From contig NZ_CP009832.1 of the NCBI RefSeq assembly GCF_000959525.1, forward strand, positions 310,001 through 374,000: DNA of 64,000 nt, written 5' to 3'. This document shows positions 1 to 64,000 of this stretch, in pieces. The stretch's first letter is position 1; the number at the start of each line of letters is the position of its first letter. Under the pieces are notes generated by a model. That model was given only the letters and a program-made list of their open reading frames with translations. It made no database searches and was not told the DNA's origin. A program made the position numbers and the translations under genes. This stretch comes from Burkholderia multivorans ATCC BAA-247. Its GTDB lineage: Bacteria; Pseudomonadota; Gammaproteobacteria; Burkholderiales; Burkholderiaceae.

Positions 1-1
1 C

Positions 2-250
2 CAGGCGGACGAGGTGCGGCGTCAGGAAGTCGAAGCCGTGATTGCCGATATCCGGCGCCTGATCGACGAATACGGGCTGACCGCGCAGGATCTCGGCTTT
101 GCCGAGCGCGCGCGCCGCGGCCGTCCGCCCAAAAAGGCGCCGCTGCCGCCGAAATACCGCGATCCGAAGACGGGCGCGACCTGGAGCGGTCGCGGCAAGC
201 CGCCGAATTGGATCGTCGGCAAAAACCGCGACCGTTTCCTGATGGAGTGA
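2..250 (+). CDS. H-NS family DNA-binding protein, 5' end outside window
   Basis: This is the C-terminal 82 residues of an H-NS/MvaT-class nucleoid protein. The reading frame is open from base 2, so the start lies upstream; the GTG at 14 is probably internal. The C-terminal DNA-binding module is clear: a GRPPKK basic hook followed by KYRDPKTGATWSGRGKPP, the signature of the small Burkholderia H-NS-like proteins. The upstream part looks like the end of the helical oligomerisation domain. Family members silence AT-rich DNA. A second, complete paralogue lies at 34606-34899 and shares the KYRDP-TGATWSGRGKPP block. A strong terminator follows the stop codon. Confidence 0.9.
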   Translation, partial: QADEVRRQEVEAVIADIRRLIDEYGLTAQDLGFAERARRGRPPKKAPLPPKYRDPKTGATWSGRGKPPNWIVGKNRDRFLME

Positions 251-265
251 CCGACAGCCAAAAAG

Positions 266-300
266 AAAGAGCCGCATCGTCGATGCGGCTCTTTGGTTTT
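266..300 (+). terminator. Rho-independent terminator of the H-NS-like gene
   Basis: A 14-bp perfect stem (AAAGAGCCGCATCG / CGATGCGGCTCTTT) around a single T is followed by GGTTTT. It lies 16 bases after the stop codon. The A-rich left flank means it may also act on leftward transcripts from the glycosyltransferase gene. Confidence 0.85.
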
Positions 301-353
301 ACGCGCCGGATTTCGGCGCGATTTTCACCGGCTATTTCGCGCGGATTTCAGCG

Positions 354-1418
354 TTACGCGCCGGCCACGCGGCGCAATGCCGGCCGTCGGGCGTTGGCGC
401 AAAGCGATTCGTAAGTTTCGACGTAGCGCTGCGCCATCGCCTTGGCGCTGAATCGCGTATCGAAACGCGCGCGAATCGCGTCGCGCGACAGGCAGTCGAT
501 CCTGTGCAGCGCGCCGACCGCGCCTTGCACATCCTCGACGATAAAGCCCGTCACGCCGTCCTCGATCACCTCCGGCACCGAGCCGCGGTTGAACGCGACG
601 ACCGGCGTGCCGCACGCCATCGCCTCGATCATCACGAGGCCGAACGGCTCCGGCCAGTCGATCGGGAACAGCAGCGCCTTCGCGCCCGACAGGAACGCCG
701 GCTTCTGCGCCTCGTTGATCTCGCCGATGAACTCCACGTGCGCCTGGCCGAGCAGCGGCTCGATCACTTCCTTGAAGTAATCGGCGTCGGCCTTGTCGAC
801 CTTCGCGGCGATCTTCAGCGGCAGCCCGCTTTGCGCAGCGATCCGGATCGCGGTGTCGACGCGCTTTTCGGGACAGATGCGGCCGAGGAATGCCAGATAT
901 TCGGGCTTCACGTCGGGCTGCGGCGTGAGCAGCGTCTCCGGCAGCCCGTGATAGACGGTGCCGGCCCACGCGGCCTGCGGCAGCGGCTTGCGCTGCGAAT
1001 TCGAGATCGACACGACCGGCGCGTTCGGGAACGCGTCGAATACGGGCTGCAGCTCGGGCAGGTCGAGGCGGCCGTGCAGCGTCGTCACGTACGGCGTGTC
1101 GAGCCGCGACATCAGCGGAAACGGCAGATAGTCGAGATGGAAGTGCAGCACGTCGAATTCATGCGCGACGCGCGCCACCTGCTCGATCAGCCGCATATGG
1201 GGCGCCATCGAATCGCGGATCGACGGATCCAGCCGCAGCGCGCGCGGCCATGCCGCTTCGAGGCGCGCGGACGTCACCGAGTCGCCGCTGGCGAACAGCG
1301 TCACGTCGTGGCCGAGCTCGACGAGCGCCTCGGTGAGATAGGACACGACGCGTTCGGTGCCGCCGTACAGTTTCGGCGGGACGGCTTCATACAGCGGCGC
1401 GATCTGGGCAATGCGCAT
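354..1418 (-). CDS. Family 4 glycosyltransferase
   Basis: This 354-residue protein is a GT-B fold, GT4-type retaining glycosyltransferase. Visible hallmarks are the N-terminal nucleotide-fold start MRIAQIAPLYEAVPP with LYGGTERV, the central FLGRICPEKRVD strand, and the C-terminal PEPFGLVMIEAMACGTPVV, which carries the conserved E-x7-E pair that contacts the sugar nucleotide. The start at 1418 follows a good ribosome site (AGGAGAACGTCC); longer reading upstream runs into low-complexity repeat DNA and is not credible. No signal peptide or membrane helix is seen, so it is cytosolic or peripheral. The acceptor and donor cannot be deduced; the gene stands alone, leftward, next to the motility locus. 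Confidence 0.9.
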   Translation of the reverse strand: MRIAQIAPLYEAVPPKLYGGTERVVSYLTEALVELGHDVTLFASGDSVTSARLEAAWPRALRLDPSIRDSMAPHMRLIEQVARVAHEFDVLHFHLDYLPFPLMSRLDTPYVTTLHGRLDLPELQPVFDAFPNAPVVSISNSQRKPLPQAAWAGTVYHGLPETLLTPQPDVKPEYLAFLGRICPEKRVDTAIRIAAQSGLPLKIAAKVDKADADYFKEVIEPLLGQAHVEFIGEINEAQKPAFLSGAKALLFPIDWPEPFGLVMIEAMACGTPVVAFNRGSVPEVIEDGVTGFIVEDVQGAVGALHRIDCLSRDAIRARFDTRFSAKAMAQRYVETYESLCANARRPALRRVAGA

Positions 1419-1820
1419 GGACGTTCTCCTGTGTCGACCCGGATTCGCGCCGCAGCGCTGGCCGGGTCCCATGTACCACGGTCGACCCGGGAGCGTTCGG
1501 CCCTGGCTCCGGGTCCCTTGTAAAACGGTCGGCCCGAACCGGCCGCCTCGACGTTGCTCGGGCCCTGCAAGACGGTCGATGAGGACCGGAAGCGGCGCCC
1601 CGGTTCGTCGTTCGGTCCGTCCGAGCCGCGGGATGCGGCTCGCTCGGTCCCGTACTGCGGTTGCGGAAAGTGCCGACGCTACGGTCGGCGGGTGTGGCGG
1701 GCCGGTTCGACGAGAACGGCGGGCCGGCGCCACGCGATGCCGGGGCGGTGCGACACGCGTCGTGTCGACGCCCGTTGGAGTCCATTATCGGGATCGCTCG
1801 GCGGGGTTCGAGTGTTTTTT
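1419..1820. other. GC-rich gap between glycosyltransferase and flhD, repeat-bearing half
   Basis: No credible gene is seen: the open frames here are overlapping arginine- and proline-rich frames on both strands. The stretch contains three imperfect tandem copies of a roughly 47-bp element (annotated separately) and would hold the promoter of the leftward glycosyltransferase. Confidence 0.6.
1464..1584. repeat. Three imperfect ~47-bp direct repeats
   Basis: Each copy has a GGGTCCC (third copy GGGCCC) block followed 12-14 bases later by ACGGTCG. Copies begin at about 1464, 1511 and 1560. The first copy is also a dyad, CCGGGTC...GACCCGG. A possible fourth, more degenerate copy (CGGTCCC) begins near 1645. 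Function unknown; the array lies directly upstream of the glycosyltransferase start. Confidence 0.6.
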
Positions 1821-1910
1821 CAAACACTTAAGGCTTGTTACACGATGAAATACGCGAAAACCCGAATAAAAAGGGCACGGAAACACGAATGGAGATGGTC
1901 AACGCGATTG

Positions 1911-1938
1911 TTGCACCATCATGAAAAACCACTATAAT
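1911..1938 (+). promoter_or_regulatory. Possible sigma-70 promoter upstream of flhD
   Basis: A perfect TATAAT (1933-1938) has a weak TTGCAC -35 (1911-1916) 16 bp upstream, in the AT-rich half of the gap (1821-2230). It would give a leader of about 310 nt before flhD. A second weak candidate is TATAAA at 2158-2163. The class I flhDC promoter must lie in this region; the exact choice is uncertain. Confidence 0.4.
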
Positions 1939-2252
1939 TTTTACCGATTCGCGTCCCGGCATGCCTTGCCGGACGGCCCTCCGCGGCGTATCGGCGCAGG
2001 TCTCGCCAAATCGCACGCCGCATTTGTCCTCATTCAAGCTTTCAATTCGCCTTGTCGGAAAAATTCCTACACGGTTTACAGACAAATCCTGCACTGCATA
2101 CGCCACTTCGCTGATACCGGTGCCATTCCCGTTTGGCCAAAATTCGCGCTGTAAGACTATAAACATGCCGACCGAGTGCATCAGGTGCGCCGGATCGAGC
2201 AAACGTTTCCATAAACATGAATGGCCAAAGCAACGCTTCTCACGGGGGAATC

Positions 2253-2573
2253 ATGAGCGCCACCAGCGAAATGCTAGGCGAGATCAAAGAGGTCAACCTG
2301 TCGTACCTGCTGCTCGCGCAGCGCCTGCTGCGCGAAGACAAGGCAATGGGCATGTTCCGGATGGGCATCTCCGAGGAACTGGCCGACGTGCTTGCAAACC
2401 TCACGCTCGCGCAGACGGTCAAGCTCGCCGCGTCGAATCAGATGCTGTGCCGCTTCCGCTTCGACGATCACGCGCTGCTGTCGTCGCTCGCCGACAAAGG
2501 CCGCAGCGACGTCGTCGCACGCGCGCACTCGGCGATCCTGATGGCCGGACAACCGGTCGAAAGCGTCCGCTGA
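2253..2573 (+). CDS. flhD: Flagellar master regulator subunit FlhD
   Basis: FlhD (106 aa) joins FlhC in the heterohexameric activator at the top of the flagellar cascade, turning on class II promoters including flhB/A and fliA. The sequence shows the conserved N-terminal EIKEVNLSYLLLAQRLL helix and the AMGMFRMGIS segment of the family, at the usual length (about 105-119 aa). The ATG at 2253 follows GGGGGAA at ideal spacing; an ATG at 2217 in frame has no such site and would add 12 unconserved residues. It is first in the locus, 90 bp ahead of flhC. A long AT-rich upstream region suggests complex control. Confidence 0.95.
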   Translation: MSATSEMLGEIKEVNLSYLLLAQRLLREDKAMGMFRMGISEELADVLANLTLAQTVKLAASNQMLCRFRFDDHALLSSLADKGRSDVVARAHSAILMAGQPVESVR

Positions 2574-2663
2574 TCCTTCCTGTCCTGCGTTCGAGCCGGC
2601 GCGCCGCGCCGGCGCCGGCGCATGGGCGCAGCATCCGAACAACGACACGCGAACGTTATCACC

Positions 2664-3218
2664 ATGGCAAGCAAAAGCGTCGTGATCGAGGTGAAGGAAA
2701 TCACCCTCGCCATCGAACTGATCGAACTGGGCGCCCGGCTGCAGCTGCTGGAGGCGGAGACGAGCCTGTCGCGGGATCGTCTGATCAAGCTGTACAAGGA
2801 ACTGAAGGGCGTTTCGCCGCCGAAGGGAATGCTGCCGTTCTCGACCGACTGGTTCATGACGTGGCAGCCGAACATCCATTCGTCGCTGTTCTACAACATC
2901 TACCGCTTCATGCAGGATCACGGCCGCTGCGAGCCGATCCACGCGATCGTGAAGGCGTACCGGCTCTATCTGGAGCACGTCTCGCTGTCCGGCGACGAAG
3001 CGGCGCTGAGCCTCACGCGCGCCTGGACGCTCGTACGCTTCTTCGATTCCGGGATGCTGCAGATGACGCCGTGCACGCGCTGCGGCGGGCATTTCGTCGC
3101 CCATGCGCATGATCCGCAGCAAGGTTTCGTCTGCGGGCTGTGCCAGCCGCCGTCGCGCGCGGGCAAGACGCGCAAGGCGGCAGCCGCGCGCGCCGAGCTG
3201 GCCGCCGCGGCCGCCTGA
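2664..3218 (+). CDS. flhC: Flagellar master regulator subunit FlhC
   Basis: FlhC (184 aa) is the zinc-containing partner of FlhD and supplies much of the DNA binding. The four zinc cysteines are present as CTRC and CGLC; counting from the ATG at 2664 they fall at residues 137, 140, 157 and 160, the same numbers as in the enteric protein, which supports this start. The N-terminal helical region ([13 protein letters not shown]) is conserved. The last ~20 residues are Ala/Arg-rich and variable. It is co-directional with flhD and probably co-transcribed; a new promoter (sigma-28 type) follows before motA. Confidence 0.96.
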
Positions 3219-3345
3219 CGCGCGCCGCGCGGCGCATTGGCCGTGCCGCACGGCCGTCCGGCACGCGTGCGTGCGGCGTCGTGCGCGCCGCGCCGCCCCC
3301 GGCGGATTGCTGGTAAACACCGTCCGCGTGTGCCCGCGCGGCCGC

Positions 3346-3372
3346 GAAAGTTTTCCTGCCCACTGCCGTAAA
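3346..3372 (+). promoter_or_regulatory. Sigma-28 (FliA) promoter for motA-che operon
   Basis: GAAAGTTT (3346-3353), exactly 11 bases, then GCCGTAAA (3365-3372) matches the flagellar sigma consensus TAAAGTTT-N11-GCCGATAA in all but three positions. It lies 46 bp before the motA start, placing motA through cheZ in class III under FliA encoded at 22946. Confidence 0.85.
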
Positions 3373-3418
3373 CCACTTAACGGCGGTCTCCCCGCCGGTC
3401 TTTCGTGAGGGACAGGCA

Positions 3419-4279
3419 GTGCTGATTATCGTAGGAACACTCGTGACGCTGTTGTCCGTCTTCGGCGGCTATGCGCTGGCGGGCGGGCATCTGGGCGCGC
3501 TGGTCCAGCCCCTCGAAATCCTGATGATCGCGGGCGCCGGCCTCGGCGCGTTCATCCTCGGCAACGGCACCAAGACGATCAAGGCGACGGTGCGCGTGCT
3601 GCCGACGCTGTTCAAGGGCTCGAAATACACGAAGGACGTGTACATGGAGCTGATGGCGCTGCTGTACGTGCTGCTCGCGAAGGCGCGCAAGGAAGGCACG
3701 CTGACGCTCGAGGCCGACATCGACGATCCGGAGAAGAGCCCGATCTTCACGCAGTACCCGAAGATTCTCGCCGATCGCCACATCGTCGAATTCCTGACCG
3801 ATTACCTGCGCCTGATGGTCGGCGGCAACATGAACGCGTTCGAGATCGAAAGCCTGATGGACGAGGAGATCGAGACGCACCACGCGGAAGGCGAAGGCCC
3901 CGCGCATGCGTTGATGCGCGTCGGCGACGCGATGCCGGCATTCGGGATCGTCGCGGCGGTGATGGGCGTCGTGCACACGATGGCGTCGGCCGACAAGCCG
4001 CCCGCGGTGCTCGGCGCGATGATCGCGCAGGCGCTGGTCGGCACGTTCCTCGGGATCCTGCTGTCGTACGGGCTGATCGGGCCGCTCGCGAGCCTCGCGG
4101 AGCAGCGCGTGGCCGAGTCGACGAAGATGTTCCAGTGCATCAAGGTGACGATCCTCGCGAGCCTGAACGGCTATGCGCCTGCGATCGCGGTCGAGTTCGG
4201 GCGCAAGGTGCTGTTCTCGCCGGAGCGCCCGTCGTTCGCGGAACTCGAAGAGCACGTGCGCCGCGTGAAGGCGAAATGA
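3419..4279 (+). CDS. motA: Flagellar motor stator protein MotA
   Basis: MotA (286 aa) forms, with MotB, the proton-driven stator around the flagellar rotor. The protein opens directly with a membrane helix (MLIIVGTLVTLLSVFGGYAL), has a second close behind, a long cytoplasmic loop that carries the rotor-contacting charges, and two C-terminal helices with the conserved PPAVLGAMIAQALVG and YGLIGPLA segments including the channel prolines. The start is a GTG at 3419 behind GAGGGACAG. It is 13 bp before motB, so the two are translated together. A sigma-28 promoter precedes it. Confidence 0.97.
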   Translation: MLIIVGTLVTLLSVFGGYALAGGHLGALVQPLEILMIAGAGLGAFILGNGTKTIKATVRVLPTLFKGSKYTKDVYMELMALLYVLLAKARKEGTLTLEADIDDPEKSPIFTQYPKILADRHIVEFLTDYLRLMVGGNMNAFEIESLMDEEIETHHAEGEGPAHALMRVGDAMPAFGIVAAVMGVVHTMASADKPPAVLGAMIAQALVGTFLGILLSYGLIGPLASLAEQRVAESTKMFQCIKVTILASLNGYAPAIAVEFGRKVLFSPERPSFAELEEHVRRVKAK

Positions 4280-4292
4280 CGCGGAGCGAGCG

Positions 4293-5309
4293 ATGAGCAA
4301 GGGCAAGGAACGCGCGATCGTCGTCAAGCGGGTGGCCCCGCAGAAGAAGGGCCATCACGGCGGCGCATGGAAGCTCGCGTATGCGGACTTCATGACGGCG
4401 ATGATGGCCTTCTTCCTGCTGATGTGGCTGCTGAGCTCGGTCACGCCGGTACAGCTGAAGGGAATCGCCGAATACTTCAACACGCCGCTGAGGGCGGCGC
4501 TGTTCGGCAGCGGCGATCGCAGCTCGCAGGACTCGAGCATCATCAACGGCGGCGGGCGCGACCTGTCGAGCGTCGACGCGGGCACGCTGCGCCGCACCGA
4601 CGGCACGACGCAGCTGGCCGAGCGCGTCGCGAAGCCGACCGACGATACCGCGCAGGCGCGGATGCAGGGCGCGCTCGAGCGGCGTGAGCAGGTGCGGCTG
4701 CACGACCTGCAGATCAAGCTGATGGCCGCGATCGAAGCGAACCCGACGCTGCGCCAGTTCAAGCAGCAGATCCGCATCGACTCGACGCTGATGGGGCTGC
4801 GCATCGAGATCGTCGATACGCAGAAGCGGCCGATGTTCGCGATGTCGAGCGATCAGGTCGAGCCGTACATGCGCGACATCCTGCGTGAAATCGGCAAGAC
4901 GCTGAACGACGTGCCGAACCGGATCATCGTGCAGGGCCACACCGATGCGGTGCCGTACGCGGGCGGCGAGGGCGGCTACAGCAACTGGGAGCTGTCCGCC
5001 GATCGCGCGAACGCGTCGCGCCGCGAGCTGATCGCGGGCGGCATGGACGAGGCGAAGGTGCTGCGCGTGCTCGGCCTCGCGTCGACGCAGAACCTGAACA
5101 AGGCCGATCCGCTGGACCCGGAAAACCGCCGGATCAGCGTGATCGTGCTGAACCGCAAATCCGAAGAGGCGCTGACGCGCGACGACACGACGACCACGAC
5201 GCTGTCGGCCGACGCCGCGGGCTCGACGCAGCTCGCGCAGCAGCTCGCCGGCGCGCATCCGGCGCCGGTCGCGCCGGTGTCGCCCGTTGCGGCCGCGCCG
5301 AAACCCTGA
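4293..5309 (+). CDS. motB: Flagellar motor stator protein MotB
   Basis: MotB (338 aa) anchors the stator to peptidoglycan and carries protons. A single N-terminal helix (ADFMTAMMAFFLLMWLL) contains the proton-accepting aspartate, Asp32, at the same residue number as in enteric MotB. A periplasmic linker (~55-180) is followed by an OmpA/MotB domain with the peptidoglycan signature VQGHTDAVPY and NWELSADRAN. The last 30 residues are Ala/Pro-rich. It follows motA at 13 bp and precedes the first cheY-like gene by about 100 bp. Confidence 0.97.
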   Translation: MSKGKERAIVVKRVAPQKKGHHGGAWKLAYADFMTAMMAFFLLMWLLSSVTPVQLKGIAEYFNTPLRAALFGSGDRSSQDSSIINGGGRDLSSVDAGTLRRTDGTTQLAERVAKPTDDTAQARMQGALERREQVRLHDLQIKLMAAIEANPTLRQFKQQIRIDSTLMGLRIEIVDTQKRPMFAMSSDQVEPYMRDILREIGKTLNDVPNRIIVQGHTDAVPYAGGEGGYSNWELSADRANASRRELIAGGMDEAKVLRVLGLASTQNLNKADPLDPENRRISVIVLNRKSEEALTRDDTTTTTLSADAAGSTQLAQQLAGAHPAPVAPVSPVAAAPKP

Positions 5310-5415
5310 TGTTGATTCGATTCGAGACACCCATGAAACGATCTTCACGCGCACGACGTCCGTTGCCGCCCGACAGCGCGGCCCGCCTTGCCGGTGCGGC
5401 AGGCCGGAGGCACGC

Positions 5416-5793
5416 ATGATCCGGACCATTCTCGCGATCGACGATTCCGCGACGATGCGCGCGTTGCTGCACGCGACGCTCGCGCAGGCCGGCTACGAGG
5501 TGACGGTGGCGGCGGACGGCGAAGCCGGCTTCGACTTCGCGGCGACGACGCCATACGACCTCGTGCTGACCGACCAGAACATGCCGCGCAAGAGCGGGCT
5601 CGAGCTGATCGCCGCGCTGCGTCAACTGAGCGCGTATGCGGACACGCCGATCCTCGTGCTGACGACCGAAGGCAGCGATGCGTTCAAGGCGGCGGCGCGC
5701 GACGCGGGCGCGACCGGCTGGATCGAAAAGCCGATCGACCCGGGCGTGCTCGTCGAGCTTGTCGCGACGCTGTCCGAGCCGGCCGCCAATTGA
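5416..5793 (+). CDS. CheY-like single-domain response regulator (first copy)
   Basis: A 125-residue receiver domain with every phosphorylation residue: acidic pair Asp9-Asp10, phospho-acceptor Asp53 (VLTDQNMP), switch Thr near 83, and Lys105 (IEKP). There is no output domain. It sits immediately before cheA, separate from the canonical cheY at 13653, so the operon encodes two CheA-phosphorylatable receivers. It lacks the FliM-binding aromatic pattern of the second copy and may act as a phosphate sink or a distinct output; that role is inference. The ATG at 5416 follows GGAGGCACGC. Confidence 0.93.
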   Translation: MIRTILAIDDSATMRALLHATLAQAGYEVTVAADGEAGFDFAATTPYDLVLTDQNMPRKSGLELIAALRQLSAYADTPILVLTTEGSDAFKAAARDAGATGWIEKPIDPGVLVELVATLSEPAAN

Positions 5794-5826
5794 CATGAAC
5801 GCGATGAACCCAACCGGTGACCGGGC

Positions 5827-8088
5827 ATGACTCTCGACATCACTCAGTTCTACCAGACATTCTTCGACGAAGCGGACGAGCTGCTCGCGCAGATGGAGCA
5901 ACTGCTGCTGAACCTCGACGTCGGCTCGCCCGACGCCGAGGATCTCGCTGCGATCTTTCGGGCCGCGCATTCGATCAAGGGCGGCGCGGCGACGTTCGGG
6001 TTCTCCGCGCTGACCGACACCACGCACATTCTCGAATCGCTGCTCGACCGCGCGCGCAACCACGAGCTGACGCTGACGAAGGAAATGGTCGACGCTTTCC
6101 TCGAGACGAAGGACGTGCTGTCCGACCAGCTTGCCGATTACCGCGCAAGCGCCGAACCCGACGCGGCGGCCGCCGCGGCGATCTGCGCAAAGCTCGAGCG
6201 GCTGCAGGCCGATAGCGGCGGCGCGGCGGCATCGGTAGCCGCACCGGCGGCGGTCGCCGTCGCGGCGCCCGCGCCCGCCACGCCGGCCGTTGCGTCCGCA
6301 GCGGCGGCCGGCCAGCGCGCGCCCGACCATGTCGTCGAGCAGGCGGTCGCGGCCGCGCATCCGTCCGCGGCCGGCGCACCGGCGCCGCAGGCCGACGCCG
6401 CCGCCGACGGCGACGGCCCGCACCTGAAGATCACGCTGACCGGCGTGGACGCGAAGGATCAGGCGCTGCTCGTCGAGGAACTCGGCAATCTCGGCCGGAT
6501 CGTCGGCCGCACCGAAGTCGGCGACGCGCTGACGCTGTGGCTCGAATCCGACGTGCCGTCCGACGACATCGTCGCGGTGTGCTGCTTCGTGATCGACGAA
6601 AGCCAGATCCGGATCGCGCGCGGCGCCGCGCCGGCCGCCACGCAGCCGGCTGCGGCTGCGGCTGCACCGGTCGTCGCCGAGCCGCCGCCTGCCGCGCCGG
6701 CAGCGGCGTCCGCGGCAACTGCCGCCGCACCGGCACCGGCGCCTGCCGCATCGACCACATCCGCCGCAGCGGCCGCCGCGCCTGCCGCGCATGCCGAATC
6801 GCCCGCGCCGTCCGCGGCCGCGCAGCCGGCCGCCCATCACGACGACAAGCGCGCACGTCCGGCCGCGGCCGCCGCGGCGGGCGCGGAAGGCAGTTCGATC
6901 CGCGTCGGCGTCGAGAAGGTCGACCAGCTGATCAACCTCGTCGGCGAACTCGTGATCACGCAGGCGATGCTCGCCGAGACCGCGAGCGCGTTCGATCCGG
7001 CGCTGCACGACCGTCTGTTCAACGGGATGGCGCAGCTCGAGCGCAACGCGCGCGATCTGCAGGAAGCGGTGATGTCGATCCGCATGATGCCGATGGACTA
7101 CGTGTTCAGCCGCTTCCCGCGCCTCGTGCGCGATCTCGCGGGCAAGCTCGGCAAGCAGGTCGAACTGGTTACGTTCGGTCAGGCGACCGAACTCGACAAG
7201 AGCCTGATCGAGCGGATCATCGATCCGCTCACGCACCTCGTGCGCAACAGCCTCGACCACGGCATCGAGACGGTCGACAAGCGGATCGCGGCCGGCAAGG
7301 ATGCGGTCGGCCAGCTCGTGCTGTCGGCCGCGCATCACGGCGGCAACATCGTGATCGAGGTCAGCGACGACGGCGCGGGCCTGAACCGCGAGCGGATCCT
7401 CGCGAAGGCCGCGAAGCAGGGCATGCAGATCCCCGAGAACATCAGCGACGACGAAGTCTGGCAGCTGATCTTCGCGCCGGGCTTCTCGACTGCCGAGACG
7501 GTGACCGACGTGTCGGGCCGCGGCGTCGGGATGGACGTCGTGAAGCGCAACATCCAGTCGATGGGCGGCCACGTCGAGATCTCGTCGCAGGCCGGGCGCG
7601 GCACGACCACGCGGATCGTGCTGCCGCTCACGCTGGCGATCCTCGACGGGATGTCGGTGAAGGTCGGCAGCGAGATCTTCATTCTGCCGCTGAACTTCGT
7701 GATGGAGTCGCTGCAGCCGTCGAACGACGACATCTACACGGTCGGCAACGGCGAGCGCGTGGTGCGCGTGCGCGGCGAGTATCTGCCGCTCGTCGCGCTG
7801 CACGAGGTGTTCTCGGTCGAGGGCGCGCGCACCGATCCGACGCAGGGGATCGTCACGATCATGGAAACCGAGGGGCGCCGCTTCGCGATGCTGATCGACG
7901 AGCTGGTCGGCCAGCAGCAGGTCGTCGTGAAGAACCTCGAGACCAACTACCGCAAGGTGCACGGCATCTCCGCGGCGACCATCCTCGGCGACGGCAGCGT
8001 CGCGCTGATCGTCGACGTCGCGGCGCTGAACCGCGAAACCCGTGCGACGCACGGCGCCCGGGCGGGCGCCGAGCTCGCGATGTTCTGA
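5827..8088 (+). CDS. cheA: Chemotaxis histidine kinase CheA
   Basis: CheA (753 aa) autophosphorylates in response to MCP/CheW signals and passes phosphate to CheY and CheB. Domains in order: HPt (1-130) with phospho-histidine His48 in [14 protein letters not shown]; a CheY-binding P2-like domain (~198-265) between two very long Ala/Pro linkers; dimerisation and HATPase (~350-590) with N box [12 protein letters not shown] and G boxes [12 protein letters not shown] and GRGVGMDVV; and a CheW-like regulatory domain to the C-terminus. The linkers are unusually rich in alanine. It is followed 29 bp later by cheW. Confidence 0.97.
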
Positions 8089-8117
8089 CTCTCGCCATCA
8101 ACCGATTGGGGGCAAAC

Positions 8118-8660
8118 GTGTCTGCTGAAGTCCAAATGATCAATCCGGCCGCGGCGAACGCGGCCAACGCGACGACCGGCCGCCGCGACGCGGAACATGG
8201 CGACGCGACGGGCCAGGAATTCCTGGTGTTCACGCTCGGCGACGAGGAATACGGGATCGACATCCTGAAGGTGCAGGAGATCCGCGGCTACGACAGCGTC
8301 ACGCGGATCGCGAACGCGCCCGATTTCATCAAGGGCGTGATCAACCTGCGCGGCATCATCGTGCCGATCGTCGACATGCGGATCAAGTTCCACCTCGGCC
8401 GCGTCGAGTACGACCACCAGACGGTCGTAATCATTCTGAACGTCGCGCATCGCGTCGTCGGGATGGTCGTCGACGGCGTGTCGGACGTGCTCACGCTGTC
8501 GGCCGAGCAGATCATGCCGGCGCCCGAATTCGGCGCGACGCTGACCACCGAATATCTGACGGGCCTCGGCACCGTCGACGGCCGGATGCTGATCCTGATG
8601 GACATCGAGAAGCTGATGTCGAGCCGGGAAATGGCGCTGATCGAAACGCTCGGCGCATAA
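8118..8660 (+). CDS. cheW: Chemotaxis coupling protein CheW
   Basis: CheW (180 aa) couples receptors to CheA in the polar arrays. The SH3-like CheW domain is complete: [21 protein letters not shown] at the start, [19 protein letters not shown], then [12 protein letters not shown] and the C-terminal LMDIEKLM. The start is GTG 8118 behind a GGGGG ribosome site; the frame runs open upstream inside cheA but without signal. The first ~30 residues are a poorly conserved Asn/Ala-rich extension. It lies between cheA and the MCP gene. Confidence 0.96.
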
Positions 8661-8700
8661 GCGCGCGATACGCGCGCACGGAACTTCGGGAGAATCTGCG

Positions 8701-10680
8701 ATGTTGCAAAACTGGTCGATCCGCACGACGCTCACGGCGGTCGGACTCATCCTCGTCTGTCTTGCCGCCGCGATCGGCGGCCTCGGTCTGTTCGCGCTGA
8801 ATCACGCGAGCCGCTCGCTCGACGAGATCGCGCACGTCGATCTGCCGGCGATCCACGCGCTCGACGATACGTCGTCGTATCTGCTGCGCGCGCGCGTGTC
8901 GCTCGACCGCTTCCGCTCGCTGACCGAGGCCGGCAACGCGGCCGAGGCCGCGAAGGTGCTCGATCGTGCGCAGGAGCTGTTCGCGAAGTCGAACCAGAAC
9001 TGGCAGACGTTCCAGTCGACGCCGAAGCTCGGCGTCGAGCAGGCGCTCGTCGACGAGCTCGCCGCGCGCTACGCGACGATCGTGAAGGAAGGCGTCGAGC
9101 CGGAGTTCGCGGCCGCGCGCGCGGGCGACATGGCCGCCTACCACGCGGTCGCCGATACGAAGATCAGCCCCATGTTCGTCGCGTACGACCAGGCCGCCGC
9201 GGCCGTGATCGCGTCGCTGCAGCAGCGCGCGAACGACCGCCACGCGTCGACGCAATCGCAGATCTCGCTGATGATCGCGCTGATCGCGGCCGGCATCGCG
9301 ATCGCGTTCGTCGTCGTGATCGCAATCCGCTTCGCGCTGCGCGGGCTGATCGTCAAGCCGCTCGAGGACGCGATCGCGCATTTCGAACGGATCGCCGGCG
9401 GCGATCTCACGCAGCCGGTGCACGTGTTCAGCAAGAACGAGATCGGCCGGCTGTTCGGCGGTATCAAGCGCATGCAGGATGCCGTGACCGCGATGGTGCA
9501 GGCCGTGCATCGCGGCACCGAATCGATCGACGTCGGCGCGCGCGAGATCGCGACCGGCAATACGGACCTGTCGCAGCGCACCGAGGAACAGGCCGCGTCG
9601 CTGCAGGAAACCGCATCGAGCATGGAGCAGCTGACGGGCACCGTGCGGCAGAACGCGGAGAACGCGCGGCAGGCGAGCCAGCTCGCCGTGAACGCTTCGG
9701 ACATCGCGACGCAGGGCGGCGAGGTGGTCGGCCAGGTCGTGTCGACGATGCAGGACATCGCGGCGAGCTCGGGCAAGATCGTCGACATCATCGGCACGAT
9801 CGAAGGGATCGCGTTCCAGACCAACATCCTCGCGCTGAACGCGGCGGTCGAAGCGGCGCGCGCAGGCGAGCAGGGCCGCGGCTTCGCGGTGGTCGCCGGC
9901 GAAGTGCGCTCGCTCGCGCAGCGCAGCGCGACGGCCGCGAAGGAGATCAAGCAGCTGATCGGCGATTCGGCCGCGAAGGTCGATAGCGGCTCGGCGCTCG
10001 TCGCGCGCGCGGGCTCGACGATGGACGAGATCGTGCAGGCCGTGCGCCGCGTGACGGACATCATGGGCGAAATCAGCGCCGCGTCGGACGAGCAGTCGAC
10101 CGGCATCGAGCAGGTCAATCGCGCGGTCGGCCAGATGGACGCCGTCACGCAGCAGAACGCGGCGCTCGTCGAGCAGGCGGCCGCTGCGGCCGCGTCGCTC
10201 GAGGAGCAGACGCGTCAGATGAAGGCGATCGTGTCGAGCTGGCGCGTCGCGGGCGGCACGGCGCTCGCGCCGATGCGTACCGCGCGTGCGGTCGAAGCGG
10301 CGGCCGTGCCCGCGCTGCCGGCCGGCACGCCGCGCGACGACGCGCCGGTCGCCGCGCTGCCGGCGCCGGGCGCATCGAACGCATCGCATGCTGCATCGAA
10401 CGGATCGAACGCATCGAACACCGCATCGCAGCCGGCTCGACGTGCATCCGGCTCGGCCGCATCGTCGAGCGCCGCCCGCACGGCCGCCGACTCGGCCGCG
10501 CGCACGCCGGCGGCGAAGGACGCGCCGGCCGCGTCGGGCTACGGCCCGCGCGTCGCGAAGGCGGCCGCACCGGCGGACAAGCCGGCCGCGAAGCCCGCGC
10601 TCGTGCGTCCGGCGCTGAACGGCGAGAAGCCGGCGCTGGCGACGGCCGGCGCGTCCGACGACGATTGGGAGACCTTCTAA
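8701..10680 (+). CDS. Methyl-accepting chemotaxis protein with C-terminal CheR/CheB tether
   Basis: A 659-residue transmembrane chemoreceptor. Helix 1 (~10-32) and helix 2 (~196-218) bracket a four-helix-bundle periplasmic sensor domain of Tar/Tsr type; a HAMP domain (~220-275) and a long methylation/signalling coiled coil follow, with the invariant hairpin tip [21 protein letters not shown] low-complexity Ala/Ser linker (~520-640) ends in DDDWETF: the last five residues DWETF match the NWETF-type pentapeptide that tethers CheR and CheB in Tar and Tsr. The ligand cannot be deduced. It lies in the che operon directly before cheR. Confidence 0.95.
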
Positions 10681-10683
10681 ATC

Positions 10684-11670
10684 ATGCAGGCCGCGCGCGT
10701 GCCGTTTCGACCCGATGCACCGGATGCCTCGCCTCGCGCGGGCGAGCCGGGGCGCGACTTCGCGTTCACGGGCGCGGATTTCGCGCGCATCCGCGCGCTG
10801 ATCCATCGTCGTGCGGGCATCTCGCTGTCCGATCACAAGCGCGACATGGCGTATAGCCGGCTCGCGCGGCGGCTGCGCGCGCGCGGGCTCGACTCGTTTC
10901 GCGAGTATCTCGACCTGCTCGAACAGGAGAACGACGCGGCCGAGTGGGAAGCGTTCACGAATGCGCTGACGACGAACCTCACCGCGTTCTTTCGCGAGTC
11001 GCACCATTTCCCGATCCTCGCGGAGTTCGTGAAGGGCCGCGCGGCGCCGGTGTCGGTGTGGTGCTCCGCCGCGTCGACTGGCGAGGAGCCGTACTCGATC
11101 GCGATCACGCTGATCGAGGCGCTCGGCGAATCGGGGGCGCGCAGCGCGTCGATCCTCGCGACCGACCTCGACACGCAGGTGCTCGCGAAGGCCGAGGCCG
11201 GCATCTATACCTACGATCAGGTCAAGCATCTGTCGCCGGAGCGGCTGAAGCGCTTCTTCCTGAAGGGCACGGGCGCGCAGGCGGGCCGCGTGAAGGTGCG
11301 GCCCGAACTGCGCGCGATGATCCGCTTCGAGCAGCTGAACCTGACCGATGCCGACTACGGGATCGCGAAGCCGTTCGACGCGATCTTCTGCCGCAACGTG
11401 ATGATCTATTTCGACAAGCCGACGCAGAGCCAGGTACTCGCACGCTTCGAGCCGCTCGTGAAACCGGGCGGGCTGCTGTTCGCCGGCCACTCGGAGAACT
11501 TCACGTACGTGACGCAGGCGTTCCGGCTGCGCGGGCAGACCGTCTACGAGCTGACGCGCGATGCGGCGGGCGGCGCACGCCCGCGCGGCGCGCCGCCGGC
11601 CGACGCCGCGCCGCCGCGCCTGCGCGCGCACGCCGCCGCCGCCGCGGGCGTGTCCGGAGGCCGCGGATGA
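10684..11670 (+). CDS. cheR: Chemoreceptor methyltransferase CheR
   Basis: CheR (328 aa) transfers methyl groups from SAM to receptor glutamates during adaptation. An N-terminal helical domain ([20 protein letters not shown]) is followed by a SAM-binding Rossmann domain with [24 protein letters not shown] and the [11 protein letters not shown] motif, ending with [10 protein letters not shown]. Starts 3 bp after the MCP stop; its stop overlaps the cheD start (ATGA), implying translational coupling. The terminal 35 residues are Ala/Arg-rich and not part of the enzyme fold. Confidence 0.96.
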
Positions 11671-12497
11671 GCGCGCTGCCGATTGCGACGAACCGCTACT
11701 TCGACAACCACTTCGGCCTGCCCGGCGTGAAGCTGCTGCCGAACGAGTTCTATACGACGGCCGACGACATGGTGCTGACGACCGTGCTGGGCTCGTGCGT
11801 CGCCGCCTGCCTGCACGATCCGTTCGCGGGCATCGGCGGGATGAACCATTTCATGCTGCCCGACGACGGCGCGGACGCCGGCGCGCCCGCATCGGAATCG
11901 ATGCGCTACGGCGCGTACGCGATGGAAGTGCTGATCAACGAACTGATCAAGGCCGGCGCGCGCCGCGATCGCTTCGAAGCGAAGGTGTTCGGCGGCGCGG
12001 CCGTGCTCGCCGGCATGACGACGATCAACATCGGCGATCGCAACGCCGACTTCGTGCGCCGCTACCTCGCGCTCGAACGCATCCGCATCACCGCCGAGGA
12101 TCTGCAGGGCGTGCATCCGCGCAAGGTCGCGTTCATGCCGCACACCGGCCGCGCGATGGTGAAGAAGCTGCGGCTGCAGGTGCCGGGCGTCACCGAGCGC
12201 GAAGCCGCGCTCGCGCGCGAGGCCGAGCGGCTGCGGGCGGCGCGCGCGCACGTCGAGCTGTTCCGGACGAAGCCGCCGGCTGCGCCGCAGCCGGCGCGGC
12301 CGCGCATCGAGCTGTTCGGCGCGCGCGGCGCGAGCACGAGGGCGGGCGCGAGCGGCACGGCAGGCGCTGCGCGGACCGGCAGCGCAAGCGGCGGCAGCCC
12401 GTACGCCGGAAGCCCGTATGCCGGAAGCCCGTATGCCGGCAGCCCGTTTGCCGGGGCCGCGCACCCCGCGACCCCATCGAAAAAGCAGGAGGCGTGA
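11667..12497 (+). CDS. cheD: Receptor glutamine deamidase CheD
   Basis: CheD deamidates receptor glutamines and may bind CheY-P phosphatase partners in other species. The catalytic signature is present: [13 protein letters not shown] with the nucleophilic cysteine, the following GGMNHFMLP histidine, and a GGAAV segment. At 276 aa it is longer than the usual ~160-200 because of an Ala/Arg-rich tail that ends in four copies of the pentapeptide GSP(Y/F)A, encoded by 15-bp tandem repeats at 12393-12452 (residues 243-262). The ATG overlaps the cheR stop; the stop overlaps a possible GTG for cheB. Confidence 0.95.
12393..12452 (+). repeat. Four 15-bp tandem repeats in cheD
   Basis: Units begin at 12393, 12408, 12423 and 12438 and read (GGC/GGA)AGCCCGTA(C/T)GCC, the last with TTT for TAT. 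Each encodes GSPYA or GSPFA. The in-frame unit makes the CheD tail length prone to slip without breaking the frame. Confidence 0.9.
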
Positions 12498-12502
12498 ACG
12501 TA

Positions 12503-13585
12503 GTGCAGAAGATCAAAGTGTTGTGCGTCGATGACTCGGCGCTGATCCGCAGCCTGATGACCGAGATCATCAACGGCCAGCCGGACATGATGGTATGCGC
12601 GACCGCGCCCGATCCGCTCGTCGCGCGCGAGCTCATCAAGCAGCACAACCCCGACGTGCTGACGCTGGACGTCGAGATGCCGCGCATGGACGGGCTCGAC
12701 TTCCTCGAGAAGCTGATGCGCCTGCGGCCGATGCCGGTCGTGATGGTGTCGTCGCTGACCGAGCGCGGCTCGGAGATCACGCTGCGCGCGCTCGAACTCG
12801 GCGCGGTCGATTTCGTCACGAAGCCGCGCGTCGGGATTCGCGACGGGATGCTCGACTACGCGGAAAAGCTCGCGGACAAGATCCGCGCGGCATCGCGCGC
12901 GCGCGTGCGCCACACGCCGCAGCCGCAGGCGGCCGCCCGCGCGGCGGGCGGGCACCCGGCCGCGCCGATGGTCAACAACCCGCTCGTCAGTACCGAGAAG
13001 CTGATCATCATCGGCGCGTCGACGGGCGGCACCGAGGCGATCCGCGAGGTGCTGACGCCGCTGCCGCCCGATGCGCCGGCCGTGCTGATCGCGCAGCACA
13101 TGCCGCCCGGCTTCACGAAGTCGTTCGCGCAGCGGCTCAACGGGCTGTGCCGGATCGCGGTGAAGGAAGCCGAGCACGGCGAGCGCGTGCTGCCGGGCCA
13201 TGCGTACATCGCGCCCGGCCATGCGCACCTGCTGCTCGCGCGCAGCGGCGCGAACTACATCGCGCAGCTCTCGGACGAGCCGCCGGTAAACCGTCACCGG
13301 CCGTCGGTCGACGTGCTGTTCCGCTCGGCGGCGACGCATGCGGGCAAGAACGCGCTCGGCGTGATTCTGACGGGGATGGGCCGCGACGGCGCGGCCGGCT
13401 TGCTCGAGATGAAGCGTGCGGGCGCGCATACGTTCGCGCAGGACGAGGCGAGCTGCATCGTATTCGGGATGCCGCGCGAGGCGATCGCGCTCGGCGCCGC
13501 CGACGAGGTCGCGCCGCTGGCGGAAATGAGCCGCCGCGTGATGGCGCGGCTCGCGACGATGGGCGATCGCGTGCAGCGCGTCTGA
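12503..13585 (+). CDS. cheB: Protein-glutamate methylesterase CheB
   Basis: CheB (360 aa) removes receptor methyl groups when phosphorylated. N-terminal receiver with phospho-acceptor Asp56 ([12 protein letters not shown]) and KP motif; a variable Arg/Ala linker (~130-155); then the methylesterase domain with catalytic Ser in [11 protein letters not shown], His in IAQHMPPGF and Asp in [12 protein letters not shown] 12503 is chosen because AGGAGG (12487-12492) lies 10 bp ahead; GTG 12494 overlaps the cheD stop but leaves almost no spacing. Followed by a 67-bp gap and the second cheY. Confidence 0.95.
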
Positions 13586-13652
13586 ATGGAATGTCGCGGG
13601 ACGCGTGCGATGACGCGCGCCCGGACGGAAACGAATCTGGAAAGGAACGACG

Positions 13653-14048
13653 ATGGACAAGAGCATGAAAATCCTGGTGGTGGACGATTTCCCGACGATG
13701 CGCCGGATCGTCCGCAACCTGCTCAAGGAACTGGGCTATACGAACGTCGACGAGGCCGAGGACGGCGCGGCCGGTCTTGCGCGGCTGCGCGGCGGCGGCT
13801 TCGATTTCGTGATTTCGGACTGGAACATGCCGAACCTCGACGGCCTCGCGATGCTGAAGGAAATCCGCGCGGACGCGTCGCTCGCGCATCTGCCGGTGCT
13901 GATGGTCACCGCGGAATCGAAGAAGGAGAACATCATCGCGGCCGCGCAGGCCGGCGCGAGCGGCTACGTCGTGAAACCGTTTACGGCCGCGACGCTCGAC
14001 GAGAAGCTGAACAAGATCATCGACAAGATGGCCAAGGCCGGGAGCTGA
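13653..14048 (+). CDS. cheY: Chemotaxis response regulator CheY
   Basis: The canonical CheY (131 aa), which when phosphorylated binds FliM and reverses the motor. Residues Asp11, Asp12, phospho-acceptor Asp56 ([12 protein letters not shown]), Thr86 (LMVTAESK) and Lys108 (VVKPF) are all in place and the sequence is close to enteric CheY throughout. It is directly followed, 1 bp after its stop, by cheZ, the partner phosphatase, which supports this copy rather than the one at 5416 as the motor switch signal. ATG 13653 follows GGAAAGGAACGACG. Confidence 0.97.
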
Positions 14049-14049
14049 C

Positions 14050-14781
14050 GTGAACGAGCCGATCCATGCCGCGCCGGGCGATGCGCCGTTCGGCGGCGAC
14101 AGCCAGCCCGAAGGCGCCGATCTCGCGAGCGACCGCATCCTCGCGCGCATCGGCCAGCTCACGCGCACGCTGCGCGACTCGATGCGCGAGCTCGGGCTCG
14201 ACAAGCACGTCGAGCGCGCGGCGGAAGCGGTGCCCGATGCACGCGACCGGCTGCGCTACGTCGCGACGATGACCGAGCAGGCCGCCGAGCGCGTGCTGAA
14301 CGCGATCGAGATCGCCAAGCCGGTGCAGGAGCGCGTCCAGAACGAAGCGGAGGCACTGGACGCGCGCTGGGCGCAGTGGTATGCGGCACCGATCGAGCAT
14401 GCGGAAGTGCGCGAGCTGATGGACGACACGCGCGCGTTCCTGCGCGCGCTGCCCGACGCGACCTCGGCGACCAACGCCCAACTGCTCGAAATCATGCTCG
14501 CGCAGGACTTCCAGGATCTGACCGGCCAGGTGATCAAGAAGATCATGGACATGGTCTACCTGATCGAGCAGCAGCTGTTGACCGTGCTGGTCGAGAATAT
14601 TGCGCCGGAACGGCGCGAGCAGTTCGCGGCGACGGCCGCTGCGCTCGCGGCCGAGAAGACGAGCGCGACCGGCAGCCCCGAGTCTCTGCTGAACGGCCCG
14701 CAGATCGCGCCGGAAGGCAAGCCCGACGTCGTGCAGGACCAGGCGCAGGTGGACGACCTGCTCGCCAGCCTCGGCTTCTGA
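14050..14781 (+). CDS. cheZ: CheY phosphatase CheZ
   Basis: CheZ (243 aa) accelerates loss of phosphate from CheY-P. The family's catalytic helix is visible as [19 protein letters not shown], holding the Asp and Gln that enter the CheY active site. The C-terminal [11 protein letters not shown] is the CheY-anchoring peptide, joined by a flexible Ala/Glu-rich linker. The start is GTG 14050, 1 bp after the cheY stop, so the pair is tightly coupled. It ends the chemotaxis operon; no clear terminator follows, only a GC-rich dyad. Confidence 0.95.
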
Positions 14782-14857
14782 CGCAGCGCGCGTCGAGCGT
14801 CGCGGCCGCGCCGTCCCCCCCCCGGCGGCGGCCGCGCGTCGGCATTTCCGTGCGGAA

Positions 14858-14888
14858 TTGACACTTGGACACACTCCGCGGGCATACT
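14858..14888 (+). promoter_or_regulatory. Possible promoter of the DUF2844-DUF3443 pair
   Basis: A consensus TTGACA (14858-14863) with CATACT (14883-14888) 19 bp downstream. It lies 90 bp before the DUF2844 start and suggests the pair is transcribed separately from the chemotaxis operon. Confidence 0.45.
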
Positions 14889-14977
14889 ACGCGTCAGCAG
14901 CAACGCAGCGTCATTCATACGATCATCGCGATCGCGGGCGGCGGCGCCCGCGTCGACGCCAGTCCCTGGGGGGGAAC

Positions 14978-15481
14978 GTGAAGCTGAAACGTTTGGGTAG
15001 GGCTGCCGCGCACGCGGCAGTTGCAACGGGCGTGCTGTGGGCGACCCACGCGTACGCCGAACTGGGCGGGGCGCCGATGTCGCCGCCCGCCAACGATCCG
15101 GCGGCCACCGTGCGCGCGATGCAGCGCGCGATGCGCTCGGCCGACGGCGCGCCGACGAGCGCGGCCGCGTACACGATGCGCGAGATCACGCTCGGTTCCG
15201 GCACCGTGATCCACGAATACACCTCGAGCGCGGGCACCGTGTTCGGTCTCGCATGGCGCGGGCCGACGGTACCGGATCTCGCGTCGCTGCTCGGCAGCTA
15301 TTTCCCGCAGTACACGGCCGGCGTCGAAGCCGCGCACGCGGCACGCGGCTGGCGCGCGCCGGTGTCCGTCGCGACCAGCGGGCTCGTGATCCGCACGGGC
15401 GGCCACATGGGCGCGTTCTCGGGCCAGGCATGGCTGCCGAACGCACTGCCCGCCGGGCTGACCGGCAACGACATCCAGTGA
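14978..15481 (+). CDS. Secreted DUF2844 family protein
   Basis: A 167-residue exported protein recognised as DUF2844. It has a Sec signal peptide (basic MKLKRLGRAAAH, hydrophobic core, AYA cleavage near residue 28, mature start ELGGAPM). The mature part contains YTMREITLGSGTVIHEY, AGTVFGLAWRGPT and a C-terminal RTGGHMGAFSGQAWLP. The function is not known. Starts at a GTG 14978 behind a run of G. Placed 16 bp before the DUF3443 gene; such pairing suggests the two proteins work together in the periplasm. A role as substrate or partner of the DUF3443 protein is inference only. Confidence 0.85.
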   Translation: MKLKRLGRAAAHAAVATGVLWATHAYAELGGAPMSPPANDPAATVRAMQRAMRSADGAPTSAAAYTMREITLGSGTVIHEYTSSAGTVFGLAWRGPTVPDLASLLGSYFPQYTAGVEAAHAARGWRAPVSVATSGLVIRTGGHMGAFSGQAWLPNALPAGLTGNDIQ

Positions 15482-15497
15482 CTGCGGGAGAACGATC

Positions 15498-16793
15498 TTG
15501 CGAATTCCTCGTACTTTCATCCGCTGGGTCGGCGTCGCGGGTCTGGCGATCGCGACGGCGTTGACGGTCGTCGCGTGCGGCGGCGGCGATGGGGACGGCG
15601 GCGGTAGTGCCGCAGGCGGCGGCAGTTCGACGGGCGGCGGCAATACCGGCGGATCGGGCGGCACCGGCGGCTCCGGCTCGGGCGGCGGCACGGCCAACAC
15701 CGCGAACACGGCCGTCATCACGGTCAATTCCGGTGTCGCGAGCGTCATCAACATTCCGACGGTCAGCGTGACGGTCTGTGCGCCGGGCACCACGAATTGC
15801 CAGGTCGTCAACAACGTGCTCGTCGACACCGCGTCGTACGGCCTGCGGCTCGTCAGCACCGCGGTATCGGGCCTGCTCGGCAGCCTGCCGCAGACGACGA
15901 GCGGCGGCGCGCCGCTCGCCGAATGCGGCAAGTTCGTGTCGAGCTACACGTGGGGTTCGGTGCGCACGGTCGACCTGTCGATCGGCTCCGAACAGGCATC
16001 GTCGCTGCCGGTGCAGATCATCGGCGATCTCGGCACCACGAACGTGCCGACGTCCTGCACGAACGGCAACACGTCGGCGAACTCGGCCGGCACGCTCGGC
16101 GCAAACGGGATTCTGGGCATCGGGCCCGCACCGTACGACTGCGGCGACAACTGCGTGACGTCGACATCGTCCGACTACAACAACTACTACGCGTGCCCGA
16201 ACGGCAATGCGAGCTGTACGGTCACGCTCGTGCCGCTCGCGCAGCAGGTCGCGAATCCGGTCCATCGTTTCGCGACCGACAACAACGGCGTGATCGTGCA
16301 GATGCCGAACATCTCGAACAGCGGGCAGGCGAGCGCGACGGGCCTGCTGACGTTCGGCATCGGCACGCAGAGCAACAACGCGCTCGGCGCTTCGTCGACA
16401 CTGACGTCGACGACGGCCGGCGACGTCACCGCGACGTTCCTCGGCCGCACCGTGACGGCGTTCTTCGATACGGGCTCGAACGCGTATTTCTTCGACGACG
16501 CCTCGCAGGCGGTCTGTTCGCGCAACACGTCGTTCTACTGCCCGACGTCGACGACGACCTACTCGGCGACGCTGACCGGCCAGAACGGCACGTCGGCCGG
16601 CGTGACGATGCCGGTCGTGAACGCGGATGCGGTGTTCGCGAACACGTCGACGTTCGCGTTCAACGACATCGCCGGCCCGTTCGGCTCGTCGCAATGGCTC
16701 GATCTCGGCCTGCCGCATTTCTACGGCAAGACGATCTACTTCGGCATGGACCGCCGGTCGATGGGCGGCGCAGCGCCTTACGTCGCATTCTGA
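15498..16793 (+). CDS. DUF3443 lipoprotein, predicted pepsin-like aspartic protease
   Basis: A 431-residue predicted lipoprotein: signal peptide ending LTVVAC, then a Gly/Ser linker to about residue 70. The globular part resembles a two-lobed pepsin-like protease. VLVDTASYGLRL puts a D-T-x-S motif at Asp110; AFFDTGSNAYFF puts a second at Asp324; between them GANGILGIGP resembles the post-flap GILGLG of pepsins; and the C-terminal KTIYFGMDRR matches the typical final VFDR strand. Such residues would form one active site. The Pfam label is a domain of unknown function; protease activity is inferred from these motifs. TTG start at 15498. A strong terminator follows. Confidence 0.8.
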   Translation: MRIPRTFIRWVGVAGLAIATALTVVACGGGDGDGGGSAAGGGSSTGGGNTGGSGGTGGSGSGGGTANTANTAVITVNSGVASVINIPTVSVTVCAPGTTNCQVVNNVLVDTASYGLRLVSTAVSGLLGSLPQTTSGGAPLAECGKFVSSYTWGSVRTVDLSIGSEQASSLPVQIIGDLGTTNVPTSCTNGNTSANSAGTLGANGILGIGPAPYDCGDNCVTSTSSDYNNYYACPNGNASCTVTLVPLAQQVANPVHRFATDNNGVIVQMPNISNSGQASATGLLTFGIGTQSNNALGASSTLTSTTAGDVTATFLGRTVTAFFDTGSNAYFFDDASQAVCSRNTSFYCPTSTTTYSATLTGQNGTSAGVTMPVVNADAVFANTSTFAFNDIAGPFGSSQWLDLGLPHFYGKTIYFGMDRRSMGGAAPYVAF

Positions 16794-16814
16794 GCGGCCC
16801 GGCCGGCCGTACCG

Positions 16815-16846
16815 AAAAGGGGGGCGACTCGGTCGCCCCCTTTTTT
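16815..16846 (+). terminator. Rho-independent terminator after DUF3443 gene
   Basis: A 9-bp GC stem (GGGGGCGAC / GTCGCCCCC) with a TCG loop and TTTTTT. It closes the DUF2844-DUF3443 unit and separates it from flhB. Confidence 0.9.
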
Positions 16847-17032
16847 CATCCGCGCGCGACACGCAGGCACCCGCCGTCGAGCCGCGCCGGGCGGGCGATC
16901 GCGCCCGTCCGATTCGCAGAAATACCCCCCTTTCCCGGCTTTGCTCGACCGATCGGCGGTTGACGCGTCCATCAATAATCGCTGTCAGTGAAAAGCGGCA
17001 TTCCGCCGTAGCCGTAGCCGACTGGAGGCCCC

Positions 17033-18232
17033 GTGGCAGACGAGAGCGATCTCGACCGGACCGAAGCCGCCACTCCGAGACGCCGCGAGAAGGCGCGCGA
17101 GGAGGGGCAGGTCGCGCGTTCGCGCGAGCTGGCTTCGTTCGCGCTGCTCGCGGCGGGCTTCTACGGCGCGTGGCTGCTCGCGGGACCGGCGGGCGCGCAT
17201 CTGCAGGCGATGCTGCGCGGCGCGTTCGCGTTCGACCGCGCGACCGCATTCGACACGCACCGGATGCTGTCGGCGGCCGGCAGCGCGAGCCTCGAGGGGC
17301 TTGCCGCGCTGCTGCCGATCCTCGCACTGACCGGCGCGGCCGCGCTGCTCGCGCCGATGGCGCTCGGCGGCTGGCTGATCTCGCCGAAAACCTTCGAGCT
17401 GAAGTTCGACCGGCTCAATCCGGTCGCGGGTCTCGGCCGCATCTTCTCGATCCAGGGGCCGATCCAGCTCGGCATGTCGATCGCGAAGACGCTCGTCGTC
17501 GGCGGCATCGGCGGCGTCGCGATCTGGCGCAGCAAGGACGAACTGCTCGGGCTCGCGACGCAGCCGCTCGATACGGCGCTCGTCGACGCGCTGCATCTGG
17601 TCGCCGTGTGCTGCGGCACGACGGTGGCCGGGATGCTGGTCGTCGCCGCGCTCGACGTCCCGTATCAACTCTGGCAGTACAACAAGAAGCTGCGCATGAC
17701 GAAGGAAGAAGTGAAGCGCGAACACCGCGAGAACGAAGGCGATCCGCACGTGAAGGGGCGGATTCGCCAGCAGCAGCGCGCGATCGCGCGTCGCCGGATG
17801 ATGGCGGCCGTGCCCAAGGCGGACGTCGTCGTCACGAACCCGACGCACTTCGCGGTCGCGCTGCAGTACGCGGACGGCGAGATGCGCGCGCCGAAGGTCG
17901 TCGCGAAGGGCGTGAACCTCGTCGCCGCGCGCATCCGCGAGCTCGCGGCCGAGCACAACGTGCCGCTGCTCGAAGCGCCGCCGCTCGCGCGGGCGCTCTA
18001 TCACAACGTCGAACTCGAACGCGAGATTCCGGGCGCGCTGTATTCGGCCGTCGCCGAAGTGCTCGCGTGGGTCTATCAGCTCAAGCGCTTCCGCGCCGAA
18101 GGCGGCGCGTTCCCGGCCGCGCCCGTCGATCTCGACGTGCCGGCCGAGCTCGACAAGGGCGCGACGGTGTCCGCCGACGACGCGCGCGACGAGGCCGAAG
18201 ACGCGCTCGGCACGCACGGAGGCGCCGCATGA
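17033..18232 (+). CDS. flhB: Flagellar type III export protein FlhB
   Basis: FlhB (399 aa) is the substrate-specificity switch of the flagellar export gate. The N-terminus (ESDLDRTEAATPRRREKAREEG) and four membrane helices (to ~210) are typical. The cytoplasmic domain carries the autocleavage site Asn269-Pro-Thr-His in VVTNPTHFAVAL. A 40-residue acidic/alanine C-terminal tail is variable. Start GTG 17033 behind CTGGAGG. The stop overlaps the flhA ATG (ATGA), beginning the flhB-flhA-flhF-flhG-fliA run, expected to be FlhDC-dependent (class II). Confidence 0.97.
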   Translation: MADESDLDRTEAATPRRREKAREEGQVARSRELASFALLAAGFYGAWLLAGPAGAHLQAMLRGAFAFDRATAFDTHRMLSAAGSASLEGLAALLPILALTGAAALLAPMALGGWLISPKTFELKFDRLNPVAGLGRIFSIQGPIQLGMSIAKTLVVGGIGGVAIWRSKDELLGLATQPLDTALVDALHLVAVCCGTTVAGMLVVAALDVPYQLWQYNKKLRMTKEEVKREHRENEGDPHVKGRIRQQQRAIARRRMMAAVPKADVVVTNPTHFAVALQYADGEMRAPKVVAKGVNLVAARIRELAAEHNVPLLEAPPLARALYHNVELEREIPGALYSAVAEVLAWVYQLKRFRAEGGAFPAAPVDLDVPAELDKGATVSADDARDEAEDALGTHGGAA

Positions 18233-20331
18233 GCACGCCGACCACGGGGCTCTTCGCGAAGCGCGCGAACCTGCTTGCCGGCACCAACCTGCGCGCGCTG
18301 GCCGGGCCGATCCTGATCTGCATGATCCTCGGGATGATGATCCTGCCGCTGCCGCCGCTGCTGCTGGATCTGCTGTTCACGTTCAACATCGCGCTGTCGG
18401 TGATGGTGCTGCTCGTCAGCATGTACACGATGAAGCCGCTCGACTTCGCGGCATTCCCGAGCGTGCTGCTGTTCTCGACACTGCTGCGGCTGTCGCTGAA
18501 CGTCGCGTCGACGCGCGTCGTGCTGCTCGAAGGCCACACGGGCCCGGACGCGGCCGGCCAGGTGATCGAGGCTTTCGGCCACTTCCTCGTCGGCGGCAAT
18601 TTCGCGGTCGGCATCGTCGTGTTCGTGATTCTGATGATCATCAACTTCATGGTGATCACGAAGGGCGCGGGGCGCATCGCCGAAGTGTCCGCGCGCTTCA
18701 CGCTCGACGCGATGCCCGGCAAGCAGATGGCGATCGACGCCGATCTGAACGCGGGCCTCATCAACGAGGAGCAGGCGCGCAAGCGCCGCCAGGCCGTCGC
18801 GCAGGAGGCCGAGTTCTACGGCTCGATGGACGGCGCGTCGAAGTTCGTGCGCGGCGATGCGATCGCCGGCCTGATCATCATGGCGATCAACGTGATCGGC
18901 GGCCTGATCGTCGGGATGATCCAGCACGACATGAGCTTCGCGGCCGCGGGCAAGAACTACACGCTGCTGACGATCGGCGACGGCCTCGTCGCGCAGATTC
19001 CGTCGCTCGTGATCTCGACCGCGGCCGGCGTGATCGTGTCGCGCGTCGCGACCGACGAGGACATCGGCACGCAGATCACCGGCCAGCTGTTCACGAACCC
19101 GCGCGTGCTGACGATCACCGGCGCGATCATCGTGCTGATGGGGCTGATCCCCGGCATGCCGCACTTCGCGTTTCTCGCGCTCGGCGCCGGCGCGATCTGG
19201 CTTGCGCGCACGCAGACGAAGCGCGCGGCCGCACGCAAGGCGGCCGGCGACGTGACCGAGATCGCACCGCCCGCCGCGCTGCCGTCCGACAGCCACGAAG
19301 CGACGTGGGACGACGTGCAGCTGATCGATCCGCTCGGCCTCGAAGTCGGCTATCGGCTGATTCCGCTCGTCGATCGCAACAGCGACGGCGAGCTGCTCAA
19401 GCGGATCAAGAGCATCCGCAAGAAATTCGCGCAGGAAATCGGCTTCCTGCCGCCGGTGATCCATATCCGCGACAACCTCGAACTGCGTCCGAACGCGTAC
19501 CGGATCGCGCTGAAGGGCGTCGAGATCGGCACGGGCGAAGTGTTTCCGGGCCAGTGGCTCGCGATCAATCCGGGGCAGGTGACGGCCGCGCTGCCGGGCG
19601 CCGCGACGCAGGATCCGGCGTTCGGGCTGCCCGCCGTGTGGATCGACGTCGCGATGCGCGAGCAGGCGCAGGTGTACGGCTACACGGTCGTCGATGCGAG
19701 CACCGTGGTCGCGACGCACCTGAACCATCTGGTCGTCCAGCACGCGGCCGAGCTGCTCGGCCGGCAGGAAGTGCAGGCGCTCGTCGAGCGCACCGGCAAG
19801 GACGCGCCGTCGCTCGTCGAGGATCTGGTGCCGAAGACGGTCTCGCTGACGACGCTGCAAAAGGTGCTGCAGAACCTGCTCGACGAAGGCGTGCCGATCC
19901 GCGACATGCGCACGATCCTCGAGGCCGTGTCCGAGCATGCGGGCCGCGGCGACGCATACGAGATCACGGCCGCCGTGCGCCTCGCGCTCGGCCGCGCGAT
20001 CACGCAGCAGTGGTATCCGGGCACGGGCGACATGCAGGTGATGGGGCTCGACGCGAATCTCGAGCGCGTGCTGTCGCAGGCGCTCGCGACCGGCGCGAAT
20101 CCGGGCCTCGAGCCCGGCCTCGCGAACACGCTTCTGACCGGCACGCAACAGGCGATGCTGCGTCAACAGAATCTCGGGCTGCCGCCCGTGCTGCTCGTGC
20201 AGCACGCGTTGCGCGCGATGCTTGCGCGCTTCCTGCGCCGCAGCCTGCCGCAATTGAAAGTGCTGTCGTATGCGGAAGTGCCGGATACACGCACGATCAA
20301 GGTTGTTAACGTCATCGGGGGTTCCGCTTGA
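18229..20331 (+). CDS. flhA: Flagellar type III export protein FlhA
   Basis: FlhA (700 aa) is the ion-coupled export gate subunit; its C-terminal ring docks chaperone-substrate complexes. Eight membrane helices occupy ~residues 25-320, with the conserved cytoplasmic loop FTLDAMPGKQMAIDADLNAG between helices. The cytoplasmic domain (~350-700) includes FLPPVIHIRDN and GRAITQQW. ATG 18229 overlaps the flhB stop, and its own stop overlaps the flhF TTG start, so translation is coupled across three genes. Confidence 0.97.
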   Translation: MSTPTTGLFAKRANLLAGTNLRALAGPILICMILGMMILPLPPLLLDLLFTFNIALSVMVLLVSMYTMKPLDFAAFPSVLLFSTLLRLSLNVASTRVVLLEGHTGPDAAGQVIEAFGHFLVGGNFAVGIVVFVILMIINFMVITKGAGRIAEVSARFTLDAMPGKQMAIDADLNAGLINEEQARKRRQAVAQEAEFYGSMDGASKFVRGDAIAGLIIMAINVIGGLIVGMIQHDMSFAAAGKNYTLLTIGDGLVAQIPSLVISTAAGVIVSRVATDEDIGTQITGQLFTNPRVLTITGAIIVLMGLIPGMPHFAFLALGAGAIWLARTQTKRAAARKAAGDVTEIAPPAALPSDSHEATWDDVQLIDPLGLEVGYRLIPLVDRNSDGELLKRIKSIRKKFAQEIGFLPPVIHIRDNLELRPNAYRIALKGVEIGTGEVFPGQWLAINPGQVTAALPGAATQDPAFGLPAVWIDVAMREQAQVYGYTVVDASTVVATHLNHLVVQHAAELLGRQEVQALVERTGKDAPSLVEDLVPKTVSLTTLQKVLQNLLDEGVPIRDMRTILEAVSEHAGRGDAYEITAAVRLALGRAITQQWYPGTGDMQVMGLDANLERVLSQALATGANPGLEPGLANTLLTGTQQAMLRQQNLGLPPVLLVQHALRAMLARFLRRSLPQLKVLSYAEVPDTRTIKVVNVIGGSA

Positions 20332-22106
20332 ACATTCGCAAATTCACCGGCGCGACGAGCCGCGACGCGCTTCGTCTGGTGCGCGAGGCGCTGGGCGCCG
20401 ACGCCGTCGTGCTGTCGAACCGCGCGCTCGATGACGGCAGCGTCGAAATCGTCGCACTCGCCGACGCCGAACTGGCCGCGGTCGCACCGTCGGCCGCCGC
20501 TGCCGTGCGAGCGCGCCTGCCGGAATCGGCGCTGCCCGCCGCCGTGCCCGCGGCCGCCGTGCCCGGTATCGTCGCGCGGCCCGCCGCGCCCGCACGCGCG
20601 GTCGCGAATCCGTATGCGACGGACGAACACGGGCTGCCGGACGTGTTCTCGTCGGTGTTCGGCGCGAGCGCCGATACGACGCAGGCGGCCGCCGGCCCTG
20701 CCGCGCCGGCCGCGGACGAGCCGGGCGCGGTGCGCGCGAATGCCGCTGCGCCGGCGCCGGCACATGCGGCGGCGCCCGCCGCGAGCGGCGAACCGGCCGC
20801 ATGGCTCGTCGAGCACGCGAAACGCCTGACGCAGCAGCGCGATGCGCTGCGCGCCCGTACGCAAACCGCGCCCGCCGCGTCGGCCGGCGCCGCACACGCG
20901 CCGCAGGACGCAGCGCCCGCGGCGTCGCCCGACTGGATGCGCGATGTCGCACGCGAGGCGGAACGGCGCGCGCCGGCCGCCGCGCGCACGACCGACGCGG
21001 CTGCCGCGAAAGCGGCCGACCGCGCGCGGCTGTCCGCCGATACGGCGGCTGCCGTCGCCGACGCGGTGAAGTCCGGCGTCGAGCGCATCGTCAACGACAC
21101 GGTGATGCACGAGCTCGGCGCGCTGCGCGGGATGATGGAAGCGCAGTTCGACAACCTGATGTGGCACGACCGTCAACGCCGCAGCCCGGTGCACGGCGCA
21201 CTGTCGAAGCATCTGTTCGCCGCCGGTTTTTCCGCGCAGCTCGTGCGGATGCTCGTCGATCGTCTACCGGCCGGCGACGGTGCGCAGACGTTCGACGCGG
21301 CGCTCGAATGGGCGCAGTCGGTGCTCGCCGCGAACCTGCCGGTGCTCGGCAGCGAGGACGCACTGATGGAGCGCGGCGGCGTATTCGCGCTGATGGGGCC
21401 GACCGGCGTCGGCAAGACGACCACGACCGCGAAGCTCGCCGCACGCTGCGTGATGCGCTTCGGCGCGAGCAAGGTCGCGCTGCTGACGACCGACAGCTAC
21501 CGGATCGGCGGCCACGAGCAGCTGCGCATCTTCGGCAAGATCCTCGGCGTGCCGGTCCACGCCGTGAAGGACGCCGGCGATCTGTCGCTCGCGCTGTCCG
21601 AGCTGCGCAACAAGCACATCGTGCTGATCGACACGATCGGGATGAGCCAGCGCGACCGCGCGGTGTCCGACCAGATCGCGATGCTGCACGGCGCGAGCAC
21701 GCCGGTGCAGCGGCTGCTGCTGCTCAACGCGACGAGCCACGGCGACACGCTCAACGAAGTCGTGCAGGCGTATCGCAGCGCCGGCGACCGCGCCGATCTC
21801 GCGGGGCCCGACCTGGCCGGGCCTGACCTGGCCGGCTGCATTCTGACGAAGCTCGACGAGGCGACGCATCTCGGCGGCGCGCTCGACACCGTGATCCGCT
21901 ACAAGCTGCCCGTGCACTACGTGTCGACCGGCCAGAAGGTGCCGGAAAACCTGTACGTCGCGACCACGCGCTTCCTGCTGAAGAGCGCGTTCTGCGTGCC
22001 GCGCGACGGCTCGCCGTTCGTCCCGCAGGACGACGACATGCCGCTGCTGCTGTCCGCGCTGACCGCCCGCGCGGCCGCCGATCTGCACGAGGTGCGATTT
22101 GGATAA
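20328..22106 (+). CDS. flhF: Flagellar placement GTPase FlhF
   Basis: FlhF (592 aa) is an SRP-type GTPase that sets the pole and timing of flagellar assembly. N-terminal basic segment MNIRKFTGATSRDALRLVRE; a very long Ala/Pro-rich B region (~70-240); then NG domains with G1 GPTGVGKTTTTAKLA (Gly357), LLTTDSYRIGGHEQL, the G3-like DTIGMSQRD and G4 TKLDEA. Just before G4 the sequence DLAGP occurs twice and DLAG a third time, from a 15-bp tandem repeat at 21794-21835. The start is TTG 20328 within the flhA stop. Longer than the usual 400-500 aa because of the linker. Confidence 0.95.
   Translation: MNIRKFTGATSRDALRLVREALGADAVVLSNRALDDGSVEIVALADAELAAVAPSAAAAVRARLPESALPAAVPAAAVPGIVARPAAPARAVANPYATDEHGLPDVFSSVFGASADTTQAAAGPAAPAADEPGAVRANAAAPAPAHAAAPAASGEPAAWLVEHAKRLTQQRDALRARTQTAPAASAGAAHAPQDAAPAASPDWMRDVAREAERRAPAAARTTDAAAAKAADRARLSADTAAAVADAVKSGVERIVNDTVMHELGALRGMMEAQFDNLMWHDRQRRSPVHGALSKHLFAAGFSAQLVRMLVDRLPAGDGAQTFDAALEWAQSVLAANLPVLGSEDALMERGGVFALMGPTGVGKTTTTAKLAARCVMRFGASKVALLTTDSYRIGGHEQLRIFGKILGVPVHAVKDAGDLSLALSELRNKHIVLIDTIGMSQRDRAVSDQIAMLHGASTPVQRLLLLNATSHGDTLNEVVQAYRSAGDRADLAGPDLAGPDLAGCILTKLDEATHLGGALDTVIRYKLPVHYVSTGQKVPENLYVATTRFLLKSAFCVPRDGSPFVPQDDDMPLLLSALTARAAADLHEVRFG
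21794..21835 (+). repeat. 15-bp tandem repeat in flhF
   Basis: Nearly three units (GAT/GAC)CT(C/G)GC(G/C)GGGCC(C/T), starting at 21794, 21809 and 21824, encode DLAGP-DLAGP-DLAG immediately before the GCILTKLDEA guanine-specificity strand. This looks like an in-frame duplication inside the GTPase domain. Confidence 0.85.
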
Positions 22107-22923
22107 ACGAACGATCGACCAGGCCGAAGGACTGCGGCGCCTGCTGGCCGGGCGCGGTTCGCGCATCGTCGCGGTGACGGGCGGGCCGACCGGCGTCGGC
22201 TGCACGTCGACCGTCGTGAACGTCGCTGCCGCGCTCGCGGCGCTCGGCAAGGACGTGCTCGTCGTCGACGAGCGCGCGGACGTGCATTCGGCCGCCGCGA
22301 CGCTCGCCGGCGCATGGCTGCGCGACGGCGAGCGCACGCGCGTCGCCGCCGGTTTCTGGCTGTGCGCGAGCGCGCAGGCCGCGCGAGCGGGCTACGGCGA
22401 TGCGCAGCTGAGCGACTTCGTCGACGGCCCGGCCGACATCGTGCTGATCGACGCGCAGCGCGGCGCCGACGGCACGCTGTCGACGCTCGCGCGCGAAGCG
22501 CACGACGTGCTGATCGTCACGCGCGTGGCCGCGCACGCGATCACCGAAGCGTACGCGTGCATGAAGCGGCTGCATTTCGCGCACGCGACCGCGCAGTTCC
22601 GCGTGCTCGTGAACCACGTCGGCAGCCATGCCGATGCGAAGACCGCGCTCGACAATCTCGCGGGCGTCGCGAGCCGCTATCTGACCGTGTCGATCGCCGA
22701 TGCCGGCTGCGTGAGCGCCGATCCGCTCGTCGAGCACGCGCGTGCACTGACGCGCTCCGCGGTCGACGCGTTTCCGTCGTCGCCCGCGGCGCGCGACTAC
22801 CGAAAGATCGCGGCCGACCTGCTGTACTGGCCGATGCGCCCGCGTGCGGGCACAGGTTCCGCGCGCGAGCTGCGCGCGGGCGGGCAGCCGTCGTACCGGA
22901 CGGGCGCGGCGCACGCCGCATGA
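22099..22923 (+). CDS. flhG: FlhG/FleN-like MinD family protein with degenerate P-loop
   Basis: FlhG proteins are MinD-type ATPases that limit flagellar number with FlhF. This 274-residue copy keeps the overall fold (VTGG-TGVG-TSTVVNVAAALAALGKDVLVVDE), but the deviant Walker A differs: the usual KGGVGKT reads GGPTGVGCT, with Cys35 for the catalytic lysine and no signature lysine upstream. The A' and B strands read VVDERAD and VLIDAQRG. ATP hydrolysis is therefore doubtful. It overlaps flhF by 8 bp from a TTG at 22099 and precedes fliA. Identification rests on position and fold. Confidence 0.85.
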   Translation: MDKRTIDQAEGLRRLLAGRGSRIVAVTGGPTGVGCTSTVVNVAAALAALGKDVLVVDERADVHSAAATLAGAWLRDGERTRVAAGFWLCASAQAARAGYGDAQLSDFVDGPADIVLIDAQRGADGTLSTLAREAHDVLIVTRVAAHAITEAYACMKRLHFAHATAQFRVLVNHVGSHADAKTALDNLAGVASRYLTVSIADAGCVSADPLVEHARALTRSAVDAFPSSPAARDYRKIAADLLYWPMRPRAGTGSARELRAGGQPSYRTGAAHAA

Positions 22924-22945
22924 GCGCCACCGGAAGGAGAGAGCC

Positions 22946-23680
22946 ATGATGTACAACGCTCAGGGAAAGATCTCGCAGGCCGACGTGCTCGCGCAGTACG
23001 CGCCGCTCGTGCGTCGTCTCGGGCTGCAGCTCGTCGCGAAGATGCCGGCGAGCGTCGATCTCGACGACCTGATCCAGGCCGGCATGATCGGGTTGATGGA
23101 TGCGGCCGGCCGCTACAAGGAAGATCAGGGCGCGCAGTTCGAGACCTACGCGACGCAGCGGATCCGCGGCGCGATGCTCGACGAGCTGCGCAGCAACGAC
23201 TGGCTGCCGCGCAGCCTGCGCAAGACCTCGCGCGAGGTCGAACTCGCGGTGCACCAGGTCGAGCAGCGGCTCGGCCGCGCCGCGAGCGAGGCCGAGATCG
23301 CGCAGCACCTGAACATGCCGCTCGACGAATACCAGGCGATGCTGCAGGACCTGCACGGCAGCCAGCTCATCTACTACGAGGATTTCGACCGTGCGGCCGA
23401 CGACGAGCCGTTCCTCGACCGCTATCGCGTCGATCACGCCGATCCGTTGTCGGCGCTGCTCGACGAGCATCTGCGCGGCGCGCTCGTCGAGGCGATCGAG
23501 CGGCTGCCCGAGCGCGAGAAGCTGCTGATGTCGCTCTACTACGAGCGCGGACTGAATCTGCGCGAGATCGGCGCCGTGCTCGAGGTCAGCGAATCGCGCG
23601 TGTGCCAGCTGCATAGCCAGGCGGTCGCGCGATTGCGCGCGCGGCTGCGCGAGCAGGCGTGGGTCGGCGCGGAAAGCTGA
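22946..23680 (+). CDS. fliA: Flagellar sigma factor FliA (sigma-28)
   Basis: FliA (244 aa) directs class III flagellar promoters such as the one at 3346. Sigma region 2 (YAPLVRRLGLQLVAKMP through DLDDLIQAGMIGLMDA and FETYATQRIRGAMLDELRSNDWLPRS), region 3 (HQVEQRLGR) and region 4 (LPEREKLLMSLYYERGLNLREIGAVLEVSESRVCQLHSQA, shown here in parts) are complete. ATG 22946 follows AAGGAGAGAG; an immediate second ATG at 22949 is possible. Last gene of the flhB-fliA run. A GC hairpin without a U tract (23884-23907) lies downstream. Confidence 0.96.
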   Translation: MMYNAQGKISQADVLAQYAPLVRRLGLQLVAKMPASVDLDDLIQAGMIGLMDAAGRYKEDQGAQFETYATQRIRGAMLDELRSNDWLPRSLRKTSREVELAVHQVEQRLGRAASEAEIAQHLNMPLDEYQAMLQDLHGSQLIYYEDFDRAADDEPFLDRYRVDHADPLSALLDEHLRGALVEAIERLPEREKLLMSLYYERGLNLREIGAVLEVSESRVCQLHSQAVARLRARLREQAWVGAES

Positions 23681-23960
23681 AGCGCGCGCGGCCGGCGGCG
23701 CATCGCGCCGTTCGCCCGGCCGTTCCTCGATCGGACGCGGCCTGCTCAACTGCAGCATGGTGAGATTGCGCGCGTCGAGAATCGGTGCGACCGCGTCGGC
23801 AGCACGAGTCTCCCGATCGATCGGCCAGCCGATCGCGCGTGCGAGCATCGCGACCCAGAGCGCCCGCGCGCATCTCGATAAAGGGGCGCGCTTCGCTCTG
23901 CGCGCCCGTCGCGACGGCGATCGACGCGGCCGACGCAAGAAATTTCCGTCGCGATTTGCT
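23681..23960. other. Gap between fliA and the ahcY promoter
   Basis: This GC-rich stretch holds one perfect 8-bp hairpin, GGGCGCGC-TTCGCTCT-GCGCGCCC (23884-23907), without a T run. An open minus-strand frame containing ARAIGWPIDRETRAADA lacks a start site and continues into the fliA antisense strand; no supported gene is seen. Confidence 0.5.
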
Positions 23961-23966
23961 ACAATC
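23961..23966 (+). promoter_or_regulatory. Extended -10 promoter of ahcY
   Basis: TGCTACAAT (23958-23966) is an extended -10 element with TACAAT. No good -35 is seen, as expected for extended -10 promoters. It lies about 14 bases before the riboswitch, so the aptamer begins close to the transcript 5' end. Confidence 0.7.
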
Positions 23967-23978
23967 GCAGCCGTTTTC

Positions 23979-24086
23979 CGAGGAGCGTTGCGACGGACCT
24001 TCTGCGTCCGCCAGGCTCGGAAGGCTTCACCAGGCAGCCGTGCGGCGACATTCGCGCCGGCCCGCCTCCTGAACGGCGCTCACGTC
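23979..24086 (+). promoter_or_regulatory. SAH riboswitch
   Basis: The three conserved blocks of the S-adenosylhomocysteine aptamer occur in order: CGAGGAGCGTTGCGAC (from 23980), CCAGGCTCGG (about 24010-24020) and GAACGGCGCTCACG (24071-24084). CCGAG pairs with CTCGG, and GAGCG pairs with CGCTC in the long-range stem. The class is established upstream of ahcY in proteobacteria, where SAH binding turns expression on. A downstream TTTCTA/TAGAAA hairpin (24092-24112) ending at the ribosome site may be part of the expression platform. Confidence 0.95.
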
Positions 24087-24122
24087 ATCAATTTCTAGAA
24101 CTTTTTTAGAAAGGAGGGCGTG

Positions 24123-25541
24123 ATGAGCGCCGTTATCGATTCGAAAGCTTCCCAGGATTACGTCGTCGCCGACATGGCACTTGCCGGCTGGGGCCGCAAG
24201 GAGCTGAACATCGCCGAGACCGAAATGCCGGGCCTCGTGCAGATCCGCGACGAATACAAGGCGCAGCAGCCGCTGAAGGGCGCGCGCATCGCCGGCTCGC
24301 TGCACATGACGATCCAGACCGGCGTGCTGATCGAGACGCTGAAGGCGCTCGGCGCCGACGTGCGCTGGGCATCGTGCAACATCTTCTCGACGCAGGACCA
24401 CGCGGCCGCCGCGATCGTCGAGGCCGGCACGCCGGTGTTCGCGTTCAAGGGCGAATCGCTCGACGAATACTGGGAGTTCTCGCACCGTATCTTCGAATGG
24501 CCGAACGGCGAATTCGCGAACATGATCCTCGACGACGGCGGCGATGCGACGCTGCTGCTGATCCTCGGCGCGAAGGCCGAGAAGGATCGCTCGGTGATCG
24601 CGAAGCCGACCAACGAGGAAGAAGTCGCGCTGTACAAGTCGATCGCGCGCCACCTCGACATCGACGCGAACTGGTACTCGAAGCGCCTCGCGCACATCAA
24701 GGGCGTGACCGAAGAAACGACGACCGGCGTGCACCGCCTGTACCAGATGGAAAAGGACGGCCGCCTGCCGTTCCCGGCGTTCAACGTGAACGATTCGGTC
24801 ACGAAGTCGAAGTTCGACAACCTGTACGGCTGCCGCGAGTCGCTCGTCGACGGCATCAAGCGTGCGACCGACGTGATGATCGCGGGCAAGGTCGCGGTCG
24901 TCGCCGGCTACGGCGACGTGGGCAAGGGCTGCGCGCAGTCGCTGCGCGGCCTTGGCGCGACCGTGTGGGTTACCGAAATCGATCCGATCTGCGCGCTGCA
25001 GGCGGCGATGGAAGGCTACCGCGTCGTGACGATGGAATACGCGGCCGACAAGGCCGACATCTTCGTGACCGCGACCGGCAACTATCACGTGATCACGCAC
25101 GATCACATGAAGGCGATGCGTCACAACGCGATCGTCTGCAACATCGGCCACTTCGATTCGGAAATCGACGTCGCGTCGACGCGCCAGTACCAGTGGGAAA
25201 ACATCAAGCCGCAGGTCGACCACATCATCTTCCCGGACGGCAAGCGCATCATCCTGCTGGCCGAAGGCCGCCTCGTGAACCTCGGCTGCGCGACCGGCCA
25301 CCCGTCGTTCGTGATGTCGAACTCGTTCGCGAACCAGACGCTCGCGCAGATCGAACTGTTCACGCGCGGCGACCAGTACGAGAACAAGGTCTACGTGCTG
25401 CCGAAGCATCTCGACGAGAAGGTCGCGCGTCTGCACCTCGCGCGCATCGGCGCGCAGCTGTCGACGCTGTCGGACGAGCAGGCCGCGTACATCGGCGTGC
25501 AGAAGGAAGGTCCGTTCAAGCCGAACCACTACCGCTACTGA
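24123..25541 (+). CDS. ahcY: S-adenosylhomocysteine hydrolase
   Basis: AhcY (472 aa) splits SAH into adenosine and homocysteine, removing the inhibitor left by methyltransferases. The protein is full length with the N-terminal signature [16 protein letters not shown], the substrate-binding [14 protein letters not shown], the NAD-binding [15 protein letters not shown] and the C-terminal tail [12 protein letters not shown] 24123 is chosen over GTG 24120 because AAGGAGGG ends at 24118. An SAH riboswitch occupies its leader. It precedes a small membrane protein gene and metF, forming a methyl-cycle cluster. Confidence 0.98.
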
Positions 25542-25692
25542 TGCGTGCCGCCGCTGCCACGCCGCATGCGCCTCGCGCGCACGCGGCGCGGCAGCGCGGC
25601 GTCATCCGGCCGGGCGGCCTGCCGCACGCATTTGCGCGCGGGCCGCTCGCGCCGGCGGCCACCGATCGACAACCGAAGAACCGGAGCACACC

Positions 25693-26046
25693 ATGAGCCT
25701 CATCCTGACCTGGGTCATCAATGCCCTCGCGCTGCTGATCATCACGTACCTCGTGCCGTCGATCCACATCAAGAGCTTCGGCACCGCGCTGATCGTCGCG
25801 GTCGTGCTCGGCCTGATCAACACGGTGATCCGTCCGGTGCTGATCCTGCTGACGCTGCCCGTGACGGTCGTCACGCTCGGGCTGTTCATCCTCGTCGTGA
25901 ACGCGCTGTGCTTCTGGTTCGCGTCGTCGCTGCTGAAGGGCTTCGAGGTGTCCGGGTTCTGGTCCGCGTTCTTCGGTTCGATCCTGTACAGCATCGTGTC
26001 GTGGCTGCTGTCCGCACTCATCTTCGGTCAGCGCAACCTCGGCTGA
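25693..26046 (+). CDS. Small four-helix membrane protein, phage holin family IV type
   Basis: A 117-residue integral membrane protein with four predicted helices (about 3-22, 28-46, 52-76, 85-110) and almost no soluble part, including LIVAVVLGLINTVIRPVLIL. It matches the phage holin superfamily/DUF family commonly annotated from chromosomes, with no evidence of holin function or phage neighbours. It lies 150 bp after ahcY and 19 bp before metF. This placement implies expression with the methyl cycle, but no mechanism is known. ATG 25693 follows CCGGAGCACACC. Confidence 0.85.
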   Translation: MSLILTWVINALALLIITYLVPSIHIKSFGTALIVAVVLGLINTVIRPVLILLTLPVTVVTLGLFILVVNALCFWFASSLLKGFEVSGFWSAFFGSILYSIVSWLLSALIFGQRNLG

Positions 26047-26065
26047 GGGCTGAACCCTCCGAATC

Positions 26066-26896
26066 ATGAAACCGATCGAACTCTCGTTTGAATTCTTTCC
26101 GCCGAAAACGGCGGACGGCGTCGAGAAGCTGCGCGCGACGCGTGCGCAGCTGCTGCCGCTGAAGCCGAAATTCGTCTCCGTGACGTTCGGCGCCGGCGGC
26201 TCGACGCAGCAAGGCACGCTCGATACCGTGCTCGACATGCAGAAGGACGGCCTCGACGCCGCGCCGCACCTGTCGTGCATCGGCTCGTCGCGCGACAGCC
26301 TGCGCGCGATCCTCGACCAGTACCGCTCGTGCGGCATTCGTCACATCGTCGCGCTGCGCGGCGATCTGCCGTCCGGGATGGGCTCGGTGGGCGAGCTGCG
26401 CTACGCGTCGGAACTCGTCAGCTTCATCCGTGCGGAGCACGGCGACTGGTTCCACATCGAAGTCGCCGGCTATCCGGAATACCATCCGCAGGCGCGCTCG
26501 CCGAAGGCCGATCTCGAGAACTTCGCGCGCAAGGTGAAGGCCGGCGCGAATTCCGCGATCACGCAGTACTTCTTCAACGCGGACGCGTATTTCCGTTTCG
26601 TCGACGACGTGCGCAAGCTCGGCGTCGACGTGCCGATCGTGCCGGGCATCATGCCGATCACGAACTTCTCGCAGCTGATGCGCTTCTCGGAAATGTGCGG
26701 TGCCGAAGTGCCGCGCTGGGTCGCGCGCCGGCTCGAGAGCTTCGGCGACGATCGCGAATCGATCCGCGCGTTCGGCGCCGACGTCGTCACCGGCCTGTGT
26801 CAGCGTCTGATCGACGCGGGCGTGCCGGGGCTGCACTTCTACACGCTGAACGCGGCCGCCGCGACGAAGGCGATCTGCGAACGCCTCGACGTGTAA
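26066..26896 (+). CDS. metF: 5,10-methylenetetrahydrofolate reductase
   Basis: MetF (276 aa) reduces methylene-THF to methyl-THF, the methyl donor for methionine synthesis; FAD-dependent TIM barrel. Visible features are the N-terminal LSFEFFPPKTADGVEKL, SVTFGAGGSTQQGT, HLSCIGSSRDSL, VALRGDLPSG and ITQYFFNADAYFRFVD, followed by PGIMPITNF. Length is normal for the bacterial enzyme. It follows the holin-like gene and ends at a strong terminator, so ahcY-holin-like-metF is probably one riboswitch-led transcript. Confidence 0.97.
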   Translation: MKPIELSFEFFPPKTADGVEKLRATRAQLLPLKPKFVSVTFGAGGSTQQGTLDTVLDMQKDGLDAAPHLSCIGSSRDSLRAILDQYRSCGIRHIVALRGDLPSGMGSVGELRYASELVSFIRAEHGDWFHIEVAGYPEYHPQARSPKADLENFARKVKAGANSAITQYFFNADAYFRFVDDVRKLGVDVPIVPGIMPITNFSQLMRFSEMCGAEVPRWVARRLESFGDDRESIRAFGADVVTGLCQRLIDAGVPGLHFYTLNAAAATKAICERLDV

Positions 26897-26924
26897 GCGT
26901 CGCGCACGCGGCCTGCCGCTGCAT

Positions 26925-26957
26925 GCCCCATCGGCTTCGGCCGGCGGGGCTTTTTTT
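26925..26957 (+). terminator. Rho-independent terminator of the ahcY-metF unit
   Basis: GCCCC-A-TCGGC / GCCGG-C-GGGGC stem closed by a CTTCGG tetraloop and followed by seven T. It is 28 bp after metF and just before the end of the convergent amidase gene. Confidence 0.9.
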
Positions 26958-26963
26958 CGTCCG

Positions 26964-28442
26964 TCAGCGCTGCGCCTGCAGCAGCGGCGGACGGCGATCG
27001 AACCACGGCCGCGCCTGCTCGAGCTGCCGCGCGAGCTGCAGCAGCAGCGCGTCGTCGCCGTGACGCGCGACGAACTGCACGCCGATCGGCAGCCCGCGCG
27101 CGTTCCAGTAGAGCGGCACCGACATCGCCGGCTGGCCCGTCAGATTGAACAGCTCGGTGCAGCCGGCCCACGCGAACGCCTTCTGCGACGCCTTCGCGAG
27201 CAGCTCGCGCAGCAGCGGCTTCGCGGGCAGCGCGGCCACGAGCTTCATCTGCGCGGCTTCGAGCGGCGTCGGCTGCAGTTCGCCGATCTTCACCGGCGGC
27301 CCGGCCAGCGACGCGCAGAGGATCGCGTCGTAGCGCGACACGAAACCCGACACCTGCACGGTCAGCTGCCGCTGCCATTCGAGCACGTCCTGCAGCCGCG
27401 CACGCGCGAGCCGCCGGCCGACCACGGCCATCGCCCAGGTCGCCGCCTCGAACTCGCCGCGCCGCGGCGTGCGGCCGGTCAGTGCGCGCGCGCCGAGGAC
27501 GATCTCCTCGGCGATCGTCGCCCACAGCGTCAGGAAGGTTTCTGCCGCGCGCGCGTAGTCGACATGCAGCGTCGCCGGTTCGACGTGATGGCCGAGCGAT
27601 TCGACGAGCGCGGCCGCGTCGTCGAGCGCCGCGCGCGTATCGTCGGCGAGCGCCGGCGCGAGCATCGGATCGGTGACGAGGCCGATCCGCAGCGGGCCGG
27701 GCGGCGTATCGAGCGCCGCGAGGAAGGTGCCCGGCGCACCGGGCGGCCGCGTCGCGCCGGTCGTCACGTCGAGCAGCAGCGCACTGTCGCGCACGCTGCG
27801 CGACACCGCATGATTGACGACGAGATCGCCGTGGGTCGGCAGATCGACGAGCGCGGGATGGCGGCTCGGCTTCAGGCCGAACAGCCCGCAGCACGAGGCG
27901 GGAATGCGGATCGAGCCGCCGCCGTCCGATGCATGCGCGAGCGGCACGACGCCGGCCGCGACGGCGGCCGCCGCGCCGCCGCTCGAGCCGCCGCTCGTAT
28001 GGTCCAGGCTCCACGGATTGCGGCACGCGCCGAACAGGTCGGGCTCGGTGTAGGGCATCTGGCCGATCTCCGACGTGTTGGTCTTGCCGAACACGTTGAG
28101 CCCGGCCGCACGGCTTTTCGCGATGAACGGCGAATCGTCGCCGGGCACGAAGTAGCGGTAGTGGCGGCTGCCCATCGACAGCGGCAGCCCGGCGACGGCC
28201 GCGCCGAGATCCTTCACGAGATACGGGACGCCCGCGAACGGCGCATCGGCGGTTGCCGCCGACGCAGCCGCCGCACGCGTGCGCGCGGCATCGTAGTCCT
28301 GCAGCACGATCGCGTTGATCGCGCCGTTGACGGCCTCGGCCTGGCCGATGGCCGCGTCGAGCAGTTCGAGCGGACTTGCCTGGCGTTCGCGCACGAGCGT
28401 CGCGAGGCCGATCGCATCGTGCGCGAGATAGTCGTCATGCAT
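26964..28442 (-). CDS. Amidase signature family hydrolase
   Basis: A 492-residue amidase. The Ser-cisSer-Lys catalytic triad region is visible: Lys in YLVKDLG, and the Gly/Ser loop [17 protein letters not shown] followed by [23 protein letters not shown]. It hydrolyses an amide to acid and ammonia; the substrate is unknown, and its solitary location gives no help. ATG 28442 follows AGGAGTGACCGCG; an upstream ATG at 28484 lacks a site. No signal peptide, so cytosolic. It is not the GatA subunit, since no gatB/gatC adjoins. Confidence 0.93.
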
Positions 28443-28530
28443 CGCGGTCACTCCTGTTGTGACGTATGGCGATGGGCCAAGCATAACGCGGGCGCGGCAC
28501 GCGGCGGTGCGGGCCCGCGGCGGGCCGGGC

Positions 28531-29223
28531 TTACAGGTGCTCGGCGAGGAACGTCAGCGTGCGGCCGTGCGCGAGCGCCGATGCGCGCTGCTGGTACGAC
28601 GCGCGCTCCGGGCAGTTGAAGCCGTGCTCGGCGCCCGGATAGACGTGAAACGCGGCGTTGTCGCGGCCGGCGAACGCGGCCTTCACCTGCTCGACCGCAT
28701 CGAGCGGAATCGCGTGGTCGTTTTCGGCGTAATGGAACAGCATCGGCTGCGCGATCTTGCCGGCGAGGTCGAGTGCGTTCTGGATGCCGCCGCCGTAATA
28801 CGCGACCGCGGCGTCGACCTTGCCGGCCGCAGCCATGCGATAGGCGAGGTGGCCGCCGAAGCAGTAGCCGATCGCGGCGACCTTGCCGGTCGTTTCGGTC
28901 CGCGCGCGCAGCGCGTCGGCGGCCGCGCCGAGATCGGCGACCGCGAGGCCGATGTCGGTCTTTTTCAACAGCTCGATGCCTTTGTCGCGATCGGCGCCGT
29001 CGTACGTCAGCTCGACGCGCGGCTGCGTGCGCCAGAACACGTCGGGCGCGAGCGCGACGTAGCCGTCGGCCGCGTACTGGTCGGCGACCGCACGAATGTG
29101 CGAATTCACGCCGAAGATTTCCTGAATGATGATGACGGCAGGACCCTTGCCGCGCTTCGGCAGCGCGAGATAGCCGCCGAAGCTGTCGTTACCGGTCGGG
29201 ATGTCGATCCATTGGGCAGTCAC
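28531..29223 (-). CDS. Dienelactone hydrolase family protein
   Basis: A 230-residue alpha/beta hydrolase of the dienelactone hydrolase family. The nucleophile is a cysteine in GYCFGG, the family trademark, with the acid in AENDHAIP and the histidine in PGAEHGFNC. The N-terminus holds VIIIQEIFGVNSHIR. Family members open dienelactones in chlorocatechol degradation or act as general carboxymethylenebutenolidases; no aromatic degradation genes adjoin, so the physiological substrate is open. ATG 29223 is preceded by CAGGAGTTCCCACGTG. It shares direction with the amidase gene 88 bp downstream. Confidence 0.93.
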   Translation of the reverse strand: MTAQWIDIPTGNDSFGGYLALPKRGKGPAVIIIQEIFGVNSHIRAVADQYAADGYVALAPDVFWRTQPRVELTYDGADRDKGIELLKKTDIGLAVADLGAAADALRARTETTGKVAAIGYCFGGHLAYRMAAAGKVDAAVAYYGGGIQNALDLAGKIAQPMLFHYAENDHAIPLDAVEQVKAAFAGRDNAAFHVYPGAEHGFNCPERASYQQRASALAHGRTLTFLAEHL

Positions 29224-29453
29224 GTGGGAACTCCTGGCAAACGAGGCGCATGCGGCCTCGGGGACGATAGAGGCGGCTTAGTGTGCCACCAATCGCGTGC
29301 CGTTGCAGTGCGCGCACCGTGCGCGTCGCGCGCTTCTCGCGCAGCGATCGATTCGATCTCGATTATTCATTTTTCGGCCGCGCGGTGCTTCGCTACAGTC
29401 GATGCACAGGCTTTTACAAAGCGCTTTCGCGCATCGTTTTCGAAGGATCCGCC

Positions 29454-30530
29454 ATGTCCGCTCGTCCGTTTTCCACTCCGTTCGCCGAACGCTTCGGCTT
29501 GCGCGTGCCGCTCGTGCAGGCGCCGATGGTCGGCGCGACCACGGCCGCGATGGTCGCCGCCGCGTCGAACGCCGGCGCGCTCGGCAGCCTCGGCGCCGGC
29601 GCATTCGACCCGGATCGCATCGCCGCCGAAGTCGACGCGATCCGCGCGGCGACCGATCGTCCGTTCGCGGTCAACCTGTTCGTGCTGCCCGACACCGCAG
29701 CCGATGCGGCGACCGTCGCGCGTGCGCTCGCCGCGATCGATCCGCTGAACGCGGCGCTCGGCCTGCCGCCGGGCACCGCGCCCGCACGGTACGCGCCCGA
29801 CTTCCGCGCGCAGCTCGATGCGCTCGTCGCACTGCGCGTGCCGGTCGCGAGCTTCACATTCGGCGTGCTCGAGGCGGCCGACGTCGCGCGCCTGAAGGCC
29901 GCGGGCACGTACGTGATCGGCACCGCGACGCACGTCGCCGAAGGGCTCGCGTGGCAGGCGGCCGGTGCCGACGCGCTGTCCGCGCAGGGCGCCGAAGCGG
30001 GCGGCCATCGCGGCACGTTCATCGGCCCGGCCGAACACGCGCTGATCGGCACGCTCGCGCTCGTGCCGCAGCTCGTCGATGCGACCGGGCTGCCGGTGCT
30101 CGCGGCGGGCGGCATCATGGACGGCCGCGGCATTGCCGCGGCGCTCGCGCTCGGCGCGCAGGCCGCGCAGCTCGGCACCGCGTTTCTGCCGTGCGCGGAA
30201 AGCGCGATCGCGGCGGACTGGAAGGCGCGGCTGCTCGCGTGCGACGACACGTCGACGCAGGTCACGCGCGCGATCACCGGGCGCCACGCACGCGGGCTGC
30301 GCAACGCGCTGATGACGCGCCTCGGCGAACGGCTCGACGACGTCGCCCCGTATCCCGTGCAGAACGCACTCACGCAGCCGCTGCGCCAGGCGGCCGCGCG
30401 CGCGAACGACGGCGACTATCTGTCGCTGTGGGCCGGGCAGGGCGCGGCGCTCGCACGCCGGCGCGGCGATGCGCTGACGACCGCGCAACTGGTCGATGCG
30501 CTCGCGGCCGAATGGCGCGCGGCAGCCTGA
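29454..30530 (+). CDS. Nitronate monooxygenase (2-nitropropane dioxygenase family)
   Basis: A 358-residue FMN-dependent TIM-barrel enzyme of the nitronate monooxygenase class, which detoxifies nitronates such as propionate-3-nitronate. Diagnostic pieces are VPLVQAPMVGATTAAM at the first strand, the PFAVNLFV strand, GADALSAQGAEAGGHRG with the catalytic histidine, and LPVLAAGGIMDGRGIAAAL for FMN phosphate. ATG 29454 follows AAGGATCC. A weak TACAGT -10 lies about 55 bp upstream. Monocistronic by context, divergent from the dienelactone hydrolase gene. Confidence 0.93.
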   Translation: MSARPFSTPFAERFGLRVPLVQAPMVGATTAAMVAAASNAGALGSLGAGAFDPDRIAAEVDAIRAATDRPFAVNLFVLPDTAADAATVARALAAIDPLNAALGLPPGTAPARYAPDFRAQLDALVALRVPVASFTFGVLEAADVARLKAAGTYVIGTATHVAEGLAWQAAGADALSAQGAEAGGHRGTFIGPAEHALIGTLALVPQLVDATGLPVLAAGGIMDGRGIAAALALGAQAAQLGTAFLPCAESAIAADWKARLLACDDTSTQVTRAITGRHARGLRNALMTRLGERLDDVAPYPVQNALTQPLRQAAARANDGDYLSLWAGQGAALARRRGDALTTAQLVDALAAEWRAAA

Positions 30531-30730
30531 ATGCGTTCGTATCGGACGCCGAAACGCGCGTGCCGTCACGCGCGTTTCATTCAATGAACGCGCGCACCCA
30601 ATACCGATTCGAAAAGGCGCGGAAACGCTTTAAAAGTCCCTTTCAAAAGCCCTCGGGTAATTAGCGGAAACCCTTATCCGGCGGGGCTTCCAGCCGTTTT
30701 CGAGCGAGCCCTCCAGTGCGCTCGTGGCGG

Positions 30731-30744
30731 TAGTGTTACCACTA
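30731..30744. promoter_or_regulatory. 14-bp palindrome, candidate operator
   Basis: TAGTG-TTAC-CACTA is a perfect 5-4-5 dyad. It also overlaps GGTA-GTGT-TACC. It lies 35 bp upstream of a possible -10 for the binding protein gene, a position suited to an activator or repressor. Confidence 0.45.
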
Positions 30745-30789
30745 ACTCAAAAAAGTCCCACAAATTAATTTGATCACCTACACTGCGCG

Positions 30790-30835
30790 CAAGCACGGGC
30801 GGCCAGCTGCTAAAAGCGGCTGTTTCACGTGCTTG
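30790..30835 (+). promoter_or_regulatory. Strong leader stem-loop
   Basis: Outer stem CAAGCACG / CGTGCTTG (8 bp), an internal loop, and inner stem CAGCTGCT / AGCGGCTG (8 bp, one G-U) with an AAA loop. It would lie at the 5' end of the transcript for the downstream periplasmic protein and could stabilise or regulate that mRNA. Confidence 0.5.
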
Positions 30836-30946
30836 AGGCCAAGTGCATGAACGATGCAACCGGCGAATCGTCCAGTGATGCAAACACAGGGATGGCAGCG
30901 GGGCACCGGGCGATGGCGTTTATTGGGACCGAAACTGGAGACTTAC

Positions 30947-32089
30947 ATGAATATCAAGATGCAAAAGCTGTTGCCGATCACCGCGGCGGCGATGCTGTGC
31001 GCTGCAGCCGCAAGCAACGCGTCCGCCGATCAAGTCGTCAAGATCGGCCACGTCGCGCCGTTGACGGGCGGCATTGCACACCTGGGCAAGGACAACGAAA
31101 ACGGTGCACGTCTCGCAGTCGAGGAGATCAACGCGAAGGGACTGACGATCGGCGGCCAGAAGATCACGCTGCAGCTCGACCCGCAGGACGATGCGGCCGA
31201 CCCGCGTCAGGCGACGCAGGTTGCGCAGAAGCTCGTCGACGACAAGGTCGTCGCGGTCGTCGGCCACCTGAACTCGGGCACGTCGATCCCGGCATCGAAG
31301 ATCTACAGCGATGCGGGCATCGTGCAGATCTCGCCGTCGGCGACGAACCCCGCCTACACGCAGCAAGGCTTCAAGACGACGTATCGCGTCGTCGCGACCG
31401 ACGCGCAGCAGGGCCCGGCACTCGCGAACTACGCGCATTCGAAGGGCATCAAGAGCGTCGCCGTGGTCGACGATTCGACGGCCTACGGCCAGGGCCTCGC
31501 GAACGAATTCGAGAAGAAGGCGAAGGCGCTCGGCCTGAAGGTGGTGTCGCACGACGCGACGAACGACAAGGCGGTCGACTTCCGCGCGATCCTGACGAAG
31601 ATCAAGGGTGAAAACCCCGACGCGATCATGTACGGCGGCATGGACGCGACCGGCGGCCCGTTCGCGAAACAGGCGAAGCAGCTCGGCCTGCGCGCGAAGA
31701 TCTTCGCGGGCGACGGCGTGTGCACGGAAAAGCTGGCCGACCTGGCCGGCGACGCGACCGACAACGTCGTGTGCTCGGAAGCCGGTGCATCGCTCGAGAA
31801 GATGCCGGGCGGCGCCGCGTTCAAGGCCAAGTACGAGAAGCGCTTCGGCCAGCCGATCCAGATCTATGCGCCGTTCACGTATGACGCCGTGTACATCATC
31901 GTCGACGCGATGAAGCGCGCGAACTCGACCGATCCGGCGAAGATCGTCGCGGCGATGCCGGCGACGAACTACACGGGCGTGATCGGCACGACGACCTTCG
32001 ATTCGAAGGGCGACCTGCGGCACGGCGTGATTTCGCTGTACAACTACAAGAGCGGCAAGAAGACGCTGCTCGACGAAGTGAAGATGTAA
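30947..32089 (+). CDS. Branched-chain amino acid ABC transporter binding protein (LivK-like)
   Basis: A 380-residue type I periplasmic binding protein of the Leu/Ile/Val family. Signal peptide MNIKMQKLLPITAAAMLCA with cleavage near ASNASA-DQ. The mature protein has VKIGHVAPLTGGIAHLGKD, GARLAVEEINAKG, VVAVVGHLNSGTSIPAS and APFTYDAVYIIVDAM, all typical. It captures amino acids for the LivHMGF permease, which is not in the window, so it is an orphan binding protein or uses a distant permease. ATG 30947 follows CTGGAGACTTAC. A structured 5' leader suggests post-transcriptional control. A strong terminator follows. Confidence 0.95.
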   Translation: MNIKMQKLLPITAAAMLCAAAASNASADQVVKIGHVAPLTGGIAHLGKDNENGARLAVEEINAKGLTIGGQKITLQLDPQDDAADPRQATQVAQKLVDDKVVAVVGHLNSGTSIPASKIYSDAGIVQISPSATNPAYTQQGFKTTYRVVATDAQQGPALANYAHSKGIKSVAVVDDSTAYGQGLANEFEKKAKALGLKVVSHDATNDKAVDFRAILTKIKGENPDAIMYGGMDATGGPFAKQAKQLGLRAKIFAGDGVCTEKLADLAGDATDNVVCSEAGASLEKMPGGAAFKAKYEKRFGQPIQIYAPFTYDAVYIIVDAMKRANSTDPAKIVAAMPATNYTGVIGTTTFDSKGDLRHGVISLYNYKSGKKTLLDEVKM

Positions 32090-32116
32090 CGCGACAAGCG
32101 GTCAACAGCAGGGGTG

Positions 32117-32152
32117 AAAACGCGCATGCGGCGACGCATGCGCGTTTTCTTT
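32117..32152 (+). terminator. Bidirectional Rho-independent terminator
   Basis: A perfect 14-bp stem AAAACGCGCATGCG / CGCATGCGCGTTTT with a GCGA tetraloop. It has T runs on both strands, so it ends the binding protein gene and the convergent MFS gene. Confidence 0.92.
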
Positions 32153-32168
32153 TGTGCCGGCGCGCCGC

Positions 32169-33371
32169 TCAGATCTTCAGATGCGCGAGCACCTTCGGCG
32201 CCACGATCGCGACGAGCGCCGCGCAGAGCGCGACGACGGACAGGCCGATGGACAGATTCGCGGCCTGCGCGACCGCGCCGATCACGACCGGCCCGAACAG
32301 CAGTCCGAAGTACGCGAGCCCGGCGACGTGCGCGAGGCCTTCGGCCGCGTGGATGCCTTTCACGCGCGCGGCGGCGGCAAACAGCACGGGCATCATGTTC
32401 GCGAGGCCGAGCCCCATCAGCGTGAAGCCGATCAGCACGGCCGCCGCGTGCGGCACCAGCAGCGCGCCGATCATCCCCGCGCAAGCGAGCGACGCGCTCG
32501 CGAACACGAGCTGCGGCGCGCCGAATCGCGCGCGCACCGCGTCGCCCGCGAAGCGCGCGGCGGCCATCCCGCCGGAGAACGCCGCGTACGCGGCGCTCGC
32601 CGCAGCGGGGCTCGCGGCGACGACGTCGCGCATGTAGACGGTCGCCCAGTCGTACATCGCGCCTTCGGCGATGAGCGCGACGAGTGCGATCCCGCCGAGC
32701 ATCCACAGTGCGGGCGAGCGCCAGCGGTTGCCGCTGCCGTGCGCTTCGTCGTGATGCGGGACGTGCGGCAGCACGGCCGGGCTCGCCGCGACGAGTACGG
32801 CCGCACAGGTGGCGGCCGCGAGTGCGAGATGCACGGCCGGCGACATCCCGGCCGACAGCAGCGCGCCGCCGGCCGCGGCGCCCGCCATCCCGCCGATGCT
32901 GAACATCCCGTGCAGCGACGACATGATCGGCTTGCCGAGCGCGAGCTCGACCGCGCTCGCTTCCGCGTTCATCGCGACGTCCAGCGTCGCCATCGAGAAG
33001 CCGAACAGCGCGAGCACGACGAGCAGCATCGGATAGTCGGGCACGACGAGGATCAGTGCCGCGCACGCGGACATTACAAGCCCGCCCGCGAGACACGCGA
33101 CGCGCGAACCGACGCGCGCGATCCAGCGCGCGATCGTCAGCATCGCGGCGATCGATCCGCCGGCGACCGCGAACAGCGCGATCGACAGCAGCGCGGGGCT
33201 CAGCGCGAACTTGTCGCGCACGGTCGGCACGTGGACGCCCCAAGACGCGTACATCATGCCGGCAACGAAGAACAGCGCCATCGTCGCGGTGCGCGCACGC
33301 TGGCGAACGGGAAGCGACAGCATGCGGTGCGCGTCGGGCGCGGCGGCGAGATCGGAGGAAGATGGGGACAC
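32169..33371 (-). CDS. MFS transporter, YbjJ-like
   Basis: A 400-residue major facilitator with 12 predicted helices. After a ~25-residue polar N-terminus comes MALFFVAGMMYASWGVHVPTVRDKF, which resembles the YbjJ/inner membrane protein group. GFSMATLDVAMNAEASAVE and MSSLHGMFSIGGMAGA fit the same group. The substrate is unknown. Its promoter region (33372-33603) is shared with the divergent HugZ-like gene. No regulator or enzyme is adjacent to hint at function. Confidence 0.88.
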   Translation of the reverse strand: MSPSSSDLAAAPDAHRMLSLPVRQRARTATMALFFVAGMMYASWGVHVPTVRDKFALSPALLSIALFAVAGGSIAAMLTIARWIARVGSRVACLAGGLVMSACAALILVVPDYPMLLVVLALFGFSMATLDVAMNAEASAVELALGKPIMSSLHGMFSIGGMAGAAAGGALLSAGMSPAVHLALAAATCAAVLVAASPAVLPHVPHHDEAHGSGNRWRSPALWMLGGIALVALIAEGAMYDWATVYMRDVVAASPAAASAAYAAFSGGMAAARFAGDAVRARFGAPQLVFASASLACAGMIGALLVPHAAAVLIGFTLMGLGLANMMPVLFAAAARVKGIHAAEGLAHVAGLAYFGLLFGPVVIGAVAQAANLSIGLSVVALCAALVAIVAPKVLAHLKI

Positions 33372-33603
33372 GGAACGCTCGTTGGAAGTCTGAATGCGCC
33401 GGATGACGGGCGCTCGTCTGATTGGTCCGATTCTATCGAACCGCTTGCGCGCTTGCCGAGCGGCGCCGTCCCGCGCGATGCTGCACCGGTTTGGCGCATG
33501 ACGGCCGGACGGGCCGACGGCCCATGCGCGGTACGCTCGGCCGCGAGTAACATCGGAGCGCAGGCGGCGCGCCGACGCGCCGCGCGTTCATCGTGGAGCC
33601 ATC

Positions 33604-34263
33604 TTGAACATCGATCCCGCCCTCGCCCTGCATCTGCTGCACCGCTGCGCGCTCGGTACGCTCGCGACCCATGCGCGCGAGCCGCAGGGATTTCCGTATC
33701 CGACCGTCGTGCCGTTCGCCCCCGACGCCGGCCACCGGCCCGTGATTCTCGTCAGCGCGCTTGCCGAGCACACGCGCAACCTCGTCGCCGATCCGCGCGC
33801 GGGATTCCTGGTCGTCGATGCGCGCGACGGCGACGTGCTGAACGCCGAGCGCGCGACGCTGCTCGGCCGCTTCGTCCCGCTCGACGACGATCCGCACGTC
33901 GCCGCGCGCTACTGCCGCTACGAGCCGGACGCCGCGCGCTATCTGGCACTCGGCGACTTCACGTTCTGGGCGTTGGACGTCGAGCGGCTGCGCTATATCG
34001 GCGGCTTCGGCCGCATGGGATGGGTCGACGGCACGGGCCTCGACACGCTGCCGCCGCTCTCGTTCGACGACGAGCAGGAACTGTGGGCCGCATACGAAGC
34101 CGGCGCCGAGCGCCGCGACGGGCTGGAGCTGCTCGGCGTGGACCGTTACGGCGCGGACTGGCGATACGACGGGCGCCGCATCCGGACGTCGTTCGACATG
34201 CCGCAAGCCGACGTGCGCGCCCTGCGCGAACGGCTGCTCGACTGCGCGCGAAATGCGGCGTGA
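33604..34263 (+). CDS. HugZ-like pyridoxamine 5'-phosphate oxidase fold protein
   Basis: A 219-residue split-barrel flavin/heme fold protein. The N-terminal half (LHRCALGTLATHAREPQGFPYPTVVPFAPD, then ISALAEHTRNL-like VSALAEHTRNLVADPRAG) is the PNPOx-like domain seen in HugZ heme-utilisation proteins; RYIGGFGRMGWVDG and a C-terminal LLGVDRYGADW complete the match. HugZ-type proteins degrade heme or bind FMN; which applies here cannot be told. The start is a TTG at 33604 with GTGGAG upstream; no earlier ATG fits. No heme uptake genes adjoin. Confidence 0.82.
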   Translation: MNIDPALALHLLHRCALGTLATHAREPQGFPYPTVVPFAPDAGHRPVILVSALAEHTRNLVADPRAGFLVVDARDGDVLNAERATLLGRFVPLDDDPHVAARYCRYEPDAARYLALGDFTFWALDVERLRYIGGFGRMGWVDGTGLDTLPPLSFDDEQELWAAYEAGAERRDGLELLGVDRYGADWRYDGRRIRTSFDMPQADVRALRERLLDCARNAA

Positions 34264-34605
34264 TGTCGCGGCGTGCCGGCTCGTACGCGGTGCAACGATT
34301 TTCCGAAATTGTCGCCGGATGAAAGTTTTGATTTTTACGCATGTCGGGTAATTGCGTATGTTGATAGACCGAATCGACAACCGGTAATGTCCTAATCTCG
34401 ACACCGGTTCGTAACATTTTGAGAAAGTTCGTAGCCGGTCAAAATGACGGGCCTGAATTACAATCGACATCGGGATTTTCATGAATCCCTCTTCTCTCAA
34501 TTCTTTTTTGTGCTAATCTCTGCCTTCAAAATCCGAGGCACATATATTTCATGAGTGGTGAGCCGGCTGCAGACCGGCGCCATTGGTCAGATCGAAAGGA
34601 AAACT
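34264..34605 (+). other. AT-rich promoter region of the H-NS gene
   Basis: No gene. The stretch is clearly AT-richer than its surroundings. It contains repeated GACA(A)CCGGT(T/A) motifs at about 34376 and 34400 and two copies of CTAATCTC (34392 and 34513). The second forms an extended -10, TGCTAATCT (34511-34519), preceded by T-rich DNA, about 80 bp before the start codon. AT-rich curved DNA here would suit autorepression by H-NS; that is inference. Confidence 0.55.
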
Positions 34606-34899
34606 ATGTCTTCTTACAAGGACCTGCTGGCCCAGCGGGAGAAGCTGGAGAAGCAAATCGAAGAAGCGAAGGCGCGTGAATACGCCGAAGTGCTCAACGA
34701 CGTGAAGCAGAAAATCGCCGACTACGGCTTTTCGCTCGCGGAACTCGGCCTGAGCCGCGCGAAGGCCGGCAAGGTCGGCCGCCCGCGCGCCGGTGTGGCG
34801 GCAAAATATCGCGATCCGGAAACGGGCGCGACGTGGTCGGGCCGCGGCAAGCCGCCGCGCTGGATCGCCGGCAAGAATCGCGAACAGTTTGCGATTTAA
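34606..34899 (+). CDS. H-NS family nucleoid protein
   Basis: A complete 97-residue H-NS-like silencer. The N-terminal half (YKDLLAQREKLEKQIEEAKAREYAEVLNDVKQ, in parts) is a heptad-rich oligomerisation helix; the C-terminal half has a GRPRAG hook and KYRDPETGATWSGRGKPPRW for AT-hook-like minor groove binding. ATG 34606 follows GAAAGGAAAACT. It resembles the partial paralogue at 2-250 closely in the DNA-binding end. Monocistronic with its own terminator. Confidence 0.95.
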   Translation: MSSYKDLLAQREKLEKQIEEAKAREYAEVLNDVKQKIADYGFSLAELGLSRAKAGKVGRPRAGVAAKYRDPETGATWSGRGKPPRWIAGKNREQFAI

Positions 34900-34928
34900 A
34901 CACGCGCTTACATCGCTCATTCAAGCAG

Positions 34929-34968
34929 AAGAGCCGCGTGCCGTTGAGGCGCGCGGCTCTTTTGTTTT
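34929..34968 (+). terminator. Rho-independent terminator of the H-NS gene
   Basis: A 12-bp stem GAGCCGCGTGCC / GGCGCGCGGCTC (one G-U) with a GTTGA loop, flanked by AA and TTTTGTTTT. It lies 30 bp after the stop. Confidence 0.9.
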
Positions 34969-35144
34969 CAAGGCGTCCGGCTGCGGCTGTCGTGATTTGT
35001 AACAAAAATGTCACAAAGCGGCGTGAATGAAAATGCGATGCGTTCGCATAAGCAATTGATTTGAATGGGAAATTTCGTGTTATCGAGATATGGAGCGGGT
35101 CGCGTTTGATAGAATCACGTATCCACACCGATATCTCGTATTCC

Positions 35145-36299
35145 ATGTCTACCTTTACCGGCGACGCGCAAAGTGCGGATAAGCACGCGGTCGCGCGCAA
35201 GAGTACCTTCGTCAGTATCGTGCTGAATGTCGTACTGGCGACATTTCAGATCGCGGTCGGCGTGATTGCACATTCGCAGGCATTGATTGCCGACGGCGTG
35301 CATTCGATTTCCGATTTGATCTCCGATTTTGTCGTGCTGGTTGCGAATCGGCACAGCGGCGCGGTGCCCGATGCCGACCACAATTACGGACACAGTCGCT
35401 ACGAGACCGTCGCTTCGCTGTTTCTCGGCGCGATCCTGATCGCGGTCGGAATCGGCATGTTATGGCGCGGCGGCGAGCGCCTCGTGCATCTCGAGACCAT
35501 TCCGCCCGTGCATTTTTCCGCGCTGCTCGTCGCGCTGACGGTACTCGTGTCGAAGGAAGCGCTGTTCCGCTACATGCTGCGCGAAGCGCGACGCGTGCGC
35601 TCCGCGATGCTCGTCGCCAATGCGTGGCATGCGCGTTCGGATGCCGCATCGTCGCTCGTCGTCGCGATCGGCATCGTCGGCAGCCTGTTCGGCTTCCGGC
35701 TGCTCGACCCGATCGCGGCCGCGATCGTCGGCTTCATGGTCGCACGCATGGGCTGGACGTTCGGCTATGACGCGCTGCAGGATCTGTCCGATCGCGCGCT
35801 GAGCCTGGCGGAGACTGCCGAGATCCGCGCGCTGCTCGCGGCGACGCCCGGCGTGCGCGACGTGCACGATCTGCGCACGCGCAAGATGGGCGACGCGGCG
35901 CTCGTCGACGCGCATATCCTCGTCGATCCGATGATTTCCGTGTCCGAAGGCCACTACATCGCCGAAACGGCGCGTGCGCGCGTGCTGGCCGATCCGCGCG
36001 TGCTCGACGCGCTGATTCACGTCGATCCGGAGAACGACGCGGCACGCCGTCCGGCGCTCGCGCTGCCGCCTCGCGACGAAATCGCGACGCGGCTCGAAGC
36101 GGCGCTCGCGCAGCGCGGGCTGCGCGCCACCGCGATCAATCTGCATTACCTGAGTACGGGCCTCGAAATCGACGTGACGCTGCCCGCGGAGACAGGCTCC
36201 GACGCGGCGCTCGCCGACAAGCTCGACATCGACGCGCTGAAGCGCCAGTTCGGCGCGCGCCGGATCGGCTTCACGCGCGCGCTGCCGGCGCACGCATGA
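35145..36299 (+). CDS. Cation diffusion facilitator transporter
   Basis: A 384-residue CDF metal exporter, cation/proton antiporter. Six helices (~25-210) hold the paired metal sites: ALIADGVHSISDLISD in helix II and AWHARSDAASSLVV in helix V, each with the H/D-x3-D pattern. FGYDALQDLSDRAL marks the helix VI end. The cytoplasmic domain (~215-384) is longer than the usual CDF tail and seems to hold two metallochaperone-like halves. Likely zinc, iron, cobalt or manganese; the HxxxD site favours divalent zinc-like ions but does not decide. ATG 35145 has a poor ribosome site. Confidence 0.92.
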   Translation: MSTFTGDAQSADKHAVARKSTFVSIVLNVVLATFQIAVGVIAHSQALIADGVHSISDLISDFVVLVANRHSGAVPDADHNYGHSRYETVASLFLGAILIAVGIGMLWRGGERLVHLETIPPVHFSALLVALTVLVSKEALFRYMLREARRVRSAMLVANAWHARSDAASSLVVAIGIVGSLFGFRLLDPIAAAIVGFMVARMGWTFGYDALQDLSDRALSLAETAEIRALLAATPGVRDVHDLRTRKMGDAALVDAHILVDPMISVSEGHYIAETARARVLADPRVLDALIHVDPENDAARRPALALPPRDEIATRLEAALAQRGLRATAINLHYLSTGLEIDVTLPAETGSDAALADKLDIDALKRQFGARRIGFTRALPAHA

Positions 36300-36344
36300 A
36301 CGACGGGCCGCGCGGCGCAGCGCCGCGCGCGGCCCGCCCGCCGA

Positions 36345-36815
36345 TCAAAGCGGCAACTGCGTATCGAACTTGATTTCGCGCAGCACGACGCTCGTGCGGA
36401 CCTGCGAGACGGCGGGAATCTTGAAGATGCGTTCGTGCAGGAACACGTCGTAGGCCTTGATGTCGGGCGCGACGATCTTGAGGATGTAGTCGGCTTCGCC
36501 GGTCGTGCTGTAGCACTCGGTGACTTCCGGGCAGGTCGCGATCTCGCGCTCGAACTGCTCGACGCCGCCCTCGTTATGGCGCGTCAGATGCACGTGCGCG
36601 AGCGCGCAGACGTGCAGCCCGAGCTTCTCGCGATCGAGCAGCGCGGTGTAGCGCTGGATCACGCCCGACTGTTCCATGTCCTTGATGCGGCGCCAGCACG
36701 GCGTGCTCGACAGGCCGACCTGGTCGGAGATTTCCTGCACGGAGCGGCGCGCGTCGAGCTGCAACAGGCGAAGGATTTTTTGCGAAAAGGAATCGAGCGT
36801 CACCTGCGCCTCCAT
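36345..36815 (-). CDS. Lrp/AsnC family transcriptional regulator
   Basis: A 156-residue Lrp-type regulator. N-terminal winged HTH (DSFSQKILRLLQLDARRSVQEISDQVGLSSTPCWRRI, in parts) and a C-terminal RAM ligand-binding domain with CPEVTECYSTTGEADYILKI. These proteins form octamers and respond to amino acids. Length is normal. The neighbours are a convergent metal transporter and a co-directional exonuclease, so its target is unclear; a palindromic site would be expected just upstream (36816-36890). Confidence 0.93.
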   Translation of the reverse strand: MEAQVTLDSFSQKILRLLQLDARRSVQEISDQVGLSSTPCWRRIKDMEQSGVIQRYTALLDREKLGLHVCALAHVHLTRHNEGGVEQFEREIATCPEVTECYSTTGEADYILKIVAPDIKAYDVFLHERIFKIPAVSQVRTSVVLREIKFDTQLPL

Positions 36816-36894
36816 GCGGCAGCTACAACACGCTGAATGTTAGAGGGCCGCGAAAGGAAAGGCAATCTGACGTGCCGTCGGTGAGCGAGATTCC

Positions 36895-37554
36895 CTAATT
36901 TGTCCGTGGATCCGTGGGAGATCGTCCCGCGCCCGCGTCGTCGGACCGATCGGTGTCCGATACGGCGAGGCCCGCAAGCGCGGCCTGCTGGCGGCGCAGG
37001 TCGGCCAGCATGTTGCAGAACAGCGCGCCTTGCTCGATCGCATCGTCGAGCGCGACGTGCGTGTGCGGATGATCGTCGAACCAGTGCTTCGGAAAGCGCG
37101 GCTTGATCGCCTTGCGGTACGGCAGCCCCGTCATCGCGAACGCGAGCGTCTTGATGTCGAGCGCCGACCACGAGAACGGGCAGCGTCCCGCGAAGCGCAT
37201 CATGTACCAGAACATGAACGTGAAGTCGAAGCCGGCGGGCATCGCGACGAACACCGGTTTGCCGGGCAGCGCCTCGACCCATTCGACGTACGCGACGAGC
37301 GCCGTTTCCGGCGCCTGCAGGTTCTGCCGGCACGCGGCCCAGGCGTCGGGCTCCGTCTTCCACCACGCTTCCTGCACGGGATGCGCGTGCGCGCCGGGCA
37401 GCGTCTCGAGGTTCGCCGAGAAGGTGGCGATCAGCTGTTTGTCTTCCGTATAGGCGGCCGACGCGAAGCTCAGCATCGAGTGCGGGCCGGGGATCGGGCC
37501 GTCCGCTTCGACGTCGGTGCTGACGTAGATTTCGGGAATCGCGGTCTGGTTCAT
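36895..37554 (-). CDS. DEDD-family 3'-5' exonuclease
   Basis: A 219-residue RNase T/DnaQ-like nuclease. Exo I is [13 protein letters not shown] (Asp and Glu metal ligands), Exo II lies around [18 protein letters not shown] with the third acid, and Exo III is [13 protein letters not shown] with the His/Asp pair of DEDDh enzymes. No polymerase domain or UvrC part is attached. The C-terminal ~25 residues are polar and variable. Its ATG at 37554 overlaps the stop of the upstream metallo-hydrolase gene by four bases, so the two are translationally coupled. The substrate is unknown. Confidence 0.85.
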
Positions 37555-38195
37555 CCGAACACCTTGTCCGACACGAACGGGTTCGTGCGGCGCTCGTCGC
37601 CGAACGTCGACACGGGGCCGTGGCCCGGCACGAACGTCACGTCGTCGCCGAGCGGCCACAGCTTCTCCTTGATCGAGCGGACGAGGTCCGCATGATTGCC
37701 GCGCGGAAAATCGGTGCGGCCGATCGAGCCGGCGAACAGCACGTCGCCGACGATCGCGACGCGATGCGCGCGACTGAAGAACACGACGTGGCCCGGCGTA
37801 TGGCCCGGGCAGTGATAGACCTCGAGCGTTTCGTCGCCAAACTGCACGGTGTCGCCGTCGTTCAGCCAGCGATCGGGCTCGAACGCTTCCGCGGCCGGGA
37901 AGCCGAAGCGCTCGCTCTGCGTCGGCAGCTTCTCGATCCAGAAGCGCTCGTCTTCCTGCGGCCCTTCGATCGGCACGCCGTAGTGCGTCGCGAGCGTCTT
38001 CGCGCCCGCGCAGTGATCGATGTGCCCGTGCGTGAGCAGCACCTTGTCGACCTGCACGTTCTGCCGCGCGATCTCCTGTTCGATCCGTTCGAGGTCGCCG
38101 CCCGGATCGACGACGGCGGCGCGGCCCGTCTTCTCGCAGACGAGCAGCGAGCAATTCTGCTGGAACGGCGTGACCGGAATGAGCGTGACTTTCAT
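37551..38195 (-). CDS. MBL-fold hydrolase, glyoxalase II-like
   Basis: A 214-residue metallo-beta-lactamase fold enzyme with the binuclear metal motif THGHIDH, the bridging aspartate in [15 protein letters not shown], and histidines in [12 protein letters not shown] and FVPGHGP. The YcbL-type glyoxalase II subgroup has this compact size and the GRTDFPRG segment, so hydrolysis of S-lactoylglutathione or related thioesters is likely. Cytosolic. ATG 38195; first gene of a two-gene unit with the exonuclease. The region upstream (38196-38370) shows no other gene. Confidence 0.9.
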
Positions 38196-38370
38196 GGAAG
38201 CACCGGCGGCTAAAAGGATCGATTGTACCGGTCGGGCGCGTGGGCTGCCGGCCGTGCGGCGGCGTGCAGGGCCGTTGTTCGGGCAATCCCGCAGCATCCC
38301 GATGGTTACCGCCATAGAGAGAATCAATGGTCCGCGCGGGGCGCTTTTCGAGACGCGATTTTGATTTATG

Positions 38371-38376
38371 TATAAT
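38371..38376 (+). promoter_or_regulatory. TATAAT -10 element upstream of rlpA
   Basis: A perfect -10 hexamer in TTATGTATAATG, with no strong -35 (nearest TTCGAG at 38347). A 15-bp palindrome, GCGTGAA-T-TTCACGC (38389-38403), begins 12 bp downstream, over or just past the expected transcript start, and could be an operator. Confidence 0.6.
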
Positions 38377-38388
38377 GCGGCCCATTGC

Positions 38389-38540
38389 GCGTGAATTTCA
38401 CGCAATTCGCTGGTGTTCCGGCCCCGTCAGAGAGGGGCGTCGGGTTCACCGTCAAGCATCAGCCGCCGGGGGTTTCCGGCGGTGTATCCAGCACCGTGCA
38501 TTCGGTGCTCACGTCTTGTCCGGCCGGGCGCTGCGCGCCC
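38389..38540 (+). ncRNA. Candidate structured leader or small RNA (hairpin array)
   Basis: Five helices in a row: GCGTGAA-T-TTCACGC (38389-38403, a DNA palindrome rather than a good RNA loop), GCCCC/GGGGC (38421-38438), CCGCCGG/CCGGCGG (38463-38482), AGCACCG/CGGTGCT (38490-38509) and GGGCGC/GCGCCC (38526-38540). They follow a TATAAT promoter element and precede rlpA by over 300 nt. No terminator is visible, so a 5' UTR is as likely as a separate RNA. No known family is recognised. Confidence 0.35.
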
Positions 38541-38850
38541 GCCTGCGGCCTTGCTGCCGCGCCGCCGGACGGGGCCTGTGCCGCCGTTCCTGTGCGTCAT
38601 CGTATCGACGCGCGCGAACGTGAAAGCCATGTTCGATGGCGGCATGTGGGGTCTGGTCAGGCTGCCGGGGACAGGTTGCGCCAGACGTGAAAGCTAATCA
38701 GGACGGTTGCGGCACAGACGAAAGCCGCGCCCATGCAAGCCGCCCGCTCGCGCTCGAGCGGGACGTGCACGCATTTGCCGTCCGGGCCGCGTATCCGCGT
38801 CGCGAAACAGCGTCAGGAACAGGCGGCCCGAACCAGAAGGCGACACGTCG

Positions 38851-39459
38851 ATGAATTTACGACTTCCGAATCGATTCGGGACCATTGCTTTATTTTTTGC
38901 GCTCGCGGGCTGTGCGGTGCCACCCAGCCAGACCACCGGGAGCGCGTCGCAGAAGAACGCGGTCGACAAGACGGCCGCGGCCGCGAAAGCGGACGATCAG
39001 CAACCGCTCAATTTCGATTCCGCGCTGGCATCGATGCCGGCCACCGGCAGCGACGACGCGAAGAAATCGTCGCTGGCCGACGCCGAGCCGATCGACGGCA
39101 AGGACGTCTCCGATTTCCGCCAGACCGGGCGCGCATCGTGGTACGGGAAGGGCTTCCACGGCCGCCGCACGGCGAACGGCGAGCGCTTCAACATGAACGC
39201 GTTCACGGCCGCACACCGGACGCTGCCGCTGTCGTCGTACATCAAGGTGACGAACGCGTCGAACGGCAAGTGGGTCGTCGTGAAGGTCAACGATCGCGGG
39301 CCGTTCAAGCGCGGCCGCGTGCTCGACCTGTCGTATGCGGCCGCGAAGGTGATCGGCCTCGTGCACGCCGGCACCGGCCGCGTGAAGATCGAAGGGCTCT
39401 CGCCGCAGGAAGCGCGCGAGGCGCGCGACGAGATGCTCGCGTCGATCTCGTCGAAGTAA
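38851..39459 (+). CDS. rlpA: Septal ring lytic transglycosylase RlpA-like lipoprotein
   Basis: A 202-residue lipoprotein (signal peptide ending LAGC) with a double-psi beta-barrel RlpA domain at ~90-190: [48 protein letters not shown] and [14 protein letters not shown], including the Glu, His and Asp of the active cleft. RlpA cleaves denuded glycan strands at the septum. Unlike the enteric and Pseudomonas proteins it has no C-terminal SPOR domain, so septal targeting must come otherwise. A Lys/Asp-rich linker (25-85) precedes the domain. Preceded by a long structured leader. Confidence 0.93.
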
Positions 39460-39483
39460 CGTCGCGGAGCGTTTCCGCGTGCA

Positions 39484-39508
39484 GAAGGGCTGCCGTCGGC
39501 AGCCCTTC
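39484..39508. terminator. Hairpin between convergent rlpA and rsmI
   Basis: An 11-bp perfect stem GAAGGGCTGCC / GGCAGCCCTTC with a GTC loop. It lacks a clear T run on either side, so termination is plausible but weakly supported. Confidence 0.5.
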
Positions 39509-39540
39509 GTCATTGATGCGCGGTGCGTGTGCGCCCGCCG

Positions 39541-40419
39541 TCAACCTTCCTTCAGCGCCAGTGCGCGCGCATACAGCGCGTTGCGCGACGCGCCCGTCAG
39601 CGCAGCCGCGAGTTTCGCCGCGCTCTTCACCGGCACTTCTTCCAGCAGCAGCTTGAGCAGCGCGTCGTGCGCGGTGTCGTCTGCGTCGTCGCGCGCGGCC
39701 GGCGCGCCTTCGACGACCAGCACGAATTCGCCGCGTTGCCGGTTCGCATCGCCGGCGAGCCAGCTCTGTCCTTCGGCCAGCGTGCCGGCGAACAGCTGCT
39801 CGTGTAGCTTCGTCAGTTCGCGCGCGATCAGCAGCCGGCGCGCGGGGCCGAACGCGCCGGCGAGCGCGTCGACCGTTTCCGCGATCCGGTGCGGCGCTTC
39901 GTAAAACACCAGCGCGTACGGATGCGACGCGAGCGCCTGCAGTGCGGCCGCGCGCTGCTTCGCCTTCGTCGGCAGGAAGCCTGCAAACGTGAACGCGCCG
40001 GCCCAGTCGCCGGCCACGCTGAGCGCCGTCACGGCCGCGCTCGCGCCGGGCAGCGGAATCACCGCGAAACCGGCGGCGCGCACCGCGTCGACGAGCCGCG
40101 CGCCGGGGTCCGAGATGCCGGGCGTGCCGGCGTCCGATACGTACGCGACGCGCTCGCCGGCGCGCAGCAGCTCGATCACGCGCAGCGCGGCTTCGCGCTC
40201 GTTGTGTTCGTGCACGGCGACGAGCGGCTTCGAGATGCCGTAACGCGCGAGCAGCTGGCCCGTGTTGCGTGTGTCTTCGGCGGCGATGCGATCGACGAGG
40301 CCGAGCACGTGCAGCGCGCGCAGCGTGATGTCGGCGACGTTGCCGATCGGCGTCGCGACGACGTAGAGGGCGGCTTCCGGGTAGTGCTGCGTGTGCGCGA
40401 GTTCGAGGAGGGCAGTCAT
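39541..40419 (-). CDS. rsmI: 16S rRNA 2'-O-methyltransferase RsmI
   Basis: RsmI (292 aa) methylates the ribose of C1402 in 16S rRNA using SAM. Tetrapyrrole-methylase fold with [60 protein letters not shown] and [12 protein letters not shown], plus the C-terminal RsmI HTH-like part. The start codon at 40419 shares bases with the yraN start on the other strand (CATG at 40417-40420), so neither gene has an intergenic promoter. The arrangement rsmI <> yraN-diaA-dolP equals the enteric locus without lpoA. Confidence 0.96.
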
Positions 40420-40882
40420 GGCAGGCAATGCGCGCGATCGCCGCGCAAGCGGAACAAGGACGGCATTGTGCCACGCGCGCGCCGCGCGGCCGGACGACGC
40501 GTGCGCGGCCGACAACTTTTCCTGCGCGGCGCGATCCAAGCCGATCGGCGCCGCGTTCGAGTTGCGCGCGCGGCAGTTCCTCGCGCGCCGCGGGCTCGCG
40601 TTCGTCGCGGCGAACGTGACGATGCGCGGCGGCGAACTCGATCTCGTGATGCGCGACGCCGACGGCACGCTCGTGTTCGTCGAAGTGCGCGCGCGACGCA
40701 GTACGCGGCACGGCGGCGCGGCCGCGAGCGTCGGTGCGCGCAAGCGGCAGCGGCTCGTCGCCGCGGCGCTGCGCTTCTGGGCGCATCACGATCCGGCGGC
40801 CGCGTGCCGGTTCGACGTGATCGCGTTCGAGGCCGGGCGGCTCGTCTGGCTACGCGATGCATTTCGTGCCGACGATGCGTAG
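40418..40882 (+). CDS. yraN: YraN family (UPF0102) endonuclease-like protein
   Basis: A 154-residue protein of the YraN/UPF0102 family. The restriction-endonuclease-like core is visible: [50 protein letters not shown] (in parts), with the acidic GGELDLV and the FVEVRAR giving the E-D-ExK-like site, then [16 protein letters not shown]. The N-terminal ~45 residues before GAAFE are not conserved; the true start may be later (a GTG in frame), and the ATG 40418 overlaps the rsmI start on the other strand. Role unknown; the family lies beside DNA repair and envelope genes in many genomes. Confidence 0.85.
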
Positions 40883-41018
40883 CCGCCAGCTGTGACGAGA
40901 TGTAAAGAGTTCTTGCCGGACCGCGGGACACGGTGCCGGAGTACGGTAAACTCGCCGCACTCACGATGTGTCGCGCGACGCGCCGAAGCGTGCTGCGCGC
41001 CCAGTTCACCAGGAATCG

Positions 41019-41603
41019 ATGTCAGTCGAACGTATTCAGCAACATTTCCGCGACAGTGCCGCGCTTCATGCGGAAGCCGCCGACGCGCTGTCGCTGCCGA
41101 TCGCAGCTGCGGTCGACGCGATGTTCGCCGCACTGGCGAACGGCAACAAGATCGTCGCGTGCGGCGACGGCCCGTCGGCCGCCGCAGCGCACTACCTCGC
41201 CGTGTCGCTGGTCGGCGGCTTCGAGCGCGAGCGTCCGGGCCTGCCCGCGATCGCGCTCGGCACCGATGCGTCGCAGGCCGGCCTCGCCGGCGCGGCGGCC
41301 GCCGATCAACTGTTCGCGCAACAGGTGCGCGTGCTCGGCCAGACCGGCGACATCCTGCTGGTGCTCGATTCGGGCGGCGCCTCGCCGCGCGTGCTCGCGG
41401 CGATCGACGAAGCGCACGAGCGCGAGATGACCGTCGTCGCGTTGACGGGCGGCAGCGGCCATGCAGTCGCGGCCGCGCTGTCCGACACCGATATTGCGAT
41501 CAGCGTGCCCGCCGTCCGGGCGGCGCGCATTCACGAAGTCCATCTGCTGACCATCCACTGCCTGTGCGACGGCATCGACGCGATGCTGCTGGGTGAGGAT
41601 TGA
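41019..41603 (+). CDS. SIS domain protein, DiaA/GmhA-like
   Basis: A 194-residue SIS (sugar isomerase) fold protein. The phosphosugar loop reads CGDGPSAAAAHYLAVSLVGGFERERPGLPAIALG, split here by an Ala for the usual GNGGSA; LVLDSGGASPRVLAAI replaces the usual SGNS loop. Position between yraN and the BON gene equals DiaA, which helps DnaA assemble at the origin; sequence alone could also be a heptose isomerase (GmhA), but several GmhA substrate residues differ. ATG 41019 follows AGGAATCG. The assignment to DiaA rests on synteny. Confidence 0.8.
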   Translation: MSVERIQQHFRDSAALHAEAADALSLPIAAAVDAMFAALANGNKIVACGDGPSAAAAHYLAVSLVGGFERERPGLPAIALGTDASQAGLAGAAAADQLFAQQVRVLGQTGDILLVLDSGGASPRVLAAIDEAHEREMTVVALTGGSGHAVAAALSDTDIAISVPAVRAARIHEVHLLTIHCLCDGIDAMLLGED

Positions 41604-41620
41604 ACGAAGGAGAGCCGTCG

Positions 41621-42418
41621 ATGAATCAAAGCCGCGTCAAACAGACGCTCGTCAGAACCACGCTGCTCGCCGCGCTGACGGCGGGCCTCGCCGTGTCGCT
41701 GCAGGGCTGCGTGCTCGGGGTGGTCGGTGCGGCAGCCGGCGGCGGCGCGCTGATCGCGACCGACCGCCGCACGCTCGGCGCGCAGACCGAAGATCGCGAG
41801 ATCCAGGTCAAGGCGCTCACGCAGATCAACAACGGGCTGCCCGATCAGTCGCACGTGAACGTGACGGTGTTCAACCGCCGCGTGCTGCTGACCGGCGAAG
41901 TGCCGAACGATGCATCGAAGCAGCGCGCCGAGGAGATCGTGCGCGGCATCAACAACGTGAACGGGATCGTCAACGAGCTGTCGGTCGAGCCGGCGGCGTC
42001 GCTGTCGTCGCGCGCGAACGACTCGTATCTCGAAGGGCGCGTGAAGTCCGAGCTGATCGCGACGAAGGGCATCTCGGCGAACAACTACAAGGTCGTCAGC
42101 GAGCGCGGCAACATCTATCTGATGGGCCTCGTGACGGTCGACGAAGGCAATCGCGGCGCCGAGGCGGCGAGCCAGGTGCCCGGTGTCGAGAAGGTCGTGA
42201 AGGTATTCCAGTACATCAAGCCGCAGGATGCGCAGGCGCTGCAGGCCGCGGCGCCGAGCGACGCGTCGGGCACGCAGGCCGCGGCCGCGCCGGCCGACGC
42301 GGCGACCGTCGGCGCGGTGCCCGATGCGTCGGTGCAGTCCACGCCGCTGCAGCCGCCCGCGCCGATCTCGAATTCGTCGGGCGTGCATCCGGGCAACCCG
42401 AAGGCGACGCCGCAATGA
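41621..42418 (+). CDS. BON-domain lipoprotein, DolP/YraP-like
   Basis: A 265-residue outer-membrane type lipoprotein: signal peptide to LAVSLQGC, then two BON domains (~50-115, VNVTVFNRRVLLTGEVPND and ~125-190, VVSERGNIYLMGLVTVDEGN). DolP supports outer-membrane integrity and BamA in enterics. The C-terminal ~70 residues are Ala/Pro-rich, absent from the enteric protein. ATG 41621 follows AAGGAGAG. It lies 17 bp behind the SIS gene and overlaps the cytochrome gene by ATGA, so all are one unit. Confidence 0.9.
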   Translation: MNQSRVKQTLVRTTLLAALTAGLAVSLQGCVLGVVGAAAGGGALIATDRRTLGAQTEDREIQVKALTQINNGLPDQSHVNVTVFNRRVLLTGEVPNDASKQRAEEIVRGINNVNGIVNELSVEPAASLSSRANDSYLEGRVKSELIATKGISANNYKVVSERGNIYLMGLVTVDEGNRGAEAASQVPGVEKVVKVFQYIKPQDAQALQAAAPSDASGTQAAAAPADAATVGAVPDASVQSTPLQPPAPISNSSGVHPGNPKATPQ

Positions 42419-42786
42419 GGGCTGCGCCGATGAAGTCGTTCAGGCAGGTGGCACGCCGCATCGTGCAGGGCGCCGTGGCGGCGTCGCTCGTCGGTGCGTG
42501 GGGCGCGAGCGCGCACGCGCAGGTCGGCGACGGGCTCAGGGTCGCGCGCAGCAACGCCTGCCTGGGCTGTCACGCGGTCGACCGGAAGCTCGTCGGCCCG
42601 TCGTTCAAGGACATCGCCGCGCGCTACAAGGGCGATCCGCAGGCCGTCGCGAAGCTGTCGAAGAAGGTGAAGGACGGCGGCTCGGGCGTCTGGGGCGCGA
42701 TTCCGATGCCTGCGCACCCGCGGATGAGCGATGCCGATCTGCGCTCGGTCGTCGAATGGGTGCTGGCCGGCGCGCCGCAAAAGTAA
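42415..42786 (+). CDS. Periplasmic cytochrome c (class I)
   Basis: A 123-residue monoheme cytochrome. Signal peptide to AHA (about residue 35), heme-binding CLGCH at residues ~48-52, and distal methionine in IPMPAHPRMSDADL near the C-terminus. This is the small cytochrome c551/c552 type that carries electrons to oxidases or reductases. The start is ATG 42415 overlapping the previous stop, or ATG 42430, which gives a better signal peptide. Last gene of the yraN-SIS-BON unit. Confidence 0.93.
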   Translation: MRAAPMKSFRQVARRIVQGAVAASLVGAWGASAHAQVGDGLRVARSNACLGCHAVDRKLVGPSFKDIAARYKGDPQAVAKLSKKVKDGGSGVWGAIPMPAHPRMSDADLRSVVEWVLAGAPQK

Positions 42787-42845
42787 CGTTCGGCGGGCCG
42801 CCGCGCGCGATCTTGCGCGGGCGCAAGCGCTTGGGGGCAACCCTA

Positions 42846-42875
42846 TTGCCAAGCGCGGAAATGCGTGTGTATGAT
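42846..42875 (+). promoter_or_regulatory. Promoter of tRNA-Ala
   Basis: TTGCCA (42846-42851), 18 bp, TATGAT (42870-42875); the mature tRNA begins 11 bp after the -10. This is a clean sigma-70 promoter. Confidence 0.8.
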
Positions 42876-42886
42876 GACGGTTTGTT

Positions 42887-42962
<76 letters not shown>

Positions 42963-42971
42963 ACGAATTCG

Positions 42972-43006
42972 AAGGGCTCGATCGCAAGATCGAGCCCTTT
43001 TTGTTT
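42972..43006 (+). terminator. Rho-independent terminator of tRNA-Ala
   Basis: A 12-bp perfect stem AAGGGCTCGATC / GATCGAGCCCTT with a GCAA tetraloop and TTTTTGTTT. Nine bp after the tRNA. Confidence 0.92.
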
Positions 43007-43021
43007 ATGCGCGCCGCCGTC

Positions 43022-44419
43022 CTAGCGCCGCCCGAAACTCGGCCGCTTCGGATCGTACGTCCAGCCCGGCACGAGATACCGCATCGCAACCGCATCGTCG
43101 CGCGCGGTGCCGCCCACCTGCCGGTACAGCGCATGCGCAGCCTCGACCTGCGCGAGGTCCAGCTCGATGCCGAGCCCCGGCCGCTCCGGCACGGCGACCT
43201 TGCCGCCGACGATCTCGAGCGGTTCGCGCGTGAGCCGCGCATCGCCTTCCTGCCAGATCCAGTGCGTGTCGATCGCGGTGATCGTGCCCGGCGCCGCGGC
43301 TGCCGCATGCGTGAACATCGCGAGCGACACGTCGAAGTGATTGTTCGAGTGCGAGCCCCACGTGAGCCCCCAGTCGCGGCACAGCTGCGCGAGCCGCACC
43401 GAGCCCTGCATCGTCCAGAAGTGCGGGTCGGCGAGCGGAATGTCGACGGCCTGCAGCCGCACCGCATGATCCATCTGCCGCCAGTCGGTCGCGATCATGT
43501 TGGTCGCGGTCGGAATGCCGGTCGCGCGGCGGAATTCGGCCATCACCTCGCGTCCCGAATAGCCGGCTTCCGACCCGCACGGATCTTCCGCATACGCGAG
43601 CAGGTGGCCTTGCCCGCGGCACAGCGCGATCGCTTCGTCGAGCGACCAGGCGCCGTTCGGATCGAGCGTCACGCGCGCGTCGGGAAAGCGCGCCTTGATC
43701 GCCGCGATCGCTTCCATCTCGTCGGCGCCGTCCATCACACCGCCTTTCAGCTTGAAATCGGCGAATCCATAGCGTTCGACCGCGGCCTCCGCCTGCCGCG
43801 CGATCGCGGCCGGCGTCAGCGCCTCGCCGTTGCGCAGCCGGAACCAGGGCTCGCTCGCGTGCGCCTCGTCGCGGTACGGCAGATCGGTGCGGCGCCGGTC
43901 GCCGATATAGAACAGATACGCGAGCATCGGCACCGCGTCGCGCTGCTGACCTTCGCCGAGCAGCGCGGCAACCGGCACGTCGAGATACTGGCCGAGCAGG
44001 TCGAGCAGCGCGGCCTCGATCGCCGTGATCACGTTGTCGAGCCGCAGGTTGATCTCGTGCGGCTGGCGCAGCACCGCGGCTTCGCCGGCCGACGTGACCT
44101 CGTGCCGGATCGTGCGCCCCGCGCCCGCGGCCGGGCCGGACAGCGCCGCGCGCACCGCGTTCAGCGTCGCCTGGTAGCGGCCGATCGGCTGGCCGACGAC
44201 GAGATCGGTCATGCGCTCGAGCGCGTGCCGGATGCCTTCGCCGCCCGGCACTTCGCCGACCCCGGTGCGTCCGCTGCTGTCGTCGAGTATCACGAGGTTG
44301 CGCGTGAAATACGGTGCGTGCGCGCCGCAGAGATTGAGCAGCATGCTGTCGCGACCGGCGACGGGAATCACCTGCATCCGCGTGACGCGCGGCGTGCCGG
44401 CATGACGGGCTTCGGACAT
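43022..44419 (-). CDS. gudD: Glucarate dehydratase
   Basis: A 465-residue enolase-superfamily enzyme that dehydrates D-glucarate (and L-idarate) to 5-keto-4-deoxyglucarate. N-terminal capping domain, then the barrel with the KLKGG lysine motif ([13 protein letters not shown]), metal ligands in [19 protein letters not shown] and IATDWRQM, and the His-Asp region [11 protein letters not shown]. Length matches known GudD. ATG 44419 follows AGAGGAACCCCGAACG. Downstream partner of the glucarate carrier at 44478; no aldolase or kinase is adjacent. Confidence 0.94.
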
Positions 44420-44477
44420 CGTTCGGGGTTCCTCTCGAAAGCGGGCGGCCGGCCGCGCCGGCTCGGCCCGCGTCGGT

Positions 44478-45818
44478 TCAACGAAGCTCGACGCGGCGGA
44501 TCTCGCCGACGACGAACAGATAACAGATCACCGCGACGAGCGCGTGCGCGCCGACATAGACGAGCGCGCCGTTGAACGACCCGCTGCGGTCGACGATATA
44601 GCCGATCGCGATCGGCGTCGTGATGCTCGACAGGTTTCCGCAGGTGTTCAGCAGCGCGCCGCTGAGCCCGGCGATCTGGCGCGGTGCGGTATCGGCGTTG
44701 ACGGCCCAGCCGAGCGCGCCGAGCCCCTTGCCGAAGAACGACAGCGCCATGAACAGCACGACGAGCACGTGAGAATCCGTGTAGTTGCAGACGATCATCG
44801 ACATCGACAGCAGCATCCCGATCACGATCGGCACCTTGCGCGCGATCGACAGCGAGCGGCCGTGCCGCAGCAGCGCGTCGGAGACGATACCGCCGAGAAT
44901 GCCGCCGAGGAACCCGCACACCGCCGGGATCGACGCGACGAGCCCCGCATTGAGAATCGACATCCCGCGCGCCTGCACGAGATAGACGGGAAACCACGTG
45001 ATGAAGAAGTAGGTGAGCGCGTTGATGCAGTACTGCGCGACGTAGACGCCGATCAGCATCCGGCTCTTCAGCAGCGCCTTCACGTGCCGCAGCGACGGCC
45101 CGCCGTCGCGCGCGCCGCTCGTCTGATCGATGTTGACGAGCGCGCCGCCGTCCGCGAGATAGTCGAGTTCGGCACGGTTGATCTGCGGATGGTCCTTCGG
45201 ATCGTAGACGGTGCGCCGCCAGACCGCGACGAACGCGAAGCCGAGCACGCCCATCACCGCGAATACCGATTGCCAGCCGAACGCGTGCACGAGCCAGCCC
45301 ATCAGCGGCGCGAACACGACGGTCGCCGCATACTGCGCGGCATTGAAGATGGCCGACGCGGTGCCGCGCTCGGCGGCCGGAAACCACGCGGACACGATCC
45401 GGCTGTTGGCGGGAAACGACGGTGCTTCCGCTGCGCCGACGAGAAAGCGCAGCCCGAACAGCAGCGCGAACGCGGCCGCGCCGCCGAAGAAGCCGATCGC
45501 GCCTTGCAGCAGCGTGAACAGCGACCAGAAGAAGATGCTGAACGCGTAGACGATGCGCGAGCCGTAGCGGTCGAGCAGCCAGCCGCCGGGCAGCTGCGCG
45601 ACTACGTACGACCAGCCGAACGCGGAGAAGATGAAGCCGATCTGCACGTGGTTCAGATGCAGGGCGCGCGCGAGGCTCGGGCCGGCGATCGAGATCGCCG
45701 CGCGATCCGCGTAGTTGATCGTCGTGACCGCGAACAGCACGGTCAGCACGAGCCAGCGCACGCGTGTGCGCCGGGCCGTTGCCGACGCGGACGCCGGCAG
45801 CGCGTGAAGCGGATTCAT
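44478..45818 (-). CDS. gudP: D-glucarate MFS transporter GudP-like
   Basis: A 446-residue anion:cation symporter family MFS carrier (12 helices). Family signs: [18 protein letters not shown] in helix [33 protein letters not shown] and [14 protein letters not shown]. These are shared by glucarate, galactarate and related sugar-acid carriers; the adjacent gudD favours glucarate. ATG 45818 follows GGAGACAGC. Its upstream region contains a 10-10-10 inverted repeat (45962-45991) that could be its operator. Confidence 0.9.
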
Positions 45819-45961
45819 GCTGTCTCCTCCGAGGCGGAAGGCGGGCCGTCCTGCGGCCGGCGCGTCGGTGTGCGCGCGATCTGTCGTGTCGCGACGCCCG
45901 GGCCGGGCGAGCGGGCGGGCGTCCGGGTCATTCTGTCACGGCGACATTTGCACATTCATGC

Positions 45962-45991
45962 CAATTGCTGACTTGATCGATTCAGCAATTG
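45962..45991. promoter_or_regulatory. 30-bp dyad in the gudP/DUF2239 gap, candidate operator
   Basis: CAATTGCTGA, ten bases, TCAGCAATTG: a perfect 10-bp inverted repeat with a 10-bp spacer. On the minus strand a TTGGCA hexamer (45964-45959), one mismatch from the -35 consensus, overlaps its edge, which suits control of gudP. Regulator not identified in the window. Confidence 0.6.
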
Positions 45992-46025
45992 AATCGTTCG
46001 CGACGACGGCGACCGGCGCGAACGA

Positions 46026-46071
46026 TTTTTATCCGGGTGATATTGACATCCGATTTATACCCGGATAAAAA
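46026..46071 (+). promoter_or_regulatory. 13-bp inverted repeat enclosing the DUF2239 promoter
   Basis: TTTTTATCCGGGT (46026-46038) and ACCCGGATAAAAA (46059-46071) are perfect inverted copies 20 bp apart. Between them lies consensus TTGACA (46043-46048); 17 bp on, TAAAAA (46066-46071) serves as -10 and overlaps the right arm. A protein bound to both arms would block RNA polymerase. The alternative is a 5' hairpin, but the transcript would begin downstream of the right arm. Confidence 0.7.
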
Positions 46072-46107
46072 TGTCGCTACTCCGATTTTGCATCCAAGGC
46101 GACCGCG

Positions 46108-46743
46108 ATGACTGCGACTTCGTTTCTCCCTTCCTATACCGCGTTCGACGGCCATCGCCGCATCGCGTCGGGCCCGCTCGCGACGGTGGCGGTCGCGGTC
46201 AAGCGCATCGCCGGCGACGGCATGGCCGGCACGGTCCTGATCTTCGACGATGCGACGGGGCGCTCGATCGACCTCGACCTGCGCGGCACGGCCGACGAAG
46301 TGCGCGCGCGTCATGCGCCGCCGGCGCGCGATGCCGCGCACGACGCAGGCATCGCCCGCGATCCTGTCGGCGCGGCCGAACAACGCGGCCGCGGCCGGCC
46401 GAAGCTCGGCGTCGTATCGCGCGAGGTCACGCTGCTGCCGCGCCATTGGGACTGGCTCGCCGCGCAGCCGGGCGGTGCATCGGTCGCGCTGCGCAAGCTC
46501 GTCGAAGACGCGCGCCGCACGCATGCGGCCGCCGACCGGCGGCGCGACGCGCAGGCGCGCGCCTATCACTTCATGTCGGCGCTGGCCGGCGATCTGCCCG
46601 GTTTCGAGGAAGCGGCGCGCATGCTGTATGCGAACGATCTCGCGCGGATGGCCGAACTGATCGCCGGCTGGCCGGAGGATGTGCGCGACCACGCGCTCGC
46701 GCTGGCGCGCGGCGAGCTGCCGCCGTCGACGGAAACGTGCTGA
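46108..46743 (+). CDS. DUF2239 family protein
   Basis: A 211-residue soluble protein recognised as DUF2239. Visible conserved parts are SYTAFDGHRRIASGPLATVA at the start, VLIFDDATGRSIDLDLRG, a central GRGRPKLGVVSREVTLLPRHWDWL that resembles the repressor-like ribbon-helix context seen in short regulators, and AYHFMSALAGDLPGFEEAARMLY near the end. The function is not known. It could be DNA-binding and control its own promoter, which lies inside a perfect inverted repeat; that is inference. ATG 46108 with a weak AAGGCGACCGCG ribosome site. Confidence 0.8.
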   Translation: MTATSFLPSYTAFDGHRRIASGPLATVAVAVKRIAGDGMAGTVLIFDDATGRSIDLDLRGTADEVRARHAPPARDAAHDAGIARDPVGAAEQRGRGRPKLGVVSREVTLLPRHWDWLAAQPGGASVALRKLVEDARRTHAAADRRRDAQARAYHFMSALAGDLPGFEEAARMLYANDLARMAELIAGWPEDVRDHALALARGELPPSTETC

Positions 46744-46759
46744 GCGCGCGCGCCGTGCA

Positions 46760-47926
46760 TCACCGCGCGCGCAACGCATCGACGATGTTCAGCCGCGCGG
46801 CGCGCAGCGCCGGCAGGAAGCCGCCGACGAGCCCCATCACGAGCGAGAACAGCAGCGTCTTGACGACGATCGCCGGCGTCAGCACGAAGCGGAACGACAG
46901 GTCCGAGAAGGTCTGGAAGTTGGTCGTCGAGAACGAGGCGAACTGCATCAGCGACGCGCAGGCGAGCCCCGCGACGCCGCCGACGAAGCCGAGCAGCAGC
47001 GCTTCGAGCAGGAACGCCGCGAGCACGTTCGCGCGCTTGAAGCCGAGCGCGCGCAGCGTGCCGATCTCGGCGGTGCGGTTCGCGACCGACGCATACATCG
47101 TGATCGTCGCGCCGATCATCGCGGCGATCGAGAAGATCGTCGACAGCGTGATTCCGAGGATGTTGATGAAGGTCGACAGCGCCTTCGACTGATCGCCGTA
47201 GAACGTCTGCTCGCGCTTGGCTTCGTCGGTCAGCCGCGGATCGACGTCGATGTCGGCCTTGAAGCGCGCGAAGCCGTCGGCGCTCGGAATGCGCAGCACC
47301 ATCGACGAATAGCTGGTGCGCCGGAACGACTGCATCAACTGATCGACGTCGCCCCAGATTTCCGAATCGAAGCCGCTGCCGCCCGCGTCGAACGCGCCGA
47401 CGATGGTCCAGTCGCGCTGCGCGAAATGCAGGCGGTCGCCGAGCTGCGTGTCGCTGAAGCCTTTCGCGACCGCGCTGCCGACGATGATTTCCGACGAGCC
47501 CGGCGCGAACATGCGGCCCGCCTTGAGTTGCACGCGCGGGCGCAGCGCGAGCCCGGCCGGCGACACGCCGCGGATCACGACGTTCGACGGCTTGCCGGTC
47601 GACGTCTTTACGAGCGAGATCAGCACGACGGCTTCCTTCGACACGAGCGGCCGGCCGTCGGCGCCGAGCGCGACGGCCGGATGCATCTCGAGCGCGTTCG
47701 CCTGCTGATGATCGATCGCGCTCTGGATTTCGGTCTCCGCGCCCTTGCGGATCACGACGACGTTGTCGGGCTCGCCGGTCGACACGAGCGTCTGCGTGAG
47801 CCCGGCGTCGAGCATCAGCACGGTCGCGAACACGAAGATCACGAGCGCCATCCCGCCGGCGGTCAGCGCGGTGGTGAGGCGGCGCGCCCACAGGTTGCGC
47901 GCGATGTAGGTGAGCGGGATCGCCAT
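46760..47926 (-). CDS. FtsX/MacB-like ABC permease (second subunit)
   Basis: A 388-residue permease with the MacB/FtsX topology: helix 1 (~15-38), a large periplasmic domain (~40-265) and three C-terminal helices in an FtsX domain with TAEIGTLRALGFKRANVLAAFLLEALLLG. It lacks an ABC domain; the ATPase is the separate gene at 49113. Such exporters transmit force across the membrane to move lipoproteins, peptides or drugs. It ends the four-gene unit adaptor-ATPase-permease-permease and converges with the DUF2239 gene 16 bp away. Confidence 0.9.
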   Translation of the reverse strand: MAIPLTYIARNLWARRLTTALTAGGMALVIFVFATVLMLDAGLTQTLVSTGEPDNVVVIRKGAETEIQSAIDHQQANALEMHPAVALGADGRPLVSKEAVVLISLVKTSTGKPSNVVIRGVSPAGLALRPRVQLKAGRMFAPGSSEIIVGSAVAKGFSDTQLGDRLHFAQRDWTIVGAFDAGGSGFDSEIWGDVDQLMQSFRRTSYSSMVLRIPSADGFARFKADIDVDPRLTDEAKREQTFYGDQSKALSTFINILGITLSTIFSIAAMIGATITMYASVANRTAEIGTLRALGFKRANVLAAFLLEALLLGFVGGVAGLACASLMQFASFSTTNFQTFSDLSFRFVLTPAIVVKTLLFSLVMGLVGGFLPALRAARLNIVDALRAR

Positions 47927-47936
47927 GCCGCGCCCG

Positions 47937-49091
47937 TCAGCCGATCGCCCGCAGGCCTTCGACGACGCGCACGCGCGCGGCCTGCCAGGCGGGCACCAGC
48001 GCGGCCGCCACGCCGACCGCGACCGAGCAGGCGGCCTGGAGCGCGAGCGTGCGCGCGGACACGTGGAACACCGGGAAGATCCCGCCGGCCGCCTGCTTGA
48101 ACAGGCTCGCGGCCGGCGGCGTCGCGAGCATGCCGAGGCTGCCGCCGATTGCCGCGATCACGGCCGATTCGCCGAACACGAGCAGCGCGAGGAAGCCGGG
48201 CCCGAAGCCGAGCGCCTTCAGCGTTGCGTATTCGGCCGTGCGCTCGCGCGCGCTCATCGCCATCGCGTTCGCCATCACGGCCATGATGATCAGGATCACG
48301 ACGTAGGACACCAGCCGGATCGCCGCGATGATCTGGTTCGACATCGCGACGAAGCCGAGCTGGAACGCCTGCTCGGTTTCGGTCAGCGTTTCGGCGAGCG
48401 AGTTGCGGAACGTCGCGTCGACGTTGCGCGCGATCGCCGCGCCGTCGTCCGGGTTCGCGACGCCGAGCACGAACACGCCGACCTGATCGGCCTGCTTCGG
48501 CGTGCGCTGGCGGACCGTTTCATTGAGATAGTCCCAGTGGAACACCAATTGCCGCGTGATCGTCGATTCGTCGCGCCCGTCGAGGATGCCGCGCACGACG
48601 AAATCCCACGTGCCCGGATAGATCGTGCCCTTCAGCGGGATCACGTCGCCGACCTTGAAGCCGAACTGCGTCGCGAGCTGCCGCCCGACGAGACAGCCGC
48701 GGCGGTCGCGCGCATAGTCGGCGCGCTGCTGCGCCGGCACGATGAACTCGGGATACAGATCGAGATAGTTGTCCGACACCGCGAAGCTGGCGAAGAAATT
48801 CTTCGGATCGCGGTAGATGCCGCCGAACCAGTTCGAGCGGACGATCGCCGTCACGCCGTCGACACCGCGGATCCGGTTCTCGTAGCTGACCGGCAGCGGA
48901 AACACGAGCGAGATCGCGTTGCGCGTGACGAGCCGGCCGCTCGACGCGGCGGCCGCGCCCGCGTACCACGCGTCGACGACCGTATGCAGCAGCCCGAATG
49001 CGAGCACCGCGATGGTCAGGCCGAGCACGGTCAGCAGCGTGCGCAGCCGGTGCCGCAACGCGTTGCGCGCGATCAGCTTCAGCACGAACAT
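47937..49091 (-). CDS. FtsX/MacB-like ABC permease (first subunit)
   Basis: A 384-residue permease paralogous in plan to its neighbour: helix 1 (~17-37, [21 protein letters not shown]), a periplasmic domain, then FtsX helices with [20 protein letters not shown] and [15 protein letters not shown]. It starts at 49091, 21 bp from the end of the ATPase gene, and ends 10 bp before the second permease. Two different half-permeases per ATPase indicate a heterodimeric channel. Substrate unknown. Confidence 0.9.
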
Positions 49092-49112
49092 CGCGCGCGC
49101 CGGGGCGAACGG

Positions 49113-49811
49113 TCAGCGGGCATGCCCATCGATCAGCTCCCCTTTTTCGAGATGCACGAGCGATTTCGCGGCCGCGGCCGCATGCGCGTCGTGCGTGACC
49201 ATGATGATCGTCTTGCCGAGTTCGGCGTTCAGCCGCTGCAGCATCGCGAGCACGTCGGTGGCCGAGGCGCGGTCAAGATCGCCGGTCGGCTCGTCGGCGA
49301 CGATCAGCGCGGGATCGGTGATCAGCGCGCGCGCGATCGCGACGCGCTGCTGCTGGCCGCCCGACAGCTCGGACGGATAGTGCGCGGTCCGCTCGCCGAG
49401 ATTCACCATGTCGAGCACGAGTTCGACGCGCTCGCGCCGTTCGCGGCGCGACAGCGGCGTCAGCATCAGCGGCAGCTCGACGTTCTCGAACGCGGTCAGC
49501 ACCGGCATCAGGTTGTAGAACTGGAAGATGAAGCCGACGTTCGCCGCGCGCCATTCGGCGAGCTGCGCTTCCGCGAGCTGCGTGATGTCGAGCCCGCCGA
49601 CGCGCAGTTCGCCGGCATCCGGCCGGTCGATGCCGGCCACGAGATTGAGCAGCGTGCTCTTGCCGGAGCCGGACGGTCCCATCAGCGCGACGAAGTCGCC
49701 TTCGCCGATGTCGAGCGTGATGTCGGTCAGCACGGGCACGATCTGGCTGCCGCGCCGGTACGACTTCGCGACGTGGCGGATCTCGACGAGGGGCGGCGGT
49801 GCGGCGCTCAC
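49113..49811 (-). CDS. ABC transporter ATPase, LolD/MacB type
   Basis: A 232-residue nucleotide-binding subunit: Walker [18 protein letters not shown] loop [12 protein letters not shown], signature [15 protein letters not shown], Walker [13 protein letters not shown] and H-loop VTHDAHAA. The sequence group is that of LolD/MacB/FtsE, matching its FtsX-type permease partners. It begins 1-2 bp after the adaptor gene stop, so the export complex subunits are made together. Confidence 0.95.
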
Positions 49812-49812
49812 G

Positions 49813-51015
49813 CTACTTCTTCGCGACGGTCACTTTCGCGCCGTCCTTCAGCGCCGCGCCGGGCGCGAGCACGACCGTGTCGCCGGGCTTCACGCCGCGC
49901 ACCGCGACCAGCTCGCCGATGCGCGCGCCGCGCGCGACGGGCACCGCGTGCACGGTGTCGTCCTGCAGCGCGAACACGACCGGCCGGCCGTCGCGCTCGA
50001 CGACGGCGCTCGCCTGCACGGCCGTCACCGGCTGGCGGTCCTGCGCCGAGACGGGCTTCGACAGGAACGCGATCTTCGCGCTCATGTCGGGCAGCACGCG
50101 GTCGTCGCGATCGACAAAGCGCACCTTCACGAGCACGGTCGCCTTCGAGCGGTCGACGGTCGGCACGATCCGCGACACGCGGCCCGCGAAGCGCATGTCG
50201 GGCAGCGCGTCGAGCTGGATTTCGCACGGCTGCCCGGCGCGGATCTTCGCGATGTTCGATTCGGCGACGTCGGCCTCGACTTCGAGCGTATCCATGTCGG
50301 CGATCGTCACCACCGCACCCTTGCTGTCCGATGCGGACGAGAACGGCGTGATGTTGTCGCCGACGTTCGCGTGCTTCGCCAGCACGATCCCGTCGAACGG
50401 CGCGCGGATCACCGTCTGGTCGACGGCGACCTGCGCGGCGCGGGCATTCGCTTCGGCCGACGCGACGGCGGCCTCGCCGCTGTTCACCGACGCGCGCGCC
50501 TTGTTGACGCGCGCGGTGTCGGTGTCGAGCTGCGCAGCCGGCACGGCGCCGCGCGGCGCGAGCGCCGCGGTGCGGCGCAGCGCGATCTCGGCATCCTTCA
50601 GCTCGGCCTGCTGCACGCCGAGGTTCGCGCGTGCCACCTTCACCTGGGCAAGCGCCTGCGCGAGCGACGCTTCGACGTCGCGGCTTTCGAGCCGCGCAAT
50701 GATTTCGTCCTTCTTCACGCGCGTGCCCTCGAGCACGCCGAGCCACTCGACGCGTCCCTGGCCCTTCGATGCGACGGCTGCCTTGCGCTGCGGAACCACG
50801 TAGCCGGTCGCGTTCAGTTGCGTGTCGTTCTGATAGGGATACGCGGACGTGACGGCCGTCGTGTCGACGGTCGGCCGGCGTGTGACGGCGAGGCCTATGG
50901 CGAGCGCGACGAGGGCGAGCGCGGCGGCCGCCGCATAGCGAACCCAGCGTCGCCGGCGCGGCGCTGCGATCGGGCCTCGGTCGATCTTCAGCTTGTCCAG
51001 ATTGTGATCGGGCAA
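49813..51015 (-). CDS. Periplasmic adaptor (HlyD/MacA-like) subunit
   Basis: A 400-residue membrane fusion protein. N-terminal cytoplasmic tail of ~25 residues, one membrane helix (YAAAAALALVALAIGLAV), then barrel, lipoyl half (GQGRVEWLGVLEGTRVKKDEIIARLES), a coiled-coil hairpin of alanine-rich heptads (~115-190), the second lipoyl half (IRAPFDGIVLAKHANVGD) and a beta-barrel with RPVVFALQDDTVHAVPV. The start is a TTG at 51015 behind AGAGGCACCC; reading further upstream enters arginine-rich noise. First gene of the exporter unit. No TolC-like gene is adjacent. Confidence 0.9.
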   Translation of the reverse strand: MPDHNLDKLKIDRGPIAAPRRRRWVRYAAAAALALVALAIGLAVTRRPTVDTTAVTSAYPYQNDTQLNATGYVVPQRKAAVASKGQGRVEWLGVLEGTRVKKDEIIARLESRDVEASLAQALAQVKVARANLGVQQAELKDAEIALRRTAALAPRGAVPAAQLDTDTARVNKARASVNSGEAAVASAEANARAAQVAVDQTVIRAPFDGIVLAKHANVGDNITPFSSASDSKGAVVTIADMDTLEVEADVAESNIAKIRAGQPCEIQLDALPDMRFAGRVSRIVPTVDRSKATVLVKVRFVDRDDRVLPDMSAKIAFLSKPVSAQDRQPVTAVQASAVVERDGRPVVFALQDDTVHAVPVARGARIGELVAVRGVKPGDTVVLAPGAALKDGAKVTVAKK

Positions 51016-51355
51016 TTGGGTGCCTCTTGGCGGCCGTCTCGGGGCCGCGGTCCGGTGCCGGGAGCGTGTCCGGGAAAGGGACGGAAGGTCGCTCAGTATA
51101 GCGTCGCCGCGAACGGTCGGCGCACCGGTTCGCCGGCATGCGGATGGCGGTCGCGCGTGCGCCCCCGGGAAAACCCGGTAAACGCCGCGCACGTGTCAAC
51201 TGGCCGCGAAGCCGGTGCGTTATCGAGCCAGTGCGTCAGGATTCCAGCGCGGCGGAACGGTGCAAGCCGGCCGGCGTGACTGACGCTCCGATGCGGATGC
51301 CTCGCATCTTTTCGTACCGGCACGTTTGAATTTTTTCTCCGCTAAAGGAAGAACA
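51016..51355. other. Gap between adaptor gene and small secreted protein gene
   Basis: This 340-bp stretch carries the divergent promoters of both genes. No gene, clear -10/-35 pair or repeat is recognised. The 30 bases before the small gene are T- and A-rich (GAATTTTTTC). Confidence 0.4.
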
Positions 51356-51589
51356 ATGAAGAAGACGCTCGCTTCGATCATGACCGCAGCATTCGCTCTC
51401 GCATCGGTTTCGGCATTCGCACAGGCTTCGGCGCCGGCCGCCGACACGTCGGCTTCGGCTCCGGCACCGGCCAAGAAGGATCACAGCAAGCCGAAGCACC
51501 AGCTGAAGCGCCACGGTTCGGCAAAGGGCAAGGCGAAGGCCGCAGCGGCTTCGGCAGCCGGCACGAACGACGCAGGCACGCAGAACTAA
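51356..51589 (+). CDS. Small exported lysine/alanine-rich protein
   Basis: A 77-residue protein: a clear signal peptide (MKKTLASIMTAAFALASVSAFA, shown in sense only) with cleavage after AFA near residue 22-23, and a mature ~54-residue chain of alanine, lysine, serine and histidine (KKDHSKPKHQLKRHGSAKGK). No cysteine or known domain. It resembles acid-shock-like or periplasmic basic peptides; function unknown. Good ribosome site AAAGGAAG at ATG 51356. Strong terminator after it marks a real monocistronic unit. Confidence 0.8.
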   Translation: MKKTLASIMTAAFALASVSAFAQASAPAADTSASAPAPAKKDHSKPKHQLKRHGSAKGKAKAAAASAAGTNDAGTQN

Positions 51590-51630
51590 GCACGCGGTGC
51601 AGGCCGGCCCGGCCGGCCAGCCCGTCGCGA

Positions 51631-51666
51631 AACCCCGTTTGCTTCGGCATACGGGGTTTTGTTTTT
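51631..51666 (+). terminator. Rho-independent terminator of the small secreted protein gene
   Basis: AACCCCGT / ACGGGGTT outer stem, inner GC pairs and a TTCG tetraloop, then TTTTGTTTTTTT. It abuts the stop codon of the convergent Mut7-C gene. Confidence 0.9.
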
Positions 51667-52407
51667 TTAGCCCCCGCTCGCGGCGGGCTGCGCGCGCATC
51701 GCCTCGACGAGCGCCTGCATGCGCCGCCAGTGCGAGCCTTCCCAGAACACGCGCCGGCACACGTCGCACGCGGCGAAGCGCCGGTGCCGCTGCCGCACGC
51801 CGGGCGGCACGCGCGGCGCGGCCGCCGCGGCATCGAGCGCATGCAGCGGCGCGTTGCAGCGCAGGCAGAGCCGGAACGGCTGCATGTGCGGCGCGAGATC
51901 GAGCCGCGCGAACAGCTCGCGCAACTGCTCGGCCGGCTGCTGCGCATGGACGTAGCAGCCGCGCACGATCGCGCGGCGCTTCAGCAGCTCGCGGTCGCGC
52001 GTCAGCACGATGCGGCCCTCGCGCTCGGCGAGCGCCGCGATCTCGTCGTCGCGGAAGTGGTTGTCGTAGCGCGTGTCGAAACCGGCGAGCCGCAGCAGTT
52101 GCGCGAGCCCGCCGAGATGGGCGTCGGCGACGAAGCGCCACGCGTCGGGCGGCGGCGCGCTCGCGGCGCCGCCTGCGCGCTCCGGGTACACGTCGATGCG
52201 GTCGCCGTCGTCGACGCGCCGCTCGAGCGCGGCCGCCGCACCGTTGACCGACAGCCGGCCGATTTCCGTGTGCGGGATGCCGAGCGCCTCGATCGCATGC
52301 TTGACGGTCGCGTCGCGCGCGCACGCATGCGCGAACGCGCGCTCGCGCTGCTCGCGCGCGAGAAACGCGTTCAGTTCGCCGTGGAAGCGGAAGGTCGCGG
52401 TCGCCAT
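51667..52407 (-). CDS. Mut7-C RNase domain protein with ubiquitin-like N-terminus
   Basis: A 246-residue two-domain protein. Residues ~3-80 (FRFHGELNAFLARE, SVNGAAAALERRVDDGDRIDVYP) match the Mut7-C ubiquitin/ThiS-like domain; residues ~90-240 match Mut7-C, a PIN-like nuclease fold with RFVADAHLGGLAQLLRLAGFDTRYDN, GRIVLTRDRELLKR, and a zinc ribbon formed by LCLRCNAPL and CDVCRRVFW. RNase activity is predicted for the family, not proved here. ATG 52407. Converges with the small secreted gene; diverges from the dehydrogenase gene. Confidence 0.88.
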   Translation of the reverse strand: MATATFRFHGELNAFLAREQRERAFAHACARDATVKHAIEALGIPHTEIGRLSVNGAAAALERRVDDGDRIDVYPERAGGAASAPPPDAWRFVADAHLGGLAQLLRLAGFDTRYDNHFRDDEIAALAEREGRIVLTRDRELLKRRAIVRGCYVHAQQPAEQLRELFARLDLAPHMQPFRLCLRCNAPLHALDAAAAAPRVPPGVRQRHRRFAACDVCRRVFWEGSHWRRMQALVEAMRAQPAASGG

Positions 52408-52528
52408 CCGCGCAGTATCGCATCGCGAGCCGCGCGGCGTGCGGCGTGCGCCGTCAGGCCTGAGGCGTGCGCTGCGCGTTGCACGCATCTGTGTTTAACT
52501 CGCGGCTTGACGATCGAAGGAGCGGGCA

Positions 52529-53398
52529 ATGGATCTCGGATTTATCGGGCTGGGCGAAATGGGGCAGGCAATCGCGACGAACCTGCTGAAGGCCGGACAT
52601 ACGGTGCGCGTGTGGAACCGCTCGCGCGATCGCGCGGCGCCGCTGGCGGAGCTCGGCGCCCGGATCGTCGATGCGCCGGCCGACGCGTTTCGCGGCGACG
52701 CGGTGTTTTCGATGCTGGCCGACGACGCCGCCGCGCGCGCCGTGTTCGACGACGCGCTGCTTGCGCAGGCGCCGCGCGGCTTGATCCACGTGAACATGGC
52801 GACGATATCGGTCGCGCTCGCGGAATCGCTCGCGCACGCGCATGCGTCGCGCGGCCTGCAGTACGTCGCCGCGCCGGTGATGGGCCGGCCCGACGTCGCG
52901 GCCGCCGGCCGCCTGACGATCATGGCCGGCGGCCCGGCCGAGGCGATCGACCGCGTGCAGCCGCTGTTCGATGCGATCGGCCAGAAGACCTGGCGTTTCG
53001 GGTCGCTGCCGCAGCACGCGAACGTCGCGAAGATCGCGGCGAACTTCACGCTCGCCTCGGCGATCGAGACGCTCGGCGAGGCGTCGGCGCTGCTCGGCGC
53101 GCACGGCGTCGCGATGCGCGACTTCCTCGACGTGATCACGCACAGCGTGTTTCCGGGGCCGGTCTACGAAGGCTACGGCGCGATGATCGCCGAACGCCGC
53201 TACGAGCCCGCGCGCTTCAAGGCGCGGCTCGGGCTGAAGGACGTGCGGCTCGCGCTCGAAGCCGGCGACGCGGCGTCGGTGCCGCTGCCGGTCGCGAGCG
53301 TCGTGCGCGACAGCCTGCTCGACGTGCTCGCGCACGGCGGCGGCGATCTCGACTTCGCCGCGCTCGGCGACGCGGCACTGCGCCGCGCGGCCCGTTGA
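52529..53398 (+). CDS. 3-hydroxyisobutyrate dehydrogenase family oxidoreductase
   Basis: A 289-residue beta-hydroxyacid dehydrogenase. N-terminal Rossmann motif GFIGLGEMGQAIATNLLKAGH followed by VWNRSRD, whose Asn-Arg-Ser suggests NADP(H). The substrate signature appears as VAAPVMGRPDVAAAGRLTIMAGG, and the catalytic lysine lies in HANVAKIAANFTL. The family reduces succinic semialdehyde, glyoxylate or oxidises hydroxyisobutyrate; the exact substrate cannot be told. ATG 52529 follows GAAGGAGCGGGCA. Confidence 0.92.
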   Translation: MDLGFIGLGEMGQAIATNLLKAGHTVRVWNRSRDRAAPLAELGARIVDAPADAFRGDAVFSMLADDAAARAVFDDALLAQAPRGLIHVNMATISVALAESLAHAHASRGLQYVAAPVMGRPDVAAAGRLTIMAGGPAEAIDRVQPLFDAIGQKTWRFGSLPQHANVAKIAANFTLASAIETLGEASALLGAHGVAMRDFLDVITHSVFPGPVYEGYGAMIAERRYEPARFKARLGLKDVRLALEAGDAASVPLPVASVVRDSLLDVLAHGGGDLDFAALGDAALRRAAR

Positions 53399-53474
53399 GG
53401 GCGCGCGCGACAGCGGCGTCGCGCGCACGGCATAATCGACGTTTCGTTTTGACGACTTCACGCAGAGGCGCGCA

Positions 53475-54113
53475 ATGAACCTGCATACCTGGTGGCTTTT
53501 CGTGGCGACGGTGTTCGTCGTGTCGGCGATTCCCGGACCGAACATGCTGCTGGTGATGACGCACGGTGCGCGCCACGGCCTGCGGCGCTCGGCGGCGACG
53601 ATGGCCGGCTGTCTGAGCGCGCTCGTGCTGATGCTGTCGGTGTCGGCAGCGGGCCTCGGCGTGTTCCTCGAGGCGTGGCCCGCGATGTTCAACGCGCTGC
53701 GCTTCGCGGGCGCCGCCTATCTGATCTACCTCGGCGTGAAGGCGTGGCGCGCAAGCGCCGACGACGTGCCGGCCGCCGATGCCGAGCCCGCGCTGCGCCA
53801 TGCGGCCAATGCGTCGCGCTGGGCGCTGTTCCGCAACGGCTTCCTGGTGGCGGGCAGCAACCCGAAGGCGATCCTGTTCGCGGCCGCGCTGCTGCCGCAG
53901 TTCATCAACGCGGCCGAGCCGACGCTGCCGCAGTTCGGCATCCTCGTCGTCACGTTCGCGGTGATCGAGGTCAGCTGGTATCTCGTCTATGCGTCGTTCG
54001 GCACGCGCATCGGCGCGACGCTGAAAAGCCGCAGCGTCGCGAAGATCTTCAACCGGCTGACGGGCGGACTGTTCGTCGGCTTCGGCGCGATGATGGCGCT
54101 GGTCCGTCACTGA
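53475..54113 (+). CDS. LysE family amino acid exporter (RhtB-like)
   Basis: A 212-residue membrane exporter with about six helices. The family start WWLFVATVFVVSAIPGPNMLLVMTHGARHGLRR (in parts) and the LRFAGAAYLIYLGVKAWR helix are typical of LysE/RhtB. FRNGFLVAGSNPKAILFAAALLPQF marks the second repeat. It removes excess amino acids or homoserine lactone-like compounds. ATG 53475. A hairpin terminator lies about 37 bp downstream; it is co-directional with the dehydrogenase gene at 76 bp. Confidence 0.93.
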   Translation: MNLHTWWLFVATVFVVSAIPGPNMLLVMTHGARHGLRRSAATMAGCLSALVLMLSVSAAGLGVFLEAWPAMFNALRFAGAAYLIYLGVKAWRASADDVPAADAEPALRHAANASRWALFRNGFLVAGSNPKAILFAAALLPQFINAAEPTLPQFGILVVTFAVIEVSWYLVYASFGTRIGATLKSRSVAKIFNRLTGGLFVGFGAMMALVRH

Positions 54114-54150
54114 TTCGCGCCGCCGCCGCGCGCCGAACGCCCCACACCGG

Positions 54151-54188
54151 ACGCCCCGTGCCTCGCCAGAGGGCGGGGCGTTCGTCTT
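54151..54188. terminator. Hairpin terminator between LysE and MFS genes
   Basis: ACGCCCCG / CGGGGCGT outer stem with CCTC/GAGG inner stem and TCGTCTTT following. It serves the + strand gene; a bidirectional role is possible because the MFS gene converges here. Confidence 0.55.
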
Positions 54189-55472
54189 TCAGGCCTGCGT
54201 GTCGGGCAGCGCCGCGCGGCCGGTCACGCGCGCGGCGGACCGCCCGGCCAGGCCCGATGCGCCGGCGAAGACGAGCGCGACCGTGCACACGGCGCTCCAG
54301 CCGCCCCAGGCCCATGCGCTGCCCGCGAGGGCCGCGCCGATCGCGCCGCCGACGAAGAACAGCCCGACGAAGAGGCCGTTCAGGCGCCCGCGCGCGGCCG
54401 GATTCAGCAGGTTGATCGCGCGGCGGCCCAGCGTCTGGTCGACGATCACGCCCGCATCGAGCAGCGCCGCGCCGCCGGCCAGCAGCGCCAGCGCGAGGCC
54501 GCGGTGCGCGTGCGCGTCGAAGCCGAGCCAGCCGGCGCCCGCGATGCCGAGCACGACGAGCGCCGCGAGCATCGCGCCGAACGCGGCGCGCTGCGCGAGC
54601 GGCCCGCGCCCGCTGTCGCCCGCGCGACCGGCGAGCGGCGTGACGATCGCGCCGCTCGCGCCGGCGAACGCGAACAGCGCGATTCCATGCAGGTCGAGGC
54701 CGAACGGCGGCTGCGCGAGCCGCAATCCGATCGCCGTCCAGAACGCGCTGAACGCCGCCATCGCGAGCGCGGCCGACAGCGCATGCCGCCGCAGCACGGG
54801 TTCGTCGGCGAGCAGCTGTCCCATCGATGCCAGCAGCGCGCGGTAGCTCGCCGTGACGGGCGGTGTGCGTGTCGGCAGTCGCAGCGCCAGCACGGCTGCG
54901 ATCGCGACGTCGGCCGCGGCGGCGAGCGCATAGAACGCGCGCCAGCCGATCGAGCCCGCGATCAGGCTCGCGAGCGGCCGCGACAGCAGAATGCCGAGCA
55001 TCAGCCCGCTCATCACGTTGCCGACGGCGCGCCCGCGCTGCGCTTCCGGCGCCATCGACGCCGCCATCGGCACGAGCATCTGGATCACGCTCGACGCGGC
55101 GCCCGCGATCAGCGTCGCGCACAGAAACACCGTGCCCGAGTGCGTGACGGCCGGCAGCGCGAGCATCGCCGCGCATACGGCGAGCGTCGCCACGATCACG
55201 CGGCGGTTCTCGAGCAGATCGACAAGCGGCACGAGCAGCGCGAGCCCGGCCGCGTAGCCGAGCTGCGGCAGCATCGCGACGAGCCCGGCGAGGCTCGCGG
55301 GCAGCTGCAGGTCGGCGCTGATCGGGCCCGTCAGCGGTTGCGCGGCGAACAGGTCGATCACGATCACGCCGACCGTCGCCGCGAAGAAGAGCGTCATGCC
55401 GGCGCTCAACGTCGGCCGGGCGTCGTGCGCCGCGCGCGCGGCGCCGGGACGGGAAGGGGCAGGGCAGTTCAT
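54189..55472 (-). CDS. MFS transporter
   Basis: A 427-residue major facilitator with 12 predicted helices, beginning with FFAATVGVIVIDLFAAQPLTGPIS and containing AQRGRAVGNVMSGLMLGILLSRP and NPAARGRLNGLFVGLFFVGGAIGA. Similar to the YjhB/arabinose-efflux-like drug:H+ antiporters. The N-terminal ~25 residues before MTLFF are polar and may not belong; that ATG is an alternative start. Divergent from the LysR gene 97 bp away and very likely its target. Confidence 0.88.
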   Translation of the reverse strand: MNCPAPSRPGAARAAHDARPTLSAGMTLFFAATVGVIVIDLFAAQPLTGPISADLQLPASLAGLVAMLPQLGYAAGLALLVPLVDLLENRRVIVATLAVCAAMLALPAVTHSGTVFLCATLIAGAASSVIQMLVPMAASMAPEAQRGRAVGNVMSGLMLGILLSRPLASLIAGSIGWRAFYALAAAADVAIAAVLALRLPTRTPPVTASYRALLASMGQLLADEPVLRRHALSAALAMAAFSAFWTAIGLRLAQPPFGLDLHGIALFAFAGASGAIVTPLAGRAGDSGRGPLAQRAAFGAMLAALVVLGIAGAGWLGFDAHAHRGLALALLAGGAALLDAGVIVDQTLGRRAINLLNPAARGRLNGLFVGLFFVGGAIGAALAGSAWAWGGWSAVCTVALVFAGASGLAGRSAARVTGRAALPDTQA

Positions 55473-55569
55473 GGAAGGGCCACCGGAATAGTCGAAGGAA
55501 ACCCCATCGTAGGCGGCGTCACGTTATGCGACAATTGAAATATCTCTAAAATCATTATGCGAGTTTGCT
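55473..55569. promoter_or_regulatory. Divergent MFS/LysR control region with 8-bp direct repeat
   Basis: TTATGCGA occurs at 55524-55531 and 55555-55562, 31 bp apart (three helical turns), flanking an AT-rich core with ATTGAAATATCTCTAAAATCA. LysR regulators often bind such paired sites between themselves and a divergent target. Confidence 0.5.
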
Positions 55570-56499
55570 TTGAATACACGCGATCTCCAGGCGTTCGTCG
55601 CGGTGGTGGACAGCGGCTCGATGGTGGCCGCGGCGACGCGGCTTCATCTGACGCAGCCGGGGCTGACGCGGCGCGTGCAGAACCTCGAAACATTGCTCGG
55701 CGTGCCGCTGCTCGACCGGCAGAGCAAGCCGCTGAAGCCGACCGCGGCCGGGCGCGACGTATACGTGCTCGCGCGCAACGTGCTGAGTGCGGTCGATGCG
55801 CTGTTGGCGGCCGGCACGCCGGATAGCGAGCCGACCGGCGAACTGCGGATCGGCGTGCCGCCGTTCCTGTCCGAACTGGCGCTCGAGCAGCCGATCGACC
55901 GGCTGCGCGAAGCGTTCCCGCGCCTCACGCTGCGCGTGACGGCCGGCTGGTCGCCGGCGCTGCTGCAGGGCGTCGAGCGCGGCACGCTCGACATGGCGAC
56001 CGTGATGGTGCCGGTCGGCACGGCGCTGCCCGACACGCTGAGCGCAACGCGGCTCGGCACGCAGCCGACCGTGCTCGTCGCCGCACGCGAGTTTCCGCTG
56101 CCGGAGGGGCCGCTGACGCTCGACGCGCTGTCGCGTTTTCCGTGGGTGCTGAGCCAGGACGGCTGCGGGATGCGTTCGGCGCTGAGCCGAGCGCTCGGTG
56201 CGGCCGGGCTGCCGTTCGACGTCGCGGTCGAGGCGTTCGGCTCGGAGCTGCAGTTGTCGCTGGTGGCGCGCGGCGCGGGGATCGGCATCGCGCCGCCGAA
56301 CGCGCTCGCGCGCAGCGCGCATCGCGACGCGCTGAAGATCGTGCCGACCGACGGGCTCGATACGCGGATCGGCGTCTGGATGGTGCACGGCGCGTTGCCG
56401 GGCCGGCTGATGCGGCCCGCCGCGCTGCTGCGGGAAGCGCTCGGCGCCGTGCTGGCGCGGGAGATTGAAACGGGGTCAGCTGTAAGCGCGGCGGCCTAG
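55570..56499 (+). CDS. LysR family transcriptional regulator
   Basis: A 309-residue LysR regulator. N-terminal winged HTH (NTRDLQAFVAVVDSGSMVAAATRLHLTQPG, in parts; VQNLETLLGVPLLDRQ) and a two-lobed effector domain (~90-300, ELRIGVPPFLSELALE to GAGIGIAPP). The start is a TTG at 55570. It faces the MFS gene, so it probably controls that carrier in response to its substrate. A small candidate RNA gene lies immediately downstream. Confidence 0.94.
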   Translation: MNTRDLQAFVAVVDSGSMVAAATRLHLTQPGLTRRVQNLETLLGVPLLDRQSKPLKPTAAGRDVYVLARNVLSAVDALLAAGTPDSEPTGELRIGVPPFLSELALEQPIDRLREAFPRLTLRVTAGWSPALLQGVERGTLDMATVMVPVGTALPDTLSATRLGTQPTVLVAAREFPLPEGPLTLDALSRFPWVLSQDGCGMRSALSRALGAAGLPFDVAVEAFGSELQLSLVARGAGIGIAPPNALARSAHRDALKIVPTDGLDTRIGVWMVHGALPGRLMRPAALLREALGAVLAREIETGSAVSAAA

Positions 56500-56562
56500 C
56501 ACCCGCCGGACAGCGTTAGAGGCGCCATTCGAGGGAAAATCCTTATTTTCTCTACGGAAATG

Positions 56563-56591
56563 TTGCGCTGCGCAAATCGATTCGCTATAGT
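56563..56591 (+). promoter_or_regulatory. Promoter of a candidate small RNA, with palindrome at -35
   Basis: TTGCGC (56563-56568), 17 bp, TATAGT (56586-56591). The -35 lies inside a perfect 13-bp palindrome TTGCGC-T-GCGCAA (56563-56575), which also fits the LysR box pattern T-N11-A. Confidence 0.55.
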
Positions 56592-56597
56592 TACACC

Positions 56598-56658
56598 TGT
56601 CTCCTCCATGTCTCCTCTGATATGGATTCAGCCCGCCTCTCAAGGCGGGCTTTTTTTT
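56598..56658 (+). ncRNA. Candidate ~60-nt small RNA with repeated anti-SD motif
   Basis: Predicted from a promoter and a terminator with no gene between. The transcript would start near 56598 and end at the T run after 56650. Its single-stranded 5' part has two copies of GTCTCCTC (56599-56606 and 56610-56617), each complementary to Shine-Dalgarno GAGGAGA. The 3' end is a perfect GCCCGCCT / AGGCGGGC stem with a CTCA loop and eight T. The alternative is that the hairpin is only the terminator of the LysR gene. Confidence 0.5.
56631..56658 (+). terminator. Strong Rho-independent terminator
   Basis: 8-bp perfect GC stem, 4-nt loop and TTTTTTTT. It ends either the LysR transcript or the candidate small RNA, and faces the convergent ompW gene. 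Confidence 0.93.
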
Positions 56659-56712
56659 GCCTGCGCGCCGGCCGCGGGGGAGCCGCTGCGCCGCCACCGG
56701 TGCGGCCGGGCA

Positions 56713-57546
56713 TCAGAACTTGTAGGTCAGCCCGACGTAGCTGATGATCGGATCGGCCTTCAGCTCCGACTTCGATTCCGCGAGCACCGTGCCGTCGGCC
56801 GCCTTGATCGTCACCGTCGACGTCGTCTTCAGCGGGATGTAGGTCACCGACGCGATCAACCCGAAATGCTCGGTCATGTTGTACTGCACGCCCGCGTTGA
56901 ACACCGGCTGCCATGACGACGAGGCCTTCGCTTCCACGGATGTCGTGCCCGGCTTGCCGGCGCCTGCCGCGAGAATCGCGCCGAGGTTGTCCTGCGTCTG
57001 CTTGATGAAGTTCGAGTTCAGCTGCAGGTCGCTGAACCAGTTGTACGACACGCCGAGCCCGAGGAACGGCCGGAACCGCGCGGTGGCCTGCCCGAAGTAA
57101 TACTGCAGCAGCACCGCGGGGCTCCATTGCCGCACGCTTTTCACGATCGGATTGACCGCCGCGATCCCGATGTTCTGCGTGCCGAGTGCGCCGGCCGGGC
57201 CCGGCGGATTGATCGTGCCTTTGCCCGACACCTTGAACACCGGCGGTACGCCGGCGACCGACGTGACCGCGATGTGGTCGGTCAGAAAGTGGCTGACCGT
57301 CAGCCCGACGGTGTCCGCGCCGCTCGTGTGCAGCCCGGTGCCGGGCGACGTGAACGAAGGCGGCAGCCGCAGCGGCGTGTTGATCGGCGTCGGCGCGACA
57401 TTGGTTGTCATCGGCGTGCTGCTCTGCTGCGGCATCACGTGGAACCAGCCGAGCGTGACGACGTTGCTGCCGGCGCTCTGTGCGTGGGCCGCGAGCGGCG
57501 CCAGCGCGGCGGCGCCGGCCGCCGCGCACAGGAAGGTCTTCTTCAT
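56713..57546 (-). CDS. OmpW family outer membrane protein
   Basis: A 277-residue beta-barrel porin of the OmpW family. Signal peptide [22 protein letters not shown]; then WFHVMPQQSST, the barrel strands VGLTVSHFLTDHIAVTSVAG, SPAVLLQYYFG and RPFLGLGVSYNWFSD, ending in the terminal phenylalanine YVGLTYKF used by the BAM machine. OmpW forms a narrow hydrophobic channel. ATG 57546 is preferred to GTG 57549 by its distance from GGAGG. It follows the two DUF2957 lipoprotein genes by 12-15 bp, so they are co-transcribed. Confidence 0.93.
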   Translation of the reverse strand: MKKTFLCAAAGAAALAPLAAHAQSAGSNVVTLGWFHVMPQQSSTPMTTNVAPTPINTPLRLPPSFTSPGTGLHTSGADTVGLTVSHFLTDHIAVTSVAGVPPVFKVSGKGTINPPGPAGALGTQNIGIAAVNPIVKSVRQWSPAVLLQYYFGQATARFRPFLGLGVSYNWFSDLQLNSNFIKQTQDNLGAILAAGAGKPGTTSVEAKASSSWQPVFNAGVQYNMTEHFGLIASVTYIPLKTTSTVTIKAADGTVLAESKSELKADPIISYVGLTYKF

Positions 57547-57561
57547 CACGGCAGCCTCCGC

Positions 57562-58809
57562 TTACTGGACGAACGCGCCGATCGTGAAATACGGCGTCGA
57601 ACCCGCGTTGTCGAGGAAGCCGAACACACCGCCCGTGAAGATGAACTTGCCGGTCGGCGACGTGCTGCCCGAGCCCGTATGAATCGTCGTGACCGTGCCC
57701 GGCACCTTCTGCGTGTAGTCGAGGTCGAGCGCGGTCGCGAGCGACGCCTGCGACGGCTGGAACGGATCGAGCAGCGTCGCCTGCGTGTTGATCAGCGCCG
57801 TCGTCCGATAGTCGAACTGGCTGTCGACGCCGATGTACTCGCCGTTCTGGGAGCCGACCGACACGGCCGTCTGCGGGGCGAGGATCGAAATGCTCGACTC
57901 GTCGTCGGCGGTGAGGCCGGGCACGCCGTTGCTGTCGGGTGTCGGGTTCGGGTTCGCGACGCCCGTGCGCACGAGGATCGGCACGAGCTGGTTGCGCAGC
58001 TTGCCGACGACCATGAAGCCCTTGCCTTGCGGCGTCGCCGACAGCGTCGGCTTGATCTGGCTCTGATAGTGGTCGGTCTCGAACGCGCCGCTGCCGTCGG
58101 CCGACTGCACGAAGTTCGTGCCGCGCTGCACGCAGGCGCCGCCCGCGAACTGGCCGGTCGAATCGCACTTGCTCCACGTGCCGTCGGCGTTGATCGTCAC
58201 CTTCGCGTCGATCGACACCGGCGCGAAGTTCTGCGACGGCACTTCGCCGAAGCCGACGTGGCTGTATGTGCCGGCCACGTTGGCAATGTTCGTCTCGATC
58301 TGCGAGAAGCCGATGAACGGGTAGTACGGGAATTTCGTGTCGGGCACCGCGGCCTGGCCGAGCACGCCGCCGAACTGGATCTCCTTGCCGGGAATCGTGC
58401 CGCCCGCGACGCCGTAGCCGACGAAGATGCGCGCCGGGCGCGACGCGTCGAGGCTCGCGCCGTTCAGCCGGAATGCGCACTGATTCAGCTTGTTGGTCGG
58501 CAGCAGCGTTTCCTGCGTCAGCGTGCCGCTGTCGACGGTGCCCGCGCGCGTCGGCGTCACCGTGCCCGTCGTGCGCGGCACCGGCGATTCGATGTACGTG
58601 ACCTGCCAGGTCATCTTCGTCGTGTCGAGCTGAAGCTTCACGAGTTCGCCGCTGCCCGCGCCGCCCGTGTAGACGGTGTTGTAGTCGAGCGTCGCGGGGC
58701 AGAGCCGCTCCTCGACGAGCGGCGGTGGATTGTCGCCGTCGCCGCCGCCGCCGCAGGCCGAAAGAAGGGGGGCGGCAAAGGCCGCCGCCAGAACGAGGTT
58801 GCGCTTCAT
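57562..58809 (-). CDS. DUF2957 lipoprotein (second copy)
   Basis: A 415-residue predicted lipoprotein: signal peptide to LLSAC, then a Gly/Asp-rich linker and a beta-rich domain recognised as DUF2957. It shares with the upstream copy the order (L/T)CPA, TGGAGSGE(L/I)V, YIESPVP-TGTVTP-RAGT, FVGYGVAGG-IPG, FYPFIGF and YTQKVPG-type strands. No catalytic motif is seen. Extracellular or periplasmic binding or scaffold functions are possible. Follows the first copy by 140 bp and precedes ompW by 12-15 bp, which suggests a joint outer-membrane role. Confidence 0.85.
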   Translation of the reverse strand: MKRNLVLAAAFAAPLLSACGGGGDGDNPPPLVEERLCPATLDYNTVYTGGAGSGELVKLQLDTTKMTWQVTYIESPVPRTTGTVTPTRAGTVDSGTLTQETLLPTNKLNQCAFRLNGASLDASRPARIFVGYGVAGGTIPGKEIQFGGVLGQAAVPDTKFPYYPFIGFSQIETNIANVAGTYSHVGFGEVPSQNFAPVSIDAKVTINADGTWSKCDSTGQFAGGACVQRGTNFVQSADGSGAFETDHYQSQIKPTLSATPQGKGFMVVGKLRNQLVPILVRTGVANPNPTPDSNGVPGLTADDESSISILAPQTAVSVGSQNGEYIGVDSQFDYRTTALINTQATLLDPFQPSQASLATALDLDYTQKVPGTVTTIHTGSGSTSPTGKFIFTGGVFGFLDNAGSTPYFTIGAFVQ

Positions 58810-58949
58810 GTTGCTCCTCCGGATTTGTCTTGTACGGCGGCCGGCTCCCTGTCGACCGCTTCTGTTGCTTGTGCTCGTGCTGCCGGCGCCGTGCCGGGCG
58901 CCTTCGTGCGTCGCGCGGCGGCGTGCATGCGCCGCCGCGTCCCCGACCG

Positions 58950-60371
58950 CTACTTGCTGATCTGCGCGCCCACGCCGAAGTACGGTGCCGACGACGTCGT
59001 CGCGTTCGCCGACGTCGACGTGACGCCGCCGTTCACCGTGCCCTGCACGAGCGCCGCGTACAGCCCGCCCGTCGCGATCACGACGCCCGACGCGGACGGA
59101 TAGCTCGCGCCGCTCGCCGGCGTCGTCGTCGCGGCCAGCAGGCCCGGCGTCGACTGGCCGTAGTCGAGCGTGAAGCCGTCTTCCTCGGCCTGCGTGGACG
59201 GATTGATGAACGATGCGTTGCTGCCGCGGATCAGCGCAGCCGTGTACTTGAAGTTCGAGTCCGCGCCTGCGTAGCCGCCGTCGATCGCGCCCGACTGGAT
59301 CGTGCTCGCCGCGCCGAGCACCGCGATGCCCGATTCGTCGTCGACCTTGGCGTCGGTATGCAGCGGCGGCGAGCCGAGATTCACGTCGCCCGTCCGCACG
59401 ATCACCGGCACCGTCGCGCCGTTGAGCTGGCCGATCACCATGTGCGCGGTGGCCGACTTGCCGGTCGCGCCGACGATCGGCAGCTGCGTTTGCGGCAGGA
59501 TCTGCGGGGCGTTCTTGCTATCGAGGTAGCCGCGGTTCGCGGCATTTACGGTCCAGGGATTGCCGGTCGTCTGGCAGCTGCCCGACGTCGACGTGCATGC
59601 GCCGTTCGCGTCGAACGTCTCGCTCGAATTCGTGCCCTTCGTCGCGTAGTTGCCGGACGGCACGAGGTGGTAGCTCAGCGCGTTATAGGTGCCCGGCAGC
59701 TTCGACAGATCGGTCGTCGTGCTCGCGAAGCCGAGGAACGGATAGAAGTCGAAGTGGCGGTTCGGCACCTTGCCGACGTTCTCGGCGATCACCGGAACGA
59801 TCGTGAGCCCGTCGTACTGCACCGTCGCACCCGGAATGCCGCCGCCCGCGACGCCCATACCGACCAGCAGCATCGGCGGGTTCGCCTGGTTGAAGTCGGC
59901 GGCGGTCGAGTAGGTCGAGCCGTCCGCTGCGGTGCCGGTGCCGGGCGTCAGCACGAAGGCGCAGCGTGTTTGTTCGGCCGTCGGCAGCGTGCCCGCGGGC
60001 GGATGCACGACCTTGCCGGTGATCGTCGTGCCGGCGCGGCTCGGCGTGACGGTGCCCGTTTTCAGCGGGATCGGCGATTCGAGCCACTTGAGCGTGTAGG
60101 TCATTGCGACCGCATCGATGTTCACGCTGACGATCTCGCCGCTGCCCGCGCCGCCGAGATACGTGCTCTTCACGATATCGGCGTTCGCCGGGCACAGCGC
60201 GCCGTTCACCGGCTGCGACGGTGGCGGCCCTTGCGTGCCGCAGCTCGAGCCCGAGCATTGAGGCGCGTCGATCGGCGCGAGCGAACCGCCGGAATCTCCG
60301 CCGCCACAGGCAACCAGCAAAGGGGCAATGGCAAAGGCCGTTGCCACCCCCTTCGATAAGGTGTGCGACAT
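58950..60371 (-). CDS. DUF2957 lipoprotein (first copy)
   Basis: A 473-residue predicted lipoprotein paralogous to its downstream neighbour. Signal peptide to LLVAC-GGG; then the DUF2957 domain with GGAGSGEIVSVNIDAVAMTYTLKW (in parts), LESPIPLKTGTVTPSRAGT, LLVGMGVAGGGIPG and FDFYPFLGFAST. Four cysteines in the mature chain may pair. Function unknown. It is first in the three-gene unit with the second DUF2957 and ompW; its promoter lies in the AT-rich region beyond 60371. Confidence 0.85.
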   Translation of the reverse strand: MSHTLSKGVATAFAIAPLLVACGGGDSGGSLAPIDAPQCSGSSCGTQGPPPSQPVNGALCPANADIVKSTYLGGAGSGEIVSVNIDAVAMTYTLKWLESPIPLKTGTVTPSRAGTTITGKVVHPPAGTLPTAEQTRCAFVLTPGTGTAADGSTYSTAADFNQANPPMLLVGMGVAGGGIPGATVQYDGLTIVPVIAENVGKVPNRHFDFYPFLGFASTTTDLSKLPGTYNALSYHLVPSGNYATKGTNSSETFDANGACTSTSGSCQTTGNPWTVNAANRGYLDSKNAPQILPQTQLPIVGATGKSATAHMVIGQLNGATVPVIVRTGDVNLGSPPLHTDAKVDDESGIAVLGAASTIQSGAIDGGYAGADSNFKYTAALIRGSNASFINPSTQAEEDGFTLDYGQSTPGLLAATTTPASGASYPSASGVVIATGGLYAALVQGTVNGGVTSTSANATTSSAPYFGVGAQISK

Positions 60372-60804
60372 GCCGCTGTCTCCAGTCGTTTAATTGTGCG
60401 AGCTAATGTCGCCGCGTGGATTTTTGCTGTCAATTGACGAACTCGTCTAAAAAAGGCGATTGAAACGAAAAGCGCTTTTAAAGCCCTTTACGGATAAGGC
60501 CTGCGGTAAGAAATTTAAACGCGCGGGACGGCGGGATAGGGCGAGGAAGTCGGCTCGGCGCCACGCCGGTCGGGCGTCTGCGCCGCTGTGCACGTCGCCG
60601 CGAAGCGTTTAAAGCGAACGGTATCCGGTTTATCCCTATCCGGGATGAAAGGGAGAGCGGCGGCGCGCGAAATTAATTAACCGGCAATGAGCTAATCGAA
60701 AGCTTGTAAATATTTGTAAATACCGGCGCGCGCGTTTTATTGATTGCCGGCCGTGAATGAAAAAAGCCGGCCAACGGCCGGCTTTGCATCGCGTGCGATG
60801 ACGA
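60372..60804. other. AT-rich gap between DUF2957 gene and argC
   Basis: No gene. The stretch is AT-rich at both ends. It holds two TATCCGG copies (60622 and 60637) with an overlapping ATCCC-N5-GGGAT dyad, similar in core to the TATCCGGGT arms of the DUF2239 operator. It also holds GTAAATATTTGTAAATA near 60706. The promoter of the DUF2957-ompW unit is expected here. The argC terminator is at 60760-60785. Confidence 0.45.
60760..60785 (-). terminator. Rho-independent terminator of argC
   Basis: GCCGGCC-AAC-GGCCGGC stem followed on the minus strand by TTTTTT, 20 bases after the argC stop codon. Confidence 0.88.
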
Positions 60805-61755
60805 TCAGCGCTTGAGGCCCGTGTCTTCGGCTGCGCCGATGTTGATGTTCATGCACTGGATCGCGGCGCCCGACGCCCCCTTGCCGAGGTTGTCGAGTCG
60901 CGCGACGGTCACGAAGCGCTCTTCGTTGCCGAATACGAACAGGTCGACGCGGTTCGTGTCGTTGTTCGCCTGCACGTCGAAGAAGCCGCCGTCGAGGTTC
61001 GCATCCGCGTTGAACGGTGCGACGCGCACGAACGGTTCGTCCGCGTAGTACTCGGCGAACACGCGCTGCACGTCCTGCGGCGTCGCGCGCTTCGCGAGCT
61101 GCTCGGGCGTGAAGTACGTCGTCACCGCGAGGCCCTTCAGGAACGGGCCGACGATCGGCGTGAAGATCGGCGGGTTCGCGAGGCCCGTATGGGCGGCCAT
61201 CTCGGGCAGGTGCTTGTGCGTGAGGCCCAGTGCATACGCGCGCGGGCTCGCGAGCTTGCCGCCCGGCGCCGCGTTCTCGTAGTCGGCGATCATCGACTTG
61301 CCGCCGCCGCTATAGCCCGTGATCGAATAGCTGTGCGCGGCGAACGTCGGTGCGACGATGCCGGCCTCGACGAGCGGGCGCATCGCGAGCACGAAAGCCG
61401 ACGCGTGGCAGCCCGGCACCGCGATGCGCTTCGACGTGCGGATCTTCTCGCGCTGGCCGCGCGCGAGTTCCGGCAGCCCGTACGCCCAGTCGGCATGCGT
61501 GCGGAATGCGGTGCTCGCGTCGATCAGCGTCGTGGCCGGATTCTCGACGAGCGACGCCGATTCGCGCGACGCGACGTCGGGCAGGCACAGGAACGTGACG
61601 TCGGACGCGTTGATCAGGCGGCGGCGTTCGTCGACGTCCTTGCGCTTCGCTTCGTCGATCCGCAGGATTTCGATGTCGTTGCGCGCCGACAGGTATTCGA
61701 AGATCTTCAGGCCGGTCGTGCCTTCCTGACCGTCGACAAAAACTTTGGTGCTCAT
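60805..61755 (-). CDS. argC: N-acetyl-gamma-glutamyl-phosphate reductase, short type
   Basis: ArgC (316 aa) makes N-acetylglutamate semialdehyde in arginine synthesis, with NADPH. The compact (type 2) form is recognised from [30 protein letters not shown], the catalytic cysteine in [27 protein letters not shown] and the C-terminal [14 protein letters not shown] 61755 follows GTGAGAGCGAA; an ATG at 61800 has no site. Monocistronic; ends at its own terminator. Confidence 0.96.
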
Positions 61756-61838
61756 TTCGCTCTCACTGAAACGGGGGCGCCGCGGCCCGAAAACCGACAT
61801 TTTAAGACGTCATCCGCTGCACCTGCAGCGCACCGGGG

Positions 61839-61867
61839 AAAAAAAGCGGCCTGCGCGGCGCGCAGGC
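61839..61867 (-). terminator. Rho-independent terminator of the PEBP gene
   Basis: Minus-strand stem GCCTGCGC / GCGCAGGC with a 3-nt loop and TTTTTTT, about 85 bp downstream of the PEBP stop. Confidence 0.8.
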
Positions 61868-61949
61868 GCCGTCACCGCCGCGCGGCGCGCCGCCCGAAGC
61901 GGCAAGACGCAGTCTAGCGAGCCGACATGACGGAAAGGCATCGGATGCG

Positions 61950-62540
61950 TCACTGTCCGTAGCGGACGACGAGCCGCGCGGTGCCGATCGTCTCCGTGCC
62001 GATTTCGTGCTCGAACATCGGCGCCGGCCGGCCTTGCGCGACGCGCAGGTCGGTCGCCTTCAGCGCATAGACGGTGATCACGTAGCGATGCGGCCTGCCG
62101 GGCGGCGGGCACGGGCCGCCGTAGCCGTCGGTGCCGAAGTCGTTGCGCGCCTCGCTCGCCCCGATGCGCCGCAGGAACCCGGACGCGCTCGCGTCGGCCG
62201 GCAGGCTCGTGACGGTACGCGGAATGCCGGTCACGGCCCAGTGCCACCAGCCGCGGCCCGGCGCGTCTGGGTCGAACATCGTGACGGCGTAGCCTCGCGT
62301 GCCGGGCGGCGGATTGCGCCAGCTCAGCTGCGGCGAACGGTTCTCGCCCTTGCAGTCGCCGCGATCGAACAGGTTCGCGGTGCCGACGCGGCCGCCCGGC
62401 GTCAGATCGTCGCTCGATACGGTGAACGGCGCTTGCGCATGCGCGAACGCGCAGGCCAGCATCGCGCAGGCGGCGGTGACGACGAACGCACGCGGACGAC
62501 CCGATGGCGCAGGCGGAGCGATCCGGCGATCGACACGCAT
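61950..62540 (-). CDS. Secreted YbhB/YbcL-like PEBP protein
   Basis: A 196-residue phosphatidylethanolamine-binding protein family member. An extended N-terminus precedes a hydrophobic signal segment (FVVTAACAMLACAFAHA, cleavage near residue 36). The PEBP pocket is clear: GENRSPQLSWRNPPPGTRGYAVTMFDPDAPGRGWWHWAVTGIP (in parts) and GPCPPPGRPHRYVITVYAL. Bacterial members bind anionic ligands; no enzymatic activity is known. The start may be a few codons later. Monocistronic between argC and pyrE. Confidence 0.9.
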   Translation of the reverse strand: MRVDRRIAPPAPSGRPRAFVVTAACAMLACAFAHAQAPFTVSSDDLTPGGRVGTANLFDRGDCKGENRSPQLSWRNPPPGTRGYAVTMFDPDAPGRGWWHWAVTGIPRTVTSLPADASASGFLRRIGASEARNDFGTDGYGGPCPPPGRPHRYVITVYALKATDLRVAQGRPAPMFEHEIGTETIGTARLVVRYGQ

Positions 62541-62697
62541 ATGGCGCTTCTCCCGTCACGTGGCGCGGGCCGAGCGGCCCGGCATTGTTGGTGTGTGCGT
62601 GGCCGGCGCAAGGGCAGGCGGCGACGTATGAAGTCTAGCATTCGGGGTTGGATGCACGAAGCGGATGCCACGCCGTGACGCACGGCACGTACGGACG

Positions 62698-62727
62698 AAA
62701 AAAAACCGCTCGCGATCGCGAGCGGTT
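62698..62727 (-). terminator. Rho-independent terminator of pyrE
   Basis: A 24-bp perfect palindrome (AACCGCTCGCGA / TCGCGAGCGGTT) followed on the minus strand by eight T, 38 bp after the pyrE stop. Confidence 0.92.
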
Positions 62728-62765
62728 CGTGCGTGCGGCGTACCGGCATCGACGCCGGCGCAGCA

Positions 62766-63452
62766 TTACTCCTGGGCGCCCGTCGCGCCGCCGTGCGCGG
62801 CTGACCACTCGGCCGGCGCGTGCAGGAATTTCTCGACTTCGTCGAGCGTCTTCGTCTCGAAGTAGCCCGATGCCTTCGCGACGCGCAGCACGTCCCACCA
62901 GGTCGCGAGCGCGTGCAGGTCGACGTCGATGTCCTTCAGGACCGACACGCTTTCCTTGAAGATGTTGTAGTGAAACAGCACGAAGCAGTGATTGACCTTC
63001 GCGCCGGCCGTGCGCAGCGCGTTCACGAAATTGATCTTGCTGCGGCTGTCGGTCGTCAGATCCTCGACGAGCAGCACGCGCGAGCCTTCTTCCAGATGAC
63101 CCTCGATCTGCGCGTTGCGGCCGAAACCCTTCGGCTTTTTGCGCACGTACTGCATCGGCAGCATCATCCGGTCGGCGATCCACGCCGCGAACGGGATGCC
63201 GGCCGTCTCGCCGCCCGCCACCGAGTCGATCTGCTCGAAGCCGACGTCGCGCATGATCGTCGTTTCCGCCATTTCCATCAGCGCACGACGCACGCGCGGA
63301 TACGAGATCAGCTTGCGGCAGTCGATATAGACGGGGCTCGCCCAGCCCGACGTGAAGATGAACGGTTTTTCGGCGTTGAAGTGCACCGCCTGCACTTCGA
63401 GCAGGATTTTGGCGGTCGTATCCGAGATCGACTGACGATCGTAGCCTGTCAT
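62766..63452 (-). CDS. pyrE: Orotate phosphoribosyltransferase
   Basis: PyrE (228 aa) joins orotate to PRPP to give OMP in pyrimidine synthesis. It shows [51 protein letters not shown] with the flexible loop lysines, and the PRPP motif [17 protein letters not shown] 63452 is favoured since AAGGA lies six bases ahead; ATG 63458 directly abuts that site. Stands alone, facing away from the malic enzyme gene; the 457-bp gap would carry both promoters. Confidence 0.96.
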
Positions 63453-63909
63453 GGGCATTCCTTGGGTGATGAGCGAGGAGCGGGCGCGGGCCCGGTGGCG
63501 CAGCAAGGGGAACCCGGCCGGGAGCCGGGCGCGACCGGGAGGCCGATCGCACCGCTGCGCGCGTAGCCCGCAATTTTACCCGATTCAGGGCGGTTTTCGG
63601 CGGAATTCGCGCAGGTTCGCCCGACTGCTCGCCACCGGTGAAACAAGCGGGCCGCCCGCGCCGGCGGCTGATGGCGGGCATGCCGTGGCGCAGCAACGCG
63701 CGTCATTCTCCGGGGTGTACACTAGGCGACCCTTAGAAATCGTTCCGTACTTTGCATCTGCTTCTTGCCACCCGCCAAGGTTCGAGGGCGTGCCGATCCG
63801 GCGCGCCGCGGCCGTCTCGCAGTCGACCATCCCCTCGATTCACGCAGACGCGGCTCAAGGTGCTGTGTACCGGACCGTCAACATTTCGCATGTCTCTCGC
63901 AGGTCAATC
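63453..63909. other. Divergent pyrE / malic enzyme gap
   Basis: No gene is supported in these 457 bp. TGTACACT (63715-63722) contains a possible -10 TACACT for the rightward gene, with a leader of about 180 nt. Nothing else stands out. Confidence 0.45.
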
Positions 63910-64000
63910 ATGGACGAACAACTGAAGCAGGCCGCTCTCGCCTATCACCAGAACCCGAAACCCGGCAAGATTTCGGTCACGCCGACCAAGCCGCTGTCGA
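63910..64000 (+). CDS. maeB: NADP-dependent malic enzyme, 3' end outside window
   Basis: The first 30 codons of a malic enzyme, running to the end of the window. MDEQLKQAALAYHQNPKPGK followed by ISVTPTKPLS is the characteristic N-terminus of the large MaeB type (malic enzyme domain plus phosphotransacetylase-like domain, ~750-780 aa). The enzyme converts malate to pyruvate and CO2 with NADP. No ribosome site stands out; AGGT lies 7 bases ahead. Assignment rests on the N-terminus only. Confidence 0.85.
   Translation, partial: MDEQLKQAALAYHQNPKPGKISVTPTKPLS

What the first reader, a model, noticed from the sequence alone, without database searches (positions are those of the whole stretch)
14978..16793. 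DUF3443 lipoprotein has hallmarks of a bilobed pepsin-like protease, paired with DUF2844
Two D-T-x-S motifs in aromatic/hydrophobic strands (Asp110 in VLVDTASYG, Asp324 in AFFDTGSNA), a GILGIGP after the first lobe and a C-terminal YFGMDRR strand occur in the same order and at about the spacing (214 residues) seen in eukaryotic pepsins. Pepsin-like enzymes are rare in bacteria. The gene is annotated as unknown function, is a predicted lipoprotein, and is 16 bp behind an exported DUF2844 gene, which could be its inhibitor, activator or substrate. The pair lies inside the motility locus with its own promoter and terminator, so it may process envelope or flagellar proteins.
Basis: partly seen in the sequence, partly recalled or inferred. 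Interest (0 to 1): 0.8.

Follow-up and report, generated by a model that had tools for sequence, protein, structure and literature searches.

The report
Lipid-anchored pepsin-like bacterial protein pair
A widespread bacterial protein of unknown function looks like a distant two-lobed relative of the stomach enzyme pepsin, tethered outside the cell and nearly always made with one small partner, but the copy found here carries an active-site change that may have weakened or abolished cutting.

Summary
The DUF2844-DUF3443 pair is real. DUF3443 is best explained as a distant, bilobed, pepsin-like (clan AA) lipoprotein. In a 134-row alignment both motif aspartates are kept (D110 in 133 of 133 readable rows, D324 in 134 of 134), as are the glycines of the two expected psi-loop motifs (134 of 134 each), in pepsin order and spacing. 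Pepsin profiles score DUF3443 proteins above decoys, and two members align over most of their length with both Asp paired. Of 133 copies, 132 show a lipobox; DUF2844 lies upstream in 130 and nearby in the other 3, though two plasmid copies lack it. The cheZ-flhB position marks one orthologous clade, so a motility role is not shown. New caveat: the window has DTAS, not DTGS, a change almost confined to that clade and found in 64 of 65 of its copies in the window's genus. A Gly-to-Ala change there is reported to inactivate mammalian PAG-1, so this copy may bind rather than cut.

The parts
14978..15481 (+). DUF2844 gene: small exported protein, predicted partner of DUF3443 (GTG start)
   Evidence: Pfam PF11005 E 6.6e-44; signal-peptide-like start ending AYA followed by ELGG, read by eye, as in relatives; directly upstream of DUF3443 in 130 of 133 loci and 75 of 75 genus copies
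15498..16793 (+). DUF3443 gene: predicted bilobed pepsin-like lipoprotein (TTG start, 431 aa)
   Evidence: Pfam PF11925 E 4e-131; profile tests against pepsins
15576..15578 (+). lipobox Cys27 (VVAC-GGG), predicted lipid anchor
   Evidence: sequence; lipobox-type Cys in 132 of 133 relatives, 129 by pattern and 3 by eye; L005 is the exception
15579..15695 (+). Gly/Ser/Asn-rich tether between the lipid anchor and the pepsin-like domain
   Evidence: sequence; the Pfam domain starts at residue 67
15825..15836 (+). first active-site-type motif D110-T-A-S; Ala112 replaces the usual Gly
   Evidence: D110 in 133 of 133 readable rows; Gly at 112 in 112 of 134; DTAS in 64 of 65 genus copies with cheZ or flhB beside them
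15933..15944 (+). candidate flap segment F146-V-S-S149 (F-x-x-G in most relatives), set by eye against pepsin Tyr75-x-x-Gly78
   Evidence: F146 130 of 134, Gly149 128 of 134; the assignment is inferred
16110..16118 (+). I205-L206-G207, hydrophobic-hydrophobic-Gly of the first lobe's psi-loop (pepsin ILG122)
   Evidence: G207 134 of 134; aligned with pepsin GILG by profile in L006, L049 and L103
16467..16478 (+). second active-site-type motif D324-T-G-S
   Evidence: D324 134 of 134, G326 134 of 134
16704..16715 (+). L403-G404-L405-P406, proposed psi-loop Gly of the second lobe (pepsin ILG302)
   Evidence: G404 134 of 134, P406 134 of 134; aligned with pepsin ILGD in L049
16814..16846 (+). rho-independent terminator hairpin behind the pair, usable from both strands
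   Evidence: -25 kcal/mol, z -4.9; listed by the scan on the - strand only, the + strand T run read by eye
14050..14781 (+). cheZ, upstream neighbour (context, not part of the module)
   Evidence: Pfam CheZ E 2e-76
17033..18232 (+). flhB, downstream neighbour (context, not part of the module)
   Evidence: Pfam Bac_export_2 E 1.1e-126

Best explanation
DUF3443 is a secreted, lipid-anchored, two-lobed relative of pepsin, and DUF2844 is its small exported partner; the two form a self-contained two-gene module. Shown at sequence level: lipoprotein signal, two D-[TS]-G-[ST]-type motifs with invariant Asp, a Gly motif behind each in pepsin order, conserved cysteines, near-constant pairing. Inferred: the two lobes close around a cleft where D110 and D324 share a water, as in aspartic peptidases; most of the family (DTGS/DSGS) cuts peptides outside the inner membrane; DUF2844 occupies or controls that cleft as ligand (inhibitor, pro-segment-like partner or substrate). 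In the cheZ-flhB lineage that holds the window, Gly112 became Ala, which probably lowered or abolished cutting while the cleft and the partnership were kept, so here the protein most likely acts as a weak protease or a peptide-binding pseudo-pepsin.
For: D110 133 of 133 readable rows, D324, G207, G404 each 134 of 134. Spacing D110-G207 97 and D324-G404 80, against 90 and 87 in pepsin (recalled numbering). Profile of 3 fungal and 6 bacterial pepsins: 46 of 134 DUF3443 proteins score 5 bits or more, against 0 of 178 unrelated proteins, 0 of 134 shuffled, 0 of 134 reversed; fungal-only profile 27 of 134 against 0, 0 and 1. Unconstrained alignments over most of L006 and L049 pair both Asp; L049 also pairs both Gly motifs. 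Each lobe scores z 5.8-8.4 against pepsin lobes and 3.9 against the other lobe (40 shuffles). Three of four weak PDB hits of the DUF3443 profile are rhizopuspepsins. Lipobox 132 of 133. DUF2844 upstream in 130 of 133 and nearby in the other 3; directly upstream in 75 of 75 genus copies. DTAS; PAG-1 precedent.
Against: No single DUF3443 protein of 27 hits PF00026 in Pfam at E 10 (window); best PDB E 0.35, pairing lobe 2 with rhizopuspepsin lobe 1; hhalign probabilities are at most 15.2 percent, and the highest of 100 column shuffles (23.1) edged past the fungal-only score (23.0). Much of the signal is the DTGS tetrads: with them masked 4 of 134 reach 5 bits, against 1 of 134 shuffled and 1 of 134 reversed, and the top score of all (10.0) is a reversed sequence. 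The window protein itself scores weakly: 5.2 bits, to the other lobe. The second Gly motif is D-L-G or D-W-G, not two hydrophobics. The flap Tyr position is mostly Phe. No fold, activity or partner binding was tested. All 36 non-Gly rows of the tree set keep both Asp, which argues against a long-dead enzyme. The two PAG-1 passages are secondary and not fully consistent: PMC3335542 names an Ala-for-Gly change yet prints the first motif as VVFDTGSS. Two plasmid copies lack DUF2844.
Confidence: 0.7

Rival explanations
1. The window protein is a fully active aspartic peptidase; Ala112 is tolerated.
For: In the 64 DTAS genus copies with cheZ or flhB beside them D110, T111, A112, S113, D324, G326 and S327 are invariant; DUF2844 is kept too. 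The PAG-1 precedent rests on secondary, not fully consistent passages.
Against: A Gly-to-Ala change at this place is given as the reason for inactivity of PAG-1 (passages); Glu and Met also occur at 112 in the same clade, which suggests lost constraint; pN/pS in the genus is 0.51 against 0.17-0.19 for cheZ and flhB.
Confidence: 0.28
2. DUF3443 is a non-enzymatic binding protein family with a pepsin fold (like PAGs or plant xylanase inhibitors, the latter recalled) throughout; DUF2844 is its ligand.
For: Lipoprotein with one nearly constant partner; DUF2844 is kept in DTAS and DTGS copies alike.
Against: Away from the cheZ-flhB loci the Gly is almost always kept: 53 of 53 genome-search loci (two of them, L010 and L035, inside that clade on the tree) and 12 of 13 readable other find_related loci, as expected of an enzyme.
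Confidence: 0.2
3. DUF3443 is unrelated to pepsin; the two D-T/S-G-S motifs and Gly motifs are convergent.
For: No significant single hit, low hhalign probability, signal mostly in the tetrads.
Against: Four motifs in order and spacing with invariant key residues; collinear alignments; lobe-by-lobe scores above all 40 shuffles in each of five comparisons.
Confidence: 0.1
4. The pair is part of the flagellar or chemotaxis machinery.
For: 66 of 80 find_related loci have cheZ or flhB beside it; one further family has it next to cheB (L188).
Against: Those loci lie in one clade; 20 diverse 15-kb regions share no recurring partner other than DUF2844.
Confidence: 0.1

Closest known systems
Pepsin family A1 (PF00026; fungal and animal pepsins)
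   Same: Two D-[TS]-G-[ST] motifs, a Gly motif behind each, similar spacing, secretion, cysteines
   Different: No PF00026 hit; lipid anchor with Gly-rich tether; nine conserved cysteines; second Gly motif D-L/W-G; nearly constant partner gene; DTAS in this lineage
Shewasins and other bacterial pepsin homologues (PMC2761423 abstract and results section read; PMC4814920 passages read)
   Same: Bacterial, two-motif pattern; Leu-Pro after the second psi-loop Gly (GLP in L141, L145, L146), as in DUF3443
   Different: They are described as lacking signal peptides, and shewasin D as mainly cytoplasmic; DUF3443 looks exported, cysteine-rich and lipid-anchored
RloA secreted retropepsins of Pseudomonas aeruginosa (PMC12239564 passages read)
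   Same: Exported bacterial clan AA proteins with a disulfide
   Different: RloA is a single-lobe dimer with Ala after DTG; DUF3443 has two motif sets in one chain
Pregnancy-associated glycoprotein 1 (PMC3335542, PMC4890903 passages read)
   Same: Reported Gly-to-Ala change at the active site with both Asp kept
   Different: Mammalian A1 member; kinship with DUF3443 is distant; the passages are secondary

Membership tests
Pepsin family A1 / PF00026 | Match to the family's Pfam model | tested here: not met
   0 of 27 members hit PF00026 at E 10; window protein hits only PF11925
Pepsin family A1 / PF00026 | Two catalytic motifs D-[TS]-G-[ST] in one chain | tested here: inconclusive
   Family: met, D110 133 of 133 readable, D324 134 of 134, Gly at 112 in 112 of 134. 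Window: second motif met, first is DTAS
Pepsin family A1 / PF00026 | Hydrophobic-hydrophobic-Gly behind each motif | tested here: inconclusive
   First: ILG, G207 134 of 134. Second: G404 134 of 134 but preceded by D (122 of 134) and mostly W/L/F
Pepsin family A1 / PF00026 | Flap tyrosine (Tyr75) | tested here: inconclusive
   Best candidate position is F146 (F 130, Y 3, L 1 of 134); alignment by eye
Clan AA (acid-protease fold) | Profile similarity above null | tested here: met
   (fungal plus bacterial); but the fungal-only score was just exceeded by the highest shuffle and the masked test is weak
Clan AA (acid-protease fold) | Three-dimensional acid-protease fold, two Asp in one cleft | not testable with these tools
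   Structure prediction switched off
Clan AA (acid-protease fold) | Pepstatin-sensitive proteolysis | not testable with these tools
   needs purified protein
Retropepsin family A2 (single-lobe) | One motif per chain, active as dimer | tested here: not met
   Two motif sets in one chain; one of 27 members hits PF13650 at E 0.012, chance level
DUF3443 (PF11925) and DUF2844 (PF11005) | Match over the Pfam cut-off | tested here: met
   437.8 and 149.4 bits against 25 and 22.4

The most novel reading that the evidence does not exclude
DUF2844-DUF3443 is an unrecognised, widespread class of exported, membrane-tethered bacterial pepsins with a dedicated partner protein, in which one lineage, settled between cheZ and flhB and present in all 65 sampled genomes of the window's genus (apparently Burkholderia), has turned into a pseudo-pepsin by the kind of Gly-to-Ala change reported to have silenced mammalian PAG-1.
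Probability: 0.4. Interest if true: 0.78.

Novelty: new variant of a known kind. Interest (0 to 1): 0.6.

Why it matters
Published accounts describe bacterial pepsins as rare, cytoplasmic and without signal peptides (PMC2761423, PMC4814920). DUF3443 would add an exported, lipid-anchored, cysteine-rich class found in 67 of 150 genomes sampled from the window's family and 65 of 65 from its genus, with a built-in partner gene. That makes testable how bacteria use pepsin-type clefts outside the cell, whether DUF2844 is an inhibitor or substrate, and whether pepsins decay into binding proteins in bacteria as reported for mammals.

Tried and rejected
Tried without gain: single-sequence PDB search (the three alignments shown fall on the Gly-rich linker region); NCBIfam (0 hits); literature for DUF3443, DUF2844, PF11925 and three locus tags guessed from memory (0 papers each); two wider searches for exported or Burkholderia pepsins (4 and 6 papers, listings only, none whose title or abstract start names this family); PDB and Pfam for DUF2844 (chance-level hits only, best PDB E 0.0082 to a designed repeat protein); phage records (0); a shared neighbour beyond DUF2844 (none in more than 3 of 20 regions). 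pN/pS as a test of relaxed constraint after Gly112-to-Ala is inconclusive: window's genus DTAS 0.51, Caballeronia DTAS 0.33, Caballeronia DTGS 0.22, Paraburkholderia DTGS 0.31. Rejected: a general motility role; simple filing in family A1 (Pfam test not met).

Rows dropped and corrections: L001 (window copy), L002 (DUF2844 locus), L009, L056, L058, L060 (below cut-off) and L059 (partial) were left out of the 134-row alignment and the 133-locus counts. The first alignment mixed strands and was discarded. 75 of the 76 genus places were read (the fragment G433:C2 was not fetched). In one search one row (L227) was mis-read by the script and is corrected. Some 'no cheZ/flhB' labels there rest on 1.5-kb flanks. 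L140 is unreadable at 112 but was labelled Gly by the script. The lipobox count (123 of 133 by a loose pattern) was redone more strictly; L005, which has a longer N-terminal part, then failed, so the count is 132 of 133. The tree is a FastTree with several long branches; MWU p-values treat related sequences as independent and are not used.

Full report
What is there. DUF2844 (14978-15481, +) and DUF3443 (15498-16793, +) lie 16 bp apart between cheZ and flhB. DUF3443 starts with a lipobox (VVAC, C27), a Gly-rich tether and a 365-residue domain that matches PF11925 with 437.8 bits. A 33-nt hairpin of -25 kcal/mol with a U run follows. No sigma-70-like promoter was found in 14000-17500.

Distribution. 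PF11925 is found in 8 of 299 genomes drawn from the phylum (7 over the cut-off), 20 of 200 from the order (19 over), 67 of 150 from the family and 65 of 65 from the genus, with up to 7 matches per genome. The window's own genome has one copy each of DUF3443 and DUF2844. For comparison the pepsin model PF00026 matched 7 of 398 genomes of the phylum, 6 over its cut-off. Phage records gave none; 5 plasmid records carry it, 4 of them annotated only as DUF3443 and one without annotation there. The genus is taken to be Burkholderia from these and other named relatives; the window itself is unnamed.

Is it pepsin-like? In 134 aligned domains D110 is present in all 133 readable rows; D324, G207 and G404 in all 134. 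The order D-T-G-S, GILG, D-S/T-G-S, (L/W)-G matches pepsin D32, ILG122, D215, ILG302 (pepsin numbers partly recalled; the motif description is in PMC2761423, results section). Distances are 97 and 80 residues against 90 and 87. hhalign of the whole family against three fungal pepsins scored 23.0 and against fungal plus bacterial pepsins 26.6; 100 column shuffles gave means of 14.5 and 14.1 and maxima of 23.1 and 24.7, so the highest shuffle edged past the first. A hidden Markov model of the nine pepsins gave 46 of 134 DUF3443 proteins 5 bits or more, against 0 of 178 unrelated proteins from the 20 context regions, 0 of 134 shuffled and 0 of 134 reversed; the fungal-only model gave 27 of 134 against 0, 0 and 1. 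With the catalytic tetrads masked the advantage becomes small (median 0.3 bits against -1.6 to -2.4; 4 of 134 at 5 bits or more, against 1 of 134 shuffled and 1 of 134 reversed, the latter with the top score of 10.0). L006 (profile 8-286) and L049 (profile 40-334 of 351) align over most of their length with both Asp and the first Gly motif paired; L049 also pairs the last Gly motif. The window protein itself reaches only 5.2 bits, its second lobe against the pepsin first lobe. Lobe by lobe the scores exceed all 40 shuffles in each of five comparisons. In the reverse direction the DUF3443 model ranks rhizopuspepsin and endothiapepsin first and second of 195 scored, and the other seven pepsins at ranks 4 to 25 among decoys. 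The direct Pfam test is negative and the fold could not be predicted. I therefore call it a distant clan AA relative, not a member of A1.

Export. Of 133 relatives 132 have a lipobox-type Cys ahead of the domain, 129 by pattern (at least four Gly or Ser in the next 12 residues) and three by eye; L005, with a longer N-terminal part, does not show one near the domain. Seven cysteines are kept in 132 to 134 of 134 rows (C94, C101, C143, C233, C240, C340, C348) and two more, C215 and C219, in 125. Known bacterial pepsins are described as lacking signal peptides (PMC2761423, abstract) and shewasin D as mainly cytoplasmic (PMC4814920, passages).

The partner. DUF2844 is directly upstream in 130 of 133 loci, 1.07 kb upstream of the domain in L005 and just downstream in L052 and L054. 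In the same 150-genome sample 66 genomes carry DUF2844 and 67 DUF3443; only G382, whose copy covers just model positions 139-367, lacks DUF2844 (lists compared by eye). In the genus it is directly upstream in 75 of 75 copies read. Two plasmid copies (L217, L218) lack it within 4 kb and sit behind a TAXI-family TRAP solute-binding gene. DUF2844 has no recognisable relative in Pfam or PDB. That it is a ligand of the cleft is inference.

Context. Twenty diverse 15-kb regions share no family besides the two DUFs in more than 3 regions (blastp; neighbours from 15 of these 20 regions were scanned with Pfam). cheZ or flhB flanks 66 of 80 find_related loci and these fall inside one clade of 86 rows with SH support 97. 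The position between cheZ and flhB therefore reflects the ancestry of that clade, not a property of the family.

The active-site change. Position 112 (pepsin Gly34) is Gly in 112 of 134 rows; Ala 16, Glu 3, Met 1, Ser 1, unreadable 1. Among find_related loci with cheZ or flhB nearby 19 of 66 are not Gly; of the other 14, 12 are Gly, 1 Ser, 1 unreadable; all 53 genome-search loci are Gly, their context not sorted. In the genus, 64 of 65 copies with cheZ or flhB beside them, the window included, are DTAS and one (L225) DTGS; of 10 copies elsewhere 3 are DTAS, 5 DTGS, 1 DSGS and 1 DTGS after correction (L227). On the tree at least 6 changes are needed. PAG-1 of cattle and buffalo is described as inactive because Ala for Gly displaces the catalytic water, with the cleft and pepstatin binding retained (PMC3335542 and PMC4890903, passages); these passages are secondary, and PMC3335542 at the same time prints the first motif as VVFDTGSS, so the precedent needs the primary papers. 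Both Asp are kept in every non-Gly row seen. In the genus DUF3443 shows pN/pS 0.51 against 0.29 for DUF2844, 0.17 for cheZ, 0.19 for flhB and 0.08 for cheY (13 or 14 loci): it changes fast but keeps its motifs. Whether Ala112 abolishes cutting is open.

What is in print. Searches of the held library for DUF3443, DUF2844 and PF11925 returned 0 papers; the Rawlings and Bateman survey does not contain the words Burkholderia, DUF or lipoprotein. Most subscription papers are not held, so absence is limited to this library.

Noticed in passing
L217 3974-5050; L218 3980-5050; L179 4762-6225: Two plasmid DUF3443 genes without DUF2844 lie directly behind a TAXI-family TRAP solute-binding gene, and L179 has an NMT1_3-type gene just upstream of the pair: possibly an alternative partner.
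   Followed up: no
L188 5650-8903: In a different family of the order the pair lies convergent with a cheB gene, although this DUF3443 (L053 in the tree) is outside the 86-row cheZ-flhB clade.
   Followed up: no
L184 5567-7222; L185 5413-7062: A calpain-like (Peptidase_C2) gene lies directly downstream of the pair in two genomes of one genus group.
   Followed up: no
L216 (Burkholderia glumae BGR1 plasmid pBGF2): A 23-kb plasmid carries a che gene block, the DUF2844-DUF3443 pair, a VOC gene, flhB and flhA.
   Followed up: no
16716-16718: His407 in the window protein, where 131 of 134 relatives have Phe.
   Followed up: no
L082, L087: DUF2844 hits at two places in each of these loci, and closely spaced DUF3443 matches in several genomes, point to tandem copies of the pair.
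   Followed up: partly
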